The position numbers were made by a program, and so were the translations under genes. A stretch of DNA of 64,000 bases, taken from positions 1 to 64,000 of the forward strand of contig NZ_JAXIVS010000009.1 in assembly GCF_034259325.1 (NCBI RefSeq). Direction: 5' to 3'. This DNA comes from Hyalangium ruber. GTDB taxonomy: Bacteria > Myxococcota > Myxococcia > Myxococcales > Myxococcaceae. Positions 1 to 64,000 of the stretch are shown piece after piece. Numbering within the stretch: the stretch's first letter is position 1; the number at the start of each line of letters is the position of its first letter. The notes below the pieces were generated by a model. The model had not been told where the DNA came from and did not search any database. It saw only the letters and a list, made by a program, of their open reading frames with translations.

Positions 1-131
1 ATGACCTGTCCCCAGCAGCCCCGGCTCTACAGCTCGGTGCATCCGGAACACCTCGCTCCTCCTCCACGGTTCGCTCTCTCCTCTACTCTGCATGGAGGCG
101 ACCGCTACCTACACCTTGAAAGGGGTGCCTC

Positions 132-415
132 TTAAGCCTGCCTCCACACCTCAAGCACGCGAACACATCCAGGGCGAACGTCCTGCTTGAGCAGCCCGGC
201 CCAGTCCAAACGGGGTGTGCGCTCCTTCCTCGGCTCCTCCACCGTCGCGGCAAAGGCGGGGCTCTCCTCCTCCAGCCCCGGCTCCGCCCCTGCTTGAGGG
301 AGCACCCGTGATGACTGCGGCGAGTTCCGCGTACTCACCAGCGACTTCGCGCTGAACAAGGTCGGCATCGGCTTCCCGCCGTACCACGGGCTCTGTCGAA
401 CCACGACGCTCGCGG
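132..415 (-). pseudogene. IS91-like transposase, degenerate C-terminal remnant
   Basis: Read on the minus strand, this stretch gives pieces typical of the C-terminus of the IS91-like transposases common in myxobacteria: a PRLDWAGLLKQ segment, and then in a different frame RTFALDVFACLRCGGRLK, which holds the CxxC of the terminal zinc finger. The change of frame near 185-195 and early stops show it is not functional. The N-terminal and middle domains are missing here. A possible N-terminal remnant lies on the same strand at about 1400-1740, on the far side of the 425-1390 gene. The family call rests on remembered motif similarity. Confidence 0.5.
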
Positions 416-424
416 TTGTTTGAA

Positions 425-1390
425 CTACCCACCGGACCACATGATGATCTCGCCGGGGATGTACTCGGCGCCGAGACACGCGTGGAGCGGTGCCAGGTTG
501 AGAGCGTCGAGGACGTCGCGAGGCACGGGGCGACCACCAGGCATCTCGATGAACGCTTTTGGGGGGAACCCGTCGTGGTGAAAGCGCATCGCGTCCACTA
601 CCCCATCGGCCAAGGGCTTCTCCCGCGTGGCCCGGAGGAACTGGTGCTGGTGGCGAACCACCGCGATCCCATCGACATGGGGATAGGCGACAGCCGTGCC
701 GTCTGCGGTGCGATGGAACGACTGGTTCGTGAGGAGGCCCGACACCGGGCTCAGCAGGGCCGAGATGGGTTCGTTGCAGAAGTCGTCCCAGACGATGAAG
801 AGCAGCCGAAGCGCGTCCGCACGATGCGCCTTGTAAACCGTGAACTTCGCCTCCGCTGACACCAGGAAGTCCTTCACCGGGTTGTCCCGAGGGGGCGTGA
901 GTTGGAAGTCCTTCGTCGTCTCTCGAGGAACGCGTGCCGTGACCTGCAAGGGGTTCGACGAGCGCTGCCGCGCATGCGCGATGAGCTTGGGCGTCTTCAC
1001 CTCGATCGCGCACCACCTGCCCGCGATGAGGGCTTCGCATTCCGGGTTCTTCTTCCCGGCCGGGCCTGGTTCATGGACAACTTGCGGCGCTAACCCCTCT
1101 CGTGAGGCGGCAGCAACGACGCCCTGCGTGACGTAGACCTCGGCGAGGATCTGGAGGACCGCCTCGTACTGTTCCTCCCCAGTGCCCGCGATCCCTGCAA
1201 GTCGGTCGACCATCTCGGCGGCGTATCCCGGAGTCGCTGAGTCGATCTCGGCGAGCGTTCTGCAGAGGCCTACGGTGAACGGCAGCACCACGCCGCGCGC
1301 CGCGTTCGCAGCGAAGTAGTGGAGCATGTGCTTCGGGTACTCAGTCGGGACCTTATCCACGACCAGTTTCAGCGCCTCGTCGAACTGCAC
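425..1390 (-). CDS. Hypothetical protein with PD-(D/E)XK nuclease-like core
   Basis: This 321-residue protein has no full-length family that I recognise. Around residues 113-137 it reads [20 protein letters not shown], an acidic residue followed about 14 residues later by a hydrophobic strand with ExK. That is the layout of the PD-(D/E)XK nuclease fold. The C-terminal half has hydrophobic strand-like blocks such as [12 protein letters not shown]. It lies between degenerate transposase pieces on the same strand, which suggests an accessory gene, perhaps in defence or DNA processing. No signal peptide or membrane segment is visible. The nuclease assignment is inference from one motif. Confidence 0.55.
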
Positions 1391-1399
1391 AGGACCGGG

Positions 1400-1740
1400 C
1401 CTCCGTGAGTCGCCACGTTACCACAGGCGACGTGACGTGTCCCCTCCGCGCGAAGTCGGCGGCTTTGCCTCTGCGGAGGACGACGCATGCCCGAGACTGC
1501 GAAGCCGCGCGAGCCCGAGAGCACCGCCCAAGCACCGGGAGAGGGACGCCTCCGTCCGCGCCTTCGCGCCAGGAGAAGGACGCGCCCGTCGTCTGGCCGC
1601 GCCCCACCTCGCTTGCCTCCGCCAGCAGCGTGGCCAGGGTGTCCTTCACCGCCTCGTACAGCACCGTCCCCTCCGGCTGCCTCCGCCGGTACGCCCACCC
1701 GCGCTCCTCCACCCGCTCCTCCCCTGCCACACCTTTCCAG
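1400..1740 (-). pseudogene. Possible N-terminal remnant of an IS91-like transposase
   Basis: On the minus strand a frame beginning near 1740 reads [19 protein letters not shown] followed by ATLLAEA, which resembles the start of IS91-like transposases (an RRxPExTxLYxxVxxHxxxFLAxA pattern). Further on, other frames give short matches to the following Cys-rich region ([15 protein letters not shown]), with no continuous open frame. It is therefore read as a decayed fragment. Together with the C-terminal piece at 132-415 it would flank the 425-1390 gene. The rest of 1740-1840 shows no gene. Confidence 0.35.
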
Positions 1741-1839
1741 GGCACACGCTCCTGTCCGCCTCCCACGGGGTTCTCGTGAGCCCTGGGAGACCGGGGAACT
1801 CAGGCCGCTTGCCTCCAATCAGATTGCCCCTGTTGGGCC

Positions 1840-2002
1840 GCATGTGCCCCCAGTGGGCCCCTCCATCGGGGAATTGAACGGGACGAGACGGGACGAGACG
1901 GGACGGAGCGGAGGAACGAGCCACTGTGAGATCAAGGCGTTAGCCGGTAACAGCGCGACCTGCTTGGGGTTTTGCTTCCGCCTTGTTGCGGGTTCGATTC
2001 CC
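1840..2002 (+). repeat. 163-bp direct repeat, copy 1, ending in a tRNA T-arm-like sequence
   Basis: This copy aligns without gaps to 4274-4436, with about 13 mismatches in 163 positions. Both copies contain two tandem 10-mers (GGGACGAGAC), a small dyad around GTTAGCCGGTAAC, the shared block GCGACCTGCTTGGGGTTTTG, and end in GGGTTCGATTCCC, which has the form of a tRNA T-arm. Similarity stops at that point. No complete tRNA cloverleaf could be drawn. The arrangement resembles duplicated attachment sites around a cassette, or two copies of a small tRNA-derived RNA. Confidence 0.85.
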
Positions 2003-2017
2003 ATCGCATCCAGGCAG

Positions 2018-2056
2018 TAAGGCCCCGAGCGCTATCAGGTGTTTCGGGGCTTTCTC
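2018..2056 (+). terminator. Terminator-like hairpin after repeat copy 1
   Basis: GCCCCGA at 2022-2028 pairs with TCGGGGC at 2044-2050, flanked by AAG before and TTT after, so the plus strand gives a GC-rich stem followed by a short T run. It lies just downstream of the T-arm-like end of repeat copy 1, where a tRNA or small RNA terminator would be expected. The T run is short (3), so efficiency is uncertain. Confidence 0.45.
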
Positions 2057-2228
2057 GTCCGAGGCCGCGAGGGGCAGCCGGACGAGTTGGCCACTCTCGT
2101 GGCGTTGTAACTAGAATTCCGCCACCTCGGCGCAGTGGGCCTCCCAAGGAAGCGTGGCGTAGGGGTCGGTGGTCTGCAACTCTCATCCCATCTATACTCA
2201 AGCGTCTTGGACTCATCGGAGCCGCAAA

Positions 2229-4115
2229 ATGTCGAACCGCCATTCCTACGAAAAGGACGCGATTGAGCAGGTGTGCTCTTATCTGCAGACTACGCGTGGC
2301 GTCGAGTATCGGATTGCCGCCGAACATGTGCCAGTAGGGAATAAGAATTGCGACTACCTGCTCGCCCTCGTAGATGGATCAGCCACTATTGCCGTCGAAA
2401 TCGTCCGGCTCGTAGATGCGCCTGCATCCGTGGAACAGGAGCGGTGGAGATCTATCCTCTGGGACGCACTGAAGATTGAATTCTCAAAGCGTGGGATCTC
2501 TGGGTACATGGTGCAGACTCCCTGGAATCTAGACACCCCCCCAAGGGATATCAGAGGTATGTTGGCGCCAAAGGTGGCTGATGCCGTAGCCAAGATCCTT
2601 AGAAGCAACCCACACGCGGTAGACTTCAACGTCGATGGGTTTCGCTTCCGTCGTGCTCCCGAGTTGGAAGGCATCGGAGCTTACGCAAGCGGCGGGGCGC
2701 ACTGGATAGACATGGCTGGCGGTGCCGCAGGCATCCTGGAAGTTCTTGAAGACAAGGATGCACAGCTTGCGTTGCCAGCAACTGAGAGGATCTTGGCTGC
2801 TGTTCCGTCTGGAATTGAACTGAACGCCAACGAGATTGCCCGTGAGTTGTCTCTGCGCAAGGATCTGGACCGACTCCACCACTCAGATCTTGTGCTCAAC
2901 GTTCCTATTGGAGACGAGGTTTCCGCCGTCTACGCACGCGCTGTCCGAGACTACTTTGCTGGTCGAACTCCGTTTCCGACCGACCATACTGCATTGATCG
3001 ACCTATGGTTTCGCGCGCGTCTGGGCGACAATCGTGAAGGCACGTTTGAGTTGGTGCGAGCGCTTCGGGAGTCAAAAGGATCTCTCGGCTTTTTAAGCGT
3101 TCAGGCACGGGAGGCACTCGGGCATCACGGAACCAAGTTGATTGATCAGAATCGGCATGATGATGCTGTATGGATTCTGCATGAGCTTTACACAGATCCA
3201 GATCCATCGGCTGAGAAGCCAATACACAAGGATGCCATCACAACGGTTCGGGGCACTGCCGCTTTTCTTTTGTATAGGATTGTCTCCGCCGCTCCCGTTG
3301 GAGAACTTGCCAAATTTCTAGAGATCGCGCGCAGCCTTTCTGCTGATGCAAACCTAGGAGTCCGAAGGCTCGCAGGCCATGCGCTAATGGCACTGATGCA
3401 TTGGCGCGATTGCCACAAAAACAAGCAGCCTCTGCTCCAGGAGGAACTACGGCTTGCGATCAAACGCATTTGGCTCGAATACATCGACAGTGCCAGCGCC
3501 AACGGATTGACGGACGCTGCGAGGCATACACTTGATCGGGTTTATGACCTTACCGAAGTGGAAGTTGAGCACGTGATAGACGTGCTTCAGTACGGACGCG
3601 ACTGGGAGTCCGACGAGGTCTTCGCTCGATTTGTGATTTACTTTGCATTCCTTCGCTCGTCCGATCCTGGAATAGCGCCAAGCTTCGATGATGCGCGCCT
3701 TCGCGAGCGCCTAAAGAAGCTTCTGAGCGGAGAGCCGGAACTCTGCGGCCAAGTTGCATTCGGACTGCGGAAGAGCACACAGGAGCATCCAGAAATTCGG
3801 CGCACTCTTGAACCGCTCTTAGTGATGCTCTTCGACGCTGCGCGCGGTGAACGAGCTTTGAAGTTCACGTTGGATAGCGCCGCATTTTTGGCTCGCGATG
3901 GACTGCTTTCGTCCGGCACCGAGGCAGCAATCCTCCGTGCAGTAGATGCGGCTGGCCCATTCAAGTCTCACGAAGCCTACTTTGTCGCCGAGGGCGTCAG
4001 CGAGCTTGCCAATGCACTGGATGCAAATCGCAGCAGCCTTGACAGTTCTTCGCTTTTCACCGCTGTCCGCGATCCTGAATTGCAGATGGCGATAGCACAA
4101 CGCGGAGACAGTTGA
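2229..4115 (+). CDS. Low-GC accessory protein, possible nuclease domain plus helical repeats
   Basis: This 628-residue protein is of unknown function. The start at 2229 is chosen for its GGAG seven bases upstream; an in-frame ATG at 2169 is possible. The N-terminal 120 residues contain KNCDYLLALVDG followed by a strand with AVEIVRLVD, an acidic-strand-acidic layout like a PD-(D/E)XK fold but without the usual lysine. The remainder is mostly helical, with HEAT/ARM-like hydrophobic spacing. Base composition and codon use are clearly lower in GC than the surrounding genes, which points to recent acquisition. It is the only gene between the two 163-bp repeats. A defence role is a guess from size, composition and setting. 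Confidence 0.7.
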   Translation: MSNRHSYEKDAIEQVCSYLQTTRGVEYRIAAEHVPVGNKNCDYLLALVDGSATIAVEIVRLVDAPASVEQERWRSILWDALKIEFSKRGISGYMVQTPWNLDTPPRDIRGMLAPKVADAVAKILRSNPHAVDFNVDGFRFRRAPELEGIGAYASGGAHWIDMAGGAAGILEVLEDKDAQLALPATERILAAVPSGIELNANEIARELSLRKDLDRLHHSDLVLNVPIGDEVSAVYARAVRDYFAGRTPFPTDHTALIDLWFRARLGDNREGTFELVRALRESKGSLGFLSVQAREALGHHGTKLIDQNRHDDAVWILHELYTDPDPSAEKPIHKDAITTVRGTAAFLLYRIVSAAPVGELAKFLEIARSLSADANLGVRRLAGHALMALMHWRDCHKNKQPLLQEELRLAIKRIWLEYIDSASANGLTDAARHTLDRVYDLTEVEVEHVIDVLQYGRDWESDEVFARFVIYFAFLRSSDPGIAPSFDDARLRERLKKLLSGEPELCGQVAFGLRKSTQEHPEIRRTLEPLLVMLFDAARGERALKFTLDSAAFLARDGLLSSGTEAAILRAVDAAGPFKSHEAYFVAEGVSELANALDANRSSLDSSSLFTAVRDPELQMAIAQRGDS

Positions 4116-4273
4116 GGGGCTTCTCGTATGACGCTCGCATTCCTCTGGTCCAGCAGGTCACCCTCGACGAGAGGAGTTCCCACGGAGCCCACAGGCGAGA
4201 TTTGACGCTTGCGCAGTTCCACGAGCCCCACAAGCCCGCCTTGATGCGCAGCCGGTGAGGCATGTAGGGCACT
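4116..4273. other. Intergenic stretch between the low-GC gene and repeat copy 2
   Basis: No convincing coding region, RNA or regulatory site is seen in these 158 bases. Both strands contain short open frames without family resemblance. Together with repeat copy 2 and the palindromes at 4456-4498 it fills the gap up to the lipase gene. Confidence 0.5.
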
Positions 4274-4436
4274 GCATGTGCCCCCAGTGTGACCCTCCAG
4301 CGGGGAGTTGAACGGGACGAGACGGGACGAGACGGGATGGAGCGGGGGAACGATCCAGGGTGAGATCAAGGCGTTAGCTGGTAACAGCGCGACCTGCTTG
4401 GGGTTTTGCTTCCGGCTTGACGCGGGTTCGATTCCC
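4274..4436 (+). repeat. 163-bp direct repeat, copy 2, ending in a tRNA T-arm-like sequence
   Basis: This is the partner of 1840-2002, in the same orientation, the same length and about 92% identical. In this copy the final T-arm-like hairpin is perfect (GCGGG, TTCGATT, CCCGC) and is followed by CGTCTCGA. The matching CGAGACG occurs twice in the tandem 10-mers about 120 bases earlier, which is too far for an ordinary tRNA acceptor stem. The segment between the two copies, about 2.3 kb, carries only the low-GC gene. Confidence 0.85.
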
Positions 4437-4455
4437 GCCGTCTCGACCTTGAGAG

Positions 4456-4498
4456 GGCCAGCATGCTGGCCTTCTGCCGGTGCAGCCTTGGCCGGCAG
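4456..4498. other. Two adjacent inverted repeats downstream of the lipase gene
   Basis: GGCCAGCATGCTGGCC at 4456-4471 is a perfect 16-base palindrome. Immediately after it, CTGCCGG (4474-4480) pairs with CCGGCAG (4492-4498). They lie just past the stop of the minus-strand lipase gene and may act as a transcription stop, but neither strand has a T run after the stem. Confidence 0.4.
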
Positions 4499-4515
4499 AT
4501 TGACTTGCTGTGTGG

Positions 4516-5616
4516 TTAGGCTGCTTCTGGCTCGAACTGGCTTTGGGAAGCAGAGTCCCCCAGCCAGCCCGAGCTCATGAGCCACTGCAGCGTGGACTCC
4601 AGCGACTCTTGGGTGGACTGCATTTCCAACACCTTCTCGAGGGCCAATTCTACCTGCCATCGGTTGTAGGCCACGAGGCGCTTCTCCACGACTGGATTCA
4701 GTCGGAGGTACTCCTTCCGGAGAATCGTGCGGCACTGGTAGTCCACGGCATCCCCTCCCGACTCGAGCATCATCTTCACCAGGAGCAGGGGATTGCGGAG
4801 GTCCAGCAGCCACCGGGCGAAGCCCCAGTTGGCGAGACCGTCTCGGAAGCTCGGTGAGACGTACGTCGACGTAAAGCCGTTTCCCAATGACAGCAACAGA
4901 AGACCTCTCATGTCAGCCGGCCCGGACTCATGAGGTGCCTCCGTCTGCTGCGTGCTCGGGCTCTGGAGCACCTGATGAAGCGCCTGCGCCAGACCCACCA
5001 TGGACGGGTTGTTGGCGTACAGCCCTCCATCCACGTACCCGCTCCCTCGCTCCTTGATGCCTTGGTAGATGGGGTAGACGACGGGAGGCGAGCTGCTCCG
5101 CATCAACACGTCGACCACTCGCTCGTTCAGGTCGGGATCATCGGTGCTCCCGGTGTTGTGAAAGACCTTCGCTTTCCAGGTCCGGAGCCCGTTGCGCTTT
5201 CCATCCAACTGGAAGGTTGGGATCACCACCTTCTTGCGAAGGTCCCCGAGTCTCCTGTTTCCGAAGTGGTTGGAGAGGAAATCCCGAACGGAGGCCGAGT
5301 CGACCAGCGCGCTGATGCCGGCCAGTGTGAGCAGGGAGCGCCGAATAGACAGGCCGTCCTTGTTCATGGCGAGGAGCTCGCCCCAGAAATCGATGATCCT
5401 GCCCAGGGCAGCGTCTGGGTGCTCCTCGCGGGCGAAGAGCGCCGCGTTGACAGCACCCGCCGACGAGCCCACGAACAAGTCGACCTGGCCCAACAATGCC
5501 CGGTGCTCCGAGCGAGAATCCAGCATCCGCCGGAGCGCCCGCAGCATGCCCACCGCGACGTAGCCATTGCCGCCTGAGACGGAGGCTCCATCCATTGCCA
5601 GGATTCGGTACGGCAT
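4516..5616 (-). CDS. Patatin-like phospholipase
   Basis: This 366-residue serine lipase of the patatin family would hydrolyse phospholipid or acyl-lipid esters by a Ser-Asp dyad. The nucleophile elbow GSSAG lies at residues 50-54 (Ser52) and the DGG motif at 196-198 (Asp196), followed by NNP. The N-terminal glycine-rich loop that forms the oxyanion hole is unusual: DGASVSGGNG replaces the common DGGGxRG. The start at 5616 is preferred over upstream ATGs because GGGGGGA precedes it by seven bases. No signal peptide is visible, so it is probably cytoplasmic or delivered by another route. It is transcribed alone. Confidence 0.88.
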   Translation of the reverse strand: MPYRILAMDGASVSGGNGYVAVGMLRALRRMLDSRSEHRALLGQVDLFVGSSAGAVNAALFAREEHPDAALGRIIDFWGELLAMNKDGLSIRRSLLTLAGISALVDSASVRDFLSNHFGNRRLGDLRKKVVIPTFQLDGKRNGLRTWKAKVFHNTGSTDDPDLNERVVDVLMRSSSPPVVYPIYQGIKERGSGYVDGGLYANNPSMVGLAQALHQVLQSPSTQQTEAPHESGPADMRGLLLLSLGNGFTSTYVSPSFRDGLANWGFARWLLDLRNPLLLVKMMLESGGDAVDYQCRTILRKEYLRLNPVVEKRLVAYNRWQVELALEKVLEMQSTQESLESTLQWLMSSGWLGDSASQSQFEPEAA

Positions 5617-5783
5617 TCCATGTCCCCCCATCGAGAGCTTCTCGGACATCGTGCTCGATGGCGCCTCCGCCCACCAGACACCCTGGGCGGGCTTGGCACG
5701 GCAGACAACACTCTCCTCAGAAACGCGAAGGCCCCTCATCCCGATGGGAAGAGGGGCCCGGTGAACCCACCGTCAGCGCTGGC

Positions 5784-6923
5784 TCAGGCGCTCGGCGAGG
5801 AGCTCTTATCGCCCTCAGCCGAAGCGGCGGGGCTCGAGGCGTCGCCCGTGGCGGGAGCCTCGCTGGGGGCGGCGGCCTCGGCGGCCTTCGCGGCCTGGGC
5901 CTCCTGCGCGGCACGCTGGGCCTCGGCGGCGGCGCGCTCCCGCGCCACCTCCTCGGTCTTCTGGTCGCTGGCGGCCACCTCGTCCGGCGTCAGCTCCGTG
6001 CGCTCGGCCACCATGCCCGTCTTCTTCTCCAGGTCCTTGATGGCCCGGCGAAGCAGGTCGCGCTCCAGGAGCGTGCGGTTCATCCGCTTCTCCAGCGCCT
6101 TGTACTTGTCCTTCACCAGGTCCAGCTCGCTCTTGGTGGCGTTGTAGACGCGCTGCTGCGTCTCCTTGCCGCCCTTCACCCGGCGCAGCTCGCGCTCCAG
6201 CTCTACCGCCCGGTCGCGCTCCTTCTTGGCGCTCTGCTCCAGCCGCTCCATCTTCTCCCGGTCGGCGTCGTTCAGGTCGCGGTAGCGACGCTCGCCCCGA
6301 GTCTTCTCCACGGCCGGCGCGGGCTGCGCGGCGGCGGGAGCGGCCTCGGCGGCCGGCGTCACCTGCACCGCCGCCGTCACCACCCGCTCACCCTCCTGGG
6401 GAGGCGCCGTCAGCTGCCCGGTGGCCGGAGCCGCGGCCGTCGCCACGGGAGCCGCGGTGGACGTCGCCGCCGGAGCCCCAGCCGGAGCCACCGCGCGCCG
6501 GGACTTGCTGCCGCCCTGCTCACCACGCAGCCGCTCGAGCTCGGCCAGCGCGTTGGACAGATCGCCGCGCACCACCTCGAGCTGCAGGGAGGCCTGGCGC
6601 TCCACCTCGGCGCGCGCCTTGGTCAGCTCGCGATCGCCCTTCTCGCCCTCCTTCTGCTCGTACAGCTTGCGCTTGGTCTGCTTCAGCTGCTCCTTCAGGT
6701 CCTGGACCTGGGAGCGCTGCTCGTCGAGCTCCTTCTGCTTGCGCTGCAGCTCCGACTCGGCGCGGGCGCGCGCCTTGGACGCGTCCTCCGGCAACTCTCC
6801 CTTCACAGAGGGGGCGGCGGGGACGGCGGCCCGGTTCGGGCCGAAGAACAGCATGCCAAGCGTGATGGCAAAGCCGATGGATACGAAGATAAGGGCAGCA
6901 ACCAGCACGAGAACGACCTCCAC
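5784..6923 (-). CDS. Membrane-anchored coiled-coil protein
   Basis: A 379-residue protein if started at the GTG at 6923, which is chosen because it opens directly into a transmembrane helix (residues 1-27, VEVVLVLVAALIFVSIGFAI onward). After it come two long Lys/Glu/Arg-rich coiled coils (about 45-135 and 205-310), separated by an Ala/Pro/Thr-rich linker. The tail is rich in Ala, Glu and Ser. There is no catalytic motif. The pattern suits a structural or scaffolding protein tethered to the inner membrane. The ribosome binding site before the GTG is weak, so the start is uncertain. Confidence 0.7.
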   Translation of the reverse strand: MEVVLVLVAALIFVSIGFAITLGMLFFGPNRAAVPAAPSVKGELPEDASKARARAESELQRKQKELDEQRSQVQDLKEQLKQTKRKLYEQKEGEKGDRELTKARAEVERQASLQLEVVRGDLSNALAELERLRGEQGGSKSRRAVAPAGAPAATSTAAPVATAAAPATGQLTAPPQEGERVVTAAVQVTPAAEAAPAAAQPAPAVEKTRGERRYRDLNDADREKMERLEQSAKKERDRAVELERELRRVKGGKETQQRVYNATKSELDLVKDKYKALEKRMNRTLLERDLLRRAIKDLEKKTGMVAERTELTPDEVAASDQKTEEVARERAAAEAQRAAQEAQAAKAAEAAAPSEAPATGDASSPAASAEGDKSSSPSA

Positions 6924-7103
6924 GGGTCTGCAAAAAGCGCCGCAGCCTAACGTCCGCCATTGGCACGTCAATAGCCGCGCGCAGGTGCTGGTCGGGTGGA
7001 GGGCGGGCAGGCCACCTGACCCGCCGGGTGGCCAGGGGCTTCCGGTGCTCCCGCAAAACGGGCGATGCTGGGGACTTCCCCTCCGCGACAAGGGCCTGGC
7101 GAC

Positions 7104-7985
7104 ATGGCACACCTGGAGCTCACCCCCAAGACGGACCTCTCGAGTTTTCGCAAGCTGGCCATCGGCAGCTGGAAGACGACGTACGATCCGACCGTCTACG
7201 GCACGCTGACGGTGCGCATGGACAAGGCCCTGGCCTACATCGAGGCCTTCCGGCAGCGCACCGGTGTGCGGCTCACGGTGACGCACCTGATGGTCAAGGC
7301 CATGGGCGAGGCGCTGCGCCGCTGCCCGGACGCCAACGCCATCATGCGCTTCAACCGGATCTACCTGCGCAAGCGGGTGACCATCTCCGCGCTGGTGGTG
7401 CAGACCGACGGCGGGAAGGTGGACCTCACCACGGCGAAGATCGACGACGCGGACATCAAGAGCCTGCACGGCATCGCCCAGGAGATGGAGGAGGCGATCC
7501 GCCGGGTACGCGAGCGCCGAGACGCGGCGCTGGAGAAGGGCAAGGGGACGATCCAGAAGATCCCCTACCTGCTCCTGAACACCTTCACCTGGCTGCTGGG
7601 CTTCCTCATGTACACGCTGAACCTGGACATGAGCCGGTTCGGCATGCCGAAGGACGCGTTCGGCTCCGTCATCATCACCAACGTGGGCTCGCTGGGCCTG
7701 GACACCGCGTACGTGCCGCTGGTGCCCTACACGCGCGTGCCCATCTTCCTGTCGCCCGGCGCGGTGAAGGAGGCCCCGGTGGTGGAGGACGGCAAGATTG
7801 TCGTGGGCAAGGTGATGAACGTGAACGCCTCGTTCGATCACCGCTTCATCGACGGGTTCCACGCGGGTGTGCTCTCCACCACCCTGCGCGAGCTGCTGGA
7901 GAACCCGTTCGAGATGTTCGACCCGCTGGAGTCGCTCCCCGAGGCCTCGTCGGCGGAGAGCCCGCCGATCAAGGCCGCGGGGTAG
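7104..7985 (+). CDS. Stand-alone 2-oxoacid dehydrogenase acyltransferase (E2) catalytic domain
   Basis: This 293-residue protein matches the CoA-dependent acyltransferase fold of E2 subunits and chloramphenicol acetyltransferase. It has the active-site motif DHRFIDG at 245-251 (His246). The lipoyl and peripheral-subunit-binding domains of true E2 subunits are absent, and no E1 or E3 gene is nearby, so the acyl donor and acceptor are unknown. A hydrophobic stretch at about 152-170 (YLLLNTFTWLLGFLMY) is unusual for a soluble E2 core and suggests membrane or lipid contact. The first ATG of the conserved region was taken as the start; the ribosome binding site is weak. Confidence 0.8.
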   Translation: MAHLELTPKTDLSSFRKLAIGSWKTTYDPTVYGTLTVRMDKALAYIEAFRQRTGVRLTVTHLMVKAMGEALRRCPDANAIMRFNRIYLRKRVTISALVVQTDGGKVDLTTAKIDDADIKSLHGIAQEMEEAIRRVRERRDAALEKGKGTIQKIPYLLLNTFTWLLGFLMYTLNLDMSRFGMPKDAFGSVIITNVGSLGLDTAYVPLVPYTRVPIFLSPGAVKEAPVVEDGKIVVGKVMNVNASFDHRFIDGFHAGVLSTTLRELLENPFEMFDPLESLPEASSAESPPIKAAG

Positions 7986-7999
7986 GGCGCCCGGCCCGG

Positions 8000-8941
8000 C
8001 TACCAGGCCCGGCCGCCGCCCATCTCACGCAGGCGCCGCACCCGCTCGGGGATCGGCGGGTGCGTGGAGAACAGCTTCATCACCCCGCCACCCGACAGCG
8101 GGTTGACGATGAAGAGGTGCGAGGTGGCCGGCGCCCGGTCGTACGGCATCATCTCCGCGCCGCGCTCCAGCTTCAGCAGGGCATTGGCCAGCGCGTCCGG
8201 ATCGCCGCACAGCTCGGCGCCCGTGGCGTCCGCGCCGTACTCGCGCGAGCGACTCACCGCCAGCTGCAGCAGCGTGGCGGCGATGGGCGCCACCAGCAGC
8301 AGGCCCAGCTGCGAGAGCGCGCCGCCGAGGCCACCGCCCTCCTCGTCGTCACCGCGGCTGAGCATCGAGCCGCCGAACCAGAAGAGCATCTGCGCCGCGT
8401 AGCTGATGACGCCCGCCAGCGTGGCGGCCACCGTGCCGATGAGCGTGTCGCGGTTGCGCACGTGCGCCAGCTCGTGGGCCAGCACACCCTCCAGCTCGCG
8501 CCGATCGAGGAGCTCCATCAGGCCCGTGGTAACGGCCACCGCCGCGTGCTTGGGGCTGCGGCCCGTGGCGAACGCGTTGGGCGTGGCCGTGGGCAGCAGG
8601 TAGAGCCGGGGCGTGGGCATGCCGGCGCGCGCCGCCAGCCGCTCGACCATGTCGTGCAGCCAGGGCGCCTGGTGGCGCGCCAGCGGCTGCGCCCCGTGCA
8701 TGGCCAGGGCGATCTTGTCGCTGAACCAGTACGAGGCGAAGTTCATCACCACCACGAAGAAGCCCGCGAAGGCGAGCCCGCGCGCGCCGCCGAGCCGCTG
8801 TCCGATGAGCAGGACGAGCGCCGTGAGGCCCGCCAGCAACACGGTCGTCTTGAGCGCGTTGCCCAGCCGGTGCCAGCCGCCACCGCGCAAGGGCGTGCTC
8901 CTCCGGGGCGACGTGTCATAGGTGTTGCTGTAGTAGGACAT
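8000..8941 (-). CDS. htpX: M48-family membrane metalloprotease HtpX
   Basis: This 313-residue zinc protease removes misfolded inner-membrane proteins. The zinc-binding HELAH motif is at 156-160, and the third ligand is probably the Glu in the SREYGAD segment near residue 226. Transmembrane helices are seen at about 31-48 and 55-75, and two more hydrophobic segments at about 165-190 and 205-225, as usual for HtpX. The start at 8941 has GGAGGAGG about twelve bases upstream. An in-frame upstream ATG at 8992 lacks a site. The gene ends 15 bases from the convergent E2-like gene. Confidence 0.93.
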   Translation of the reverse strand: MSYYSNTYDTSPRRSTPLRGGGWHRLGNALKTTVLLAGLTALVLLIGQRLGGARGLAFAGFFVVVMNFASYWFSDKIALAMHGAQPLARHQAPWLHDMVERLAARAGMPTPRLYLLPTATPNAFATGRSPKHAAVAVTTGLMELLDRRELEGVLAHELAHVRNRDTLIGTVAATLAGVISYAAQMLFWFGGSMLSRGDDEEGGGLGGALSQLGLLLVAPIAATLLQLAVSRSREYGADATGAELCGDPDALANALLKLERGAEMMPYDRAPATSHLFIVNPLSGGGVMKLFSTHPPIPERVRRLREMGGGRAW

Positions 8942-9021
8942 GGTGCTCTTGTGCCTCCTCCTTGTGCTGTCCAACAGAACGTAAACAGGCACGGGGGGGC
9001 GTCAATCCAAGCGGGCGGCGC

Positions 9022-9432
9022 TCAGAGGTAGAAGCGATCGACGACGCCCGCCGTCCGCTGGAGGATGGCCGTCCAGCCGACCCAGCCGTCGATCGTCCCC
9101 TTGTCTGCTTCCGCCTCGCTGCCAAGCGCCGCGAGCGAGCCCGTGCAGCCCTGCACCGTGCAGAGCCCCGACTCGCGCAGGTGCTCCAGCAGGGCGCGCA
9201 GGGTGGGCATCCGGCGCGTCTCGAAGCGGTCCGCCACGTCCTCGCGCGGAGGCTGGAAATCCGGTTCATCCAGGCGATCCTGGAGAAACCGCTCCAAGGC
9301 CCACCAGAAGAGGTACACCTCGGCCCGGCGACCGGAGGCCACCGCCGCCGCCGCGATGGACAGGCCCTGGTGGACGCGGTCGTAGTCCCCACTGTGTAGG
9401 AAGACGACCACCTTGGGAGACGTTGGGCTCAC
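9022..9432 (-). CDS. DsrE/DsrF-like family protein
   Basis: A 136-residue protein. The N-terminus (KVVVFLHSGDYDRVHQGLSI) is the beta-alpha Rossmann-like start of the DsrE family, followed by a helix with AEVYLFWWALERFL. A short CTVQGC segment near 91-96 offers two cysteines, in the region where sulfur-transfer members carry their reactive cysteine. The substrate is unknown, since no sulfur-metabolism genes are adjacent. It is divergent from the mevalonate operon, with about 165 bases between the starts. Confidence 0.65.
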   Translation of the reverse strand: MSPTSPKVVVFLHSGDYDRVHQGLSIAAAAVASGRRAEVYLFWWALERFLQDRLDEPDFQPPREDVADRFETRRMPTLRALLEHLRESGLCTVQGCTGSLAALGSEAEADKGTIDGWVGWTAILQRTAGVVDRFYL

Positions 9433-9505
9433 AGGGGCTCCTTACCGCTCGCCCCCCCATGCCGTCCATTCGGCGTGTTCCTAGGACCGCTCACCCCCCT
9501 TTGGC

Positions 9506-9535
9506 TTGCGTCCAGGGCTCTCCACTTGCTACAAA
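9506..9535 (+). promoter_or_regulatory. Possible sigma70-type promoter of the mevalonate operon
   Basis: TTGCGT at 9506-9511 and TACAAA at 9530-9535 are separated by 18 bases and lie about 64 bases before the fni start. This is the only AT-rich, promoter-like pair in the gap to the divergent DsrE-like gene. It was found by eye. Confidence 0.35.
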
Positions 9536-9598
9536 ATCCCCCGACCATTCAGGCACTTAGCCACACACCCGCCTTCCTGGACGAAGGGCTCGCGCACC

Positions 9599-10657
9599 AT
9601 GGGCGAAGAGACGACAGCGAAGCGCAAGGACGCTCATCTCGATCTCTGCGCCACGGGAGATGTTGAGCCAGGGCAGAACAGTACGCTCCTGGAGTGCGTG
9701 AAGCTGGTGCATTGCGCCATGCCGGAGATGGCGGTGGAGGATGTGGATCTCTCCACGGATTTCCTGGGAAAGCGCCTGCGCGCGCCGCTGCTGATTACCG
9801 GCATGACGGGCGGCACGGAGCGGGCTGCTCAGGTAAATCGCGACTTGGCGACATTGGCCGAGCGGCATGGACTGGCCTTCGGCGTGGGCAGCCAGCGCGC
9901 CATGGGCGAGGCCCCCGAGCGCGCCTCCACGTTCCAGGTGCGGGACGTGGCCCCCACGATGGCGCTGCTGGGCAACATCGGCCTCTACCAGGCGGCGCAG
10001 ATGGGCGTGGACGGGGTGCGCAGGCTGGCGGAGGCGATCGGCGCGGATGCCATGGCGCTGCACCTCAACGCCGGCCAGGAGCTCACCCAGCCCGAGGGCG
10101 ATCGCGACTTCCGGGGTGGCTACGCGGTGGTGGAGGGCCTGGTGCGCGCCTTCGGCGAGCGCTTGATGGTGAAGGAGACGGGCTGCGGCATCGGCCCGGA
10201 GGTGGCGCGCCGGCTCAAGGAACTGGGGGTGCGCAACCTGGACGTGTCCGGGCTGGGCGGCACCTCGTGGGTGCGGGTGGAGCAGCTTCGCGCCTCGGGA
10301 CAGCTCGCGGAGCTGGGCAGCGAGTACTCCAGCTGGGGCATCCCCACCGCCGCTGCGACGGTGACCGTGCGGCGGGCCGTGGGGTCGGAAGTAAAGCTGG
10401 TGGCATCCGGCGGCGTCCGGACGGGTTTGGAGGTGGCCAAGGTGCTCGCGCTGGGCGCGGACCTGGGGGGCATGGCCCTGCCGTTGTTCCGGGCGCAGCA
10501 GGCAGGGGGGCTCGAGGGCGCGGAGAAGGCCCTTCAGCTCATCCTCGCCGGGCTGAAGCAGGCCTTCGTTCTTACGGGGAGTCGAAGCTGTGCTGAACTG
10601 AGACGGAAGCCAGTGGTGATGATGGGGGAGTTGAAGGACTGGCTGGCTGCACTGTAG
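9599..10657 (+). CDS. fni: Type 2 isopentenyl-diphosphate delta-isomerase
   Basis: This 352-residue FMN- and NADPH-dependent enzyme interconverts isopentenyl and dimethylallyl diphosphate, the last step before prenyl chain synthesis. It shows the family pattern throughout: APLLITGMTGGT near 62-73, the GSQRAM segment near 99, HLNAGQE near 158, VKETGCGI near 189 and the phosphate loop ASGGVRTG near 266-273. It has no relation to type 1 Nudix isomerases. It is the first gene of the mevalonate operon, 42 bases before mvaA. The start at 9599 precedes the conserved region, and upstream in-frame codons are not conserved in type. Confidence 0.95.
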   Translation: MGEETTAKRKDAHLDLCATGDVEPGQNSTLLECVKLVHCAMPEMAVEDVDLSTDFLGKRLRAPLLITGMTGGTERAAQVNRDLATLAERHGLAFGVGSQRAMGEAPERASTFQVRDVAPTMALLGNIGLYQAAQMGVDGVRRLAEAIGADAMALHLNAGQELTQPEGDRDFRGGYAVVEGLVRAFGERLMVKETGCGIGPEVARRLKELGVRNLDVSGLGGTSWVRVEQLRASGQLAELGSEYSSWGIPTAAATVTVRRAVGSEVKLVASGGVRTGLEVAKVLALGADLGGMALPLFRAQQAGGLEGAEKALQLILAGLKQAFVLTGSRSCAELRRKPVVMMGELKDWLAAL

Positions 10658-10699
10658 AGGGGCGCACGCTCCGTGTTGATTGGTTCAAAAGGTAAAGAC

Positions 10700-12028
10700 A
10701 TGTCTGACACCGTGACGTCCAGGCTCTCAGGGTTCCACAAGCTGCCGATGGAGGAGCGTCTCGCGCAGCTGGGACGGATGTTCCGTCTCGCCCCTGAGGA
10801 ACTGAACATGCTGCACGGGGTAGGGGCGCTGCAGCCCACCCTGGCCAACCAGATGATCGAGAACGCGGTGGGCACGTTCTCGCTGCCGCTGGGGCTGGGG
10901 CTGAACATGATGGTGAACGGGCGCGACTACATCGTGCCCATGGCCGTCGAGGAGCCCTCGGTGGTGGCCGCGGTGTCGTTCGCCGCGAAGATCGTCCGCG
11001 AGTCGGGCGGCTTCATCGCCGAGGCCGACCCGTCGATGATGATCGGCCAGGTGCAGCTGACGCGCTTCGGTGATGCGACCGAGGCCTCGCAGAAGATCCT
11101 CGACGTGAAGGATCAGATCCTGGCGCTGGCCAACAGCTTCCACCCGTCCATGGTGAGCCGGGGCGGTGGGGCGAAAGAGGTCGAGGTTCGCGTGCTGCCG
11201 GCCCCCGAGGGCCCGCGCGGCGAGCCGCTGCTCATCGTCCACCTGGTCATCGACTGCCAGGAGGCGATGGGGGCCAACCTCATCAACACCATGGCCGAGG
11301 GAGTGGCGCCGCTCATCGAGCAGGTGACGGGCGGCAAGGTGTACCTGCGCATCCTCTCGAACCTGGCGGACCGGCGGCTGTCGCGGGCCATGTGCCGCAT
11401 TCCGGTGCCGATGCTGGCGGACTTCGAGATGGCGGGCGAGGAGATCGCCGAGGGAATCGCCCAGGCGAGCCGGTTCGCGCAGGCGGACCCGTACCGGGCG
11501 GCCACGCACAACAAGGGCGTGATGAACGGCATCGACTCGGTGGCCATCGCCACGGGGCAGGACTGGCGGGCGATCGAGGCGGGGGCGCATGCCTTCGCGT
11601 GCCGCGAGGGCCAGTATCGGCCGCTGTCGAACTGGTTCCTGGAGGAGGGGCACCTGGTGGGCCGCATCGAGCTGCCGCTGGCGCTGGGCACGGTGGGCGG
11701 GCCGATCAAGGTCCACCCCGGGGTGCAGGCGGCGTTGAAGGTGATGCGGGTGAACTCGGTGCGCGAGATGTCGATGGTGTTCGCGGCGGTGGGGCTGGCG
11801 CAGAACTTCGCGGCGCTCCGGGCGCTGGGCAGCGTGGGCATCCAGAAGGGGCACATGGCGCTGCACGCGCGGTGCGTGGCGGTGACGGCGGGGGCGCGCG
11901 GGGACTGGGTGGAGAAGATCGCCAACGAGCTGGTGAAGGCGGGACACGTGAAGGTGGAGAAGGCGCGGGAGCTCATCGCCGCGCTGTCGCCCGCCGAGGC
12001 CGCCGCTGCCACGGGGACCACGGGCTAG
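10700..12028 (+). CDS. mvaA: Hydroxymethylglutaryl-CoA reductase, class II
   Basis: This 442-residue soluble reductase converts HMG-CoA to mevalonate. The class II signature ENAVGTFSLPLGLGLN is near residue 53, the DRRLSRA segment near 227, and the ATGQDWRAIEAGAHA helix near 289, followed by a GTVGGPIKVHPG loop. There are no membrane helices, unlike eukaryotic class I enzymes. It is the committed step of the operon; the preceding HMG-CoA synthase is not in this window. The start at 10700 follows an AAAGGT site. Confidence 0.95.
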   Translation: MSDTVTSRLSGFHKLPMEERLAQLGRMFRLAPEELNMLHGVGALQPTLANQMIENAVGTFSLPLGLGLNMMVNGRDYIVPMAVEEPSVVAAVSFAAKIVRESGGFIAEADPSMMIGQVQLTRFGDATEASQKILDVKDQILALANSFHPSMVSRGGGAKEVEVRVLPAPEGPRGEPLLIVHLVIDCQEAMGANLINTMAEGVAPLIEQVTGGKVYLRILSNLADRRLSRAMCRIPVPMLADFEMAGEEIAEGIAQASRFAQADPYRAATHNKGVMNGIDSVAIATGQDWRAIEAGAHAFACREGQYRPLSNWFLEEGHLVGRIELPLALGTVGGPIKVHPGVQAALKVMRVNSVREMSMVFAAVGLAQNFAALRALGSVGIQKGHMALHARCVAVTAGARGDWVEKIANELVKAGHVKVEKARELIAALSPAEAAAATGTTG

Positions 12029-12053
12029 GCCTCACTCCGCCCAAGAACCTCTT

Positions 12054-12986
12054 ATGGACTCACAGACGGCCCCGCTGGTGGGCTTCGGTGCTGGCAAGGT
12101 CATCCTGCTCGGCGAACACAGCGTGGTGTACGGGCACCCGGCGCTCGCGGGGCCACTCTCCTACGGCGTGACGGCGCGGGGCTCCAAGGCGAAGAAGAGC
12201 CAGCTGGCGCTGCCGGACACGCTGAGCCGTGCCCAGCGGGCGTTGCTCACGGGCGCCTTTCAGCGGGCGGCGCGGCAGTGCGGCAGCCCTGGGGTGAAGG
12301 TGTCGCTGGAGTCCGAGCTGCCGCTGTCGATGGGGCTGGGCAGCTCGGCGGCGCTCTCGGTTGCGTGCGTGCGAGTGCTGCTGAAGGCGGCGGGGCGCAA
12401 GGACGTTCCGGCCGAGGTGGCGCGGCTGGCACTGGAGATGGAGCAGGAGTTCCACGGCACGCCGTCTGGGGTGGACCACACCACGAGCGCCGAGGAGCGG
12501 CTGATCCTCTACAAGCGCGCACCGGGGCAGTCGGCGGGGCGGGCGCGGGCGGTGAAGAGCCCTCGGCCGCTGAAGGTGCTGGTGGCGCTGGTGGGCGAGC
12601 GCAGCCCGACGAAGAAGACGGTGGGTGCGCTGCGGGAGCGCCAGGCCCGCTGGTCGGCGCGCTACACGCGCCTGTTCCAGCAGATCGGCACGGTGGCCAC
12701 GGAGGGCGCCAAGGCGGTGGAGGCGGGGGACCTGGAGGCGCTGGGAGACGCGATGAACGTCAACCAGGGCCTGCTGTCGGCGCTGGGGCTGTCCTCGCCG
12801 CCGTTGGAGGACATGGTGTATCGGCTGCGCGGCCTGGGAGCACTGGGCGCGAAGCTGACGGGGGCCGGAGGAGACGGAGGAGCCGTCATCGGCCTGTTTC
12901 TAGAACCCGAGCAGGCGGTGGCGAAGCTGCTGCAGCTCGGGGTGCGGTGCTTCAGCAGCCAGCTCGCGGGACCGCGAGCGCTGTGA
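12054..12986 (+). CDS. mvk: Mevalonate kinase
   Basis: A 310-residue GHMP-family kinase that phosphorylates mevalonate to 5-phosphomevalonate. It begins with GAGKVILLGEHSVVYG, has the ATP loop PLSMGLGSSAALS near 91-103, the FHGTPSGVDHTTS segment with the catalytic aspartate near 147, and the C-terminal GHMP motif KLTGAGGDGG near 272. It starts 26 bases after mvaA and stops 9 bases before mvaD, so it sits inside one transcription unit. Confidence 0.93.
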   Translation: MDSQTAPLVGFGAGKVILLGEHSVVYGHPALAGPLSYGVTARGSKAKKSQLALPDTLSRAQRALLTGAFQRAARQCGSPGVKVSLESELPLSMGLGSSAALSVACVRVLLKAAGRKDVPAEVARLALEMEQEFHGTPSGVDHTTSAEERLILYKRAPGQSAGRARAVKSPRPLKVLVALVGERSPTKKTVGALRERQARWSARYTRLFQQIGTVATEGAKAVEAGDLEALGDAMNVNQGLLSALGLSSPPLEDMVYRLRGLGALGAKLTGAGGDGGAVIGLFLEPEQAVAKLLQLGVRCFSSQLAGPRAL

Positions 12987-12994
12987 GGGCTTGA

Positions 12995-13981
12995 ATGAAA
13001 GCGACTGCCCTGGCGCATCCCAACATCGCCCTGGTGAAGTACTGGGGGAAGCGGGACGAGGCGCTCATCCTTCCTCATCAATCCAGTCTGTCCCTGACGC
13101 TGTCGCCGCTGTCGGTCACCACGACGGTGGAGTTCGGCGTGAGCTCGGACCAGGTGGAGCTCAACGGCCATACCGCCAAGGGCAGCGAGCGCGAGCGGGT
13201 GCTGCGCGCGCTGGAGACGGTGCGCGCGGAGGCCGGCGGCAAGCTGGGCCCGGCGCGCATGGTGTCGCGCGGCGACTTCCCGGCCTCGGCGGGGTTGGCC
13301 AGCAGTGCGGCGGGCTTCGCGGCGCTGGCGGTGGCGGCGCGGGCGGCGGCGGGGCTGCCGGCGGACCCGAAGGCGGCCAGCGTGCTGGCGCGGCGGGGCA
13401 GCGGCTCGGCGTGCCGAAGCGTGCAGGGCGGCTTCTGCGAGTGGCGCCGGGGCGAGCGCGCGGACGGCGCGGACAGCTACGCGGTGCAGCGCTTCGATGA
13501 GAAGCACTGGCCGGAGCTGCGCATGGTGGTGGCGATCCTCAACCGCGACGAGAAGGAAGTGAAGTCGCGGGACGGGATGAAGCACACGGTGGACACCAGC
13601 CCCTACTACGAGGCGTGGGCGAGGGACGCGGAGGTGGAGGTGCCCCGGGCGGTGGAGATCATCCAGCGCAAGGATCTGGAGGCGCTCGGGGAACTCTCGG
13701 AGCGCAACGCCTGGCGCATGCACGCCACGGCGTTCGCGGCGAATCCTCCGCTTTGTTACATGCACCCGAACACGCTGGGGCTGATCCAGCACCTGCGGGA
13801 GCAGCGCAAGAAGGGCATCCCGGTGTGGTTCACGCTGGACGCGGGGCCGAACCCGGTGCTGCTGACGGACGCGGCGCACGAAGTGGCGGCTGAGGCGCTG
13901 GCGCGGGCGTGCGGGGCGGTGGACGTGGTGCGCTGCGTGCCGGGCGGAGACGCGACGCTGAAGAGCGAGCACCTGTTCTGA
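12995..13981 (+). CDS. mvaD: Diphosphomevalonate decarboxylase
   Basis: A 328-residue GHMP-fold enzyme that makes isopentenyl diphosphate by ATP-driven decarboxylation. The N-terminus HPNIALVKYWGKRDE is diagnostic of the family. The phosphate loop FPASAGLASSAAGFAALA is near 92-109 and the RRGSGSACRSVQGGF segment near 133-147. Its stop overlaps the next start by one base (TGATG at 13979-13983), so it is translationally coupled to the phosphomevalonate kinase. The preceding ribosome binding site is GAGGG. Confidence 0.94.
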   Translation: MKATALAHPNIALVKYWGKRDEALILPHQSSLSLTLSPLSVTTTVEFGVSSDQVELNGHTAKGSERERVLRALETVRAEAGGKLGPARMVSRGDFPASAGLASSAAGFAALAVAARAAAGLPADPKAASVLARRGSGSACRSVQGGFCEWRRGERADGADSYAVQRFDEKHWPELRMVVAILNRDEKEVKSRDGMKHTVDTSPYYEAWARDAEVEVPRAVEIIQRKDLEALGELSERNAWRMHATAFAANPPLCYMHPNTLGLIQHLREQRKKGIPVWFTLDAGPNPVLLTDAAHEVAAEALARACGAVDVVRCVPGGDATLKSEHLF

Positions 13982-15060
13982 TGGAACGGGCCTTCTCCGC
14001 GCCTGGGAAGCTGTTCCTCTCCGGGGAATACGCCGTGCTGTGGGGCGGGGTGGCGCGGGTGGCGGCGGTGGCGCCTCGGACGACGGCCCTCGTGCGGCAG
14101 CGGGCGGACGCACGAGTCCACGTGTGTCTGGAGGAGGGTGCGCTGGCGGGGACGACGACGCCCAAGGGCGTGCGCTGGGAGCGGGAGGTACCGCCCGGCT
14201 TCGCCTTCGTGGCGCGGACGTTGGACGAGGCGCTGCGGGCGCATGGCCGGCAGAGCGTGGGCTTCGAACTGGCAGTGGCGCCGTCGGCGGTGGGGCCCGG
14301 AGGCCTCAAGCTGGGCATGGGCGGCAGCGCGTGCGCGACGGTGCTGGCGGCGGACGCCACGCGCTTTATCCTGGAGGATCGCTTCGACGCGCTGAAGCTG
14401 GCGCTGGTGGCGCACACGCTGGGACAGGGCGGGAAGGGCAGCGGCGGGGACGTGGCGGCGAGCTTCGCGGGTGGAGTGCTGCGCTACCGGCGTTACGACG
14501 TCTCGGTGCTGATGGCGGCCTCCAGCGCGGGAGGCTTCCGGGCGGCGCTGATGGAGGCTCCACCGGTGGACGTGTGGCGGCTGCCCGCGCCGAAGGTGGC
14601 GTTGGCATACGCTTTCACGGGAGAGAGCGCCTCCACGAAGGTGCTCATCGCTCAGGTGGAGTCGCGCCGGGACGAGGCGGCCCGTCAGGCCTTCGTGGCG
14701 CGCTCGGACGCGCTGGGCCATGACATCGAAGCAGGGCTGGGCGGTGGAGACTTCCGCGCCTTCTCGGAGGCGGTGACGGCGCAGCAGGCGCTGTTGCAGG
14801 AGCTGGGGCCGACCGAGACGGAGGCGATGCGGCGGATCCTGGCCATCGCCTCGGCCTATGGTTGCGCGGGGAAGCAGTCCGGCGCCGGAGGAGGGGATGG
14901 GTGCATCCTCTTCGCCCCGAGCGTGGAGGCCCGCGCCGAGTTGATGAAGGGCCTGGAGGCCCGAGGCTTCCACGCGATGACGCTCGAGGTAGAACCAGGG
15001 CTGCGCGGCGAGGGCCAGGCGGACCCGAGGCTTCGCGCCTGGCTCGACGCGCACGCTTGA
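13981..15060 (+). CDS. Phosphomevalonate kinase (GHMP family)
   Basis: A 359-residue GHMP kinase. It starts APGKLFLSGEYAVLWGG, carries a glycine-rich loop GLKLGMGGSACATV near 103-116, and has a C-terminal GKQSGAGGGDGCI motif near 296. With mevalonate kinase and the decarboxylase already assigned, the remaining step is phosphorylation of phosphomevalonate, so this gene most likely fills it. It could be confused with other GHMP kinases by sequence alone. It is the last gene of the operon and is followed by an intergenic region with an operator-like palindrome. Confidence 0.85.
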   Translation: MERAFSAPGKLFLSGEYAVLWGGVARVAAVAPRTTALVRQRADARVHVCLEEGALAGTTTPKGVRWEREVPPGFAFVARTLDEALRAHGRQSVGFELAVAPSAVGPGGLKLGMGGSACATVLAADATRFILEDRFDALKLALVAHTLGQGGKGSGGDVAASFAGGVLRYRRYDVSVLMAASSAGGFRAALMEAPPVDVWRLPAPKVALAYAFTGESASTKVLIAQVESRRDEAARQAFVARSDALGHDIEAGLGGGDFRAFSEAVTAQQALLQELGPTETEAMRRILAIASAYGCAGKQSGAGGGDGCILFAPSVEARAELMKGLEARGFHAMTLEVEPGLRGEGQADPRLRAWLDAHA

Positions 15061-15113
15061 TAACGCTTTGCGTCGTGATGACACATTGCGTTGATGTGAC
15101 GCCGTGCGTCGTT

Positions 15114-15127
15114 TGGTAGCGCTTTCA
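15114..15127 (+). promoter_or_regulatory. LacI-family operator-like palindrome before the glucan transporter operon
   Basis: TGGTAGCGCTTTCA fits the LacI/GalR-type core TGNNANCGNTNNCA at every fixed position. It lies 65-78 bases before the start of the binding-protein gene, within the 131-base gap after the mevalonate operon. Very similar 14-mers lie in front of the GH55-like gene at 28536 and 28599. No LacI-family regulator gene is seen in the window. Confidence 0.65.
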
Positions 15128-15191
15128 ATGAAGCTCCTCGCGCCTGGTTGAATAGCGTATATGGAGCACTCTTCACGGAGGGTGCTCAATC

Positions 15192-16892
15192 ATGTCACGC
15201 CGTCTGCTGATGATGTGCATGTCCCTGCTGTCGCTTGGGGGCCTGGTTCACTGCTCGAAGAGCTCTCAGGAGAGCGCGCAGCCTGCTCCCGCGGCGGCGC
15301 CGACCGCCGCAGCCGCTGTGAAGAGCACCGCGCTCACGGTCACGCAGGAGCAGCAGGCCTCCTGGATCCGGAACTTCAATCCGTTGATCGCCCCGGGCAC
15401 CGCGCGCTGGCCCACCCGCGCCGGCGTCTACGAGCCGCTGATGATCTTCAACACGCTCAAGGGCGAGTTCGTGCCGTGGCTGGCCGCCAAGCACGAGTGG
15501 AGCGCGGACAACAAGACGCTCACCTTGTCCCTGCGCCCCGGCGTGAAGTGGTCGGATGGCCAGCCCTTCACGGCGAAGGATGTGGCGTTCACCTTCGAGC
15601 TCCTCAAGAAGCACAAGGCGCTGGACTTCGCGGCGGTGTGGGGATTCGTCGAGGGAGTTTCCGCCAAGGATGACGCGACGGTCGAGTTCACCCTGTCGCG
15701 CCCCTACGTTCCGGGCCTCGTCTACATCGTCCATCAGCCCATCGTTCCGGAGCACAAGTGGAAGGGCGTCGAGGACCCTGTCACCTACAAGAACGAGACG
15801 CCCGTGGCGACGGGCCCGTTCACCGAGGTGAAGGTCTTCCAGAACCAGATCTTCGAGCTGGGGCGCAACCCGCACTACTGGCAGCAGGGCAAGCCCGCCG
15901 TCGAGAGCCTGCGCTTCCCGGCGTACCCGGGCAATGATCAGGCGAACCTCGCGCTGCTCACCGGCGAGCTGGACTGGGCGGGCAGCTTCGTGCCGGACAT
16001 CGAGCGCGTCTTCGTCAGCAAGGACAAGGAGAACAACCACTACTGGTTCCCGCTCGTGGGCAACACGACGACGCTCTATGTGAACACCACCAAGAAGCCC
16101 TTCGATGATCCCCGCGTACGCAAGGCGATCAGCATGGGCATCGACCGCGACCAGATCGTCCGCGTGGCGATGTATGGCTATACGCGGCCCTCGGATGCGA
16201 CGGCGCTCAGTGACGCGCACAACCAGTGGCGCAACCCCGAGGCCGTGCAGGCGGGCGACTGGACGAAGCTGGATGTGGCCAAGGCGAACGCGCTGCTCGA
16301 CGAGGCCGGCTACAAGAAGGGCGAGGACGGCGTGCGCGTCGGGCCGGACAAGAAGCCCCTGCGCTTCGAGATCAACGTCGTCACGGGCTGGTCGGACTGG
16401 GTGCGCGCGGTGCAGATCATCGCGCAGAACCTCAAGGCCATCGGCGTGGACGCCACCCTGAAGACCTACGACTTCAGCCCCTACTTCGAGCGGCTCCAGA
16501 AGGGCGAGTTCGACATGAGCATGGGGTGGACGTCGGATGAGCCGACGCCGTACCACTTCTACCGCGACCTGATGAGCAGCGAGACGCTCCGGCCCGTGGG
16601 AGAGGTGTCGGCCCGCAACTGGCACCGCTTCGCGAACAAGGACGCCGACGCGCTGCTGCGCGCGTTCGAGGGCACCAGCAACCTCGAGGAGCAGAAGAAG
16701 CTCGCCGGGCAGATGCAGATGCTCTTCGTGCAGAACGCGCCGGCCATTCCGCTCTTCCCGGGCCCGTCCTGGGGTGAGTTCAGCACGCGCCGTTTCACGA
16801 ACTTCCCGAACAAGGACAACCCCTACTCGAAGCTGACGCCCAACAGCCCGCCCGAGAACCTGTTCGTCCTGGTGGAAGTGAAACCCAAGTGA
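15192..16892 (+). CDS. Extracellular solute-binding lipoprotein, family 5 (oligosaccharide or peptide)
   Basis: A 566-residue SBP family 5 protein of the Opp/Dpp/cello-oligosaccharide type. The leader ends in LVHC with Cys21 as probable lipid anchor; His before the cysteine is atypical. Family landmarks are YEPLMIFNTLKGEFVPWLA near 78, LRPGVKWSDGQPFTAKDVAF near 117, and a C-terminal half with PYFERLQKGEFDMSMGW near 436. The gene heads an operon of two permeases, two ATPases and two beta-glucosidases, so the cargo is probably beta-gluco-oligosaccharides rather than peptides. That substrate is inferred from context. Confidence 0.88.
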   Translation: MSRRLLMMCMSLLSLGGLVHCSKSSQESAQPAPAAAPTAAAAVKSTALTVTQEQQASWIRNFNPLIAPGTARWPTRAGVYEPLMIFNTLKGEFVPWLAAKHEWSADNKTLTLSLRPGVKWSDGQPFTAKDVAFTFELLKKHKALDFAAVWGFVEGVSAKDDATVEFTLSRPYVPGLVYIVHQPIVPEHKWKGVEDPVTYKNETPVATGPFTEVKVFQNQIFELGRNPHYWQQGKPAVESLRFPAYPGNDQANLALLTGELDWAGSFVPDIERVFVSKDKENNHYWFPLVGNTTTLYVNTTKKPFDDPRVRKAISMGIDRDQIVRVAMYGYTRPSDATALSDAHNQWRNPEAVQAGDWTKLDVAKANALLDEAGYKKGEDGVRVGPDKKPLRFEINVVTGWSDWVRAVQIIAQNLKAIGVDATLKTYDFSPYFERLQKGEFDMSMGWTSDEPTPYHFYRDLMSSETLRPVGEVSARNWHRFANKDADALLRAFEGTSNLEEQKKLAGQMQMLFVQNAPAIPLFPGPSWGEFSTRRFTNFPNKDNPYSKLTPNSPPENLFVLVEVKPK

Positions 16893-16924
16893 TGAGCGCG
16901 CTGTAGAAAGGCCCAGGCAACCCC

Positions 16925-17902
16925 GTGCGACACCTCCTGAGAAATCTGGGCCTGTACGCGGTTGCCGCCTGGGCCTCGCTCACGCTCAACTTCCTGATTC
17001 CGCGCCTCATGCCGGGCGATCCCGCCTCGACCATGTTCGCGCGGTTCCGGGGAGAGCTTCAGCCCGAGGCCATCGCGGCCCTGCGCGAGGCGTTCGGCTT
17101 CACCGACGCGCCGCTCCACGAGCAGTACTTCACTTACGTGGGCCACCTGTTCCAGGGTGATCTCGGCCTGTCCGTCTCGTACTTCCCCGCGAAGGTGACG
17201 GATGTGATCGCCACCGGGCTGGGCTGGACGCTGCTGCTCTCGGGCGTGGCGGTCATCATCAGCTTCGTGCTCGGCACGGGGCTCGGGGTGATCGCCACGT
17301 GGAAGCGCGGCGGCTGGCTGGACTCGGTGATGCCCCCGGTGCTGGTCTTCCTGGGCGCGTTTCCCTATTTCTGGCTCGCGATGGTGCTGCTCTACGGGTT
17401 CGGCTTCATCCTCGGCGCCTTCCCCGTCCGGCATGCCTACAGCGACACGCTGGCGCCCGCCTTCAGTGGCGAGTTCATCTTCAGCGTGGTGCAGCACATG
17501 GTGCTCCCGGCGTCGGCGATCGTCATCGCCACGCTCGGAGGTTGGATGCTCAGCATGCGCAGCGCCATGGTGGGCGTGCTCGCCGAGGACTACATCACCA
17601 TGGCGAACGCCAAGGGCCTGTCCCAGAAGCGGATCATGTTCCACTACGCCGCTCGCAACGCGCTGCTGCCGAACGTCACGGGCTTCGGCATGGCGCTGGG
17701 ATTCGTCCTCTCGGGCTCGCTGCTGACCGAGATCGTCTTCTCGTACCCGGGGCAGGGCTACCTGCTCATCCAGGCGGTGCGAAACCAGGACTACCCCCTC
17801 ATGCAGGGCATCTTCCTGACCATCACGCTGGCCGTGCTGGGGGCGAACCTGCTCGTGGACATCCTTTACGTCTGGCTCGATCCCCGGGCACGGACCAACT
17901 GA
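16925..17902 (+). CDS. ABC transporter permease, DppB/OppB type
   Basis: A 325-residue inner-membrane permease with six expected helices, starting with GTG. The N-terminal block (LTLNFLIPRLMPGDPASTMF) and the EAA loop near 226-255 (ITMANAKGLSQKRIMFHYAARNALLPN, quoted in part) are typical of the first permease of family 5 importers. It begins 32 bases after the binding-protein gene, and its partner follows 20 bases downstream. It forms the transport channel with that partner. Confidence 0.9.
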   Translation: MRHLLRNLGLYAVAAWASLTLNFLIPRLMPGDPASTMFARFRGELQPEAIAALREAFGFTDAPLHEQYFTYVGHLFQGDLGLSVSYFPAKVTDVIATGLGWTLLLSGVAVIISFVLGTGLGVIATWKRGGWLDSVMPPVLVFLGAFPYFWLAMVLLYGFGFILGAFPVRHAYSDTLAPAFSGEFIFSVVQHMVLPASAIVIATLGGWMLSMRSAMVGVLAEDYITMANAKGLSQKRIMFHYAARNALLPNVTGFGMALGFVLSGSLLTEIVFSYPGQGYLLIQAVRNQDYPLMQGIFLTITLAVLGANLLVDILYVWLDPRARTN

Positions 17903-17922
17903 CGGGTTGGAAGGAGCGTGGA

Positions 17923-18867
17923 ATGGCATCCACGAACCAGGCAAGCAAGGACCGCTCGGGGTTCATCTGGCAGCTCCTCGAGAATCGCAAGGCCTCGGTC
18001 GGGGCGGCGCTGATCCTCTTCTTCGTGCTGCTCGGGCTGCTCGGACCGGTGCTCTTGCGGCGTGACCCGTCCGACTTCGTGGGCCCGCCGCACCAGCCGC
18101 CCTCGTCCGAGTATCTGCTGGGCACCACGGGGCAGGGGCAGGACGTGTTCGCCCAGGTGGTCGCGGGGGCGCGCACCTCGCTCCTGGTGGGGTTCCTCAC
18201 CGGCTTCGCCGTCATGGCGATTGGCGCGCTCGTCGGGATGGCCGCCGGGTTCTTCGGCGGGTGGATCGACAGCGTCCTGTCGTTCATCACCAACGTGTTC
18301 CTGATCATGCCCGGGTTGCCCCTGGCCGTGGTGATCGCGGCGTACCTGAAGCCGGGCCCCGTCACCATCGGGCTCGTGCTGGTCATCACGGGCTGGGCGT
18401 GGAATGCCCGCATGCTCCGCTCGCAGATCCTCTCGTTGCGAGAGAAGGACTTCGTCCTGGCCGCGATCGTGAGCGGCGAGGGGCGCTTCCGGATCATCTT
18501 CCGGGAGATCCTCCCCAACATGACGTCGCTGCTGATGAGCGGCTTCATCTCGGCGACGGTCTACGCGATCGGCGCGCAGGTGGGGCTCGAGTTCCTGGGC
18601 ATCGGAGACCTCAGCGTCGTCACCTGGGGCACGAACCTATACTGGGCCGCGAACGACGCGGCCCTGCTGACGGGGGCGTGGTGGACCGTCGTCCCCACGG
18701 GCCTGTGCGTCGCGCTCATCGGGTTCGCGCTCGTGCTCGTCAACTTCGCCATCGATGAGATCACCAACCCCCGCCTGCGATCGGAGCGGACCTGGGCGAA
18801 GCTGCGCAAGCGCCACGACCTGGAAGAGGGGCTCTCGACGCCCGTGGTGAGGCCCAGTGGAAACTAA
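17923..18867 (+). CDS. ABC transporter permease, DppC/OppC type
   Basis: A 314-residue second permease. The start at 17923 follows AAGGAG by about six bases. The N-terminal segment up to LLGTTGQGQDVFAQVV (near 65-80) and the EAA-like loop around 175-205 (REKDFVLAAIVSGEGRFRII) fit the DppC family. A short N-terminal tail precedes the first helix. The end overlaps the start of the first ATPase gene by 11 bases, which points to coupled translation. Confidence 0.9.
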   Translation: MASTNQASKDRSGFIWQLLENRKASVGAALILFFVLLGLLGPVLLRRDPSDFVGPPHQPPSSEYLLGTTGQGQDVFAQVVAGARTSLLVGFLTGFAVMAIGALVGMAAGFFGGWIDSVLSFITNVFLIMPGLPLAVVIAAYLKPGPVTIGLVLVITGWAWNARMLRSQILSLREKDFVLAAIVSGEGRFRIIFREILPNMTSLLMSGFISATVYAIGAQVGLEFLGIGDLSVVTWGTNLYWAANDAALLTGAWWTVVPTGLCVALIGFALVLVNFAIDEITNPRLRSERTWAKLRKRHDLEEGLSTPVVRPSGN

Positions 18868-19828
18868 GCCCTCGACGTTGCTCTCGGTGCGGGATCTCCG
18901 GGTCGAGTACCTGACGCCCACGGGGCCCGTGTGCGCGGTGGACGGTGTCTCGTTCGACATCGGGCGAGGCGAGGTGCTCGGGCTCGCTGGGGAGTCCGGT
19001 AGCGGCAAGTCGACCGTGGCGCAGGCCATCCTGCGCATCCTCCGTCCGCCCGCGGTCATCACAGGCGGGCAGGTGCTTTTCGAGGGCGAGGACATCCTGG
19101 CGATGAACGAGGCGCGGCTGCGGGAGCTGCGCTGGCGCAAGGTGTCGCTCGTCTTCCAGAGCGCGATGAACTCGCTCAACCCCATTCTCACGATCGGTGA
19201 GCAGATCGTGGATGCCATCGAGGCGCACCAGAAGGTGAAGCGCTCGGATGCCATCGACAGGGCCGTCTATCTGCTGAAGCTCGTGGGGATCGACAGCTCG
19301 CGGCTCACGAGCTACCCGCACCAGCTCTCGGGCGGCATGCGGCAGCGCGTGGTGATCGCCATCGCGCTCGCGCTCGAGCCGCCGCTGATGCTCATGGATG
19401 AGCCGACGACGGCGCTCGACGTGGTGGTGCAGAAGGAAATTCTGCACCAAGTCGCCGAGCTCAAGGACAAGCTCGGGTTCTCGATCCTGTTCATCACGCA
19501 CGACCTCTCGCTGATCCTCGAGTTCTCCACGCGCATCGCGGTCCTCTACGCGGGCAAGCTCATGGAGATGGCGCCCGCGCAGCAGCTCTTCCACGCGCCC
19601 CGACACCCGTACACGAAGGGGCTGCTGGGCTCGGTCCCCTCGGTTCGAGGGCCGCGCCGGAAGCTCGTGGGCATCCCGGGCTCGCCCCCGGACATGCGGA
19701 AGCTTCCCACGGGGTGCCGCTTCCACCCGCGCTGCCCCTCCGCGGTAGACCGCTGCCGGGGTGACATGCCCGTGTTGCGTGAGCTGGGGCCCAACCACAT
19801 CGATGCCTGCCACCTGGATGCACCATGA
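18857..19828 (+). CDS. ABC transporter ATP-binding protein, OppD/DppD type
   Basis: A 323-residue ATPase with GTG start. Walker A is GESGSGKST at 45-53, the signature LSGGMRQRV is near 157-165, and Walker B LMLMDEPTTALD near 177-188. The C-terminal oligopeptide-transporter extension contains GCRFHPRCP, with cysteines of the kind that bind an iron-sulfur cluster in this subfamily. The gene overlaps the permease gene before it and shares ATGA with the second ATPase gene, as expected for a heterodimeric motor. Confidence 0.92.
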   Translation: METKPSTLLSVRDLRVEYLTPTGPVCAVDGVSFDIGRGEVLGLAGESGSGKSTVAQAILRILRPPAVITGGQVLFEGEDILAMNEARLRELRWRKVSLVFQSAMNSLNPILTIGEQIVDAIEAHQKVKRSDAIDRAVYLLKLVGIDSSRLTSYPHQLSGGMRQRVVIAIALALEPPLMLMDEPTTALDVVVQKEILHQVAELKDKLGFSILFITHDLSLILEFSTRIAVLYAGKLMEMAPAQQLFHAPRHPYTKGLLGSVPSVRGPRRKLVGIPGSPPDMRKLPTGCRFHPRCPSAVDRCRGDMPVLRELGPNHIDACHLDAP

Positions 19829-20898
19829 CGACCATCGATCGGGACAGCCAGGCGATCCTCGAGGCGAAGGGCCTCGGCAAATACTTCCAGGTGGGGGGAG
19901 GCTTCAGGCCGAAGCAGCTTCGGGCCCTCCATGAGGTCTCCTTCGCACTGGGGCACCGTCAGGTCGTCGCGCTCGTCGGCGAGTCCGGCAGCGGCAAGAG
20001 CACCATCGCTCGGCTGCTCGTGCGGCTGATGGACCCGTCGTCCGGGAAGATCTTCTTTCGGGGCAAGGACATCCTCCAGGAAGAGCCTCGGCAGGCCTCG
20101 CTCGACTACCGGGCGCAGGTGCAGATGATCTTCCAGGACCCGTTCGGGTCGCTGAACCCGGTCCATACGATTGGCAACCACCTGGAGCGGCCGCTCCTGC
20201 TCCACGGAAAGGCGAAAGGCGCCGGTGAGCTCAAGGATCGGGTGAACGAACTGCTCGAGACGGTCGACCTGCGGCCCGCGGCGGAGATCGCGTCCCGGCA
20301 CCCGCATCAACTGTCGGGCGGACAGCGGCAGCGCGTGGCGATCGCGCGAGCGCTGGCACCGGGGCCCTCGGTGATTCTGGCCGACGAGCCGATCTCCATG
20401 CTCGACGTGTCGATTCGCGTAGGCGTGTTGAACCTGATGGAGCGCCTCAAGGAGGAGCGAGGCATCTCGTATCTGTACATCACGCATGACATCGCCAGCG
20501 CGCGCTACTTCGCGGACCGGACGATGGTGATGTACGCGGGGCACATCGTGGAGGGCGCGCCGAGCGAGGAGTTGATGCAGCAGCCCGCGCACCCCTACAC
20601 GCAGCTTCTGCTCTCCGCGGTGCCGGACCCCAACGGCTCGATGAAGAGCGAGCTGAAGGCGAAGTCAGGTGCGCCCAAGCTGATCGATCCGCCGCCCGGC
20701 TGTCCGTTCGCCGACCGGTGCCCGAACGTTATGGCGGTGTGCCGCCAGGAGATGCCGGGGACGACCCAGCTCGCGCAGGATCGCTGGGTGCGATGCCATC
20801 TGTTCGGACAGGGCGCTTCGATCGGGAAGGTGGGCTCGCCAAAGGAGTTGGGCACCGCCGAACCGAGGAGTGCGCTCACTGAAAGCGTAGCGTCTTGA
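19825..20898 (+). CDS. ABC transporter ATP-binding protein, OppF/DppF type
   Basis: A 357-residue ATPase. Walker A is GESGSGKST at about 53-61, signature LSGGQRQRV near 162-170, and Walker B VILADEPISMLD near 182-193. The C-terminal extension holds GCPFADRCPNVMAVC, the cysteine set of Opp-type ATPases. It overlaps the previous gene by four bases (ATGA). The usual glutamate after Walker B is present; the TSALD stretch reads ISMLD. It completes the importer. Confidence 0.92.
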   Translation: MTTIDRDSQAILEAKGLGKYFQVGGGFRPKQLRALHEVSFALGHRQVVALVGESGSGKSTIARLLVRLMDPSSGKIFFRGKDILQEEPRQASLDYRAQVQMIFQDPFGSLNPVHTIGNHLERPLLLHGKAKGAGELKDRVNELLETVDLRPAAEIASRHPHQLSGGQRQRVAIARALAPGPSVILADEPISMLDVSIRVGVLNLMERLKEERGISYLYITHDIASARYFADRTMVMYAGHIVEGAPSEELMQQPAHPYTQLLLSAVPDPNGSMKSELKAKSGAPKLIDPPPGCPFADRCPNVMAVCRQEMPGTTQLAQDRWVRCHLFGQGASIGKVGSPKELGTAEPRSALTESVAS

Positions 20899-20914
20899 GA
20901 AGGCTCGCTGACCC

Positions 20915-22288
20915 ATGACAAGCATCCGCTTTCCCAAAGAGTTCGCCTGGGGCGTCGCCACTTCCTCCTACCAGATCGAAGGCGCGGCGAACGAGGACGG
21001 GCGAGGGGAGTCGATCTGGGATCGGTTCTCGAAGACGCCCGGCAAGGTGGAAGACGGGACGAGCGGCGACGTCGCCTGTGATCACTACCACCGCTTCCGC
21101 GAAGACATCGCGCTGATGAAGAGCCTTGGACTCAAGCACTACCGCTTCTCCGTGGCGTGGCCGCGCATCCTCCCCACGGGGCGGGGGCGGGTGAATCAGC
21201 CGGGCCTGGACTTCTATGGCCGGCTGGTGGATGCGTTGCTCGAGGCGGGGATCGAGCCCTTCGTGACGCTGTACCACTGGGACCTGCCCCAGGTGCTGCA
21301 GGATGAGGGTGGCTGGACGCGCCGCTCGACCGCGGAGGCGTTCGCCGAATACGCGGGTGTCGTCGCGCGCGCCCTGGGCGATCGGGTGAAGAAGTGGATC
21401 ACCCACAACGAGCCCTGGTGCGCGAGCATGCTCAGCCACTACGAGGGGCGCCACGCGCCGGGCTTGAAGGACTACCGCGCTGCGCTCGCCGCGAGCCATC
21501 ACCTGCTCTTGTCCCACGGGCTCGCTGTCCCCGTCATTCGCGCGGCGAGCCACGGGGCCGAGGTCGGCATCACCCTGAACCTGATGCCCTGCGAGCCCGC
21601 CTCGCCGAGCGCGGCGGACCACGAAGCGACCCGGCGGTTCGACGGCTACTTCAACCGCTGGTTCCTCGATCCCCTGTTCGGCCACCACTACCCGGCCGAC
21701 ATGGTCGCCGACCACATCGCGGCTGGGCACCTGCCGCCCGAGGGCTTCACCGTGGTCAAGCCCGGGGACCTCGAGGCGATCGCGGTGAAGTGCGATTTCC
21801 TGGGCGTCAACTACTACAACCGCGCCGTCCTCCGGAGCGACAAGGTCCCGGAGGCTCAGAATGAGCCTCGCAAGGTGTTCGTCGCGCCCGAGAAGGATTG
21901 GACCGAGATGGGCTGGGAGGTCTACCCCGACGGCCTCCGGGACATCCTGCTGCGCGTCCACCTCGACTACCGGCCGCGCAAGATCTACGTGACGGAGAAC
22001 GGCGCGAGCTACTCGACGCCGCCCGGCGCGGATGGGCGGGTGCGGGACGAAAAGCGGCTCGTCTTCCTGCGCGACCACTTCGTCGCGGCCTGGCGCGCGA
22101 TGGAGGCGGGCGTGCCGGTGGCCGGCTATTTCGTGTGGTCGCTCATGGACAACTTCGAGTGGGACCGCGGCTACTCGCAACGCTTCGGGATCGTCTGGGT
22201 GGACTACAAGACCCAGCAGCGCATCCCCAAGGACAGCGCGCTCTGGTACCGGAGCGTCATCGCGGAGAACGCGGTTCAAGTTCCCTGA
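20915..22288 (+). CDS. Beta-glucosidase, glycoside hydrolase family 1
   Basis: A 457-residue cytoplasmic retaining glycosidase. The acid/base glutamate is Glu166 in THNEP, and the nucleophile is Glu361 in VTENG. The start FPKEFAWGVATSSYQIEGA is the usual GH1 N-terminus, and there is no signal peptide. It lies 17 bases after the ATPase gene in the importer operon, so it probably splits imported beta-gluco-oligosaccharides to glucose. Confidence 0.95.
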   Translation: MTSIRFPKEFAWGVATSSYQIEGAANEDGRGESIWDRFSKTPGKVEDGTSGDVACDHYHRFREDIALMKSLGLKHYRFSVAWPRILPTGRGRVNQPGLDFYGRLVDALLEAGIEPFVTLYHWDLPQVLQDEGGWTRRSTAEAFAEYAGVVARALGDRVKKWITHNEPWCASMLSHYEGRHAPGLKDYRAALAASHHLLLSHGLAVPVIRAASHGAEVGITLNLMPCEPASPSAADHEATRRFDGYFNRWFLDPLFGHHYPADMVADHIAAGHLPPEGFTVVKPGDLEAIAVKCDFLGVNYYNRAVLRSDKVPEAQNEPRKVFVAPEKDWTEMGWEVYPDGLRDILLRVHLDYRPRKIYVTENGASYSTPPGADGRVRDEKRLVFLRDHFVAAWRAMEAGVPVAGYFVWSLMDNFEWDRGYSQRFGIVWVDYKTQQRIPKDSALWYRSVIAENAVQVP

Positions 22289-22322
22289 ACCCCGCCCGTG
22301 TCTTTCGATGAGGACCCCTGAC

Positions 22323-24632
22323 ATGTCCGAGCAATCCAAGCACTTCAAGGCAAGAGCGCAGGAACTGGTGTCCCAGATGACGTTGGAGGAGAAGGCCCTC
22401 CTCTTGTCTGGCGGTAGCGCGTGGACGACCCACAAGATCGATCGGCTGGGAATCCCTTCCATCTTCATGACGGATGGCCCGCATGGGCTCCGCAAGGCGC
22501 TGGGGCAGAACATCGCGGAGAGCGTTCCCGCGACCTGCTTTCCCACGGCCTCCGCTCTGGCCTCGTCCTGGGATCCGGAGCTCATCCAGCAGGTCGGCGC
22601 CGCGCTGGCCCGGGAGAGCCAGGCCAGTGACGTTCAAATCCTGCTGGGGCCGGGTATCAACATGAAGCGCTCCCCTCAGGGCGGGCGCAACTTCGAGTAC
22701 TTCTCCGAGGATCCTGTCCTGGCCGGGCACATGGCGGCGGCCTACATCCAGGGGGTCCAGAGCGAGGGCGTCGGCACCTCCCTGAAGCACTTCGCTGTGA
22801 ACAACCAGGAGCACGAGCGGATGGTGAGCAGCTCGAACCTGGATGAGCGAACCCTGCGGGAGATCTACCTGCCGGCGTTCGAGATCGCGATCACCCAGGC
22901 CCAGCCGTGGTCGGTGATGTGCGCCTACAACAAGGTGAACGGGGTCTATGCCTCCGAGAATCGCCTCCTGCTGGAGGACATTCTGCGGAAGGAGTGGGGC
23001 TTCGAGGGGTTCGTGGTTTCGGATTGGGGCGCCGTCCACGATCGCGCCAAGGGCGTCCTGGCCGGGCTGAACCTGGAGATGCCCGGCAGCGGCGACGTGA
23101 ACCGCAAGAAGATCATCGAGGCCGTCAACGCGGGCCAACTGCCGGTCTCTCGGCTGGACGAGGTGGTGGCCTCGCTGGTCGCCGTGGTCCTCAAGGCCGT
23201 CGAGAACCGCCGGACCGGGGCTGCCTTCGACGCCGACCGGCACCATGCCCTGGCGAGGCAGGTGGCGGGCGAGAGCATCATCTTGCTGAAGAATGAGGGA
23301 AACCTCCTGCCGCTCGACGTGGGAGGCAAGAAGAAGATCGCCCTGATTGGCGCGTTCGCCAAGGAGCCCCGCTACCAGGGCGCCGGAAGCTCGCAGGTGA
23401 ATCCGACCCGCATCTCCAATGCGTATGACGAGCTGGTGGCGCTCCTGGGCGGGAGCGAGCGCATCGGTTACGCGAGCGGCTACGACACGGAGGGCGTCAC
23501 CACCTCCGCGTTGATCGAAGAGGCACGGCATCAGGCGGTGAGCGCGGACGTGGCCATCGTCTTTGCTGGGCTGCCGGACAGCCACGAGTCCGAGGGCTTC
23601 GATCGCGCCTCCCTGGAGATGCCCGAGGGGCATAACCGGCTCATCAACGCGGTGACCCAGGTCCAGCCCAACACGGTGGTAGTGCTGATGAATGGCTCGG
23701 CAATCACCATGCCTTGGATGGGCCGGGTAAGGGCCATCCTGGAGGGATGGCTGACGGGACAAGCGGGCGGAGGGGCCATCGCCGATGTCCTGACCGGCAG
23801 GGTGAATCCCTCGGCGAAGCTGTCGGAGACCTTCCCGATGCGGCTGGAAGACACGCCAACCGCCACGGAGTTCCCCGGACTGAACCAGCAGGCCCACTAC
23901 GGCGAGGGCGTCTTCATTGGCTATCGGTATTACGACAAGAAGGCCATCACGCCGCTGTTCCCGTTTGGCTTTGGCCTGAGCTACACCACCTTCGCCTACT
24001 CGGACCTGACCCTCGGCGCGTCGTCCATCAAGGACACCGAGAGCCTGACGGTTCAACTGAAGGTCAAGAACACGGGGAAGGTGGCGGGCAAGGAAGTCGT
24101 TCAGCTCTACGTCCGCGAGGACAAGCCCGCGGTCAGCCGTCCGGAGAAGGAGCTCAAGGCCTTCGCCAAGGTGGCGCTCGAGCCCGGCCAGGAGAAGACG
24201 GTGAGCTTCACGCTGAAGCAGCGTGACTTCGCCTACTACAACGTCGCGCTCCACCGCTGGACCGTCAACCCGGGCCGGTTCGACATCCTGGTCGGGGGTT
24301 CATCCCGGAACCTGCCCTTGAGCAAGCAGGTCCAGGTGGAGGCGTCCGAGGTACACGTCCCCACCCTGACGCGCGACTCCACGGTGAAGGAGTTCAAGAA
24401 CCACCCCAAGGGGCAGGCGTTCTACATGCGGCTGGCAAAGGTCATCATGGGCGAGTCGTACGGAACGCCAGACACCGTGAAGCGCACGCCGCAGGAGGAG
24501 CGCGCCCGGAAGAAGGCCGAGGCGTCGACGTTGGTGTTCGTCCACGACATGCCGGTCTACAAGCTGATCGCCTTCTCCGAGGGCAAGTTCAGCGAGCAGA
24601 TGCTCAACGACATCCTCTCGCAGGTTCAGTAG
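22323..24632 (+). CDS. Beta-glucosidase, glycoside hydrolase family 3
   Basis: A 769-residue GH3 enzyme without signal peptide, so probably cytoplasmic. The nucleophile is Asp234 in VVSDWG, and the substrate-pocket KHFAVNNQE is near 155-163. After the alpha/beta sandwich comes a fibronectin-III-like domain (about 600-680), then a C-terminal extension of some 70 residues ending at the stop. AGGA lies about eight bases before the chosen start. It is the last gene of the importer operon, 35 bases after the GH1 gene, and probably covers different linkages or chain lengths. Confidence 0.94.
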   Translation: MSEQSKHFKARAQELVSQMTLEEKALLLSGGSAWTTHKIDRLGIPSIFMTDGPHGLRKALGQNIAESVPATCFPTASALASSWDPELIQQVGAALARESQASDVQILLGPGINMKRSPQGGRNFEYFSEDPVLAGHMAAAYIQGVQSEGVGTSLKHFAVNNQEHERMVSSSNLDERTLREIYLPAFEIAITQAQPWSVMCAYNKVNGVYASENRLLLEDILRKEWGFEGFVVSDWGAVHDRAKGVLAGLNLEMPGSGDVNRKKIIEAVNAGQLPVSRLDEVVASLVAVVLKAVENRRTGAAFDADRHHALARQVAGESIILLKNEGNLLPLDVGGKKKIALIGAFAKEPRYQGAGSSQVNPTRISNAYDELVALLGGSERIGYASGYDTEGVTTSALIEEARHQAVSADVAIVFAGLPDSHESEGFDRASLEMPEGHNRLINAVTQVQPNTVVVLMNGSAITMPWMGRVRAILEGWLTGQAGGGAIADVLTGRVNPSAKLSETFPMRLEDTPTATEFPGLNQQAHYGEGVFIGYRYYDKKAITPLFPFGFGLSYTTFAYSDLTLGASSIKDTESLTVQLKVKNTGKVAGKEVVQLYVREDKPAVSRPEKELKAFAKVALEPGQEKTVSFTLKQRDFAYYNVALHRWTVNPGRFDILVGGSSRNLPLSKQVQVEASEVHVPTLTRDSTVKEFKNHPKGQAFYMRLAKVIMGESYGTPDTVKRTPQEERARKKAEASTLVFVHDMPVYKLIAFSEGKFSEQMLNDILSQVQ

Positions 24633-24635
24633 GGA

Positions 24636-25853
24636 CTACGGACCGCCGTACACCTCCACCTCGTAGATGGAGTAGCCGTAGCCGGTGGCACGGCGGGTTC
24701 CGTAGATCCTCAAGTAGCGGCCCGAGCCGGACAGCCCGGTGAACTCATCCACGCCCCCATCCCCGGAGACCACCGAGGCGATGGGGGTCCAGGTGGAGAG
24801 GTCATTGGAGGTCTGGACCTGGTAGTCCTTCCCGTAGGCGGCCTCCCAGGAGATCTTCACCCGCGAGAAGCTCTTGCTGGAGCCGAAATCCAGCAGCAGG
24901 TACTGCGGGTCCGAGAAGGCGCTGCTCCAGCGCGTGCTCATGTTCCCGTCAACGGCCATGCCCGCCAGCGTGCCGTTGTTCTCACTGGAGGATGAGAGCG
25001 CCGTGACAGGCGTAAGGCGGCCACCCGAGCCATTGAAGGGCAGGCTGACATAGAGCTGCCCCAGCTCCGTGAGCTGCCCCGAGTTTCCCAGCAGGTTGAT
25101 GTGAGGAATCTCGTTGTTGCGGCCGGAGAACCAGGCGTAGCGGAAGACGGCGGGCTCGCTCTCCAGGTAGTTGACCGCGGCCGTCATGTACTGCTTCTGG
25201 ATGGCCAGGGTGATCTGATCGTGCGGCATGTCTCCGCAAGCGAACTCGGTCAGCCAGATGGGCTTGTTGTATTTCTTGAAGCGCCCGATGTACCACTGCA
25301 GCGCGCCCAGGTCGCAGGCGTACCAGTGGACCGCGATGTAATCGACCTTGCAGTTCGTGCAGGCGGCGAAGAACGCGTCCAGATAGGTGACGGGATCCGA
25401 GTAGCTCACGCCTCCTTCCGAGACGCAGTCACCGCAGTAGTTCACCGCCGGCGACACCAGCTTCAGGTTCTTGCGACGCGCCACCTCTTCCAGGATGGGC
25501 CACAAGGACGCGGCCCGGCTCGGCGTCATGTTGGCCTGGCTGCGGAAGTTGGGCTCATTGAAGCCCAGCAGGTATTGGGCGCCCGCGGGAATGGCGGCGG
25601 CCACCTGGTCGGCGTTGGGCGTGCCTCCCCAGACCATGGGGACGAAGGCAACGCCCGCGGACTGGTAGACCCCGGAGGCTCCTGCTTCGGGCGTGGGAGA
25701 CCAGTTGTACCACCAGCTCATTCCCGTGGAGAGGGCGAGCATGTCCTGCGCCGAGTGGTAGCCGTAGCCGAGGCCTCGCTTGGGGCTCTTGGTCTGCGCT
25801 TGAGCGGTGTGGAACGCGGTCAACAGCAGGAAGAAGATCCCAAGCCTTTTCAT
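24636..25853 (-). CDS. Secreted GH128-like endo-beta-1,3-glucanase with F5/8-type C-terminal domain
   Basis: A 405-residue exported hydrolase. Residues 1-20 form a signal peptide ending in AQAQ. The catalytic TIM barrel carries GFNEPNF with probable acid/base Glu100 and WLTEFA with probable nucleophile Glu203, the pattern of GH128 (Asl1-like) beta-1,3-glucanases. Residues about 270-405 form a discoidin/CBM32-like F5/8C domain (DGNMSTRWSSAF) for carbohydrate binding. GAGAGGG precedes the start. It lies only 30 bases beyond a strong terminator that follows the GH55-like gene, and converges on the GH3 gene. Confidence 0.85.
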   Translation of the reverse strand: MKRLGIFFLLLTAFHTAQAQTKSPKRGLGYGYHSAQDMLALSTGMSWWYNWSPTPEAGASGVYQSAGVAFVPMVWGGTPNADQVAAAIPAGAQYLLGFNEPNFRSQANMTPSRAASLWPILEEVARRKNLKLVSPAVNYCGDCVSEGGVSYSDPVTYLDAFFAACTNCKVDYIAVHWYACDLGALQWYIGRFKKYNKPIWLTEFACGDMPHDQITLAIQKQYMTAAVNYLESEPAVFRYAWFSGRNNEIPHINLLGNSGQLTELGQLYVSLPFNGSGGRLTPVTALSSSSENNGTLAGMAVDGNMSTRWSSAFSDPQYLLLDFGSSKSFSRVKISWEAAYGKDYQVQTSNDLSTWTPIASVVSGDGGVDEFTGLSGSGRYLRIYGTRRATGYGYSIYEVEVYGGP

Positions 25854-25883
25854 TTCAAAGCCCTCTCTTCAGTGGCTCGCCCC

Positions 25884-25926
25884 AAAAAAAAACTGCGCCT
25901 GCCCCCAGAGGCGAGGGCAGGCGCAG
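25884..25926 (-). terminator. Rho-independent terminator after the GH55-like gene
   Basis: A perfect 12-base stem (25893-25904 with 25915-25926) with a ten-base loop is followed, in the minus direction, by nine T residues (plus-strand A run 25884-25892). It lies 16 bases past the GH55-like stop and 30 bases before the GH128-like start. Confidence 0.92.
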
Positions 25927-25941
25927 CCGTCTACTCCTGCG

Positions 25942-28419
25942 TCAGTAGTAGACGTTGAACTCTCGCATCGACCACCAGGACGAGTTGGAGCCGGTCTGCG
26001 TCACCCGGATGTAGCGGGCGCTCTTCGTCGTGAAGGTCACCGTGATGACCGGACCCGTGCCCGTGCCGGTGGCGATCGCGCTGCCCCAGTTCGTCCCGTC
26101 ATTCGAGACGAACACCTGGTAGCCGCGGGCGTAGTCCAGATCGCTGCCGGTGGAGTCCATCACGATCTTGTTGAAGTTCCGCACCGCCTGCATGTCCACC
26201 GTCAGCGTCTGGCCGGAGGCCATGGGGACGCCCGTGGTCCAGCGCGTGCCCATGTTGCCGTCCAGCAGGTTCGAGGCGGGCTCGCCGCTCGTCGGCGACG
26301 AGGTGGCCGTCCAGCCGGTCCGCGACAGCGCCGTGCCCGTGCCGCCCGCCGGCGGCGTGGTGATGCTGGCGGTGTTGCTGAAGGCCGAGACGTTGCCGGC
26401 CGCGTCCTTCGCCCGCACCGTGTAGCTGTACACCGTGGAGGGCGACAGCCCCGTGTCGCTGAACGAGTTCGTCGTCGAAGAGGCGATGACGATGCCGAAG
26501 CGGGAGATGTCATAGCCGCTGACGCCCACGTTGTCCGTGGAGGCCGTCCAGGTCAGGTTGACCTGGCTGCTCGAGGGGGCGGTCGCCGTCAGGTTCGCCG
26601 GGGTGCTCGGCGCCTGGGTGTCGCCCGCGCCGGTCCCCGCGTACTCGGTATAGGTCTGACGCATGGCCTCGGCCGGAGTGTTCGCGTAGACCCTGCCACC
26701 GAGGTTGTTGATGACGTGGGTGATCTCGCTGCCAGCCGTTCCGTTCAGCCAGATGGTCGTCATGTGGTGGAACTTCACACCCGAGACGTTGGGAGCCTCG
26801 ATCGCGCTGTGCAGCTTCACCGCCGCATCGCGGAAGTAGGAGTAGATGCCCAGGCCCCAGGCCTCGTGAGTCGTCACGTTGTCGGCGACCTTGTACGAGG
26901 CCCAGCCGTTCACCGTGCCGTTCTTGCTCATCCACACCGGCTGGTTGGGGACGTCGTAGGGGATCTCGGACTGGTAGAAGTAGACGCGGCCGCCGTTGCC
27001 ATTCCACACCGTCTGGTACTCGTTGTGGTGCTCGTTGAAGAGGCCGTAGATCGTGACGTTGGTGCCGTTCACGACGAGGCCGTTCTTGGAGACGTTGGAG
27101 GTCCACGCCGCGCCCGCACCGTGGTCCGCGCGCCACAGCCAGAAGTGGTCGCCGATGACGTAGTTGCTGTTGATCTTGACGCCCACGTCATACCGACCGT
27201 TGGTGGCGCCGCCGGTCCGGACGGTGATGTCGTGGAGCGAGATGGGGTTGGCCGAGTTGTTCGCCGAGCTACCCGTGGGGCCGACCTCAAGCATGGTGGG
27301 CGAGTTGACCGGACCGCCATCCAGGGTCAGTCCCGCGATCTTCACGCCGGCCACGTCGGCGACCGCGATGGCCACCTTGCCGGTGTCCGGAATCAGCGTG
27401 GCGAGGCCGATGCCGAGCACCACGGTGTTGGGGTTGTTGACCCGGATCGTGTCATTCAGGTGGAAGATGCCCGGGGTGAAGAGCACGTGCTTGCCCTGGC
27501 CCAGCGCGGTGTTGATGGCCGCGGCGGTGGCCGTCTCCGGGCGGGCAATGTAGAACTGGTCGATGGAGATGGACGTGCCCGGCGTGGTGCCATTGGCCCA
27601 GCTGATGCCCTGGGTGTTCGTCTGGAGCGCCGGGACGAAGACCTGATACTGGCCCGTGTTGTTGATGTAGAGGTAGGGCTTCTCCCGGATGATGGGCGTC
27701 CGGTCGATCGTCGTGTAGGGCGGCTCGGGGAACGAGTCCGCCGGCGCGTTGGCCGAGCCCACGAAGACCATGTTCCACACGGCGTTGTTCCAGCCGCCCC
27801 ACGTGCTGTTTCGCGACAGCCACTGCTGCTGCGAGGCGGGGACGACGAGCCCATCCACCTTGGAGTCGGCGAGGAACCCGCCGCTGGCCCAGCCGGCGTT
27901 CCAGTTCGAGTCGAAGTCGAACAGGTGCAGCTCGCCCTTGATGTGCAGGCGGCGCAGGGGCGCGGCCTGGGAGACGGCGATCTGCGTCTGGCCGGTGCTC
28001 GGGACGACCGTGAAGTTCTCGAGGGCACGCCAGAAGTTGCGGGTGGCGTTGCCATTGTCCCAGTCGGCGTTCACGTTCACGCCGCCGTTGATCGTCACGT
28101 TGCCAGGGCTCTGGCCCAGGCCGGCGACGTGCGTATAGAAGCCGACGTTGAAGTTGACGTTGTACGTGCCCGGCTTGAAGAGCAGCGCATGGCGCTGGCT
28201 GCCGAACTCATTGGCCGCCATCGTGTTGAAGATGTTGGTGGCCAGGGTGTTGATGTCGCCCACCGGCATCGTCGGGTCGAAGACGTAGACGTTGGGCCCG
28301 AAGATTGTCGTGTTCGCCTCGGAGACCGGCACGGCGGCGGCGACAGTCGGATAGGCGGCGGCGCATACGCTTGCCGCGGTAGCCAGTGCGGAAAGCGTGG
28401 ATGCCATCTTTCGAATCAT
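25942..28419 (-). CDS. Secreted GH55-like beta-1,3-glucanase with FN3 and F5/8C domains
   Basis: An 825-residue exported protein. The start at 28419 has GGAGGA seven bases upstream, and a signal peptide ends near AAAVP. The N-terminal 570 residues begin GPNVYVFDPTMP and continue with ALLFKPGTYNV, a parallel beta-helix pattern that I recall from bacterial GH55 exo-beta-1,3-glucanases, often mislabelled adenylyl cyclase. The second helix begins near 300 (KHVLFTPGIFHLNDTI). Then come an FN3 domain (about 595-680) and an F5/8C carbohydrate-binding domain (about 695-825). Its place beside GH128, GH1 and GH3 genes supports a laminarin-type substrate. Confidence 0.75.
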   Translation of the reverse strand: MIRKMASTLSALATAASVCAAAYPTVAAAVPVSEANTTIFGPNVYVFDPTMPVGDINTLATNIFNTMAANEFGSQRHALLFKPGTYNVNFNVGFYTHVAGLGQSPGNVTINGGVNVNADWDNGNATRNFWRALENFTVVPSTGQTQIAVSQAAPLRRLHIKGELHLFDFDSNWNAGWASGGFLADSKVDGLVVPASQQQWLSRNSTWGGWNNAVWNMVFVGSANAPADSFPEPPYTTIDRTPIIREKPYLYINNTGQYQVFVPALQTNTQGISWANGTTPGTSISIDQFYIARPETATAAAINTALGQGKHVLFTPGIFHLNDTIRVNNPNTVVLGIGLATLIPDTGKVAIAVADVAGVKIAGLTLDGGPVNSPTMLEVGPTGSSANNSANPISLHDITVRTGGATNGRYDVGVKINSNYVIGDHFWLWRADHGAGAAWTSNVSKNGLVVNGTNVTIYGLFNEHHNEYQTVWNGNGGRVYFYQSEIPYDVPNQPVWMSKNGTVNGWASYKVADNVTTHEAWGLGIYSYFRDAAVKLHSAIEAPNVSGVKFHHMTTIWLNGTAGSEITHVINNLGGRVYANTPAEAMRQTYTEYAGTGAGDTQAPSTPANLTATAPSSSQVNLTWTASTDNVGVSGYDISRFGIVIASSTTNSFSDTGLSPSTVYSYTVRAKDAAGNVSAFSNTASITTPPAGGTGTALSRTGWTATSSPTSGEPASNLLDGNMGTRWTTGVPMASGQTLTVDMQAVRNFNKIVMDSTGSDLDYARGYQVFVSNDGTNWGSAIATGTGTGPVITVTFTTKSARYIRVTQTGSNSSWWSMREFNVYY

Positions 28420-28535
28420 TGCAATTCCTCCGATAGACACACGCATCCCGACCGGCTCCAGGACTTCCTGAAGCGCCTGCGTTCGATGTGGCTTTAGGTG
28501 TGCTTTGCGTTGCGTCAGAAAGGCCCAGACGCGGA

Positions 28536-28549
28536 TCGAAGCGCTGGCA
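28536..28549 (-). promoter_or_regulatory. LacI-family operator-like palindrome, proximal to the GH55-like gene
   Basis: TCGAAGCGCTGGCA matches TGNNANCGNTNNCA except for the second base. It lies about 117 bases before the GH55-like start. Its centre is 63 bases from that of the second site at 28599-28612, close to six helical turns. Confidence 0.5.
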
Positions 28550-28598
28550 CCTTTAAAATCATATGTAGAGCCGATTACTCGGAGAGTAAAGACAATTT

Positions 28599-28612
28599 TG
28601 AAAGCGCTGCCA
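28599..28612 (-). promoter_or_regulatory. LacI-family operator-like palindrome, distal to the GH55-like gene
   Basis: TGAAAGCGCTGCCA fits the LacI/GalR core TGNNANCGNTNNCA at every fixed position. It lies in the gap between the GH55-like gene and the outer-membrane protein gene. The gap also holds an AT-rich stretch between the two sites in which a promoter could sit. Confidence 0.65.
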
Positions 28613-28657
28613 AAAATGGCTGAGATTGACGCGCCGCGGCTGGGAAGGGAGTTTGCG

Positions 28658-29830
28658 TCAGAACATCTGGCCGAAGTTCACGTAGAAGCGGTGGTCGCCC
28701 GTCTCGGTGGAGAGCGCGTAGTCCATGCGCACCACCGCCGCGCGCCGCGCCACCCGCACACCCAGGCCCACACCCGGGTGCCACTCGTGCCAGGCCCCGT
28801 CCGTGACGCCCGGGTGCCACACCCGCCCCACGTCGAGGAATGCCAGGGCCCCCAGCCGCATGGGCTGGCCGAAGGCCATCAGCTCCGCCGCGTGGACGCG
28901 CACCTCGGTGTTGGAGAACGCCTTGACGTTGCCGGCGAAGCGGCTGCGCTCGACGCCGCGAACGCTGCTCATTCCGCCCACGCCCTCGGTCGTGTTCATG
29001 CCCCCCGTGGCGCTCCACTCGAAGAAGGGCACCTCGCCGAAGAGCATGTCCAGCATCAGCCGCTGGGCCAGCACCACCCGTGAGCCCAGCCGAAAGTAGC
29101 GCCGCTCGCTCAGGGTGACGCCCGCGTACTGGTAGCGGCTGCCGGTGCTGTAGCCGGAGCCGCGCAGGCTCAGCTCCTCCACGCCGCCCGTGGTGGGATC
29201 CGACTCGTTGTCCCGGGTGTCCCACAGCGCGCCGAAGAGGAGCTGGCTCGTGGTGCCGCCTTCAATGCCCAGCGGCTTCATCTCCGCCAGCATGGAGGCC
29301 TCGTACGGCGACACGCTCGTGTAACGCAGCGCATAGCCCACGTAGGTCTGCAGCGGGTGCTGCTCGCCGAACGGATTGACGCGCAGCCGCACCCACCCGC
29401 CCGGTGAGCCCCGGTTGTAGTTGTAGCGGTCCTTGTCCTCGTCTGACTCCGCCTCCGGGGTGCTCTGGAGCTCCGGTGCCGAGCGGTTGCCCGCGCCGTA
29501 GAAGGGGCTCTGGGCCTCGCGCTTGTATTCGAAGCGGGCCTCCACGCGCACCGAGCCCAGGAGCCGGGGGCCGTCGTAGCGCACGTAGTGGTTCTGCAGG
29601 CCGCGGCTGCTGAAGAGCACCTGCGCGCCCAGGGAATGCTGGTAGGGCGCGCGGCCGTCCCCATAGAGGTACATGCCGCCCACCGCGCCGTAGGTGAAGC
29701 CGAGGTCCGAGTTGAAGCACGCCAGCGGCAGCGCGATGGCATCCACGCCTCCCTTCTGCGTGGGAGGCGTCGGAGCCTGCACGGCCGGCGCGGCGCTCAC
29801 CACGGAGAGGAGGAGGACGGGGAGGAGCAT
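28658..29830 (-). CDS. Outer-membrane beta-barrel protein, BamA/surface-antigen type
   Basis: A 390-residue exported protein. The start at 29830 (GGAG eight bases upstream) gives a signal peptide MLLPVLLLSVVSAAPAVQA. The mature part is a run of amphipathic strands rich in Tyr, Gly and Arg, ends in FYVNFGQMF with a terminal Phe as in outer-membrane barrels, and has the SSVRGVERSRF segment like the VRG(F/Y) lid motif of the Omp85 C-terminal barrel. No POTRA domains are present, so it is the barrel only. Cargo is unknown; the divergent neighbours suggest envelope lipid work. Confidence 0.75.
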   Translation of the reverse strand: MLLPVLLLSVVSAAPAVQAPTPPTQKGGVDAIALPLACFNSDLGFTYGAVGGMYLYGDGRAPYQHSLGAQVLFSSRGLQNHYVRYDGPRLLGSVRVEARFEYKREAQSPFYGAGNRSAPELQSTPEAESDEDKDRYNYNRGSPGGWVRLRVNPFGEQHPLQTYVGYALRYTSVSPYEASMLAEMKPLGIEGGTTSQLLFGALWDTRDNESDPTTGGVEELSLRGSGYSTGSRYQYAGVTLSERRYFRLGSRVVLAQRLMLDMLFGEVPFFEWSATGGMNTTEGVGGMSSVRGVERSRFAGNVKAFSNTEVRVHAAELMAFGQPMRLGALAFLDVGRVWHPGVTDGAWHEWHPGVGLGVRVARRAAVVRMDYALSTETGDHRFYVNFGQMF

Positions 29831-29987
29831 GCAAGGTCTCCGTGACGCCCCGAGGGGCAAGGCCATCCAGCCAGCTGGAGGAGTCGGTGAGGCTTGCTCG
29901 CTTGCCCTGCGAGAGGGCTCGCTCGCGTTTCCGGCTCCTGTCCCCCTGCATGCCCATTTTGGCTCTCCAAAGCCGGGGGCCGTCAAC

Positions 29988-31541
29988 GTGAGCAGAGATC
30001 TCACCTTAGAGTTGCAGCCGTGGGCATGTGCGCTGGCACGGCGCATCGGCCGGAAAGTTCCGCCACTATCGACGGCCAAGGGGCGGAGGTTGCTCGTCGT
30101 CCATCTTGACGGGGTTCCCAAGGTCCTGTTGGAGGAGGCCGTCCGCACCGGGCGGATGCCGTTCTTCTCTCAACTGGTGCGCTCGGGGGCGTACCACTTG
30201 GAGGATGCCTTCTGGGGCTCGCCCGCCTCCACGCCCTTCTTCCAGGCAGGGCTGCTGTATGGCCTCGAGCACCCGAACCTTCCGGCCTACTCGTGGTTCG
30301 ACCGTGAGCTGGGGCGGAAGGTGCAGATGAACACGCCCAAGGACGCGCACGCCATCGAGCAGCGGCTGGGCCGGCGCAGCGACACGAGCCTGCTGGCGGA
30401 CGGCGGGCACACGTACTTCTCGCTGTTCCAGGCGGGCGCCAACAACCGGCTGTGCATGAGCACGCTGGCGAGCTTGAAGGTGATGGCGCGCTCGTTGTCC
30501 TCGGAGATGAAGGGCATCGTCGTGGCGCGCTCGGAGAACCCGGGGCAGTACCTGCGCTCGTTCGCGGGGGACACGTGCCGGGCGGTGGGCGAGGTGTGGC
30601 GCTGGGCGCGCGCGCTGGGAGACTGGCGCCACGAGCGCGCCTTCCTGCTCAGCAAGGTGATGCTGCAGCGGCTGGGCTGGAGCTTCGCGCACACCAAGGC
30701 GCTGGTGGACATGGTGCGCGGGGTGCCGGCCATCTACCTGGTGTTCGGCAACTACGACGAGGTGGCGCACCGGCGAGGGCCGCTCTCGGAGCAGGCCATC
30801 GCCGAGCTGCACCGGGTGGATGCGTACCTGGCCGAGCTGTATGCGATGGCCCGCGTCGTCGACAACCCGTACGACATCGTCTTCGTTACGGACCATGGCC
30901 ACGTGGACAGCCTGCCCTTCGAGCAGCGTCAGGGACACCACCTGGAGGAGATGCTGCTGCGGGGGGCGCCCGTGCCCCTGTCGGCGGATGTCGAGCGTGG
31001 GCTGCTGGATGGCCGCTCGCCGCTGCCGGTGCGGGCGCCTCGGGGCACGGACGCGCCCGTCATCGTCGAGTCGGGCAATTTCGCGCACGTCTACCTCACC
31101 CGGGATCGCGAGCCGCTGGAGGCCCTGGAGCTGCTCTCGGAGTACCGGGACGTGGTGGCGCGGGCCTCGCGGCACTCGGACATTGGAATCGTGGCGCTGC
31201 GGCGGGGCGGCGGGGCGGTGGCGCTGGTGAAGGGTGGGGTGTACGGACCGGATGAGGTGGTCCACGCGCCGCTCGCCAGTGAGTTCTCCAAGCGCGCGGT
31301 GGCCGACTTCCTGCGCGAGCTGCCGCACCTGCGCACGGCGGGGGATCTGGTCCTCTTTGGCGAGGCGGTGCGGCCCGGAACCACGGTGGGCTTCGCCTGG
31401 GAATTCGGCTCCCACGGAGGGCTCACCCTCACGGAGACGCGCAGCACGGTGTGCTGGCCGAGCAACGCTCCGGTGGACCTCTCGGGCCTGAGCCACTGTG
31501 TGCGCCTGCACCAGCGACTGGCGGGGGCCTACCGTGCCTGA
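29988..31541 (+). CDS. Alkaline-phosphatase-superfamily phosphodiesterase-like protein
   Basis: A 517-residue protein with GTG start at 29988 (GGGGG nearby). The N-terminal core VVHLDGVPKVLLEEA provides the first metal-binding aspartate of type I phosphodiesterases, SPASTPFFQAGLLYG the region of the nucleophile, FGNYDEVAHRRG a metal site near 244, and VTDHGHVDS another near 297. These landmarks put it in the phosphodiesterase/nucleotide pyrophosphatase group; the substrate is not clear. No signal peptide is visible. It overlaps the next gene by 8 bases, so it probably acts with that membrane protein. Confidence 0.72.
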   Translation: MSRDLTLELQPWACALARRIGRKVPPLSTAKGRRLLVVHLDGVPKVLLEEAVRTGRMPFFSQLVRSGAYHLEDAFWGSPASTPFFQAGLLYGLEHPNLPAYSWFDRELGRKVQMNTPKDAHAIEQRLGRRSDTSLLADGGHTYFSLFQAGANNRLCMSTLASLKVMARSLSSEMKGIVVARSENPGQYLRSFAGDTCRAVGEVWRWARALGDWRHERAFLLSKVMLQRLGWSFAHTKALVDMVRGVPAIYLVFGNYDEVAHRRGPLSEQAIAELHRVDAYLAELYAMARVVDNPYDIVFVTDHGHVDSLPFEQRQGHHLEEMLLRGAPVPLSADVERGLLDGRSPLPVRAPRGTDAPVIVESGNFAHVYLTRDREPLEALELLSEYRDVVARASRHSDIGIVALRRGGGAVALVKGGVYGPDEVVHAPLASEFSKRAVADFLRELPHLRTAGDLVLFGEAVRPGTTVGFAWEFGSHGGLTLTETRSTVCWPSNAPVDLSGLSHCVRLHQRLAGAYRA

Positions 31542-32628
31542 GGCAGGCAATCCGGCGCGACAGGGGGGGCGGACGCTCCTCAAGGTGCTGGCGGGCGTGG
31601 TGGGCGTCGTGCTCTCGGTAGGGCTGATCTCCACGGCCTTCTTTCGCTGGAACTTCGGGGAGCGGGGGCCGCTGCTCGTGCCCCGCTTCCCGCTAGGAGA
31701 GTTCTTCCGCGAGCTGCCCGGGCACATGGTGTGGTTCATCCCGTTCCTGCTGCTGTCGGCCGCCGTGCTGCCGCTGCGGGCGCTCCAGTGGCAATGCACG
31801 CTCCAGAAGCCGGTGCCCTTCAAGGAGCGCTACCACCTGGTGGCCATCGGCGCCTTCACGCACAACGCGCTGCCCGGGAAGCTGGGCGACATCATTCGCT
31901 CCTTCTTGATGGCGCGCACCCAGCGGCTGCCCTTCCTGCAATGCCTGGGCTCGGTGGCGGTGTGCAAGCTCTTGGAGTTCGCCGCGCTGATGCTGCTGGT
32001 GGCCGTGTCCTTCCTGGGCCCCTTCGCGGAGACGATGTCCCACTTCGAGCGCCCGCTGAAGGTGGCGGTGTCGCTGTGCATTGGCCTCGTGGCCCTGGTG
32101 GTGCTGCTGGCCCACTACGCCCAGCCGCTTGCCCGGGCGCTCCACCGTCGGCACCGGCTGCCGCGCGCGCGCAACCTGCTCGAGCACGTGAGTGACGGGC
32201 TGGGCACGGCCCGCAGCTTCCGGGGCATGGCCGTGGCGCTCTTCTTCTCCGTGGGGCCCGTGCTGGCGCCCGCCCTGGCCTATGGGCTGGCCCTGCGGGG
32301 ACTGGGCATCTCCGGGGGGCTGTTCGCCGGCGCGGTCGTCCTGGGCGCCATCGCTCTGGGACAGGCGCTGCCGGGCGTGCCCGCGGGGATGGGGCTCTAC
32401 TACTTCGTCACCAGCTGGGCCGCGCGCAGCCTGGGCGCCTCGGAGGCGGACGCGGCGGCCTTCTCCACGCTCACGCACCTGGGCACCGTGCTCAGCCAGG
32501 TGACGCTGGGGGCCATCTCCGTGCATCAGCGCAAGCTGCGCATGAAGGATCTGCGGCGGGGGGGCAACCTGGCGCGCGAGGCGGCGCAGCACGTGGCGCA
32601 CGAGTCGGTGGAACCGGTGTCGCCGTGA
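31534..32628 (+). CDS. Lysylphosphatidylglycerol-synthase-TM-like (flippase-like) membrane protein
   Basis: A 364-residue integral membrane protein from the GTG at 31534. Six to eight hydrophobic helices follow the pattern of the UPF0104/LPG synthase TM family, including the conserved ALPGKLGDIIRSFLMAR loop near 117-133 and the GQALPGVPAGMGLYYF segment near 279. Members move or modify isoprenoid- or glycerol-linked lipids; the soluble synthase domain is absent here. Coupling to the phosphodiesterase-like gene suggests a two-part envelope lipid modification or recycling unit. That role is inference. Confidence 0.75.
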   Translation: MPEAGNPARQGGRTLLKVLAGVVGVVLSVGLISTAFFRWNFGERGPLLVPRFPLGEFFRELPGHMVWFIPFLLLSAAVLPLRALQWQCTLQKPVPFKERYHLVAIGAFTHNALPGKLGDIIRSFLMARTQRLPFLQCLGSVAVCKLLEFAALMLLVAVSFLGPFAETMSHFERPLKVAVSLCIGLVALVVLLAHYAQPLARALHRRHRLPRARNLLEHVSDGLGTARSFRGMAVALFFSVGPVLAPALAYGLALRGLGISGGLFAGAVVLGAIALGQALPGVPAGMGLYYFVTSWAARSLGASEADAAAFSTLTHLGTVLSQVTLGAISVHQRKLRMKDLRRGGNLAREAAQHVAHESVEPVSP

Positions 32629-32666
32629 CACCGCTTCCCAGCGGAGCTTGTTAGAGTCCGCGCCCC

Positions 32667-33428
32667 ATGGAACCTCTCAAGGGATGGACGGCCCTCATCA
32701 CCGGGGCCAGCGCGGGGATTGGCGAGGCGTGCGCCCTCGCGTTGTCTGGGGCTGGAGCGCAGCTCGTGCTGGCGGGGCGCCGCCGCGATCGGCTGGAGGC
32801 ACTGGCGGCGAAGCTTCGTACGCCCTCGCATGTCCTCGAGCTGGATGTTCGCTCGCGGAGTGAAGTCGAAGCCGCGCTCGGCGCGTTGCCCGCCCCGTTC
32901 GCCGAGGTGGACATCCTCGTCAACAACGCGGGCCTCGGCCTCGGCCTCGAACCCGCCCAGTCGGCGTCGCTCGATGACTGGGAAGCGATGATCGACACCA
33001 ACTGCAAGGGGCTCGTCTATGTGGCGCGTGTGCTGCTGCCCGGCATGGTGCAGCGCAACCGGGGACACGTGGTGAACCTGGGCTCGGTGGCCGGGACGTT
33101 CCCCTACCCGGGGGGCAACGTCTACGGCGCGACCAAGGCCTTCGTGCATCAGTTCTCGCACAACCTGAAGGCGGACCTCGTGGGCACGCGCGTGCGCGTC
33201 ACGGACGTGCAGCCCGGCATGGTGGAGACCGACTTCTCGTTGGTGCGCTTCCGGGGGGACGCCGAGCGCGCGCGCAAGGTGTACGAGGGCATGCAGCCCC
33301 TCTCGCCCGCGGACATCGCGGACATCGTGTTGTTCAGCGTGACACGCCCGGCCCACGTGAACATCAACGTGGTCGAGGTCATGCCCGCGGATCAGGGCTT
33401 CGGGCCCTTCAACGTCAAGCGACACTAG
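32667..33428 (+). CDS. Short-chain dehydrogenase/reductase, YdfG-like
   Basis: A 253-residue classical SDR. The cofactor loop TGASAGIG is at 12-19, RR after strand two (GRRRDR) favours NADP, NNAG is at about 91-94, catalytic Ser is in LGSVAG near 140, and YGATK gives Tyr153 and Lys157. The overall sequence resembles NADP-dependent 3-hydroxy-acid dehydrogenases (YdfG/serine dehydrogenase). It follows the flippase-like gene by 38 bases, but a functional link is not evident. Confidence 0.88.
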   Translation: MEPLKGWTALITGASAGIGEACALALSGAGAQLVLAGRRRDRLEALAAKLRTPSHVLELDVRSRSEVEAALGALPAPFAEVDILVNNAGLGLGLEPAQSASLDDWEAMIDTNCKGLVYVARVLLPGMVQRNRGHVVNLGSVAGTFPYPGGNVYGATKAFVHQFSHNLKADLVGTRVRVTDVQPGMVETDFSLVRFRGDAERARKVYEGMQPLSPADIADIVLFSVTRPAHVNINVVEVMPADQGFGPFNVKRH

Positions 33429-33501
33429 GCTCCGGTGGGGTGGGTGTGCGCGCTCGGGCTGGGACGTTAGACTCCGGCTCATCTTGCAACGCACCCGCCT
33501 C

Positions 33502-34260
33502 ATGTCGGCTGAAGCCAACGTCGCCTCTCTGCCGGAAGGAGGGCCGCCGCCGCTGAGCGTGTTGCTCCAGGCGGTCCGGGGGGCCAGTGTCTCCCGCGTC
33601 GAGGTGGATGCGCTGCTCGCGGGGCTGTCTCAGCCCCCGCCCTCGGAGCACACCCCGCGCCAGCACGCGGACCTGCTGCTGGCCCTCATTCAAGACAATC
33701 ACCTGGGGACTTTCACCGGCAGTGATGGTCGCACGGTGCGTGCCGTCGCCATCGAGGCCCTGGTGGCGTTGGGTTATCCCTACGCCCTCGAGGTGCCTCC
33801 CGAGGCGTTGGAGCAGAAAGAGGGGAGGGCCGGGGCTCGGAGCAAGGAGAGCCTGCCCAGCCTCTTCGACACGGGTACGGGGAAGGTGGGGCTGGCCCTC
33901 ATCGTGCTCATCGGCCTCGCGGAACTGCTCCTGCTGCTCTACTTCTGGCGCTACCCCCAACCCGATCCCTATCTCCCCGATGGGTATCCCGACAGCCATA
34001 CGTCCGGAACCCCATCGGTGTCGGCCCTCGTCCTGATTGCCTTCACCACCGTCATCCCCGCCTGGCTCATGGAGCTCGGCAGTCACCCGAGCGGACGGGG
34101 CCTCCGAACCTTGGGGAAGGCCTGGCTCACCCTGGTCGGCCTGATCTGGCTCGCGTTGGGCCTGTTGACGCTCAGGCACGGGCCCGCCGAGCCAGTTCCC
34201 TTCATCATCGGTAGCCTGACCGTCCTCAGCGCCGTGCTCATGGACTTCCGGAAGTCCTGA
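33502..34260 (+). CDS. Hypothetical membrane protein with four C-terminal helices
   Basis: A 252-residue protein that I do not recognise. Residues 1-125 are soluble and largely helical (VLLQAVRGASVSRVEVDALL). Four hydrophobic helices follow at about 127-150, 170-190, 207-226 and 232-249. The start at 33502 is the first ATG; a TTG at 33484 is in frame. It converges on the alcohol dehydrogenase gene with a ten-base gap. No motif indicates a function. Confidence 0.6.
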   Translation: MSAEANVASLPEGGPPPLSVLLQAVRGASVSRVEVDALLAGLSQPPPSEHTPRQHADLLLALIQDNHLGTFTGSDGRTVRAVAIEALVALGYPYALEVPPEALEQKEGRAGARSKESLPSLFDTGTGKVGLALIVLIGLAELLLLLYFWRYPQPDPYLPDGYPDSHTSGTPSVSALVLIAFTTVIPAWLMELGSHPSGRGLRTLGKAWLTLVGLIWLALGLLTLRHGPAEPVPFIIGSLTVLSAVLMDFRKS

Positions 34261-34270
34261 GGGACCGGCC

Positions 34271-35296
34271 TCAGTCGCCGATCGACAGGACGATCCGGCC
34301 GTTGATGGCGCCCTTGCGCATGCGCTGGAACACGTCGTTGATGGCCTCCAGCGGCTGGCTCTCGACCGTCGGCTTCACCCGGCCTCCCGCCGCGAGCTCG
34401 AGGGACTCCTGCAGGTCCATGCGGGTGCCCACGATCGAGCCGCGGATGGTGAGGCGCTTGAGGACTACCTCGAAGATGGGGGTGGCGAAGTCGCCCGGAG
34501 GCAGCCCCACCAGAGCGCAGGTGCCGTGCGGGCGTAGCATCCCGATGGACTGGCGGAAGGCCTCGGGCGACACGGCCGTCACCAGCACGCCATGGGCGCC
34601 GCCTACGAGTCGTTGAAGCTCACCGGCCGCGTTCTGGCGCGCATCCACGGCGATCTCCGCGCCGAGCGAGCGGGCCAGGGCGAGCTTCTCCTCGCCGATA
34701 TCGACGGCGGCCACCCGCATGCCCATGGCCTTGGCGTACTGCACCGCCATGTGCCCCAGGCCGCCGATGCCGGAGATGACGACCCACTGCCCGGGGCGGA
34801 CCTCGGTCTCCTTCAGGCCCTTGTAGGTGGTGACGCCCGCACAGAGGATGGGCGCGGCGTCGGCGAAGCTCACGGCGTCGGGGATGTGCCCCACGTGGGA
34901 GGCCTGCGCGAGCGCGTACTGGGCGAAGCCTCCGTTGACCGAGTAGCCGGTGTTCTGCTGCGAGCCGCAGAGCGTCTCCCAGCCGGTGATGCAGTGCTCG
35001 CACGCCCCGCAGGCGCTGTGGAGCCAGGGGATGCCGACGCGGTCCCCCTCCTTGAGCGAGGTGACGCCGGGGCCCAGGGCCGCCACGTAGCCCGTGCCCT
35101 CGTGCCCGGGGATGAAGGGGAGCTTCGGCTTGACCGGCCAGTCCCCCTGCGCCGCGTGCAGGTCGGTGTGGCAGACGCCGCTGGCGATGATTCGCACCAG
35201 GACCTGTCCCGGGCCCGGGGTGGGGGTGGGGACCTCTTCAATCGAGAGCGGCTGGCCAAAGCTCCGGACGACCGCGGCCTTCATGGTGCGTTGCAT
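34271..35296 (-). CDS. adhP: Zinc-dependent alcohol dehydrogenase, AdhP type
   Basis: A 341-residue medium-chain dehydrogenase that interconverts alcohols and aldehydes with NAD. Catalytic zinc ligands lie in SGVCHTDLH (near 40-48) and GHEGTG (near 64). The structural zinc cysteines are in CGACEHC and ETLC (near 94-110). The Rossmann loop [11 protein letters not shown] is near 177. The pattern over its whole length matches E. coli AdhP. The start at 35296 has AAGGGGG eight bases upstream; Met5 is an alternative. It is transcribed alone. Confidence 0.92.
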
Positions 35297-35450
35297 GGCG
35301 GGGACCCCCTTCGTTCAGGTTCCAGGGGGACACCAAAGCAATCACCGCGCCAGGGACGTGGGCCCTGGGCGCGACCGGGAACACCGCCAGCAGGGGCCGC
35401 AGAATCTGCACCGCGCGTGCGCACACCGCAGAAGCTGCACGCGGGAGGCG

Positions 35451-35489
35451 GAAAAAGAAAAAGGGCCCCGGCTTTTGGCCGGGGCCCTT
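35451..35489 (-). terminator. Terminator of the tRNA-Leu gene
   Basis: A perfect 12-base stem (35461-35472 with 35478-35489) closes a five-base loop. In the minus direction it runs into TTTTTCTTTTTC-like sequence (plus-strand A-rich 35452-35460). It begins six bases past the tRNA 3' end. It could also stop transcription entering from the other side. Confidence 0.9.
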
Positions 35490-35495
35490 CTTCAG

Positions 35496-35579
35496 TGCCC
35501 AGGAGAGGACTCGAACCTCCATGCCCTTGCAGGCGCTAGACCCTGAATCTAGTGTGTCTACCAATTCCACCACCTGGGC
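35496..35579 (-). tRNA. tRNA-Leu, anticodon CAG
   Basis: An 84-base class II tRNA. Acceptor strands GCCCAGG and CCTGGGC pair fully. The anticodon arm CTAGA-TTCAGGG-TCTAG shows CAG at the decoding position, a long variable arm pairs GCCTGC-type bases as in leucine tRNAs, and the T-arm is GAGGTTCGAGTCCTC. CCA is not encoded. A promoter and a terminator frame it closely, so it is a single-gene unit. Confidence 0.97.
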
Positions 35580-35605
35580 AGGTGGGGTGCCGCTGTGGGG
35601 GCGGA

Positions 35606-35634
35606 CATATAGGGAACCGCCGCGCCCCCGTCAA
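35606..35634 (-). promoter_or_regulatory. Sigma70-type promoter of tRNA-Leu
   Basis: On the minus strand TTGACG (35629-35634) and TATATG (35606-35611) are separated by exactly 17 bases, about 27 bases before the tRNA 5' end. It lies between the end of the ferredoxin gene and the tRNA. Confidence 0.75.
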
Positions 35635-35655
35635 GCACAACCGACCACTACAACA

Positions 35656-36033
35656 TCACTTCTTCAGCGGCCATTTCCCCTCGGCCTCCAACTGGCGCCG
35701 GAGGACGGGGTTTTCGTCCATATAGGCCGTCAGGGACTCCTCGGTGATCTCCACCTGGATGTCCTCCGGGCCTACCTCTGTCTGGCAGCTGAGCCGGGAG
35801 TAGGGCCGCACGTCGAAGCCCATGTCCAGGCGGTCCATCTCCGCGTCCGACTGCTCGGAGAGTGAATCCAGCCCCCTGCGAATCCACACATGGCAGGTGG
35901 AGCACCCGCACACCCCGCCACAGCTATGTCCCACGTGGGCGCCGCACTGCTCGGCGGCCTCCAGCAGGGTGGTGCCCGGCTTCACCTCCACCGAGGCGTC
36001 GTCCAGCGGGCTCTTGAAGTGGACCTTCGGCAC
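35656..36033 (-). CDS. fdx: ISC-type [2Fe-2S] ferredoxin
   Basis: A 125-residue ferredoxin that supplies electrons during iron-sulfur cluster assembly. The cluster ligands are Cys38, Cys44 and Cys47 in SCGGVCGCSTC, and Cys83 in RLSCQ, with the adrenodoxin-like spacing. An extra Cys42 lies inside the loop. It is the last gene of the isc operon, one base after hscA. The C-terminal tail (LRRQLEAEGKWPLKK) is longer than in E. coli Fdx. Confidence 0.93.
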   Translation of the reverse strand: MPKVHFKSPLDDASVEVKPGTTLLEAAEQCGAHVGHSCGGVCGCSTCHVWIRRGLDSLSEQSDAEMDRLDMGFDVRPYSRLSCQTEVGPEDIQVEITEESLTAYMDENPVLRRQLEAEGKWPLKK

Positions 36034-36034
36034 G

Positions 36035-37878
<1,844 letters not shown>

Positions 37879-37882
<4 letters not shown>

Positions 37883-38508
37883 GTGACCACCTCCTCCTCG
37901 AACTCCTCTACCTGCTCGAGGAAGCGCGTGAAGTAGCGCACCCGTCCCAGGGCGTGCGATGCCTTTTTCACCAGCGCGGTGTCATCCGAGGTGTCCTGCA
38001 GGGCGCGCAGGGCCTCGGCGGCCTCGGTGAGCGCCTCGCGCTGGCGCGCCGTCACGTCCACCGCCATGGCCTGGGCCCGCGTCAGGTCTCGGGACGCCAT
38101 GGCCCCTTCCAGCTCCTCGCGCAGCTCGATCACCTCTTCGAGGAACTCGGCGGGCATGTCCTTCTGCGCGCCCGCGTCCTCGCGGTCCAGATCCACCCCG
38201 TGCAGCTTCAGCAGGTAGAAGGCCCGGCGCGACGGATCCTTGAGCGTCTTGTAGGCCTCGTTGAGGGAGGTGGTCTGCTCCAGCGACAGGCGCCGCTCCT
38301 TGGCGTCCGCCTGGGCGAAGCGGTCCGGGTGGAGCTTGAGCGACAGGTCGCGGAAGCGCTTCTCCATGCCGGGGATGTCGATGTCGTAGGTCGACGGCAG
38401 CTCGAACACGTCGAACAGCGTGGCCCCCGGCTCTCGCGCGGCGATCTTCCCACAGCTGGGACAGAAGGGGCGCCCGCCCGTCTCCTTCTCACAGTTCCAA
38501 CACTTCAC
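37879..38508 (-). CDS. hscB: J-protein co-chaperone HscB with N-terminal zinc-ribbon-like motif
   Basis: A 209-residue J-type co-chaperone that brings IscU to HscA. The GTG start at 38508 is supported by GAGGAG eight bases upstream. Residues 1-21 hold two CxxC pairs (Cys3, Cys6, Cys16, Cys19), which would bind a metal; E. coli HscB lacks them, while human HSC20 has a similar element. The J-domain follows with KLHPDRF (HPD motif near 61-63), and the C-terminal three-helix HscB domain covers about 120-205. Confidence 0.93.
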
Positions 38509-38601
38509 GGTGGACTCCTCGGGCAAAAATGAAAAGGGCTCGGCTACCCGCCGAGCCCCCAGAAATTCACGTACCACGCGCTCTCGGGGGCCTTGCTCAC
38601 C

Positions 38602-39009
38602 TCAGACGGTGAAGCTCTCCCCGCAGCCGCAGGCGGTCTTCACGTTCGGATTCTGGAGCTTGAAGCCCGAGGCCATCAGCCCCTCCTCGAACACCAGCTC
38701 GGTGCCCATGAGGTACAGGTAGCTCTTGGGGTCGACGAAGACGCGCACGCCCTCGCGCTCGAAGATCTTGTCGCGCTCGCGCGGCTTCTCCGCCCACTCC
38801 ATGGCGTACTGCAGGCCCGAGCACCCACCGCCCTTCACGGCGATGCGCAGCCCGGCCTCCGGCGTCTGCCGCTGCTCCAGCAGGGCGCGCAGACGGCTCA
38901 CGGCGCTATCGTGCAGGAGAACGCCCTTGCCCGCCGGCTTACCGGTAGGCAAGGGGGCAGACGCCGCCTGGGGCAGCTGGGTCTGTGGGCTCGTCGTCTG
39001 CTCGCTCAT
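38602..39009 (-). CDS. iscA: A-type iron-sulfur carrier IscA
   Basis: A 135-residue A-type carrier. The three ligand cysteines are in KGGGCSGLQ near 61 and in the C-terminal CGCGESF. The start at 39009 has AGGAGAGG eight bases upstream. Compared with the usual length of about 107 residues, it has an extra Gln/Pro/Ala-rich N-terminal segment of about 28. It lies between iscU and hscB in the operon. Confidence 0.92.
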   Translation of the reverse strand: MSEQTTSPQTQLPQAASAPLPTGKPAGKGVLLHDSAVSRLRALLEQRQTPEAGLRIAVKGGGCSGLQYAMEWAEKPRERDKIFEREGVRVFVDPKSYLYLMGTELVFEEGLMASGFKLQNPNVKTACGCGESFTV

Positions 39010-39047
39010 CACGGCACCTCTCCTGGCCTCTGCTTCCACGCTTCGAC

Positions 39048-39455
39048 TCAGGACGCGGTCGGCTTGACCGAGCGCGCCTCGCGCTTCTTCTTGAAGTCCT
39101 CGATGGCGGCCTTGATGGCGTCCTCGGCCAGCACCGAGCAGTGGATCTTCACCGGAGGCAGCGACAGCTCGCGCGCCACGTCCTTGTTCGACAGGGTCAT
39201 CGCCTGGTCGACCGTCTTGCCCTTCACCCACTCGGTGACGAGCGAGCTGGAGGCGATGGCCGAGCCGCAGCCGAACGTCTTGAACTTGGCGTCCTCGATG
39301 ATGCCCTCGTCGGTGATGCGCAGCTGCAGCCGCATCACGTCGCCGCAGGCGGGCGCGCCCACCAGGCCGGTGCCCACGTTCGGGTCGTTTTTGTCCAACG
39401 TCCCGACATTGCGGGGGTTCTCGTAGTGCTCAATGACCTTGTCGCTGTAAGCCAT
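39048..39455 (-). CDS. iscU: Fe-S scaffold protein IscU
   Basis: A 135-residue scaffold on which clusters are built. The three conserved cysteines are Cys37 (PACGD), Cys63 (FGCGSA) and Cys106 (IHCSV), and the HscA recognition motif LPPVK is at 99-103. The N-terminus MAYSDKVIEHYENPRNVG is canonical. It follows iscS by 53 bases. Confidence 0.95.
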   Translation of the reverse strand: MAYSDKVIEHYENPRNVGTLDKNDPNVGTGLVGAPACGDVMRLQLRITDEGIIEDAKFKTFGCGSAIASSSLVTEWVKGKTVDQAMTLSNKDVARELSLPPVKIHCSVLAEDAIKAAIEDFKKKREARSVKPTAS

Positions 39456-39508
39456 GGGGACTCCTTACCAAATCTTTGAACCGACCTGGGGTGCCGGCAA
39501 CCGGGCTG

Positions 39509-40870
39509 CTAGTGCGCCGTCCACTCGATGCTCTTCAGGTCGATGCCTTCCTTCGCCATTTCGTAGAGCGGGCTCATGTCCCGGAGCTTGCGGACCTTCT
39601 CCACCATGAGGCGGATGACGTAGTCCACCTCTTCCTCGGTATTGAACCTTCCGATGCCGAAGCGGATGGAGCTGTGCGCCATGTCCTCCTCGACGCCGCA
39701 CGCTCGCAAGACGTACGAGGGCTCGAGCGAGGCCGAGGTACACGCGGAGCCGGAAGAGACGGCCACGTCCTTGATGGCCATCATCAGCGCCTCTCCCTCG
39801 ACGTACGAGAAGGAGACGTTGAGGTTGCCTGGCAGCCTGTGCTCCAGGGAGCCGTTCACGATGACCATGTCCAGCTGGTTCATCAGGCCGGTGCGCAGCT
39901 TCTCGCGCAGGCGGAAGATGCGGGCTGACTCCTCGGCCATCTCCTCGCGGGCCAGCTCGGCCGCCTTGCCGAAGCCAACGATGGCCGCCACGTTCAGCGT
40001 GCCCGAGCGCATGCCGCGCTCATGTCCGCCGCCGTCCATCAGCGGGGCGATGCGCACGCGCGGCTTGCGGCGCACGTACAGCGCGCCCACGCCCTTGGGG
40101 CCGTACATCTTGTGAGAGGTGATGGAGACCAGGTCCACACTCATCTCGTCCACGTTGAACGGGAGCTTGCCCAGGCCCTGCACCGCGTCGCAGTGGAACA
40201 GCACGCCGCGCTGGCGGCACAGCTTGCCGATCTCCGCGATGGGCTGCACGGTGCCAATCTCGTTGTTGGCGAACATCACCGACACCAGCACCGTCTTGTC
40301 GGTCATGGCGGCGGCCAGCTTCTCCAGGCTCACCTGGCCGTCCTTCTCCACGTCCAGGTAGGTGACGCGCGCGCCGCCCGTGGGGAGCGCGGCCCACTTC
40401 TGGTACTGGGCGTCCTCTTCAATCCGGTACTTCGCGGCCAGCTCCGGCACGTCCTCGGGGGCCACGTCCCGCTCGGCCAGCTGCGACAGGCGGAGCATCT
40501 TCAGCTCGTCCAGCCGCTCCTGGCGCACGCGCTCCAGGCGCTTGCAGGTGTCCAGCACCGCCTTGTGCTCGGTCTTCAGGGTGATGATGTGGTCACCCTT
40601 GGCCTTGTAGAACTCGATGACGCCCTTGATGGCGAGGTTGTCCGACTCGGTGGCACCCGAGGTGAAGACGATCTCCTTGTCGGACGCGCCGATGAGCTCC
40701 GCCACCTGCTTGCGGGCCTTCTCCACCGCCGCCTCGGCCTTCCAGCCAAAGGCGTGGTTGCGCGAGGCGGCATTGCCGAAGTCCTCGCGCAGGTACGGCA
40801 GCATCGCCTCCAGCACCCGCGGGTCCAGCGGGGTGGTGGCGTGGTTGTCCATGTAGATCGGCAGCTTCAT
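39509..40870 (-). CDS. iscS: Cysteine desulfurase IscS with an internal insertion
   Basis: A 453-residue PLP enzyme that takes sulfur from cysteine for IscU. It shows TEHKAV near 100, the PLP lysine in SHKMYGPKG, and the catalytic cysteine in [10 protein letters not shown]. Compared with the usual 404 residues it has about 50 extra residues at about 114-166, Leu/Glu/Arg-rich, between the TEHKAV helix and the VTYLDV strand. The start at 40870 gives the canonical [14 protein letters not shown]. It is the first gene of the isc operon, which has no iscR at its head. Confidence 0.94.
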
Positions 40871-40964
40871 CTCGTCAGAACCTTCCCGGAGGACCCGGCG
40901 CATTGCTTTCCCGACACCGGGGGCCCAAGCCGCACGTAGTAGGTCGTACATCTACCCACCAATG

Positions 40965-41008
40965 TGGACCAGGACGGTCAAATATAAAAACAGGTGCCTT
41001 CCGGTCAA
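40965..41008 (-). promoter_or_regulatory. Promoter of the isc operon with a dyad at the start site
   Basis: On the minus strand TTGACC (41003-41008) and TATATT (40981-40986) are 16 bases apart. Immediately downstream, GACC and GGTC form an interrupted dyad with a five-base spacer (40967-40970 and 40976-40979), placed where transcription should begin. The iscS start lies about 100 bases further on. An Rrf2-type regulator such as IscR is the natural candidate, but the dyad does not clearly match a known IscR consensus. Confidence 0.6.
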
Positions 41009-41099
41009 GGGAACATAAGGAGGGGACAGCCCCATCCCGCGCCAAAGCGGGGCCTTCCCCCTCGGCGGCGCGCTGACTTGGGGCAGTCCGCCTGCCCCG

Positions 41100-41154
41100 T
41101 TCCGGAGCGCTCGCTCCGGAATGGCGCGCCCGTTTCCAGTAAGTGCCTGGAAAC
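41100..41154. other. Two perfect inverted repeats upstream of the SPFH gene
   Basis: TTCCGGAGCG at 41100-41109 and its complement at 41112-41121 form a 22-base palindrome with a two-base centre. Ten bases later GTTTCCAG (41132-41139) pairs with CTGGAAAC (41147-41154). Both lie between the isc promoter and the SPFH start, within the 341-base divergent gap. They may be regulator sites or leader hairpins; no T run follows. Confidence 0.5.
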
Positions 41155-41211
41155 ACGTAAAGCGAGACTTGGCCGCTTCTCTGCACTGCGTTTCTCCCGG
41201 AGGGCGAACGC

Positions 41212-42963
41212 ATGAGCGCCAACGAGAAGCAGATCCGGATGAATGGCACCACCCCCGCGGGAAATGGCACCGACACGCGCGTGCAACTGGTGAAGGTGGA
41301 CGGGGGGGCGAGCGGGCAGCGCTACGACGCGGGCTGGCGGGCGGGCAAGCCCGAGGAGGACCCCGAGAAGATGAAGAAGTGGGGCCTGATCACCGCGCGG
41401 CCCAGCGAGTTCCTGATCCACATGCGACGCGGGCGGGTGCGCGAGGTGTCCGGCCAGGGCGCCAGCTGCTTCAAGCTGCCGGGCGACGCGGTGGCCATTG
41501 TCCCCACCAGCGTGCAGCGGCTGCAGTTCACCGCCGACCAGGTGACGAGCGAGAAGGTCGGCGTGCAGGTGACGGGCCTGGCGGTGTACCGGATCGTCGA
41601 TCCGCTGGTGGCGTTCCGGATGCTGAACTTCTCGTTCCCCGAGCGGGCCAGCGAGAAGCTGCAGGAACTGCTGCGGGAGATGTTCGTGGGCGCCGCGCGG
41701 CGGCTGGTGGCCAACCTCTCGGTGGAGGAGTGCCTCACCCGGCGCAAGGAGGGCATCGCCGAGGAGCTGATGCGCGAAATCGCGCCGGTGGTGTCGGGCC
41801 GAGGCCGGCTGGATGACAAGACGGACTCGGGGTGGGGCGTCGTCCTCGACACCATCGAGATCCAGGACGTGCGGGTGCTCTCCTCCACCGTCTTCGAGAA
41901 CATGCAGGCGCGCTACCGCCGGGAGCAGGAGCGGCAGGCTCGTGAGGCGGAGCTGGCCAAGGAGCGCTTCCTGCGGCGCGAGGAGGCGGAGGCCGAGCGT
42001 GCCATCGCCCTGACGAAGCTGGCGGCCGACGAGGAGGTGCGCCACAAGCGGCAGGAGACGGAGGAGCAGGCGCGGCTGGAGGAACTGGCCAGTGAGGAGC
42101 GCGTCTCCGGGGCACGGCTGGCGCAGGAGCGCACGCTGAAGCAGGGGGAGGCGGCCACCGAGCGCGAGGTGACGCTGGCCAAGCTGAACGCGGAGGCTGA
42201 GGTCCGCCAGCGCAAGCAGCAGGCGGATGAGGCGGCCCGACTGGAGCAACTGGCCACCGAGGCGCGTGTGGCGGAGTCCAAGCTGGCGCAGGATCGCACG
42301 CTCAAGCAGGCCCAGGCGGCGGCCGAGCGCGAGCTGGCGCTCAACAAGCTCAACGCGGACCTGGAGCTGCGCCAGCGCAAACTGGAGGCCGAGGAGAAGG
42401 GCAAGCTGGAGCAGCTCGCCGGAGAGGCGCGCCTGGCGGACGCCCGCCTGGCCCACGAGCGAGCGGTGGCCGAGGCGCAGATCGCCCACGAGCGCGCCAT
42501 GGCGGGGGCCCGGGCGGAGGCCGAGCTGGACCGCATCCGCCACGAGCAGGAGGCGGCCTCGGCGCGGCACGAGGCGCAGCTCGAGGCGACGATGCAGGAG
42601 GTGGAGCGCATCAAGGCCCAGGTGCAGGTGGCCCAGGCGCGCCGGGCCATCGCCGAGGCGGAGCTGGCCATCGCCGAGCTGGAGGTGAAGAAGGAGCGCG
42701 TGGCGCAGGAGCTGGAGCTGGGCCGCGCCAAGGAGATGCGCGCCATCGAGAACACGCTGAGCCCGGAGGTCATCCAAATGACGCTGGCGCAGCAGTTGCC
42801 CCAGGTGGCCGCCGCCTTCCAACAGAAGATGGGCGAGGTTCACGTCACGGCGGTGGATGGGGCCAACCCGTTCGGATACATCGCAGCGGCTGTGGAAGGG
42901 GTGATGGGGCTCGCGCGTTCTGCGGGCCTGAAGATCCCCAACCCCGCTCAGCAGCCCCAGTAA
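41212..42963 (+). CDS. SPFH/band-7 protein with three 55-residue coiled-coil repeats
   Basis: A 583-residue protein. Residues about 55-235 form an SPFH (stomatin/prohibitin/flotillin) domain. After it comes a long coiled coil that includes three repeats of exactly 55 residues at 259-313, 314-368 and 369-423, each with AxxERxxxLxKLxAxxExR and ending LAxxRxxxxxx. Fifty-five is five turns of an 11-residue (hendecad) pattern, which suggests a nearly straight coiled coil. There is no N-terminal membrane helix, so membrane association would be by oligomer or lipid. The start at 41212 follows a GGAG site. Function is unknown. Confidence 0.82.
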   Translation: MSANEKQIRMNGTTPAGNGTDTRVQLVKVDGGASGQRYDAGWRAGKPEEDPEKMKKWGLITARPSEFLIHMRRGRVREVSGQGASCFKLPGDAVAIVPTSVQRLQFTADQVTSEKVGVQVTGLAVYRIVDPLVAFRMLNFSFPERASEKLQELLREMFVGAARRLVANLSVEECLTRRKEGIAEELMREIAPVVSGRGRLDDKTDSGWGVVLDTIEIQDVRVLSSTVFENMQARYRREQERQAREAELAKERFLRREEAEAERAIALTKLAADEEVRHKRQETEEQARLEELASEERVSGARLAQERTLKQGEAATEREVTLAKLNAEAEVRQRKQQADEAARLEQLATEARVAESKLAQDRTLKQAQAAAERELALNKLNADLELRQRKLEAEEKGKLEQLAGEARLADARLAHERAVAEAQIAHERAMAGARAEAELDRIRHEQEAASARHEAQLEATMQEVERIKAQVQVAQARRAIAEAELAIAELEVKKERVAQELELGRAKEMRAIENTLSPEVIQMTLAQQLPQVAAAFQQKMGEVHVTAVDGANPFGYIAAAVEGVMGLARSAGLKIPNPAQQPQ

Positions 42964-43020
42964 CCGGCGCCCGGTCGGGCGTATATAAAGGGAGCGGGGT
43001 GGCAACAGGAGGAAGAAGCC

Positions 43021-44430
43021 GTGAAGAAGGTCGGGATTCTCGCCGCGGTGTGCGGCCTTGCCGTGGCGGTCGTTCCCTGGCTCCTACCCACCGGCCCTAG
43101 CGCCGGCTTGGACGCGGCCCGGTTCCTGGAGTCTGGCAGCCTCGCCGTGGGCGCCGCGGTGGTGTTCGCCGGCGGCCTGCTCACGGCGATGACGCCGTGC
43201 GTCTACCCGCTCATCCCCATCACGGTCTCCGTCTTCGGAGCCCGGAAGGCGGAGGGGCGGGGCAAGGCGCTCATGCTCACCTCTTCGTACATCGTCGGTA
43301 TGGGTGTGGTCTTCAGCGCGCTCGGGGTGCTGGCGGCGAAGACGGGGCAGGCGTTCGGGGCGATGTTGGGGCACCCGGGGGTGGTGACGGGGCTTGCGGT
43401 GTTCCTGCTGGTGCTGGCCACCTCGATGTTCGGGGCGTTCGAGCTGGCGCTGCCCGCCAGCATGCAGCAGCGGCTGACCTCGGTGGGCGGCGCGGGCCTG
43501 GCGGGCGCGTTCCTCATGGGCAGCGTCTCGGGCTTCCTGGCGGCGCCCTGCACGGGGCCGGTACTCACGGGCCTGCTGGCCTTCGTGGCGAAGACGGCGA
43601 ACACGGGGCTGGGGGCGGGACTGCTCTTCATCTACGCGCTGGGCATCGGCGTGCCGTTCTTCCTCATTGGCGTGTTCACCGTGCGGCTGCCGCGAGGCGG
43701 CGTGTGGATGGAGTGGGTCAAGAGCGTGCTGGGCATCATCCTGGTGGCGCTGGCCTTCTCGTACCTGAAGGACGCGTTTCCCTGGGCGCGTGAGACGGTG
43801 AAGGGCGTGGCCTCGCAGCTGGGCAGCGTGCCGGGAGCGCTCATCGCCTCGGTGCTCGCCGTGGTGGGCGTGCTCGTGGGCGCGGTCCACCTGTCCTTCA
43901 AGGAGGGCCCGCGACAGTTCGCCTTCAAGGCGCTGGGCGTGGCGCTGGTGGTGTTCGCGCTGGTGGTGCGCGGCGGCGTGCTGGACGCGGGCGCCACGGG
44001 CCAGCTCTGGGTGAAGCTCGGCTGGGCCGAGCCGCCCAAGGCGCCCACCTTCACGTGGCACCACGTCATGCCGGCGAAGCAGGCCACGTTCTCGGCCGAG
44101 GAGTTCGAGAAGGTGCTCGCCAGCGCTCGGGCCGAGGGCCGGCCGGTGATGATCGACTTCTTCGCGGAGTGGTGCGCGGCCTGCAAGGAGCTGGACCGCG
44201 AGACGTACCCGTCGCCTGAGGTCATTGGCGAGTCGGGCCGCTTCCTGAACATCAAGATCGACGCGACGAACAGCGAGGATGCGCTCGACGTGGTGATGGA
44301 GCGCTTCGGCGTGGAGGGCCTGCCCACGGTGGCCTTCATCTCGTCCACTGGAGAGATGCTCAAGGATCCGCGCGTCACCGGCTTCCTGGAGCCGCAGCCG
44401 TTCACCGTGGAGCTCAAGAAGGTTCGCTAG
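43021..44430 (+). CDS. dsbD: Thiol:disulfide interchange protein DsbD, lacking the N-terminal alpha domain
   Basis: A 469-residue inner-membrane reductant carrier. GTG start with GGAGGA upstream. The transmembrane beta domain contains the paired cysteines in TPCVYP (near 59) and APCTGP (near 178). The C-terminal thioredoxin domain has WCAAC with Cys385 and Cys388. The periplasmic DsbD-alpha domain present in E. coli is absent, as in shorter ScsB/CcdA-thioredoxin forms. The gene follows the SPFH gene by 57 bases and probably feeds electrons to periplasmic thioredoxin-like proteins. Confidence 0.9.
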   Translation: MKKVGILAAVCGLAVAVVPWLLPTGPSAGLDAARFLESGSLAVGAAVVFAGGLLTAMTPCVYPLIPITVSVFGARKAEGRGKALMLTSSYIVGMGVVFSALGVLAAKTGQAFGAMLGHPGVVTGLAVFLLVLATSMFGAFELALPASMQQRLTSVGGAGLAGAFLMGSVSGFLAAPCTGPVLTGLLAFVAKTANTGLGAGLLFIYALGIGVPFFLIGVFTVRLPRGGVWMEWVKSVLGIILVALAFSYLKDAFPWARETVKGVASQLGSVPGALIASVLAVVGVLVGAVHLSFKEGPRQFAFKALGVALVVFALVVRGGVLDAGATGQLWVKLGWAEPPKAPTFTWHHVMPAKQATFSAEEFEKVLASARAEGRPVMIDFFAEWCAACKELDRETYPSPEVIGESGRFLNIKIDATNSEDALDVVMERFGVEGLPTVAFISSTGEMLKDPRVTGFLEPQPFTVELKKVR

Positions 44431-44431
44431 G

Positions 44432-44460
44432 GGCGCACACCGCCGTCAGGGATGTGCGCC
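44432..44460. terminator. Hairpin between convergent dsbD and vWA genes
   Basis: GGCGCACA (44432-44439) pairs perfectly with TGTGCGCC (44453-44460). It lies one base after the dsbD stop and about 20 bases from the stop of the convergent gene, the place for a shared transcription stop. No T run follows on either strand, so it may act only weakly. Confidence 0.5.
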
Positions 44461-44479
44461 GGTCCCGCGTGCTGTTTCG

Positions 44480-45889
44480 TTACGGCGTGAGGGTGCAGGT
44501 CGCGGCTTGCGTCTGCACGTCGTTGAGGATCTCCGTCAACGCGGCCTCGAGGCTGCTGGCATCGGAGGCGGTGAAGGAGAGGCCGCCGCCCACCTGGGCT
44601 GTGTTCTCGAGCAGGTTGCTCTGGATGCCGTAGCCGATGGTGTGGATCCTCAGGCTCTGAGAGCCGGAGGTATCGAAGTCCCCAATCACGGCGGGCGTGG
44701 CTTGCTGCAGATCCTGGTTGGCCAGCAGCTTGGCCACATCGTCCAGATAGTAGTTGGGGTTGTCATCGATGTAGCTGCTGGGGCTGTTGCCCTTGTCGCG
44801 CATGTTGTAGGGCCCGCAGGGCTTCGAGTCCGAGCAGTACACGGGGCCGCCATTGAGGATGCGCAACTGGCTGACGATGGTGGCCGGGAGGCTGTCCGAG
44901 GTGGGCTCGCCGTCTGAGATGAGGATGATGGCGGAGTGCTGGCAGCCCCAGCACCAGCTGCGCCCCTGCGAGGTGAGCAGGGTGTTGCGGAACCCGCTCG
45001 GGTAGCTGTAGGCCGTCCCGAAGCCAAAGTTGTCGCGGTACACGTCGTCGCCCGAGGTGAAGTAGAAGCCTACGTTGAGCAGCGAGCGGCCCAGCGGCGT
45101 CCCGGTGGTGAAGGACAGCCCGTTGATGGAGTTGATGTAGCTGGCGCGGTTGTTGTCGAAGGCGGATGAGTCGGCGCGGATCTGCAAGCACGACGGGTTC
45201 TGCGACTGCCCCATCTGCGTGCCGAGTGTGGAGTTGGCGAAGTAGCTGAACCCGGCGCGCATGCCGCTCAAGTCCTTGATGGCCTTCTTGATCGCCGCCT
45301 TGACGGTGACGTACTTGGGTGGGTTGAAGTTGAGATAGCGGCCCCAGAAGATGAAGTTGGGGTTGGCCATGTTGCCGCTATTGGTCCCCTGGGCACCCGG
45401 CACCTTGTAGTAGCCCTTGATGTGCAGGCAGCTGAGGCACTGGGTGTAGTCAGCGGCCCCGGTGCTGGACCAGTTGGGTACCTGCGCCTCGCAGGCCTGC
45501 TCCTTCGAGGTCCACTGCGGGGTGGGGTCGGTGCTCTCACCCCAGTACATGTACCCGTAGAACTTGCTGTCCTGGAACAGGTTGGGGAAGCCCGTGTCCG
45601 AGCCCAGTCCCGTGCCCAGGTCCGGGACGGGGTAGGCCGTCTGCGAGTTCCAGCCGCGGCTGACCTGGTCCGCGTCCAGCCGTGGGTTGAAGCATCCTCC
45701 CGTGGTGGTGTCGAAGAACTCCACGTGGTTGCCGCCGGTGACTTGGGGCAGCTCCCGCATCGAGCCGGAGGTGTCGATCAGGAAGTGGATGTTGGGGGGC
45801 GCTACGGTCTGCGCGGAGGCAGCGCCCGCGGTACCGATCAGCATGAGGCCGAGACAGAGGCGAGGGGTGAAGGGACTCCAGCGCTTCAT
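44480..45889 (-). CDS. Secreted von Willebrand factor A domain protein
   Basis: A 469-residue exported protein. Residues 1-27 form a signal peptide ending ASAQ. The vWA domain starts at once with the metal-site motif DTSGS at 39-43, and IILISDGEPTSD lies further on. Inserted segments carry several cysteine pairs (AQVPNW...CLSC). The arrangement resembles the N-terminal part of PilY1-like surface proteins but lacks a recognisable C-terminal propeller. AAGGAG precedes the start. It is probably an adhesive or calcium-binding surface protein. Confidence 0.72.
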   Translation of the reverse strand: MKRWSPFTPRLCLGLMLIGTAGAASAQTVAPPNIHFLIDTSGSMRELPQVTGGNHVEFFDTTTGGCFNPRLDADQVSRGWNSQTAYPVPDLGTGLGSDTGFPNLFQDSKFYGYMYWGESTDPTPQWTSKEQACEAQVPNWSSTGAADYTQCLSCLHIKGYYKVPGAQGTNSGNMANPNFIFWGRYLNFNPPKYVTVKAAIKKAIKDLSGMRAGFSYFANSTLGTQMGQSQNPSCLQIRADSSAFDNNRASYINSINGLSFTTGTPLGRSLLNVGFYFTSGDDVYRDNFGFGTAYSYPSGFRNTLLTSQGRSWCWGCQHSAIILISDGEPTSDSLPATIVSQLRILNGGPVYCSDSKPCGPYNMRDKGNSPSSYIDDNPNYYLDDVAKLLANQDLQQATPAVIGDFDTSGSQSLRIHTIGYGIQSNLLENTAQVGGGLSFTASDASSLEAALTEILNDVQTQAATCTLTP

Positions 45890-46161
45890 GGGGCTTCTCC
45901 TTGGATGCGGCGCGGTAGGGCGAGGAGGCCCGGGCCCTCCTCGCTTGCCCGTGCGCTCTGCAAGGGACGCCCCATCTCCGACGCGCTACCAAGTCAGCGA
46001 AAACACAGAGATGGAGGGCGGGGCGCGCAACGGGCTGCGCCTCGCAAGTTTTGCACCCCGCAAAGTTTGGAGGCTCTTCATGGACCTTCAGTGTCAGGTA
46101 GGATGAACCGCACCCTACTTACCAGGTTACATGCGCGTGGCGTGTGTGGTAGGGACGGGCC

Positions 46162-46728
46162 ATGTTCATCTGGTTTCGCCGCCTCTTCGCGGCGCGCCCC
46201 CAGGCGCCCAGCCTTCCTGGGGAAGCACTCCCTCCGGAGGTTCCTCCCCCCTGGGCCATGACGCTGCTGGAGGCCGTCCAGAAGTCTTCGCGTGCGCAGG
46301 CCCGTTTGACGCTCCAGGTCGAGGATCTGGACCGGAAGCTGGAAGGCGGATTCGCCGAGGTGAGGAACTCGCTCTCTTCCTGGAAGAGCGCCGCGACGGG
46401 GGGAGCGCCGGATTCCAGCCTTCGCTGGGACGCGGTGTTGGATGCGCTGGATCTGCTCGACGAGGCGGCCCAGGTCGCGGACCCGGCTCTCGCGCCGGGG
46501 CTGACAGGGGTGGCGGCTCGGCTCGAGCGGTTCCTGGGGCAGTCAGGGCTGACGCGCCTGGTCCCGCTGGGGCATCCGCCCGACGGGCGTCTGTTCCGTG
46601 TCGTGGGCACTCAGCCCCACGACAGTCTCCCCGAGGGCGCCATCGCCCGCGTCGTGCGCGCGGCCGTCCTTCGAGGCGAATACCTCGTTCGTGAGGGCGA
46701 GGCCATCACCGTGAGGAAGCTGCCATGA
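46162..46728 (+). CDS. grpS: GrpE-like nucleotide exchange factor, GrpS type
   Basis: A 188-residue protein. The middle (about 35-75) is a coiled coil and the C-terminal block (HDSLPEGAIARVVRAAVLRG, then EYLVREGEAITVRKL) resembles the GrpE beta domain, including the final V-x-V-x-K strand. It shares ATGA with the Hsp70 gene that follows. The pair matches the grpS-sglK arrangement described in Myxococcus xanthus, where it affects extracellular fibrils and social motility. The symbol is assigned on that arrangement plus weak sequence similarity. Confidence 0.68.
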   Translation: MFIWFRRLFAARPQAPSLPGEALPPEVPPPWAMTLLEAVQKSSRAQARLTLQVEDLDRKLEGGFAEVRNSLSSWKSAATGGAPDSSLRWDAVLDALDLLDEAAQVADPALAPGLTGVAARLERFLGQSGLTRLVPLGHPPDGRLFRVVGTQPHDSLPEGAIARVVRAAVLRGEYLVREGEAITVRKLP

Positions 46729-48398
46729 GCCATGCATTCGGCATTGACCTGGGCACCACCAACTCGGTCATCGCCCATCTCGTCGACGGGCGCCCGGTGG
46801 CGATCCCCATCGACGGCAGCCCCATCGTCCCTTCGGTGGTGCTCTACACGGACGAGCGTGTCGTGGTGGGGCGCGAGGCGCGCAACCTCGAACTGCAACT
46901 GCCCGAGCGGTGCATTCGCTCGGTGAAGCGCAAGATGGGAACCGCGCACCGCTACGCCCTCACTGGGCGTGAGCTGACTCCCGAGCAGGTCTCCGCCGAC
47001 ATCCTCTCGGCGCTCAAGCGCGGAGCGGAGAAGGCCACGGGCGGCCCCGTGCGGGAGGTAGTCATCACCGTGCCCGCCTATTTCGATGACGCCCAGCGTC
47101 GCGCGACCCTGGAGGCCGGCGAGCGCGCGGGGCTCCACGTGCTGCGGTTGCTCAACGAGCCCACCAGCGCTTCGCTTGTCTATGACCGGCTGCTCGAGCC
47201 GGAGTCCGTGAGCGGGGGGGAGTCCGAGATCCTCCTCGTCTACGATCTGGGAGGCGGCACGTTCGACGTCTCGGTGCTCGAGGTCTTCCACGGGGTGCGT
47301 GAGGTGCGCGCCACCACGGGCAACACCCACCTGGGCGGCGACGACTTCGATGAAAAGCTGATGCAGCTCTTCCTCGATGAGCTCAAGCGCACCCAGGCCG
47401 TAGATCCGCGCGAGGACCTCCGGGCCATGGCGCGTCTGCGCCGCCTGGCAGAGGAGACGAAGATCCGCCTCTCGTCGGATATCGCGGTGCATGTGCGCGA
47501 GGAGTTCCTCACCCAGGCCCAGGGCAAGCCCGTTCACCTCGAGATGGAAGTGCGCAGGCGCACCTTCGAGGAGCTCATCGAGCCGCTGCTCGAGTCCACC
47601 GTGGCCCTGGCCCGTCAGGCGCTGGCGGACGCGCGGCTCGAGGGGCAGTCCCTCTCGCGGGTGTGCCTGGTAGGCGGCTCGACGCGCATTCCCAAGGTGC
47701 GCGAGCTCCTCGAGGAGGCGTTCGGAGCGGACATCCACGAGGAGGTGGATCCGGATCTGGCGGTGGGGCTGGGCGCGGCCATCCAGGCGGGCCTGCTCTC
47801 GGGTGAGCCCGTGGAGCGCATCCTGGTGGACGTGGCCTCTCACACCCTGGGGGTGCGGGCGCTCGGCCAGGACGATGTGCTGCGCGCCGAGCCAGACACC
47901 TTCGCGCCCGTCCTGCGCCGGAACACGGTGCTTCCGGCCGTGAAGGTGGAGGAGTTCTACACCCTGGTGCCCGAGCAGAAGCTCATCGAGGTCGAGGTGT
48001 TTCAGGGCGAATCGCACCGGGCCTCGGAGAACACGCGGGTAGGGGCCTTCGACTTCCCGCTCGATCCTCGGCCGGAGAACTCTCCGGTCCGGATGGAGTT
48101 CGCCTACGATCTCAATGGGGTGGTGAAGGTCTCGGTCAGCCAGCCCGGCACGAAGAACGCCAAGACAGTCGCCCTCGCGCTAGCGGATGCGGGCAAGGCC
48201 ACCCAGAGTCTGGCGGCCCAGAGCGCCGTGGAACGCAAGGCGCGGGCTTTGGCGGCGCGCCTGCCACCCACGCTACGCGTCGAACTGGAGCGACTGCTCG
48301 ACCAGTACACGGCGGCGGAGGGCGCTTCTCGCGAGCGAGCCGAGGAGGCGCTGCTGGACTTCTTCCTCGAGTACGAGGCCGAACATCGGGAGCCCTGA
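46725..48398 (+). CDS. sglK: Short Hsp70 chaperone, SglK-like
   Basis: A 557-residue Hsp70. The start [19 protein letters not shown], the [13 protein letters not shown] loop near 174 and [20 protein letters not shown] near 313 define the ATPase domain. A beta substrate-binding domain follows (about 380-490), but the helical lid is short compared with DnaK (about 638 residues). Placement between a GrpE-like gene and a large helical protein gene matches the Myxococcus sglK operon, required there for fibril/exopolysaccharide production and group motility. Confidence 0.85.
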
Positions 48399-48401
48399 GC
48401 C

Positions 48402-50387
48402 ATGGCGAGGCCCAAGAGCGAAGAGCTTCAGCACCGCAGGTGGTTGGAGGATGCCCGGAAGCACCTGGGGCGGGGAGATCTGGACAGCGCGTTGCCGGTG
48501 TTGCTCCGGTTGCCCACGCCGCTGCGGGAAGAAGTGCTCCCTCGCGGTGCTGCCCTCTTTCGGAAGGGGGTCCACGAGCAGCACCATCGGGGGGCCTGGG
48601 GCACGCTCAGCACCCTGGCCGCGCGGGCGGAAGCCGAACCGGGCCTGGTGGAGCGAGGCGTGGAGGCAGGGGAGGCTCGGGCCACGTTCTGGCCGTTGAT
48701 GTGGGCGGCGGCTCGGGCTCGGGAGTGGGCCCGTGCCCAGCGGCTGTGGCAACCTCTCTCTGGCGTGGCGCGAGCGCACGCGCCCGTGCTGGCCGGGGCG
48801 GTGGACTCCTGGCTCTCCGCTCAGGGCGCTCCCTCCTCCGAGGCGTTGGCGCCCGCCCTCGCTTGCTTGCCTCCCGTGGATCCGCGCCTCGGTGTCGAGC
48901 CCTCGCGTCAGCACGCCTCCCCGCCGCCTCCCCGCTCCGTGGCGGAGGTGGAAGGTGCGCTCCTCGTCCTGTGCGCGCTCGAGCCCTTCCCTGTTTTCGC
49001 CGGCCGTGCCGAGACTTGGGCACGGGAGGCGCCGGCCGATGTGGTTTCGGCGGTGTGGGAACTGGCGGGGCAACTGGCGGCGCGAGAGCTGTGGCTTCGG
49101 GCGGCGGCGGGCAAGGGCGGAGCGGTGCTGCGGGAGCCGTCCTTGCTGCTGGCCCGGGCAGTGCGTGAGGGGGGGGCCGTCCAGGCGCTGGAGACTCCGA
49201 CGCTCCAGGCGCTACGGGTGGTGACCACGCGCCTGCGCGAGGCAGGCCTCTGTCACACGGAGGAGGCAGAGGCATGGTGTGCCCTGGCCCAGGCGGCGGC
49301 ACTCTTCCCGGAGGCCCGGCCCTGGGTGGTTCAGGCGGTGTCCGGGGTTCGGTTCTCGGAGGCGGCCCTTCCCCGAGCGCTTCGCCTCTATGAGACGCTG
49401 CTGGCCCTTGGCCCGGACGCGACGCTCTGGGGGCGGGCCTTCCTGTCCTGGTGCCAGCAGGAGCCCGAGGCGTACAGCGCGCCCAAGTGGCTCCAGGAGG
49501 GCTTGCGCCAGCTGCTCGCGACGCAGGCGTCCGCCCTGTTGGCTTGGCTGAGGGGGGCGTCGCCCTCGGACCGTGCGGAGCTGATCGAATGTGTGGCCTC
49601 CACCTGCGCGGTGAGCCTGGTGGAGTCCTGGGTGGAGGCGTGCTGGGAGGAGGCTGACGAAGCGCTGCGACGCGAGTTGAGCGAGGCCATCTCCATCCTG
49701 CTGGACCGCAGCCGCTCCAAGAAAGGGGGACGGGGGCTGGAGCAGGTGCTGCACGGCGCGCGAGACCTGGATGACGTGGCGCGCGTGTTGATGGATGTGG
49801 AAGGGGCACTGGAGGAGGTTCATACGCTCATGCGGCTCTCTCCAGAGGGCCTGCGCATCTGGCGCCGCTTTGCTCCCCGGGTGCTGTCCTACCGGGCGGA
49901 GTTCCTGGAGGAGGCGGTGCGCCAGGCCGCTTCGGATACCGAGATGTGGGAGGCCGTCGAGCGGTATCTGGCGGCGCGTCCCGGGGACACGGGGCATCTC
50001 GAGGTGCTGCGCACGCTGGAGGTGTTCGAGCACGGGGCGCTCGCGAAGCGTGTCCTGGCTCTGTGGCTGGAGCGACGCGCGAACAACGTGCAGGCGCTGG
50101 CGGAGGCGGCCGTGGCCTCCGAGCAGATGGGCACCCCCTGCAAGTACAGCCACAAGGTGTTGGAGGCCTTCCTGCGGGCCCTGGAGGAGCAGGCTCCCTC
50201 CGTGCTCTCCGGGGCGATGAAACAGGCACAGGAGCTGGCTCGTGGGCATCAGGTTCGGTTGCGCAAGCGCGGGGCCTCCGGGAAGAAGAAGGCTGACACG
50301 AAGGACCCTATGGCCCGCGCCTCCTCGCGCCGACGCACGACTCGGAAGAAGGCTCCCAAGGGTGAGGGAGAAGGAGGCCCAGGATGA
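48402..50387 (+). CDS. Large helical protein of the Hsp70 operon, function unknown
   Basis: A 661-residue protein rich in Ala, Leu, Glu and Arg and almost wholly helical, with repeated helix-turn-helix spacing like TPR or HEAT proteins. No cysteine pattern, signal peptide or membrane helix is seen. The last 50 residues are strongly basic (RKRGASGKKK, RRRTTRKK) and may contact nucleic acid or acidic polymer. It starts three bases after the Hsp70 stop and overlaps the J-like gene by four bases, so it is probably a client or adaptor of this chaperone set. Confidence 0.65.
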   Translation: MARPKSEELQHRRWLEDARKHLGRGDLDSALPVLLRLPTPLREEVLPRGAALFRKGVHEQHHRGAWGTLSTLAARAEAEPGLVERGVEAGEARATFWPLMWAAARAREWARAQRLWQPLSGVARAHAPVLAGAVDSWLSAQGAPSSEALAPALACLPPVDPRLGVEPSRQHASPPPPRSVAEVEGALLVLCALEPFPVFAGRAETWAREAPADVVSAVWELAGQLAARELWLRAAAGKGGAVLREPSLLLARAVREGGAVQALETPTLQALRVVTTRLREAGLCHTEEAEAWCALAQAAALFPEARPWVVQAVSGVRFSEAALPRALRLYETLLALGPDATLWGRAFLSWCQQEPEAYSAPKWLQEGLRQLLATQASALLAWLRGASPSDRAELIECVASTCAVSLVESWVEACWEEADEALRRELSEAISILLDRSRSKKGGRGLEQVLHGARDLDDVARVLMDVEGALEEVHTLMRLSPEGLRIWRRFAPRVLSYRAEFLEEAVRQAASDTEMWEAVERYLAARPGDTGHLEVLRTLEVFEHGALAKRVLALWLERRANNVQALAEAAVASEQMGTPCKYSHKVLEAFLRALEEQAPSVLSGAMKQAQELARGHQVRLRKRGASGKKKADTKDPMARASSRRRTTRKKAPKGEGEGGPG

Positions 50388-50764
50388 CGCTGCCCGACGA
50401 GCCTTTCGCCGTATTGAGCATGACGCCCACGCTGGATCTGTCGCTCGTCAAGCGCGCCTACTTCGCCGCGTTGGCTCGGCACCCACCCCACCAGGATCCA
50501 AAGGAGTTCCAGCGGGTGCGTGGGGCTTATGAGGCGCTGACTCGCCCGGGAGGGCTGGCGGCGGCGTACCTTGCCAGCCCCGTGGACGTGAAGAAGCTGG
50601 CCTCCGAGGCGCGCGAGCGCTTCGACGCATTGCTCGTGAAGGCCGCCCAAGTGGCGTCGGCTGAGCGAGCCGGGCAGGAGGTCCTGGCGCGGTTCGTGGA
50701 GCGGTGCTCCCGGATGGGGTGGGAGGAGGCGCTGCGAGTCTGCGGCGCGGAGCCACGGCACTGA
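50384..50764 (+). CDS. J-domain-like protein with altered HPD motif
   Basis: A 126-residue protein. The first 55 residues follow J-domain order: DLSLVKRAYFAALAR for helix II, a loop, then EFQRVRGAYEAL for helix III. In the loop, however, the HPD tripeptide that stimulates Hsp70 is HPP (33-35), followed by HQDP. The C-terminal half is helical without a zinc finger. It is the last gene of the operon and overlaps the preceding gene by ATGA. It is either a silent J-like regulator or a J-protein with a shifted acidic residue. Confidence 0.65.
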   Translation: MTLPDEPFAVLSMTPTLDLSLVKRAYFAALARHPPHQDPKEFQRVRGAYEALTRPGGLAAAYLASPVDVKKLASEARERFDALLVKAAQVASAERAGQEVLARFVERCSRMGWEEALRVCGAEPRH

Positions 50765-50797
50765 GAAGCTCGCGCTGTCAGCTCGCTTCCGTGGTGC

Positions 50798-51382
50798 CTA
50801 CGTGCCGAGCCGCCCTCGACTTTCGAGGACTCTGTCGATCATCAGCTCGTGCAGCGCGTAGAGCTGCTGGGCTTTCTCCTCGCCCTCGAGGAATGCCAGC
50901 GCGCCGGCCATGGCCTCCAACGTCGACATGCCCTCGGGGTGGGGCGGGCGGCGCAGCCGGCGTGTGTCGGGGGCTGGTGGAGGCAGTGTGAGCCCTGGCA
51001 ACCTTCGTAAGGCAGGCACGCGCTGGACCATGCGGCGGGCCTGCCCCCAGTTCCCATCGAGCACCACCAGCCGCTTCGGCAGTGACGCATCCGGCGCCGG
51101 GGCCGGAGCACCTGGGAACAACAGCCAGGTGTCGGGCTGCTCCAGCACCGAGGCATCGAACCGCTCGCCCGGAGCGCCATACGTGAGCACCTGGCAGCGA
51201 GATAGGGCGAGCGCGGCCATGCGAGCCGTGTTGGTGGACTTCTCCTTCTCCTTGTTATGGCGGATGACGAGGAACTCAGTGCGCGTGTCGATGCGGGGCA
51301 CCTCCGCGCACAAGCACAAGCGCGTGGGGAGGTAGCACCGCGGACAGCGGCCGGCGAGGTCCTCCGGGGTGCGAGACCTCAT
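50798..51382 (-). CDS. DTW-domain protein (tRNA acp3U transferase family)
   Basis: A 194-residue member of the DTW/TapT family, which transfers the aminocarboxypropyl group of SAM to uridine in tRNA. The N-terminal metal-binding cysteines are CPRC (13-16) and CLC (23-25), the family motif appears as LDGNWGQARRM in place of DxTW, and STLEAMAGAL follows near 151. It is shorter than the E. coli enzyme. It overlaps the gene upstream in the same operon by four bases. Confidence 0.82.
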   Translation of the reverse strand: MRSRTPEDLAGRCPRCYLPTRLCLCAEVPRIDTRTEFLVIRHNKEKEKSTNTARMAALALSRCQVLTYGAPGERFDASVLEQPDTWLLFPGAPAPAPDASLPKRLVVLDGNWGQARRMVQRVPALRRLPGLTLPPPAPDTRRLRRPPHPEGMSTLEAMAGALAFLEGEEKAQQLYALHELMIDRVLESRGRLGT

Positions 51383-51936
51383 GTGCCGAGCTTGTTCTGG
51401 CGCCGGTACTGCTCCATCAACGTCCGGGCCTCGCGCAGCTTCTCCTCGACGAAGCGATCATCCGCATCCGGCTCGTAGTCCTCTTGCGTGTCGAGCTGGA
51501 AGAGGGCCGCGAGGCTGCCCGGAGTCACCTCGAGCCACTCGGCGGTGCGGCTCAGCGCCACCTGGCGGCGGCCGGCGAACGTCTCTGGCCCATCCTCTGG
51601 GCCGCACCGGCAGATGCGCGCCGAGTCCCCCGTCACATCCACGTAGAGCCCGAGCACCTCGGCGTTCAGCTCCGCCGCCAGCGAGCAGGTGGCCTCGCTC
51701 ACGTACGCGGCCAGGGCGTGCGCGGCCGAGCGCTCCGAGAGCGAGCGCACCATGAAGATCTTCCACCCCGCCTGGCTCAAGGGCCCTGCCTCCTCCAGCG
51801 GGGTGAGCTCCGCGGGAGGCGCCTGGATGCGACTGAGCAGTCGACGCACCGGGGACTCGAGGCGCTCCGCGCGCGCATGCGAGGCCGGGCAGAAGAAGAT
51901 GACGCGGTAGTCGCGGCTGTCGACAGAGGGTTCCAT
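51379..51936 (-). CDS. Hypothetical protein coupled to the DTW-domain gene
   Basis: A 185-residue soluble protein not recognised from sequence. The N-terminus DYRVIFFCPASHARAERL is strand-helix, a central part has AELNAEVLGLYVDVTGDSARICRCG, and the C-terminus EKLREARTLMEQYRRQN is a helix. The start at 51936 is the first ATG of the block with a weak ribosome binding site. ATGA overlap with the DTW gene suggests co-translation, so a role near RNA modification is possible but unproven. Confidence 0.6.
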   Translation of the reverse strand: MEPSVDSRDYRVIFFCPASHARAERLESPVRRLLSRIQAPPAELTPLEEAGPLSQAGWKIFMVRSLSERSAAHALAAYVSEATCSLAAELNAEVLGLYVDVTGDSARICRCGPEDGPETFAGRRQVALSRTAEWLEVTPGSLAALFQLDTQEDYEPDADDRFVEEKLREARTLMEQYRRQNKLGT

Positions 51937-51960
51937 ACGGCGGGGCGGAGAGAGGGGCTC

Positions 51961-52000
51961 CTTGAATAGCGATTTAATCATGATACATGAGTTATTCAAG
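51961..52000. promoter_or_regulatory. AT-rich nested palindrome between DMT exporter and hypothetical gene
   Basis: CTTGAATA at 51961-51968 is mirrored by TATTCAAG at 51993-52000 (written on the plus strand), and inside lies TCATG-ATA-CATGA. The block stands out as AT-rich in very GC-rich surroundings and includes the stop codon of the exporter gene. It may be an operator or an mRNA structure before the next gene; there is no T run for a classical terminator. Confidence 0.45.
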
Positions 52001-52862
52001 AAGTACTGGAAATTGGGGCTAGAGGGGAATCTTCTGGGACGCGAGATTCCGCGGCGACCCAGACACCGACGCCGAGCACGAGGGCGCCTCCGAGCAGGCC
52101 CCATGAGCCGAGCGCCTCGCTGAAGAATACCCAGCCGACGAGGGAGGCGGTGAGTGGCTCCAGGTAGGTGAGCGCGCTGGCGGCGGCGGTGGGGATTCGT
52201 CGCAGGCCGGAGTTGAAGAGGATGTTGCCGATCAGGCCGGACAGCACGCCACCGGCGACGACCCAGAGCACGGGCAATTCGAGCGGCGGCAGAGCGCTGC
52301 GGCCGAAGAAGAGCAGCAGCGTGGCGACGGCGATGGCGGCGTGAACCGAGGTGACGCCCAGGGGAGACCAGACGCGCGCGGCCTCCTTGGCGCCGAAGAC
52401 GGTGATGGCGAAGAAGATGGCGCTCGCGCCACCGAGCGCCGCCGTCCACCCGGAGAAGTCCTCTCCGGGCTTCCAGATGAGCAGTCCCAGGCCGATCAGG
52501 GTGAGGGGAGTGCCGAGCAGGGCTCGCATCGAGCGCCGCTCCCGCATGACCCACGGCGCGGCCAGGGCCACCAGCAGGGGCGCGAGGTAGTGGGTGAGGA
52601 CGGCCACGGCGACGGGGCCCCGCCTCACGGCCGCGAAGAAGAGGGCCACGTTGATGGCGTCGGCCACCCCCATGGCCACGAGTGCTATCAGGGCGCGGCG
52701 ATCCCGCAGGGCCTCGCGCCGAAGCAGGAAGGGCGCGGGCAGAGACATGATGAGCAGGGCGAGCAGGGCGTTCTGCGCGCCCGTGAGTCCCGCTTGCCGA
52801 AGGAAGAGCGGCCAGCAGCCCCAAAGGGTGGCTCCAGCCGCGACCATGGCGAAGTACCGCAC
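51996..52862 (-). CDS. DMT-superfamily (EamA) transporter
   Basis: A 288-residue integral membrane protein with ten predicted helices in two EamA halves, e.g. MVAAGATLWGCWPLFLRQAG at the start and WVVAGGVLSGLIGNILFNSG in the second half. Family members export amino acids or metabolites; the substrate cannot be told. The GTG start at 52862 has AGGAG six bases upstream. The coding end runs into the palindrome at 51961-52000. Confidence 0.87.
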   Translation of the reverse strand: MRYFAMVAAGATLWGCWPLFLRQAGLTGAQNALLALLIMSLPAPFLLRREALRDRRALIALVAMGVADAINVALFFAAVRRGPVAVAVLTHYLAPLLVALAAPWVMRERRSMRALLGTPLTLIGLGLLIWKPGEDFSGWTAALGGASAIFFAITVFGAKEAARVWSPLGVTSVHAAIAVATLLLFFGRSALPPLELPVLWVVAGGVLSGLIGNILFNSGLRRIPTAAASALTYLEPLTASLVGWVFFSEALGSWGLLGGALVLGVGVWVAAESRVPEDSPLAPISSTS

Positions 52863-53114
52863 GTGAACTCCTGAAGGCCGGGGCACTCCGCCCCGGAGGC
52901 GCGCAGCGTAGATCAGCGCGGGGAGATGTGAACGGGGATGCCCTTGGGGGCAGGGTGTCGCCTCTCTGTCGGTGGGAGGGCGGGCAGGCGCCAAGGGCGT
53001 CGTCAGTGACCGTCAACGCCGGTGACAGCGCCCGTGCCAACCCCGCGAGAAGAGGCGCGAAGAACGATGGCACGGAGGGTGCTCCAGGGTTGGGGCAGAG
53101 GAGGGACACACCCG

Positions 53115-53723
53115 ATGAACCTGACCCGTGACCTGCGCTCCGCCATCGTCGATGTCGGCGTGGCGCTGAGACGCCCCGAGGAGTTCACCACCCGCTGGAG
53201 GGACCGCCGGCTCACCGCCGGTCCGCGCCCGCTCATCTTCCCCGTGCTCCTGGCGAACGCGGTGCTGGGCATCGCCGCGTACGGCCTGGTGATGCGGCTG
53301 CACGAGGGCTGGGGAGGCATGTTGGGCGGACTGCTCAAGGCGCCGGTGGCGGCGGGGTTGGCGTGGACCATCGCGCTGCCGGCGCTCTACATCCTCAACT
53401 CGGCGTTGGGCTCGAAGCTGGACGCCTCCACGACGCTGCTGGCGGCGCTCACCACGGTGAGCTTCGGCTCGCTGGCGCTGCTGGCGAGCGTTCCCATCAC
53501 CTGGTTCTTCGGGCTGGCGCTGCCGTACGGCTTCGTGCGGCTGGCGGTGAACCTCACCGTCTTCGCGGGGGTGGGCGTGTGCATGGTGGACGTGTTCCTG
53601 CGGACCATGAAGGCGCTGGAGCCCGAGCGCAGCCGCGCCTACGCCCTGCTGTGGCTGGCGCTGGTGGGCGTCATCGGCGCGGAGTTGATGACGCTGTTCT
53701 CCCTCTTCCGCTTCGACGCGTGA
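53115..53723 (+). CDS. Yip1-like multi-pass membrane protein
   Basis: A 202-residue protein with four to five hydrophobic helices beginning near residue 40 (PLIFPVLLANAVLGIAAYGL). The soluble N-terminus (RPEEFTTRWRDRR) before the helices, and the ordering of the helices, recall the Yip1 family. The start at 53115 has GGAGG about ten bases upstream. It is the first of four closely spaced genes that end with a histidine kinase. Confidence 0.6.
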   Translation: MNLTRDLRSAIVDVGVALRRPEEFTTRWRDRRLTAGPRPLIFPVLLANAVLGIAAYGLVMRLHEGWGGMLGGLLKAPVAAGLAWTIALPALYILNSALGSKLDASTTLLAALTTVSFGSLALLASVPITWFFGLALPYGFVRLAVNLTVFAGVGVCMVDVFLRTMKALEPERSRAYALLWLALVGVIGAELMTLFSLFRFDA

Positions 53724-53738
53724 CCCTTGGAGGCTGCC

Positions 53739-54458
53739 ATGGACGCTGCTCCGACTCTCGACTCTCCCGTTCTGCCAACTCCCGAGGCCCCGCCGAGCCC
53801 GGTGCCGGGCATGTTCGACCTCATCCTGCGCGGAGAGATGCGCCTGCACCGCCTGCTGCGGGATGAGGCGGGCCTGCCGGAGGTCATCCAGAAGTTCCTC
53901 GCGCTCTCGGTGCTGGGGCTCACCATCCACGGGGTGGTGCTGGGGCTGGCCGCGGAGCTGTTCGCGCCGAGCCATGCGCTGGGCTGGTACCAGACGGGCC
54001 ATCCGGTGGTGTGGATGCCGCTGGCCTTCATCGCGGCCTTCCTCGGGGCGCTCTGCATCTGCCTGCCGTCCTTCTACTTCTACACGCAGCTGTCGGGGCT
54101 GGACGCCTCGTTCCGGCTGGTGACGGCGCAGGCGCTGCGCGCACAGGCGACCATGTCCGTGCTGCTGTTGGGCGTGCTCCCGTTCTACACGGCGTGGTTG
54201 CTGGGGACGGTGGTGGGGGTGTTCGACGCGCCGGGGACGGCGCTCTTCGCGGGCATGTGCCTGCCCTTCGCGGTGGGCTTGCTGGGCATCCGGGCGGTGT
54301 ATCGCGGCTTCTGTGATCTGGCCGAGCACCTGCCCATCACCCACCAGCGCCGGGGCAACTTCCTGCGGCGGCTGGTGCTGTGCTGGGGCGCTGTCTACAC
54401 CGTCATCGCGCCCGTGGCGCTCTACCGCCTGGGCGAGGCGCTCGGTCCCCGCCTGTAA
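53739..54458 (+). CDS. Multi-pass membrane protein, paralogue-like partner of the preceding gene
   Basis: A 239-residue protein with a Pro-rich N-terminus, then RLHRLLRDEAGLPEVIQKFL and five hydrophobic helices. It shares the general layout of the preceding protein and may be a distant paralogue. GGAGG lies five bases before the ATG at 53739. The gap to the preceding gene is 15 bases. No enzymatic motif is visible. Confidence 0.6.
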   Translation: MDAAPTLDSPVLPTPEAPPSPVPGMFDLILRGEMRLHRLLRDEAGLPEVIQKFLALSVLGLTIHGVVLGLAAELFAPSHALGWYQTGHPVVWMPLAFIAAFLGALCICLPSFYFYTQLSGLDASFRLVTAQALRAQATMSVLLLGVLPFYTAWLLGTVVGVFDAPGTALFAGMCLPFAVGLLGIRAVYRGFCDLAEHLPITHQRRGNFLRRLVLCWGAVYTVIAPVALYRLGEALGPRL

Positions 54459-54475
54459 CCGAGGAGGAGCTTTCC

Positions 54476-55126
54476 ATGGGCGTCGTCGAGACCTGCATCC
54501 TCTATCTGTTGTTGGGCGGTGTCATCGCGGTGGCGCTGGTGCTCCGCGCGGAAGGACGGGGGCGGGGCGCACGGGTGGTCACCTTCGTGGCGGGCCTCTT
54601 CTTCTGGCCGGTGTTCGCCCCGTTTCTGCTGTCCCCTATAAAGGATGCGCCCACGTCACAGCCGGCCCAGGCGGCACAGGCTCGGCTGAGGGCGGCGCTG
54701 GGGCAGGTGGAGGGGCTCGCGGCGGACGTGCTCCGCCCCGAGGTAGCGCGGCTGCGGGGATTGGTGGACGCGGTAGGCAAGATGGAGGCGCGTGTGGCGG
54801 AGATGGACGCGCTGTTGGCCACGCCCGAGTTCAACCGGACCGCCGCGAGCGCGCAGCTGGAGGCGCTGTCTCAACGCGGACTGTTGCCGGAGGACCCCCG
54901 GGTACAGAGCGTCCACGCGCGACTGCGCAACATGGAGCGGCTGGGCGCGATGCGCGAGCGCACGGCGGCGGACCTGGAGCGGGTGGTGCTGCAACTGGAG
55001 GAGATGGGCTCACGGCTGCAACTGCTGAAGTTCGCGGGTCGGCCGGACGCGGAGCTGGTGGAGCTGCTCCAGTCGGTGGCCTCCAGCGTGGAGGAGGTGA
55101 CGGAGGGATTGCTGGCGGCGAGCTGA
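54476..55126 (+). CDS. Membrane-anchored coiled-coil protein
   Basis: A 216-residue protein with two N-terminal transmembrane helices (about 5-23 and 35-53) followed by a cytoplasmic coiled coil to the C-terminus (RLRAALGQVEGLAADVLRPE onward). GAGGAGG precedes the start. It sits 17 bases after the preceding membrane-protein gene and 31 before the histidine kinase gene, so it may be an accessory signalling or scaffold subunit. Confidence 0.6.
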   Translation: MGVVETCILYLLLGGVIAVALVLRAEGRGRGARVVTFVAGLFFWPVFAPFLLSPIKDAPTSQPAQAAQARLRAALGQVEGLAADVLRPEVARLRGLVDAVGKMEARVAEMDALLATPEFNRTAASAQLEALSQRGLLPEDPRVQSVHARLRNMERLGAMRERTAADLERVVLQLEEMGSRLQLLKFAGRPDAELVELLQSVASSVEEVTEGLLAAS

Positions 55127-55157
55127 ACGGCTCAGGTTTCTGCCAAAGTGGCCGGCC

Positions 55158-56762
55158 ATGGGGCCTCTCTTCGCCTATAGCCTCGTGCCGGTGCTCTCGG
55201 TGGCACTGCTGCTGTGCTTCACCGCCACCCTGCGCGCCCGGGACGCACGGGGCTTGGCGCTCTACTGCCTGACGGTGGCGATGTGGAGCGGTGCGTTGCT
55301 CATGTTGTGCCTGCCTCGCACGGTGTGGCTGGGAGAGCGTCTCGTGTCGATAGGGACCTTCACCGCCGCGGGCTTCCTCCACGCGGCCTACAACGTGACG
55401 GGGCAGCGCTCGTATGGGCTGGTGGTGTTCGCCTACCTCGTGGCGCTGGGGCTGACGGGACTCGGGGTGGTGGAGCCCAACGTCCTCTATGGACCGCTCG
55501 GGATGACCCGGGGCCCCCTCTTCTGGCCGGCGATGGTGCTGGCGGTGGTGGCGGCGACGGTGCCGCTGGTGCATCTGGTGCGCGCGTACCGGCTGGCGCC
55601 GGCCGAGCGGCGGCCACTCTTGAGAGGTGTGGGCATCGCCGGGGTGTTGACCTACTCGGGCGGTATCGGGAACGCGCTGCTGCTCTCGGGCGGGTACGCG
55701 CTGCCGTTCGGCATGTACCTGGTGCTGGGCGGGCTGCTGGTGCTCTCGCAGGTCATCGGCGGGCTTCAGGCGGAGAGCGATCGCCGGTTGTTGGAGCGCA
55801 GCCTGTTGTACTCGGCGCTGGCGGCGGTGCTGTCGGCGGGGTTCCTGTTCGGGGTGCTGTCACTGATGGCGGGCAGCGGGCAGCCGTACCTGCTGGAGTA
55901 CCGGGTGGGAGCGTTCTTCCTGCTGGCACTGGCGGCGCTGGCGTTCGAGCCGGTGCGTCAGGGGTTCCAGGAGTGGCTGGGCCGACGGCTGTTGAAGGGA
56001 CGCGCGGCGGCAAGCGAGCTGGCCGAGGAGCTGGTGAAGCAGGAGGCGCGGGCGGACCAGGCGGCGCGGCTGGCGGAGCTGGGCCAGTTCACGTCGGCGG
56101 TGGCCCACGAGGTGCGCAATCCGCTGGGAGTGCTCGGAGCGCACCTGAAGCTCCTGGAGCGCAAGGGGACCGACCCGGAGCTGCTGGCGGCGATGCGAGA
56201 GCAGATCGACCGAGCGGGCCACTTCGTGGACGAGCTGCTCCGCTACGGGCGCCCGAGACCGCTGGAGCTGCGGCGGGTGGATCTACGGGCCACGGTGGCG
56301 CTGGCGTACTCCACGGCGAAACAGGGACTGGGCGCGCTGGCACCGGAGGTGACGTTCGAGGAGACAGAAGGGGAGGGCCTGGAGTTGGAGGCGGATCAGG
56401 CCCAGCTCTCGCAGATCTTCGTGGTGCTCTTCGAGAACGGGCTGTTGGCGTTGAGGGAGGCACAGGCTCCGAAGCTGCGAGTGACGTGTACGGGGGAGAG
56501 TGAGCAGGTGCGCGTGGTGGTGGAGGACACAGGGCCAGGGATTCCACCCGAGTTGCTGCCGCGCCTGTTCCAGCCCTTCGTCACGGGGCGAAAGCGCGAG
56601 GGACGGAGGCCGGGGACAGGGTTGGGGCTAGCGATCGCGCGAGGCATCGTGGAGCGGCATGGCGGGCGAATCACCGCGGGGCGCTCGGAACTGGGCGGGG
56701 CGCGCTTCGACGTGGAGCTCCCGAAGGGCCAGACGGTAATGGCCGCGGCGACGGGAGGCTGA
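55158..56762 (+). CDS. Membrane sensor histidine kinase, orphan
   Basis: A 534-residue kinase. The N-terminal 285 residues contain about nine hydrophobic helices without a periplasmic loop domain, like 7TM-type sensors that read lipid or membrane state. The H-box is VAHEVRNPLG with His317, N-box LFENGLLAL near 425, G1 DTGPGI near 457 and G2 GTGLGLAIARG near 486. No response regulator gene is adjacent. It ends the four-gene membrane operon. Confidence 0.88.
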   Translation: MGPLFAYSLVPVLSVALLLCFTATLRARDARGLALYCLTVAMWSGALLMLCLPRTVWLGERLVSIGTFTAAGFLHAAYNVTGQRSYGLVVFAYLVALGLTGLGVVEPNVLYGPLGMTRGPLFWPAMVLAVVAATVPLVHLVRAYRLAPAERRPLLRGVGIAGVLTYSGGIGNALLLSGGYALPFGMYLVLGGLLVLSQVIGGLQAESDRRLLERSLLYSALAAVLSAGFLFGVLSLMAGSGQPYLLEYRVGAFFLLALAALAFEPVRQGFQEWLGRRLLKGRAAASELAEELVKQEARADQAARLAELGQFTSAVAHEVRNPLGVLGAHLKLLERKGTDPELLAAMREQIDRAGHFVDELLRYGRPRPLELRRVDLRATVALAYSTAKQGLGALAPEVTFEETEGEGLELEADQAQLSQIFVVLFENGLLALREAQAPKLRVTCTGESEQVRVVVEDTGPGIPPELLPRLFQPFVTGRKREGRRPGTGLGLAIARGIVERHGGRITAGRSELGGARFDVELPKGQTVMAAATGG

Positions 56763-56770
56763 GATCGGAG

Positions 56771-57334
56771 TCAGGGGGCGGTGCCTGTGACCCGTTGACC
56801 GGTGAGCACATCGAGCGTGACAGGCATCCAACCGCCTGGCGGATCCATCTCCGCCGACACGTGCAGGTGCTGTCCCGAGAAGCCTGTGGCGACGATGCCA
56901 TCGACAGCGATGCGCTCGCTCGTCCACATCCAATTCAGTCCTGGGTCGAACTTCTGGATGTTCTCTCCGCCCAGCACGTACAGAGAGTTCCACTCTGGAT
57001 CGAGTTCGAAGTGGCCGAAGTACATATCCACCTGCCGGTGGAGACGTTCGACGCCACGGACCAGATCCAGCGCGAAGAACGTGGCTCCACCCCCCAGGAG
57101 GACCACTTCGGCTTTTTCCCAGACGAGGGACTCTACAAAGGGACCGCCCGCGTCGAAGAGCACTGCGGCCTGCCAGAGTGGCTCACCGCCACGCGAGAGG
57201 GTGAAGATCCACCGATCCCCAAGGTCGACTCCCGGACGGCCTCCAATCCAGTGGAGTTGCTCAGTCCCCAATGGAGCATCGTGTGGGAACACGCCAGGTG
57301 CCCGACCTTGCTGGATCATATAGAGGGAGGTCAT
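56771..57334 (-). CDS. Hypothetical protein, beta-propeller-like fragment
   Basis: A 187-residue protein of strand-rich repeats (RWIFTLSRGG, VVLLGGGATFFALDL, NSLYVLGGENIQKFD) that look like blades of a PQQ or WD-type propeller, but too few for a complete one. No signal peptide is found. It could be a truncated member of a larger family. It converges on the histidine kinase gene (8 bases apart) and diverges from the acetyltransferase gene. Confidence 0.5.
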   Translation of the reverse strand: MTSLYMIQQGRAPGVFPHDAPLGTEQLHWIGGRPGVDLGDRWIFTLSRGGEPLWQAAVLFDAGGPFVESLVWEKAEVVLLGGGATFFALDLVRGVERLHRQVDMYFGHFELDPEWNSLYVLGGENIQKFDPGLNWMWTSERIAVDGIVATGFSGQHLHVSAEMDPPGGWMPVTLDVLTGQRVTGTAP

Positions 57335-57385
57335 CTCTCAGGTTCCTTGCCCGAGAGATACCTGCAAAGCCAAGGGGGACGCGAG

Positions 57386-57901
57386 ATGGATGCACGCCTC
57401 GAGACGGAGCGCCTCATCCTCCGGCAGTTCCAGGAGTCGGACCTCGACGCATATGCGGAGATCTGCGGGGACCCAGAGGTCATGCGTTACGTCGGCGAGT
57501 TCAAGCCGATGGATCGGGCGAATGCCTGGAGATCGATGGCCACCCACCTTGGGCACTGGCAGCTCCGGGGGTACGGCATGTGGGCCGTCGAAGAGAAGGC
57601 CACCGGGCGAATGATTGGCCGAGTGGGACTCTGGAAACCCGAGGGCTGGCCGGACCTCGAAGTGGGCTGGATGATCCACCGCGCCTACTGGGGACGCGGC
57701 CTCGCGACGGAAGCAGGCCGTGCCTCGATCGACGCGGCATTCCGGATGCTCGAGGTGGACCATGTCATCAGCGTCATCCACCCCGACAACGCTGCCTCCA
57801 TCCGTGTCGCCGAGCAAGTAGGCGAGTCATTTGAGCGCGACTGGACGCTCCACGGACTCTCGCTTCGCATCTACGGAAGCTCCCGCCCGCGCACTCGCTG
57901 A
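57386..57901 (+). CDS. GNAT-family N-acetyltransferase, RimJ/RimL-like
   Basis: A 171-residue acetyltransferase. It starts LETERLILRQFQESDLDAYA, the hallmark of the RimJ/RimL group, and the acetyl-CoA loop is WGRGLATEAGRA near 110-121. The C-terminal SIRVAEQVGESFERD matches motif B. The ATG at 57386 follows AAGGGGG. The substrate (protein amino group or small amine) cannot be told. Confidence 0.88.
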   Translation: MDARLETERLILRQFQESDLDAYAEICGDPEVMRYVGEFKPMDRANAWRSMATHLGHWQLRGYGMWAVEEKATGRMIGRVGLWKPEGWPDLEVGWMIHRAYWGRGLATEAGRASIDAAFRMLEVDHVISVIHPDNAASIRVAEQVGESFERDWTLHGLSLRIYGSSRPRTR

Positions 57902-57982
57902 GGCAGGGCCCTCATCCCTCGGATGCTCGCCGGGCCAGACCGCGCCCGCCTCAGTGTACGAACGCTGGGAGCAGGGTCGCGC

Positions 57983-58141
57983 GTGAGCACCTTCACTCAT
58001 GTCATGAGTGGCTTCACGATCGCCCTGGCCGTAGGCGTCCTCAGCACCGGGCTGTTCAGCGGGGTGCGAGCCGCGTCGTCGGGGCTCGCCTTCCTGCTCC
58101 TGCTGGTGGCCATGACGTTGTCGGAGTCGCCACAGGCGTAG
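57983..58141 (+). CDS. Possible small membrane protein
   Basis: A 52-residue frame from a GTG at 57983. Two hydrophobic helices are visible (about 7-25 and 32-47, GLAFLLLLVAMTL). It fills the gap between the acetyltransferase and hydrolase genes, 23 bases before the latter. There is no known family and no strong ribosome binding site, so it may be chance. Confidence 0.3.
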   Translation: MSTFTHVMSGFTIALAVGVLSTGLFSGVRAASSGLAFLLLLVAMTLSESPQA

Positions 58142-58164
58142 CCACCATTGCAGGGGAGGTACAC

Positions 58165-59433
58165 ATGAGAAGGCCAATCCGGTTCATCGAGCGAAACTGG
58201 ACCCAGCTGGCGCTCGTCGCCGTTGCCGCCTCGTGGGTGTTCCGGAGGCTCCGCACGAAACGCCACCGAGTGGAACTGCCAGCACCCACTGGCCCGTTCC
58301 AGGTGGGCCGGCTCGCCTTCGACTGGCTGGACCCTGCCCGGAAGGAGCCCTATGCCCCCGGGAAGAGGCGCCGCCGCGAGCTGTCCGTCTGGATCTGGTA
58401 CCCGGCCGAGGTCAACCCGGGCGCCCAGGCAGGGGAGTACCTGCCGGGACGCTGGCGACTCACCAGTCTGCTCTGGGGCTTCCAGGCCTCACGGGTTCGA
58501 GCCCACGCTGTCTCCAGGGCTCCCGTGGCGCGGGGGCAGGAGCGGTTCCCCGTGCTCGTCTTCTCGCCTGCTGCCTTCGCGCCGCACTACTACACAGCCC
58601 TCTTCGAGGAGCTGGCGAGCCATGGCTATGTCGTCGTCGCCTTGAGCCATACGTACGAGATGCTCCCTGTCTCCGTGTTCGCGGACGGCCGGGTCCGGCT
58701 CTTCCGTCCCGCCAGCGTGGGAAACGCGCTCCAGGTCTCGCGGATCCCGCACGAGGAGGATGTCCGCAAGCGGGCGAGGGTGGTGGGCGTAAAGGCCGAG
58801 GACCTGAGCTTCGTGGTCGACCAGCTCGAGCGGCTCAATGCGGGCACCGGATTGCTGGCAGGCAGGCTGGATCTCGATCGGCTGGGGGCCCTGGGCCACT
58901 CATTGGGAGGCAACGCGGCGGCGGAGTTCTGCCGGAGGGATCGCCGATGCCGGGCCGTGGTGGACCTGGATGGCGGCCTGTGGAGCGAGGTTTCTCAGGA
59001 GGGAATCCCCCGGCCCTTCCTGATGCTGTTCGCCGAGCACCCGGAGTACCTGCGGCCCTGTGCCGACTCGGTGCGCCAGAAGGCCTTCTCCTCCGAGGAG
59101 TACTGCCAGGAGCACCGGGCCTTCGCCGTGACGGGATGGCAGCGGCTGTATGCCAGCGCGCAGCCGGGCTACAGCATCCAGGTGCGTGGGGCGGGGCATG
59201 CCAGCTTCACGGACTGTGGGCTCTTGCCGCTCAGGTCTGGCTCGTTTGCTCGGCAGAGCCTGGGCTCCATCGAAGGGCACCGGATGTGGCGAGTGCTGAG
59301 TGACTACCTGCTGGCCTTCTTCGACCGGCACCTGCGTGACAGGCCCGCGCCGCTCCTCGATGGGCCAGATCCCTCCCACCCCGAGGCGCTGTTCGAGCCA
59401 CCCGAGGTGCTCTTCCAGGTTCCCAAGGCCTGA
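58165..59433 (+). CDS. PAF-acetylhydrolase-like alpha/beta hydrolase
   Basis: A 422-residue alpha/beta hydrolase. A short N-terminal helix (about 14-24) may anchor it in the membrane. FPVLVFSPAAFAPHYYTALF near 129 gives the oxyanion region, GHSLGG holds nucleophile Ser246, DLDGG near 270 the aspartate and GAGHASFTD near 340 the histidine. The layout resembles platelet-activating-factor acetylhydrolase isoform II. It would remove short acyl chains from phospholipids or cleave related esters. Confidence 0.82.
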   Translation: MRRPIRFIERNWTQLALVAVAASWVFRRLRTKRHRVELPAPTGPFQVGRLAFDWLDPARKEPYAPGKRRRRELSVWIWYPAEVNPGAQAGEYLPGRWRLTSLLWGFQASRVRAHAVSRAPVARGQERFPVLVFSPAAFAPHYYTALFEELASHGYVVVALSHTYEMLPVSVFADGRVRLFRPASVGNALQVSRIPHEEDVRKRARVVGVKAEDLSFVVDQLERLNAGTGLLAGRLDLDRLGALGHSLGGNAAAEFCRRDRRCRAVVDLDGGLWSEVSQEGIPRPFLMLFAEHPEYLRPCADSVRQKAFSSEEYCQEHRAFAVTGWQRLYASAQPGYSIQVRGAGHASFTDCGLLPLRSGSFARQSLGSIEGHRMWRVLSDYLLAFFDRHLRDRPAPLLDGPDPSHPEALFEPPEVLFQVPKA

Positions 59434-59515
59434 GACCCAGGCTCGTTACCATCGGGTTACCCACCCATACTGCTCCCGTTCGTACTGTTCGTCTCATCGA
59501 GACGGAGGGAGCACC

Positions 59516-61264
59516 ATGCGTCAGAACATCCTGTGGGCCTTGCTGCTGAGCGCCTGTGCGGCGGAGGGCGCGGAGCCGAAGCGAGAGGGGCGCTCCGGCG
59601 CGCTCGCGCTAGCGACCGAGCGGGTCGTGGTCTTCAAGGACGGGCACGCGCTGCTGGTGAAGCAGGCGGAGGCCGTCGCGGACGCGCGAGGGGCCACATA
59701 CACGGACGAAGTGCCCGAGAGCGCCGTGCTGGGCACGTTCTGGGCGTGGACGGAGCGCGGGCCCGCGCTGCGCGCCATGCGCGCTCAGTGGCTGGAGCAG
59801 GAAGTGGAGCGAGAAGAGCGCGGCCTGTGTACGGATCCGGCCTCCATCCTGGAGATCAACCCGGGCAAGCGAGTCACCGTCGAGCTCGAGAACGCGTCCC
59901 TCACGGGCACAGTCCTCCCGATTCCCGCGAAGGCGTCCTCTGCTTCGCCGCCTCCCTCCGCACGCTCTGCTTCCTTCGATTACACCGCCCTGCCTGGGGT
60001 CGCCGCGCTCGGCCAGGTCATCGCCCTCGCGGTGCCGGAGCGGGGAACGGTGGTGCTCGCGGGAAAGGATATCCGCCGTGTCTCCGGCGCGGACCTCTCG
60101 CTCGACTGCAAGCGGAAGGTGCGCGCCGTGGAGAAGAGCAAGCGCCTCATCCTCGACTTCGGTCCAGAAGCCGCTGGAAAGAGCATCTCGGTGCGGATCG
60201 TCTACTTCACGCCCGGCATTCGCTGGATTCCCACCTACCGGCTCGAAGGGAAGAAAGGGGAGAAGGGTGCGCTCGCGCTCCAAGCGGAGCTGGTGAACGA
60301 GCTCGAAGACATCCGTGGGGCACCCTTCGATCTCGTCGTGGGCGTGCCGAACTTCCGCTTCCGCGAGGTCGCCTCGCCCTTGAGCCTGGAGGGCATGGTG
60401 CGCAATGCGCTGGCCCAGGCAGCGCCCTCGCTCATGGGGAGGATGAACAACCTCAGCAACGCCATGTTCACGCAGCGCGCGGGAGAGTGGCGCGGAGGCG
60501 GCGAGCAGGAAGAGGTGAGCACCCCTCCGAACATCCCTGACTTTGGCGGAGCCTCCGAGTCGCCCGACTTCTTCATTCACCCCCTGGCGGCGATGGATCT
60601 GCCGAAGGGTTCGCGCGCCGTCGTCCCGCTGTGGAGTGCTGAAATCCCGACGCGTGACCTCTACACGCTCGACGTGCAGGTCCGCCGCGACTCGCGCAAC
60701 TCGGACACGGTCCAGTACGGAAGCTCGATGTCCTCGATGGGGAGCGCCTCTCCGCTGCGGCTCGCGCGGGCGGAGGTGTGGCATCAGCTCGAGCTGAAGA
60801 ATGAGACGAAGTACCCGTGGACCACGGGCCCGGTGCTCGTGATGCGTGGACACATTCCTCAGGCCCAGGAACTGCTCACCTACACGATGCGAGGCGGCAA
60901 CACGCTGGTCCCGCTCACGGTCGCCACGGACGTGCGGGCACTGCACGAGGAAGTCGAAGTGGAGCGCAAACAGGACGCGCTTCAGAGCAAGGGGGGCCGC
61001 TACGCGCTCATCCGCAAGAAGGGGACGCTCACCCTGTCGAACCCGAGGGCCGAGCGCACGCCGCTGCGGATCCGTCTGTCCACGGGAGGCAAGGTGGAGC
61101 AGGTGTCGGGTGGGGGCCGGACGAAGGTGGACGACTTCCGCTTCGAGGACTGGGGAGACAGCGACCTGGCGGCGGTCAACAACCACAGCGAGGTGGAGTG
61201 GACGCTCACGCTGGAGCCGGGCGAGCGCCGCACCCTCACCTACGAGGTCGGCTTCTGGCGTTAA
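59516..61264 (+). CDS. Large exported protein, DUF4139/MuiA-like in layout
   Basis: A 582-residue protein. The N-terminus (MRQNILWALLLSACAAEGA) looks like a signal peptide with a possible lipobox at LSAC. The body is strand-rich; the central YFTPGIRWIPTYRLEGK and the closing EWTLTLEPGERRTLTYEV are similar in layout to DUF4139 (MuiA-like) proteins, which I recall as having a coiled coil followed by a beta domain. A Gly/Ser/Met-rich insert lies at about 305-350. GGAGGGA precedes the ATG. Function is unknown. Confidence 0.6.
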   Translation: MRQNILWALLLSACAAEGAEPKREGRSGALALATERVVVFKDGHALLVKQAEAVADARGATYTDEVPESAVLGTFWAWTERGPALRAMRAQWLEQEVEREERGLCTDPASILEINPGKRVTVELENASLTGTVLPIPAKASSASPPPSARSASFDYTALPGVAALGQVIALAVPERGTVVLAGKDIRRVSGADLSLDCKRKVRAVEKSKRLILDFGPEAAGKSISVRIVYFTPGIRWIPTYRLEGKKGEKGALALQAELVNELEDIRGAPFDLVVGVPNFRFREVASPLSLEGMVRNALAQAAPSLMGRMNNLSNAMFTQRAGEWRGGGEQEEVSTPPNIPDFGGASESPDFFIHPLAAMDLPKGSRAVVPLWSAEIPTRDLYTLDVQVRRDSRNSDTVQYGSSMSSMGSASPLRLARAEVWHQLELKNETKYPWTTGPVLVMRGHIPQAQELLTYTMRGGNTLVPLTVATDVRALHEEVEVERKQDALQSKGGRYALIRKKGTLTLSNPRAERTPLRIRLSTGGKVEQVSGGGRTKVDDFRFEDWGDSDLAAVNNHSEVEWTLTLEPGERRTLTYEVGFWR

Positions 61265-61576
61265 CCCCGTTCAACAAAGTTGCCGAAGCTGCTGAGCGAT
61301 GGCCACCGTTTCCGTGGAGGCAGCGCGATCAGGACTTGAGCGCCTGTCCAGGGCGGGGGCTGAACAAACCTGTCAGACATCAGACAGGTTTGGGAGGAAG
61401 CGCCGCCGGGGCGGCCTCTAATGCAAGACCCGGAGCCAACTTTCCGCTGCGCAGCTTTCAGCACCTGGCGGAAGCGTCTGAGCGGCGATGCACACGAGAG
61501 GAGGCGGTCCTCTCTCGGGAACTGGGTCTTCACGCACTTACCTGAAGGGGATTAGCCGGGAGATAATGGAGGCACC
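61265..61576. other. Intergenic region before the two-component genes
   Basis: These 312 bases hold no convincing gene. The notable element is a perfect dyad, AAACCTGTC at 61366-61374 and GACAGGTTT at 61383-61391 with an eight-base spacer. A GGAG site lies just before the response regulator start. The dyad may be a terminator for the preceding gene or an operator for the following pair. Confidence 0.5.
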
Positions 61577-62281
61577 ATGCCCGCCCGTCGCGTACTCGTG
61601 GTGGAGGACGACCCGGCCATCCGCCGGGGCGTGGTGGACGCGCTGCGCTTCCAGGGCTACGTGCCGCTGGAGGCGGGGACGTTCAAGGACGCGCTCGCCA
61701 GCGCCACGCGGGATAGCTTCGAGCTGCTCCTGCTCGATCTGGTGCTCCCGGGCGGAGATGGCCTGGACCTTCTCGCCGAGGCGCGCAAATCCCGGCCCAC
61801 GTTGCCAGTCATCATCCTCACGGCGCGGGGCCAGGAGGAGGACCGGGTGCGAGGGCTCCAGCTGGGCGCGGACGACTACGTAGTGAAGCCGTTCAGCGTG
61901 AAGGAGCTACTCGCCCGGGTGGAAGCGGTGCTCCGGCGGAGCGCCGAGCGGCCGCTGGACGTAGAGGAGATCCGGTTCGAGGGAGGCGTGGTGGACCTGC
62001 GCAAGTGCGAGCTGCGCTTCGCGGATGGAGCAACGGAGCTGCTGTCGGAGCGGGAGATCGAGCTGCTGCGCTACCTCTCGCTCAACCGGGAGCGGGTGGT
62101 GTCTCGGGATGAGCTGCTCCAGCGGGTGTGGCGCCTGCCGTCGAGCCTTGGGCGGACAAGGACGGTGGACATGCACGTGGCGCGGTTGCGCGACAAGCTG
62201 CGCGATGACGCGGAGGAGCCGCGGATCCTCCTCACGGTGCGAGGCAAGGGCTACCGGTTCGCGGGCGGAGGACCGGGGTGA
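61577..62281 (+). CDS. OmpR-family response regulator
   Basis: A 234-residue two-domain regulator. The receiver has acidic pocket Asp11/Asp12, phospho-acceptor Asp54 in LLLDLVLPG, the TARG switch threonine and Lys in YVVKPFS. The C-terminal winged helix follows (about 130-230, ending HVARLRDKLRDD and VRGKGYRFAG). The stop overlaps the kinase start (GTGA), so the two are a coupled pair. It binds DNA and regulates transcription when phosphorylated by that kinase. Confidence 0.95.
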   Translation: MPARRVLVVEDDPAIRRGVVDALRFQGYVPLEAGTFKDALASATRDSFELLLLDLVLPGGDGLDLLAEARKSRPTLPVIILTARGQEEDRVRGLQLGADDYVVKPFSVKELLARVEAVLRRSAERPLDVEEIRFEGGVVDLRKCELRFADGATELLSEREIELLRYLSLNRERVVSRDELLQRVWRLPSSLGRTRTVDMHVARLRDKLRDDAEEPRILLTVRGKGYRFAGGGPG

Positions 62282-64000
62282 AGCGGACGCTGCCCACCTG
62301 GATCGCGCTGGCCGCGTGCGTCACGCTCGCCTGTGGCGCGTTGGCGTGGTTGAGCGTCACGACGATGCGGCTCGAACGCGCGGAGGTACGGGCCCGCGCG
62401 GAGGCCCTTGTGGAGGAGCGTGTCCGCCTGGCGCTGTGGCGCATGGATGGCCGGCTCGCGAGACTCCTGGCCCAGGAGAGCACTCGTTCCGTGAGTGCAT
62501 GGGAGTCGTTCTACGTCCCCGCCCACGCGTTCGATCAGGCGGGAAAGGCACGAGAGCCCTCGACGACCCGGATCGCCTCCGCGCTGCTGTACGGGACGAC
62601 CGAGGACGTGCGGCTGCACTTCGCGTTCAATGGGAGTGGTCCGCTGCGCTCGCCCCAGGTTCCCGCACCCGAGCAGCGCCCGCTGGCCTCCTCCGCGGGA
62701 ACCACGCGCGAGCAGCTCACGCGGTATGGCGCGCTCCTCTCCGAGCTGGAGGCGAGAATGGATCGCAAGGCGCTGCTAGAGCTCGATCCGGGGACTCCCT
62801 CTCCTGAGGTGGTCGTCGCGGTACGTCAGGTCCCGCAGCCCGTGGCTCAGCGGGCAGACCCCGCGCCGGAGTTGACGCAGCAGCAGAACGTCGTCGAGTA
62901 CAGCCGTCGCCAGATGCAGGCCTTTGGAAACGCGGCCTACCTCAACGTGCCTCAGGAAGCGGCTCCCACCCAAGAGAAGGTCACGGTGCTGACCGCGGAC
63001 GCGCACGAGGTGCAGGTCTCGCCCATGGCGCCGGTGTGGATGGGGGACGAGCTCCTGCTGGTTCGCCGGGTCGTTCGGGAGTCCGGGGAGGTGGAGATTC
63101 AGGGCGCGTGGTTGGACTGGCCGCGGGTGCGTTCCCTGCTCCTGGAAGAGGTGAAGGACCTGCTGCCCGGCGCCTCGCTCGAACGGGTGGTGCCTGGAAC
63201 GGGAGACCTCCTGGAACGCCGACTGGCCTCGCTTCCGGTGCGGCTCGTGCCTGGAACTGTTCAGGTCGAGGTGGGAGGAAGCACGCCCGTGGCGTGGAGC
63301 CTCGCCGCGGCCTGGGGCGCGGTGGTGCTCGCGCTCGTGGCGGTGGGATTGCTGCTGTTCGGCGCCGTCTCGCTAAGTGAGCGCCGGGCCGCCTTCGTCT
63401 CCGCCGTGACGCACGAGCTGCGCACCCCGCTCACCACCTTCCGGATGTACGCCGAGATGCTGGCGGAGGGCATGGTGACGGATGAGGCGCAGCGCCGGGG
63501 CTACTACGAGACGCTGCAGCGAGAGTCGAACCGGCTGGCGCACCTCGTGGAGAACGTGCTCGCGTATGCGAGGTTGGAGCGCAAGCGGGCGCCGAAGGCA
63601 GCGGAGTCGGTGGAGCTCGGCGCATTCCTCCAGGACAACCTGCGTCGCTCCGAGGAGCGGACAGGGGAAGCGGGGATGTCGCTCGTCCTGGAGCTCGATG
63701 AGGCGCTCGAGGCCGCGCGGGTATACGTGGAGCCCTCCGCAGCGGAACAGGTGCTCTTCAACCTCGTGGACAACGCGTGCAAGTACGCGCGAGGCGCGGA
63801 GGACACCCGGGTTCACGTGTACGCGGAGCGGCGCGGCTCACGCATCGCGGTACTCGTGTCCGACCACGGCCCAGGCGTCTCACGCGTCGATGCGAAGAAC
63901 CTTTTCGAGCCTTTCTCGAAGTCCTCGGAGCGCGCCGCGGAGTCCGCGCCGGGAGTCGGGTTGGGACTCGCGCTGAGCCGTCGACTTGCCCGTGCCATGG
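62278..64000 (+). CDS. Sensor histidine kinase, partial (cut by window end)
   Basis: This frame starts at the GTG at 62278 and runs to the last base without a stop, giving about 574 residues. A first helix (about 7-24) is followed by a large extracytoplasmic sensor region to about 338, a second helix (about 340-362, AAWGAVVLALVAVGLLLFG), and the kinase core: H-box VTHELRTPLT with His379, N-box NLVDNACKYARG, G1 DHGPGVS and G2 GVGLGLALSRR at the edge. It is the cognate kinase of the preceding regulator. Confidence 0.93.
   Translation, partial: MKRTLPTWIALAACVTLACGALAWLSVTTMRLERAEVRARAEALVEERVRLALWRMDGRLARLLAQESTRSVSAWESFYVPAHAFDQAGKAREPSTTRIASALLYGTTEDVRLHFAFNGSGPLRSPQVPAPEQRPLASSAGTTREQLTRYGALLSELEARMDRKALLELDPGTPSPEVVVAVRQVPQPVAQRADPAPELTQQQNVVEYSRRQMQAFGNAAYLNVPQEAAPTQEKVTVLTADAHEVQVSPMAPVWMGDELLLVRRVVRESGEVEIQGAWLDWPRVRSLLLEEVKDLLPGASLERVVPGTGDLLERRLASLPVRLVPGTVQVEVGGSTPVAWSLAAAWGAVVLALVAVGLLLFGAVSLSERRAAFVSAVTHELRTPLTTFRMYAEMLAEGMVTDEAQRRGYYETLQRESNRLAHLVENVLAYARLERKRAPKAAESVELGAFLQDNLRRSEERTGEAGMSLVLELDEALEAARVYVEPSAAEQVLFNLVDNACKYARGAEDTRVHVYAERRGSRIAVLVSDHGPGVSRVDAKNLFEPFSKSSERAAESAPGVGLGLALSRRLARAM

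Follow-up and report, generated by a model that had tools for sequence, protein, structure and literature searches.

The 163-bp unit that occurs twice in the window (the whole 64,000-nucleotide stretch of Hyalangium ruber DNA that was analysed) is very probably the right half-site of a family of tyrosine-integrase elements, which targets ssrA, some tRNA genes and dispersed look-alikes of these genes. The window would thus hold an integrase-less derivative of the family, most likely a fixed relic. In Myxococcaceae, according to this model, the integrases would recombine at the T-arm of the tmRNA (ssrA) 3' end, of some tRNA genes and of dispersed look-alike sites. A complete element comprises, in this order, the 3' end of the target gene (core), a P' arm with a terminator and arm-type repeats, an integrase pointing at the core, the cargo, a P arm with arm-type repeats and a second core. 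In the window, copy 1 would form the right end of a first element. That left element is out of view, since the contig begins 1840 bases before the copy. The DNA between the copies would be a second element, made up of the relic of an Mx8-like integrase, one foreign low-GC cargo gene and copy 2 as its right end.

The two copies of the unit (1840-2002 and 4274-4436; Table 1) lie on the same strand and are identical, without gaps, at 150 of 163 positions, which confirms the repeats of about 92% identity in the original prediction. Both copies end in CGGGTTCGATTCCC. The enclosed gene was also correctly singled out for its base composition: with a GC content of 0.553 against 0.681 elsewhere in the window it is the gene of lowest GC, and the 1884-bp stretches with the least GC begin at 2101-2301, which is the location of this gene. 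The predicted terminator-like hairpin is indeed present after copy 1, with the sequence GGCCCCGAGCG...CGGGGC. The assignment of the repeat ends to a tRNA T-arm has to be modified. The T-arm itself is there, but the copies do not resemble tRNAs in general; the specific likeness is to tmRNA at its 3' end. Copy 2 together with the bases that follow shares 26 nt with the end of the genome's own ssrA (contig 6), and the Rfam tmRNA model aligned to the same sequence with 38.6 bits (E 2.8e-13), which is under the gathering score of 47 bits. ARAGORN detected no tRNA or tmRNA at either copy; its sole find in the window was a tRNA-Leu at 35495. The window element is not inserted in a tDNA, and the own ssrA is located on a different contig.

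Table 1. Coordinates and proposed assignment of features in the window.
Feature	Position	Strand	Remarks
IS91-like transposase remnant	141..305	-	tblastn with L079:7135-8124 (Zn_Tnp_IS91 and Y2_Tnp), E 2e-16
321-aa ORF left of copy 1	425..1390	-	without family match; likely belongs to the cargo of the adjacent element
245-bp stretch, putative transposase N-terminus	1595..1839	-	80-97% conserved immediately upstream of half-sites in many genomes
Copy 1 P arm, type I right half-site	1840..1989	+	arm-type repeats (CATGTGCCCCCAGTGGGCCCC at 1841) and hairpin CAAGGCG...CGCCTTG; same arm motif adjoins integrases
C-terminal relic of Mx8-like tyrosine integrase, putative left end of enclosed element	1935..2167	-	tblastn with L155:13745-15106, E 2.5e-24
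Copy 1 core GGGTTCGATTCCC, tmRNA T-arm with 7-bp centre TTCGATT	1990..2002	+	subsequent GCCGCCTCCAC deleted relative to G040 (L107)
Cargo gene	2229..4112	+	628 aa from second start, 648 aa from first; GC 0.55
Copy 2 P arm, type I right half-site; putative right end of enclosed element	4274..4423	+	
Copy 2 core GGGTTCGATTCCCGCCGTCTCGACCT	4424..4449	+	part beyond TTCGATT would derive from target site

From its layout we interpret the 163-bp unit as the right half of an integrase attachment site, i.e. an attR type site with P arm and core. A P arm of ~140 bp with arm-type repeats (CATGTGCCCCCAGTGTGCCCC) is followed by a core, which is equivalent to the tmRNA 3' end (GGGTTCGATTCCC-GCCGCCTCCA). The P' arm, the stretch from the core to the integrase, contains a terminator and the motif CATGTGCCCTCAGTGTGCCCC; the same motif also opens the 163-bp unit (CATGTGCCCCCAGTGTGCCCC). 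A second arm type, GTTGCACGTATGTCGCA, is likewise present on both the P and the P' side. With arm motifs common to both sides of the core, the site is arranged like a phage-type attP. The core, GGCGGG-TTCGATT-CCCGCC, consists of an inverted repeat with a 7-bp centre. Such an arrangement is the expected form of the core site of a tyrosine integrase, and we infer that the crossover takes place within the centre TTCGATT. The part of the P arm that adjoins the core has a stem, which is CAAGGCG/CGCCTTG, CAAGGCGATAG/CTATCGCCTTG, CCGGGCGGT/ACCGCCCGG or another pair, while the loop is conserved.

The half-site is widespread in the family Myxococcaceae. About 20 recognisable copies or fragments are scattered over many contigs of the own genome, and the unit is present in 69 of 96 Myxococcaceae genomes (14 of 26 genera), including six large genomes with at least 9-15 matches each. 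A sample of the phylum contained 58 positive genomes among 195, every one of them from Myxococcaceae. At the sensitivity used, the unit was absent from phage and plasmid collections, Mx8 included. All 21 cases of neighbouring half-sites less than 8 kb apart are on the same strand (p 1e-6). Units of 1.5-4 kb without an integrase are frequent; their orientation is always the same and their cargo differs. A recognised left end is missing after 67 of 89 half-sites, and many of them therefore stand alone, have decayed or form the outer edge of an array. The survey of other myxobacterial genomes, which had been proposed as a check, hence found a unit that is neither unique to the window nor tied to one fixed cargo. 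In this sense the idea of an integrated cassette with duplicated attachment sites has held up well, with the unit as an attachment half-site.

The complete elements connect the half-site with its integrases. They were found in ssrA, in tRNA-Asp and at dispersed sites, and in each a tyrosine integrase adjoins the left end, which bears the same arm repeats as the right half-site. The integrases of the family are 395-414 aa long and have a Phage_integrase and a SAM-like domain; in the own genome, where intact ones occur on contigs C3, C1, C16 and C6, they adjoin other copies of the same core. An integrase was found in 60 of 92 family genomes. Unit and integrase occur together in 53 of these 92 genomes and are both absent from 20, while 12 and 7 have only one of the two (Fisher p 7e-7, uncorrected for shared ancestry). 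Five genomes (L158-L162) have an intact tmRNA gene, detected by ARAGORN, the 3' end of which is the core; P' arm and integrase follow directly downstream. Insertions in tRNA-Asp are present at L163 and L181. One genome (G018) has a left end in tRNA-Asp and, ~13.7 kb further on, a right half-site that ends in the 3' sequence of tRNA-Asp; a truncated half-site lies between the two. The right half-site is followed by a terminator like that after a plain tRNA-Asp gene in another genome (G056), apparently the native terminator of tRNA-Asp.

In three classes (L163/164, L170, L169, L167, L168) the two cores of an element, left and right, match each other. These have the core of ssrA (GGTTCGATTCCCGCCGCCTCCA), of tRNA-Asp (GGTTCAAGTCCCGTACTCCTCGCCA) or of a third tRNA-like sequence (GGTTCGAATCCCGTCGGGGACA). 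The arm types of the left and right ends agree in all classifiable elements but one: left ends of type pII are paired with type II sites in 4 of 4 cases, and the exception is a pI element with a type II site at its right end. Many left ends elsewhere are only partly similar to the tmRNA end, which indicates that dispersed insertion is common. An empty site for a dispersed insertion was not found; the genes of the left flank are present in relatives, never joined to the right flank. A flank like CTGGAGCGCTCTCGCCGGAAGCCTCCGGCGGCG recurs before the core at dispersed left ends (L144, L145, L155, L180, L188, L152, L036, L098). This flank is possibly a third type of P arm or a dispersed repeat that serves as target. 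On contig C9 of the own genome, a 369-aa integrase belonging to this family lies directly downstream of a tRNA-Leu (taa) gene (L153:8205-9417), which makes the latter another target gene. Taken together, the architecture of the elements, their matching cores, tandem accretion and the existence of integrase-less derivatives are established at the level of sequence comparison; that the integrases are able to act in trans on the short derivatives is what we infer.

In several genomes from other genera, half-sites are followed by DNA that resembles the sequence after copy 1. In one of these genomes (G042, locus L155) this DNA encodes the end of a tyrosine integrase of 453 aa, the frame of which crosses the core into the neighbouring P arm. 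Its Pfam matches to integrases are weak but consistent, and it is 39% identical to the Mx8 integrase over 88% of its length (E 4e-66). Residues 358-453 of this protein are recognisable in the window at 2167-1935 on the minus strand, interrupted by one stop, one frame break and one gap; the last codons read through the core into copy 1. The enclosed element would hence once have had an Mx8-like integrase, nearly all of which has been lost, leaving the last 50-95 codons. The element has no intact integrase; the statement of the original prediction that there is none at all needs a small correction for this decayed C-terminus. Neither a P' arm of type I or II at the left end nor any phage gene was found in the window element, and an Mx8-like integrase was not found elsewhere in the own genome. 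Copy 1 also lacks the 11 bp (GCCGCCTCCAC) that follow the core in L107 (G040), a deletion which suggests that the element is now immobile. With the integrase lost and the left core damaged, the window element is most likely a fixed relic. The earlier deduction that it should move in trans or be a relic was a fair one, and the relic part of it agrees with the integrase remnant and the damaged core.

The 628-aa protein encoded by the cargo gene has no match in Pfam, PADLOC or NCBIfam. Its gene occurs in 3 of 92 family genomes, namely in the own genome and in two relatives among the 91 others (45% and 30% identity); no half-site was found near the two homologues. An AlphaFold model of moderate quality (pLDDT 66.8) has a C-terminal part that resembles a HEAT/ARM-like solenoid and an apparent alpha/beta N-terminal part; that the protein is a nuclease-plus-solenoid defence protein would be a guess only. 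Other cassettes are easier to read. A SitA5 polymorphic toxin gene and its Imm52 immunity gene are located in an integrase-less cassette of 2.9 kb, the two type II ends of which match, on contig C3 of the own genome (L032:14141-17040). The same cassette is present in another genus (G036, L078:13504-10720) with 86% identity over 2.6 kb; the match stops at the right core, and the flanks differ between the two genera. The own genome has 32 SitA5 toxin genes over the NCBIfam cut-off, most of them away from half-sites. SitA toxins were rejected as a general cargo, since only 1 of the 32 full SitA5 genes belongs to a cassette of this kind. A TIR/phosphorylase effector-like gene (CAP12-PCTIR; L107:7754-9685 in G040) is alone between same-strand half-sites 2.6 kb apart. 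Further cargo between or beside half-sites includes DUF6310/DUF5953 genes, a GmrSD-type nuclease and a ferredoxin reductase with a cytochrome P450.

Genes of several other kinds adjoin the half-sites. Immediately right of copy 2 the window has a gene for a patatin-like phospholipase (4516-5739, minus strand), which is similar to CBASS-type effectors. On the other side, the minus-strand remnants at 141-305 and 1595-1839 resemble the two ends of an IS91-type transposase and flank the 321-aa ORF. The end of an IS91 transposon was rejected as an explanation of the unit in spite of this remnant, as half-sites have integrase arms and tDNA cores. In four genera the arm region of a half-site contains a group II intron reverse transcriptase (L077:4885-6216, L089:6531-7862, L103 near 2149-3570, L036:5862-7115); these are about 92-93% identical over 1.5-2.1 kb. 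A group II intron was also rejected as the unit: the 443-aa neighbour of some half-sites is such a reverse transcriptase, yet the half-site occurs without it.

The bracket in the window could be read in other ways. It is improbable, though worth consideration, that the enclosed cassette can still move in the manner of an integron cassette, with an integrase from elsewhere in the genome acting in trans on both half-sites. The intact family integrases of the own genome could provide this activity, integrase-less units with P' and P arms exist (the SitA5 cassette on C3, L078, L096, L105), and one such unit recurs in two genera with different flanks. At the left end in the window, however, a P' arm of type I or II and 11 bp of the core are missing; no matching Mx8-like integrase was detected in the genome, and the 628-aa homologues are without nearby half-sites. 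A wider idea, which we regard as speculative and on the whole unlikely, is that of an integron-like economy in Myxococcaceae. A handful of T-arm integrases per genome would serve many integrase-less mini-cassettes (1.5-4 kb, with 1-2 genes including kin-discrimination and defence genes), which would be recognised in trans via the long P-arm half-site with its conserved hairpin and inserted at tmRNA-like chromosomal sites.

That the bracket arose through simple duplication, by homologous recombination between elements and without any site-specific event, is very improbable. Direct repeats of 163 bp could recombine, and some junctions pass through arm repeats (L036, L089), but this mechanism leaves the matching cores, the adjacency of integrases and the everywhere-different cargo unexplained. 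Hardly credible, finally, is a structured tmRNA- or tRNA-like small RNA that was duplicated and recombines by homology, which was the other proposal of the original prediction. It draws on the sub-threshold Rfam match of copy 2 and on the P-arm hairpin, the arms of which pair better within sequences (20.0) than when dealt between sequences (17.4, sd 0.36, max 18.7, 200 shuffles; relatedness uncorrected). Such a pattern would also be expected from symmetric protein binding. An RNA role for the conserved hairpin is possible. Single-copy folds were not clearly better than shuffles for either copy (z -1.45 and +0.96), and the arm motif recurs beside integrases. Furthermore, the 3' part of the core varies with the target, switching to the 3' end of tRNA-Asp or another tRNA with no matching 5' acceptor strand, and no pairing acceptor stem is retained. 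The T-arm is hence better explained as a recombination core. A tmRNA decoy or mini-tmRNA was rejected as well, because the 5' acceptor strand does not track the changes in the core.

The elements are of a known kind, that of tDNA-targeting islands with accretion and integrase loss. What is of interest is how numerous they are, that they are dispersed to places other than tDNAs and that many cassettes lack an integrase; related genomes hold dozens of similar elements, some with toxin or antiviral genes. The family is unusually numerous and apparently undescribed: a description of the half-site was not found in the open-access literature searched, and the open-access passages of SitA-toxin and myxophage papers that were searched contained none of these repeats. 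The half-site is a precise marker of the element family and of element ends in these large-genome bacteria, by which anonymous low-GC genes become recognisable as cargo. It also suggests, in a form open to testing, a vehicle for some of the toxin/immunity and defence genes of myxobacteria. Attachment half-sites can be far more numerous than integrases, and searches requiring an integrase would miss them.

Like integron attC arrays, the elements form same-orientation units of short cargo with a hairpin-bearing site at one end. Unlike attC, the half-site is one half of a two-armed attP, and the family integrase scored 58 bits with the integron integrase model TIGR02249, far below the cut-off of 265. 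Another comparison is with myxophage Mx8. As reported, the frame of its integrase crosses the attP core into the far arm (PMC6070905, PMC4383910); the L155 relative of the window relic shares this property together with its 39% identity to Mx8 Int. The Mx8 core region also has a tRNA-Asp-like T-arm. In contrast, the window element is without phage genes and has a core of the tmRNA type, and the 163-bp unit is absent from Mx8 and other phage records. The ssrA islands of Dehalococcoides are tandem, with a repeat of the 3' end of ssrA as their boundary, and have an integrase at the left edge; many have no integration module and were suggested by the authors to be cis-mobilizable (PMC3146451). The family described here resembles them in the tandem array, the ssrA-end repeat, the left-edge integrase and the module-less islands. 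The Dehalococcoides islands, however, use a serine recombinase and a 20-bp repeat and are within 100 kb of ssrA (PMC3146451), whereas the Myxococcaceae elements have tyrosine integrases, a conserved half-site of 163 bp and genome-wide dispersal. In the tDNA islands collected by Islander the element restores the tmRNA or tRNA gene, the displaced 3' fragment is at the far end and attachment is in the T-stem region (PMC4383910). Gene restoration, the displaced fragment and attachment in the T-stem region are all found here. The difference is that most half-sites of this family adjoin neither a tDNA nor an integrase, so that a search requiring both would probably pass over them.
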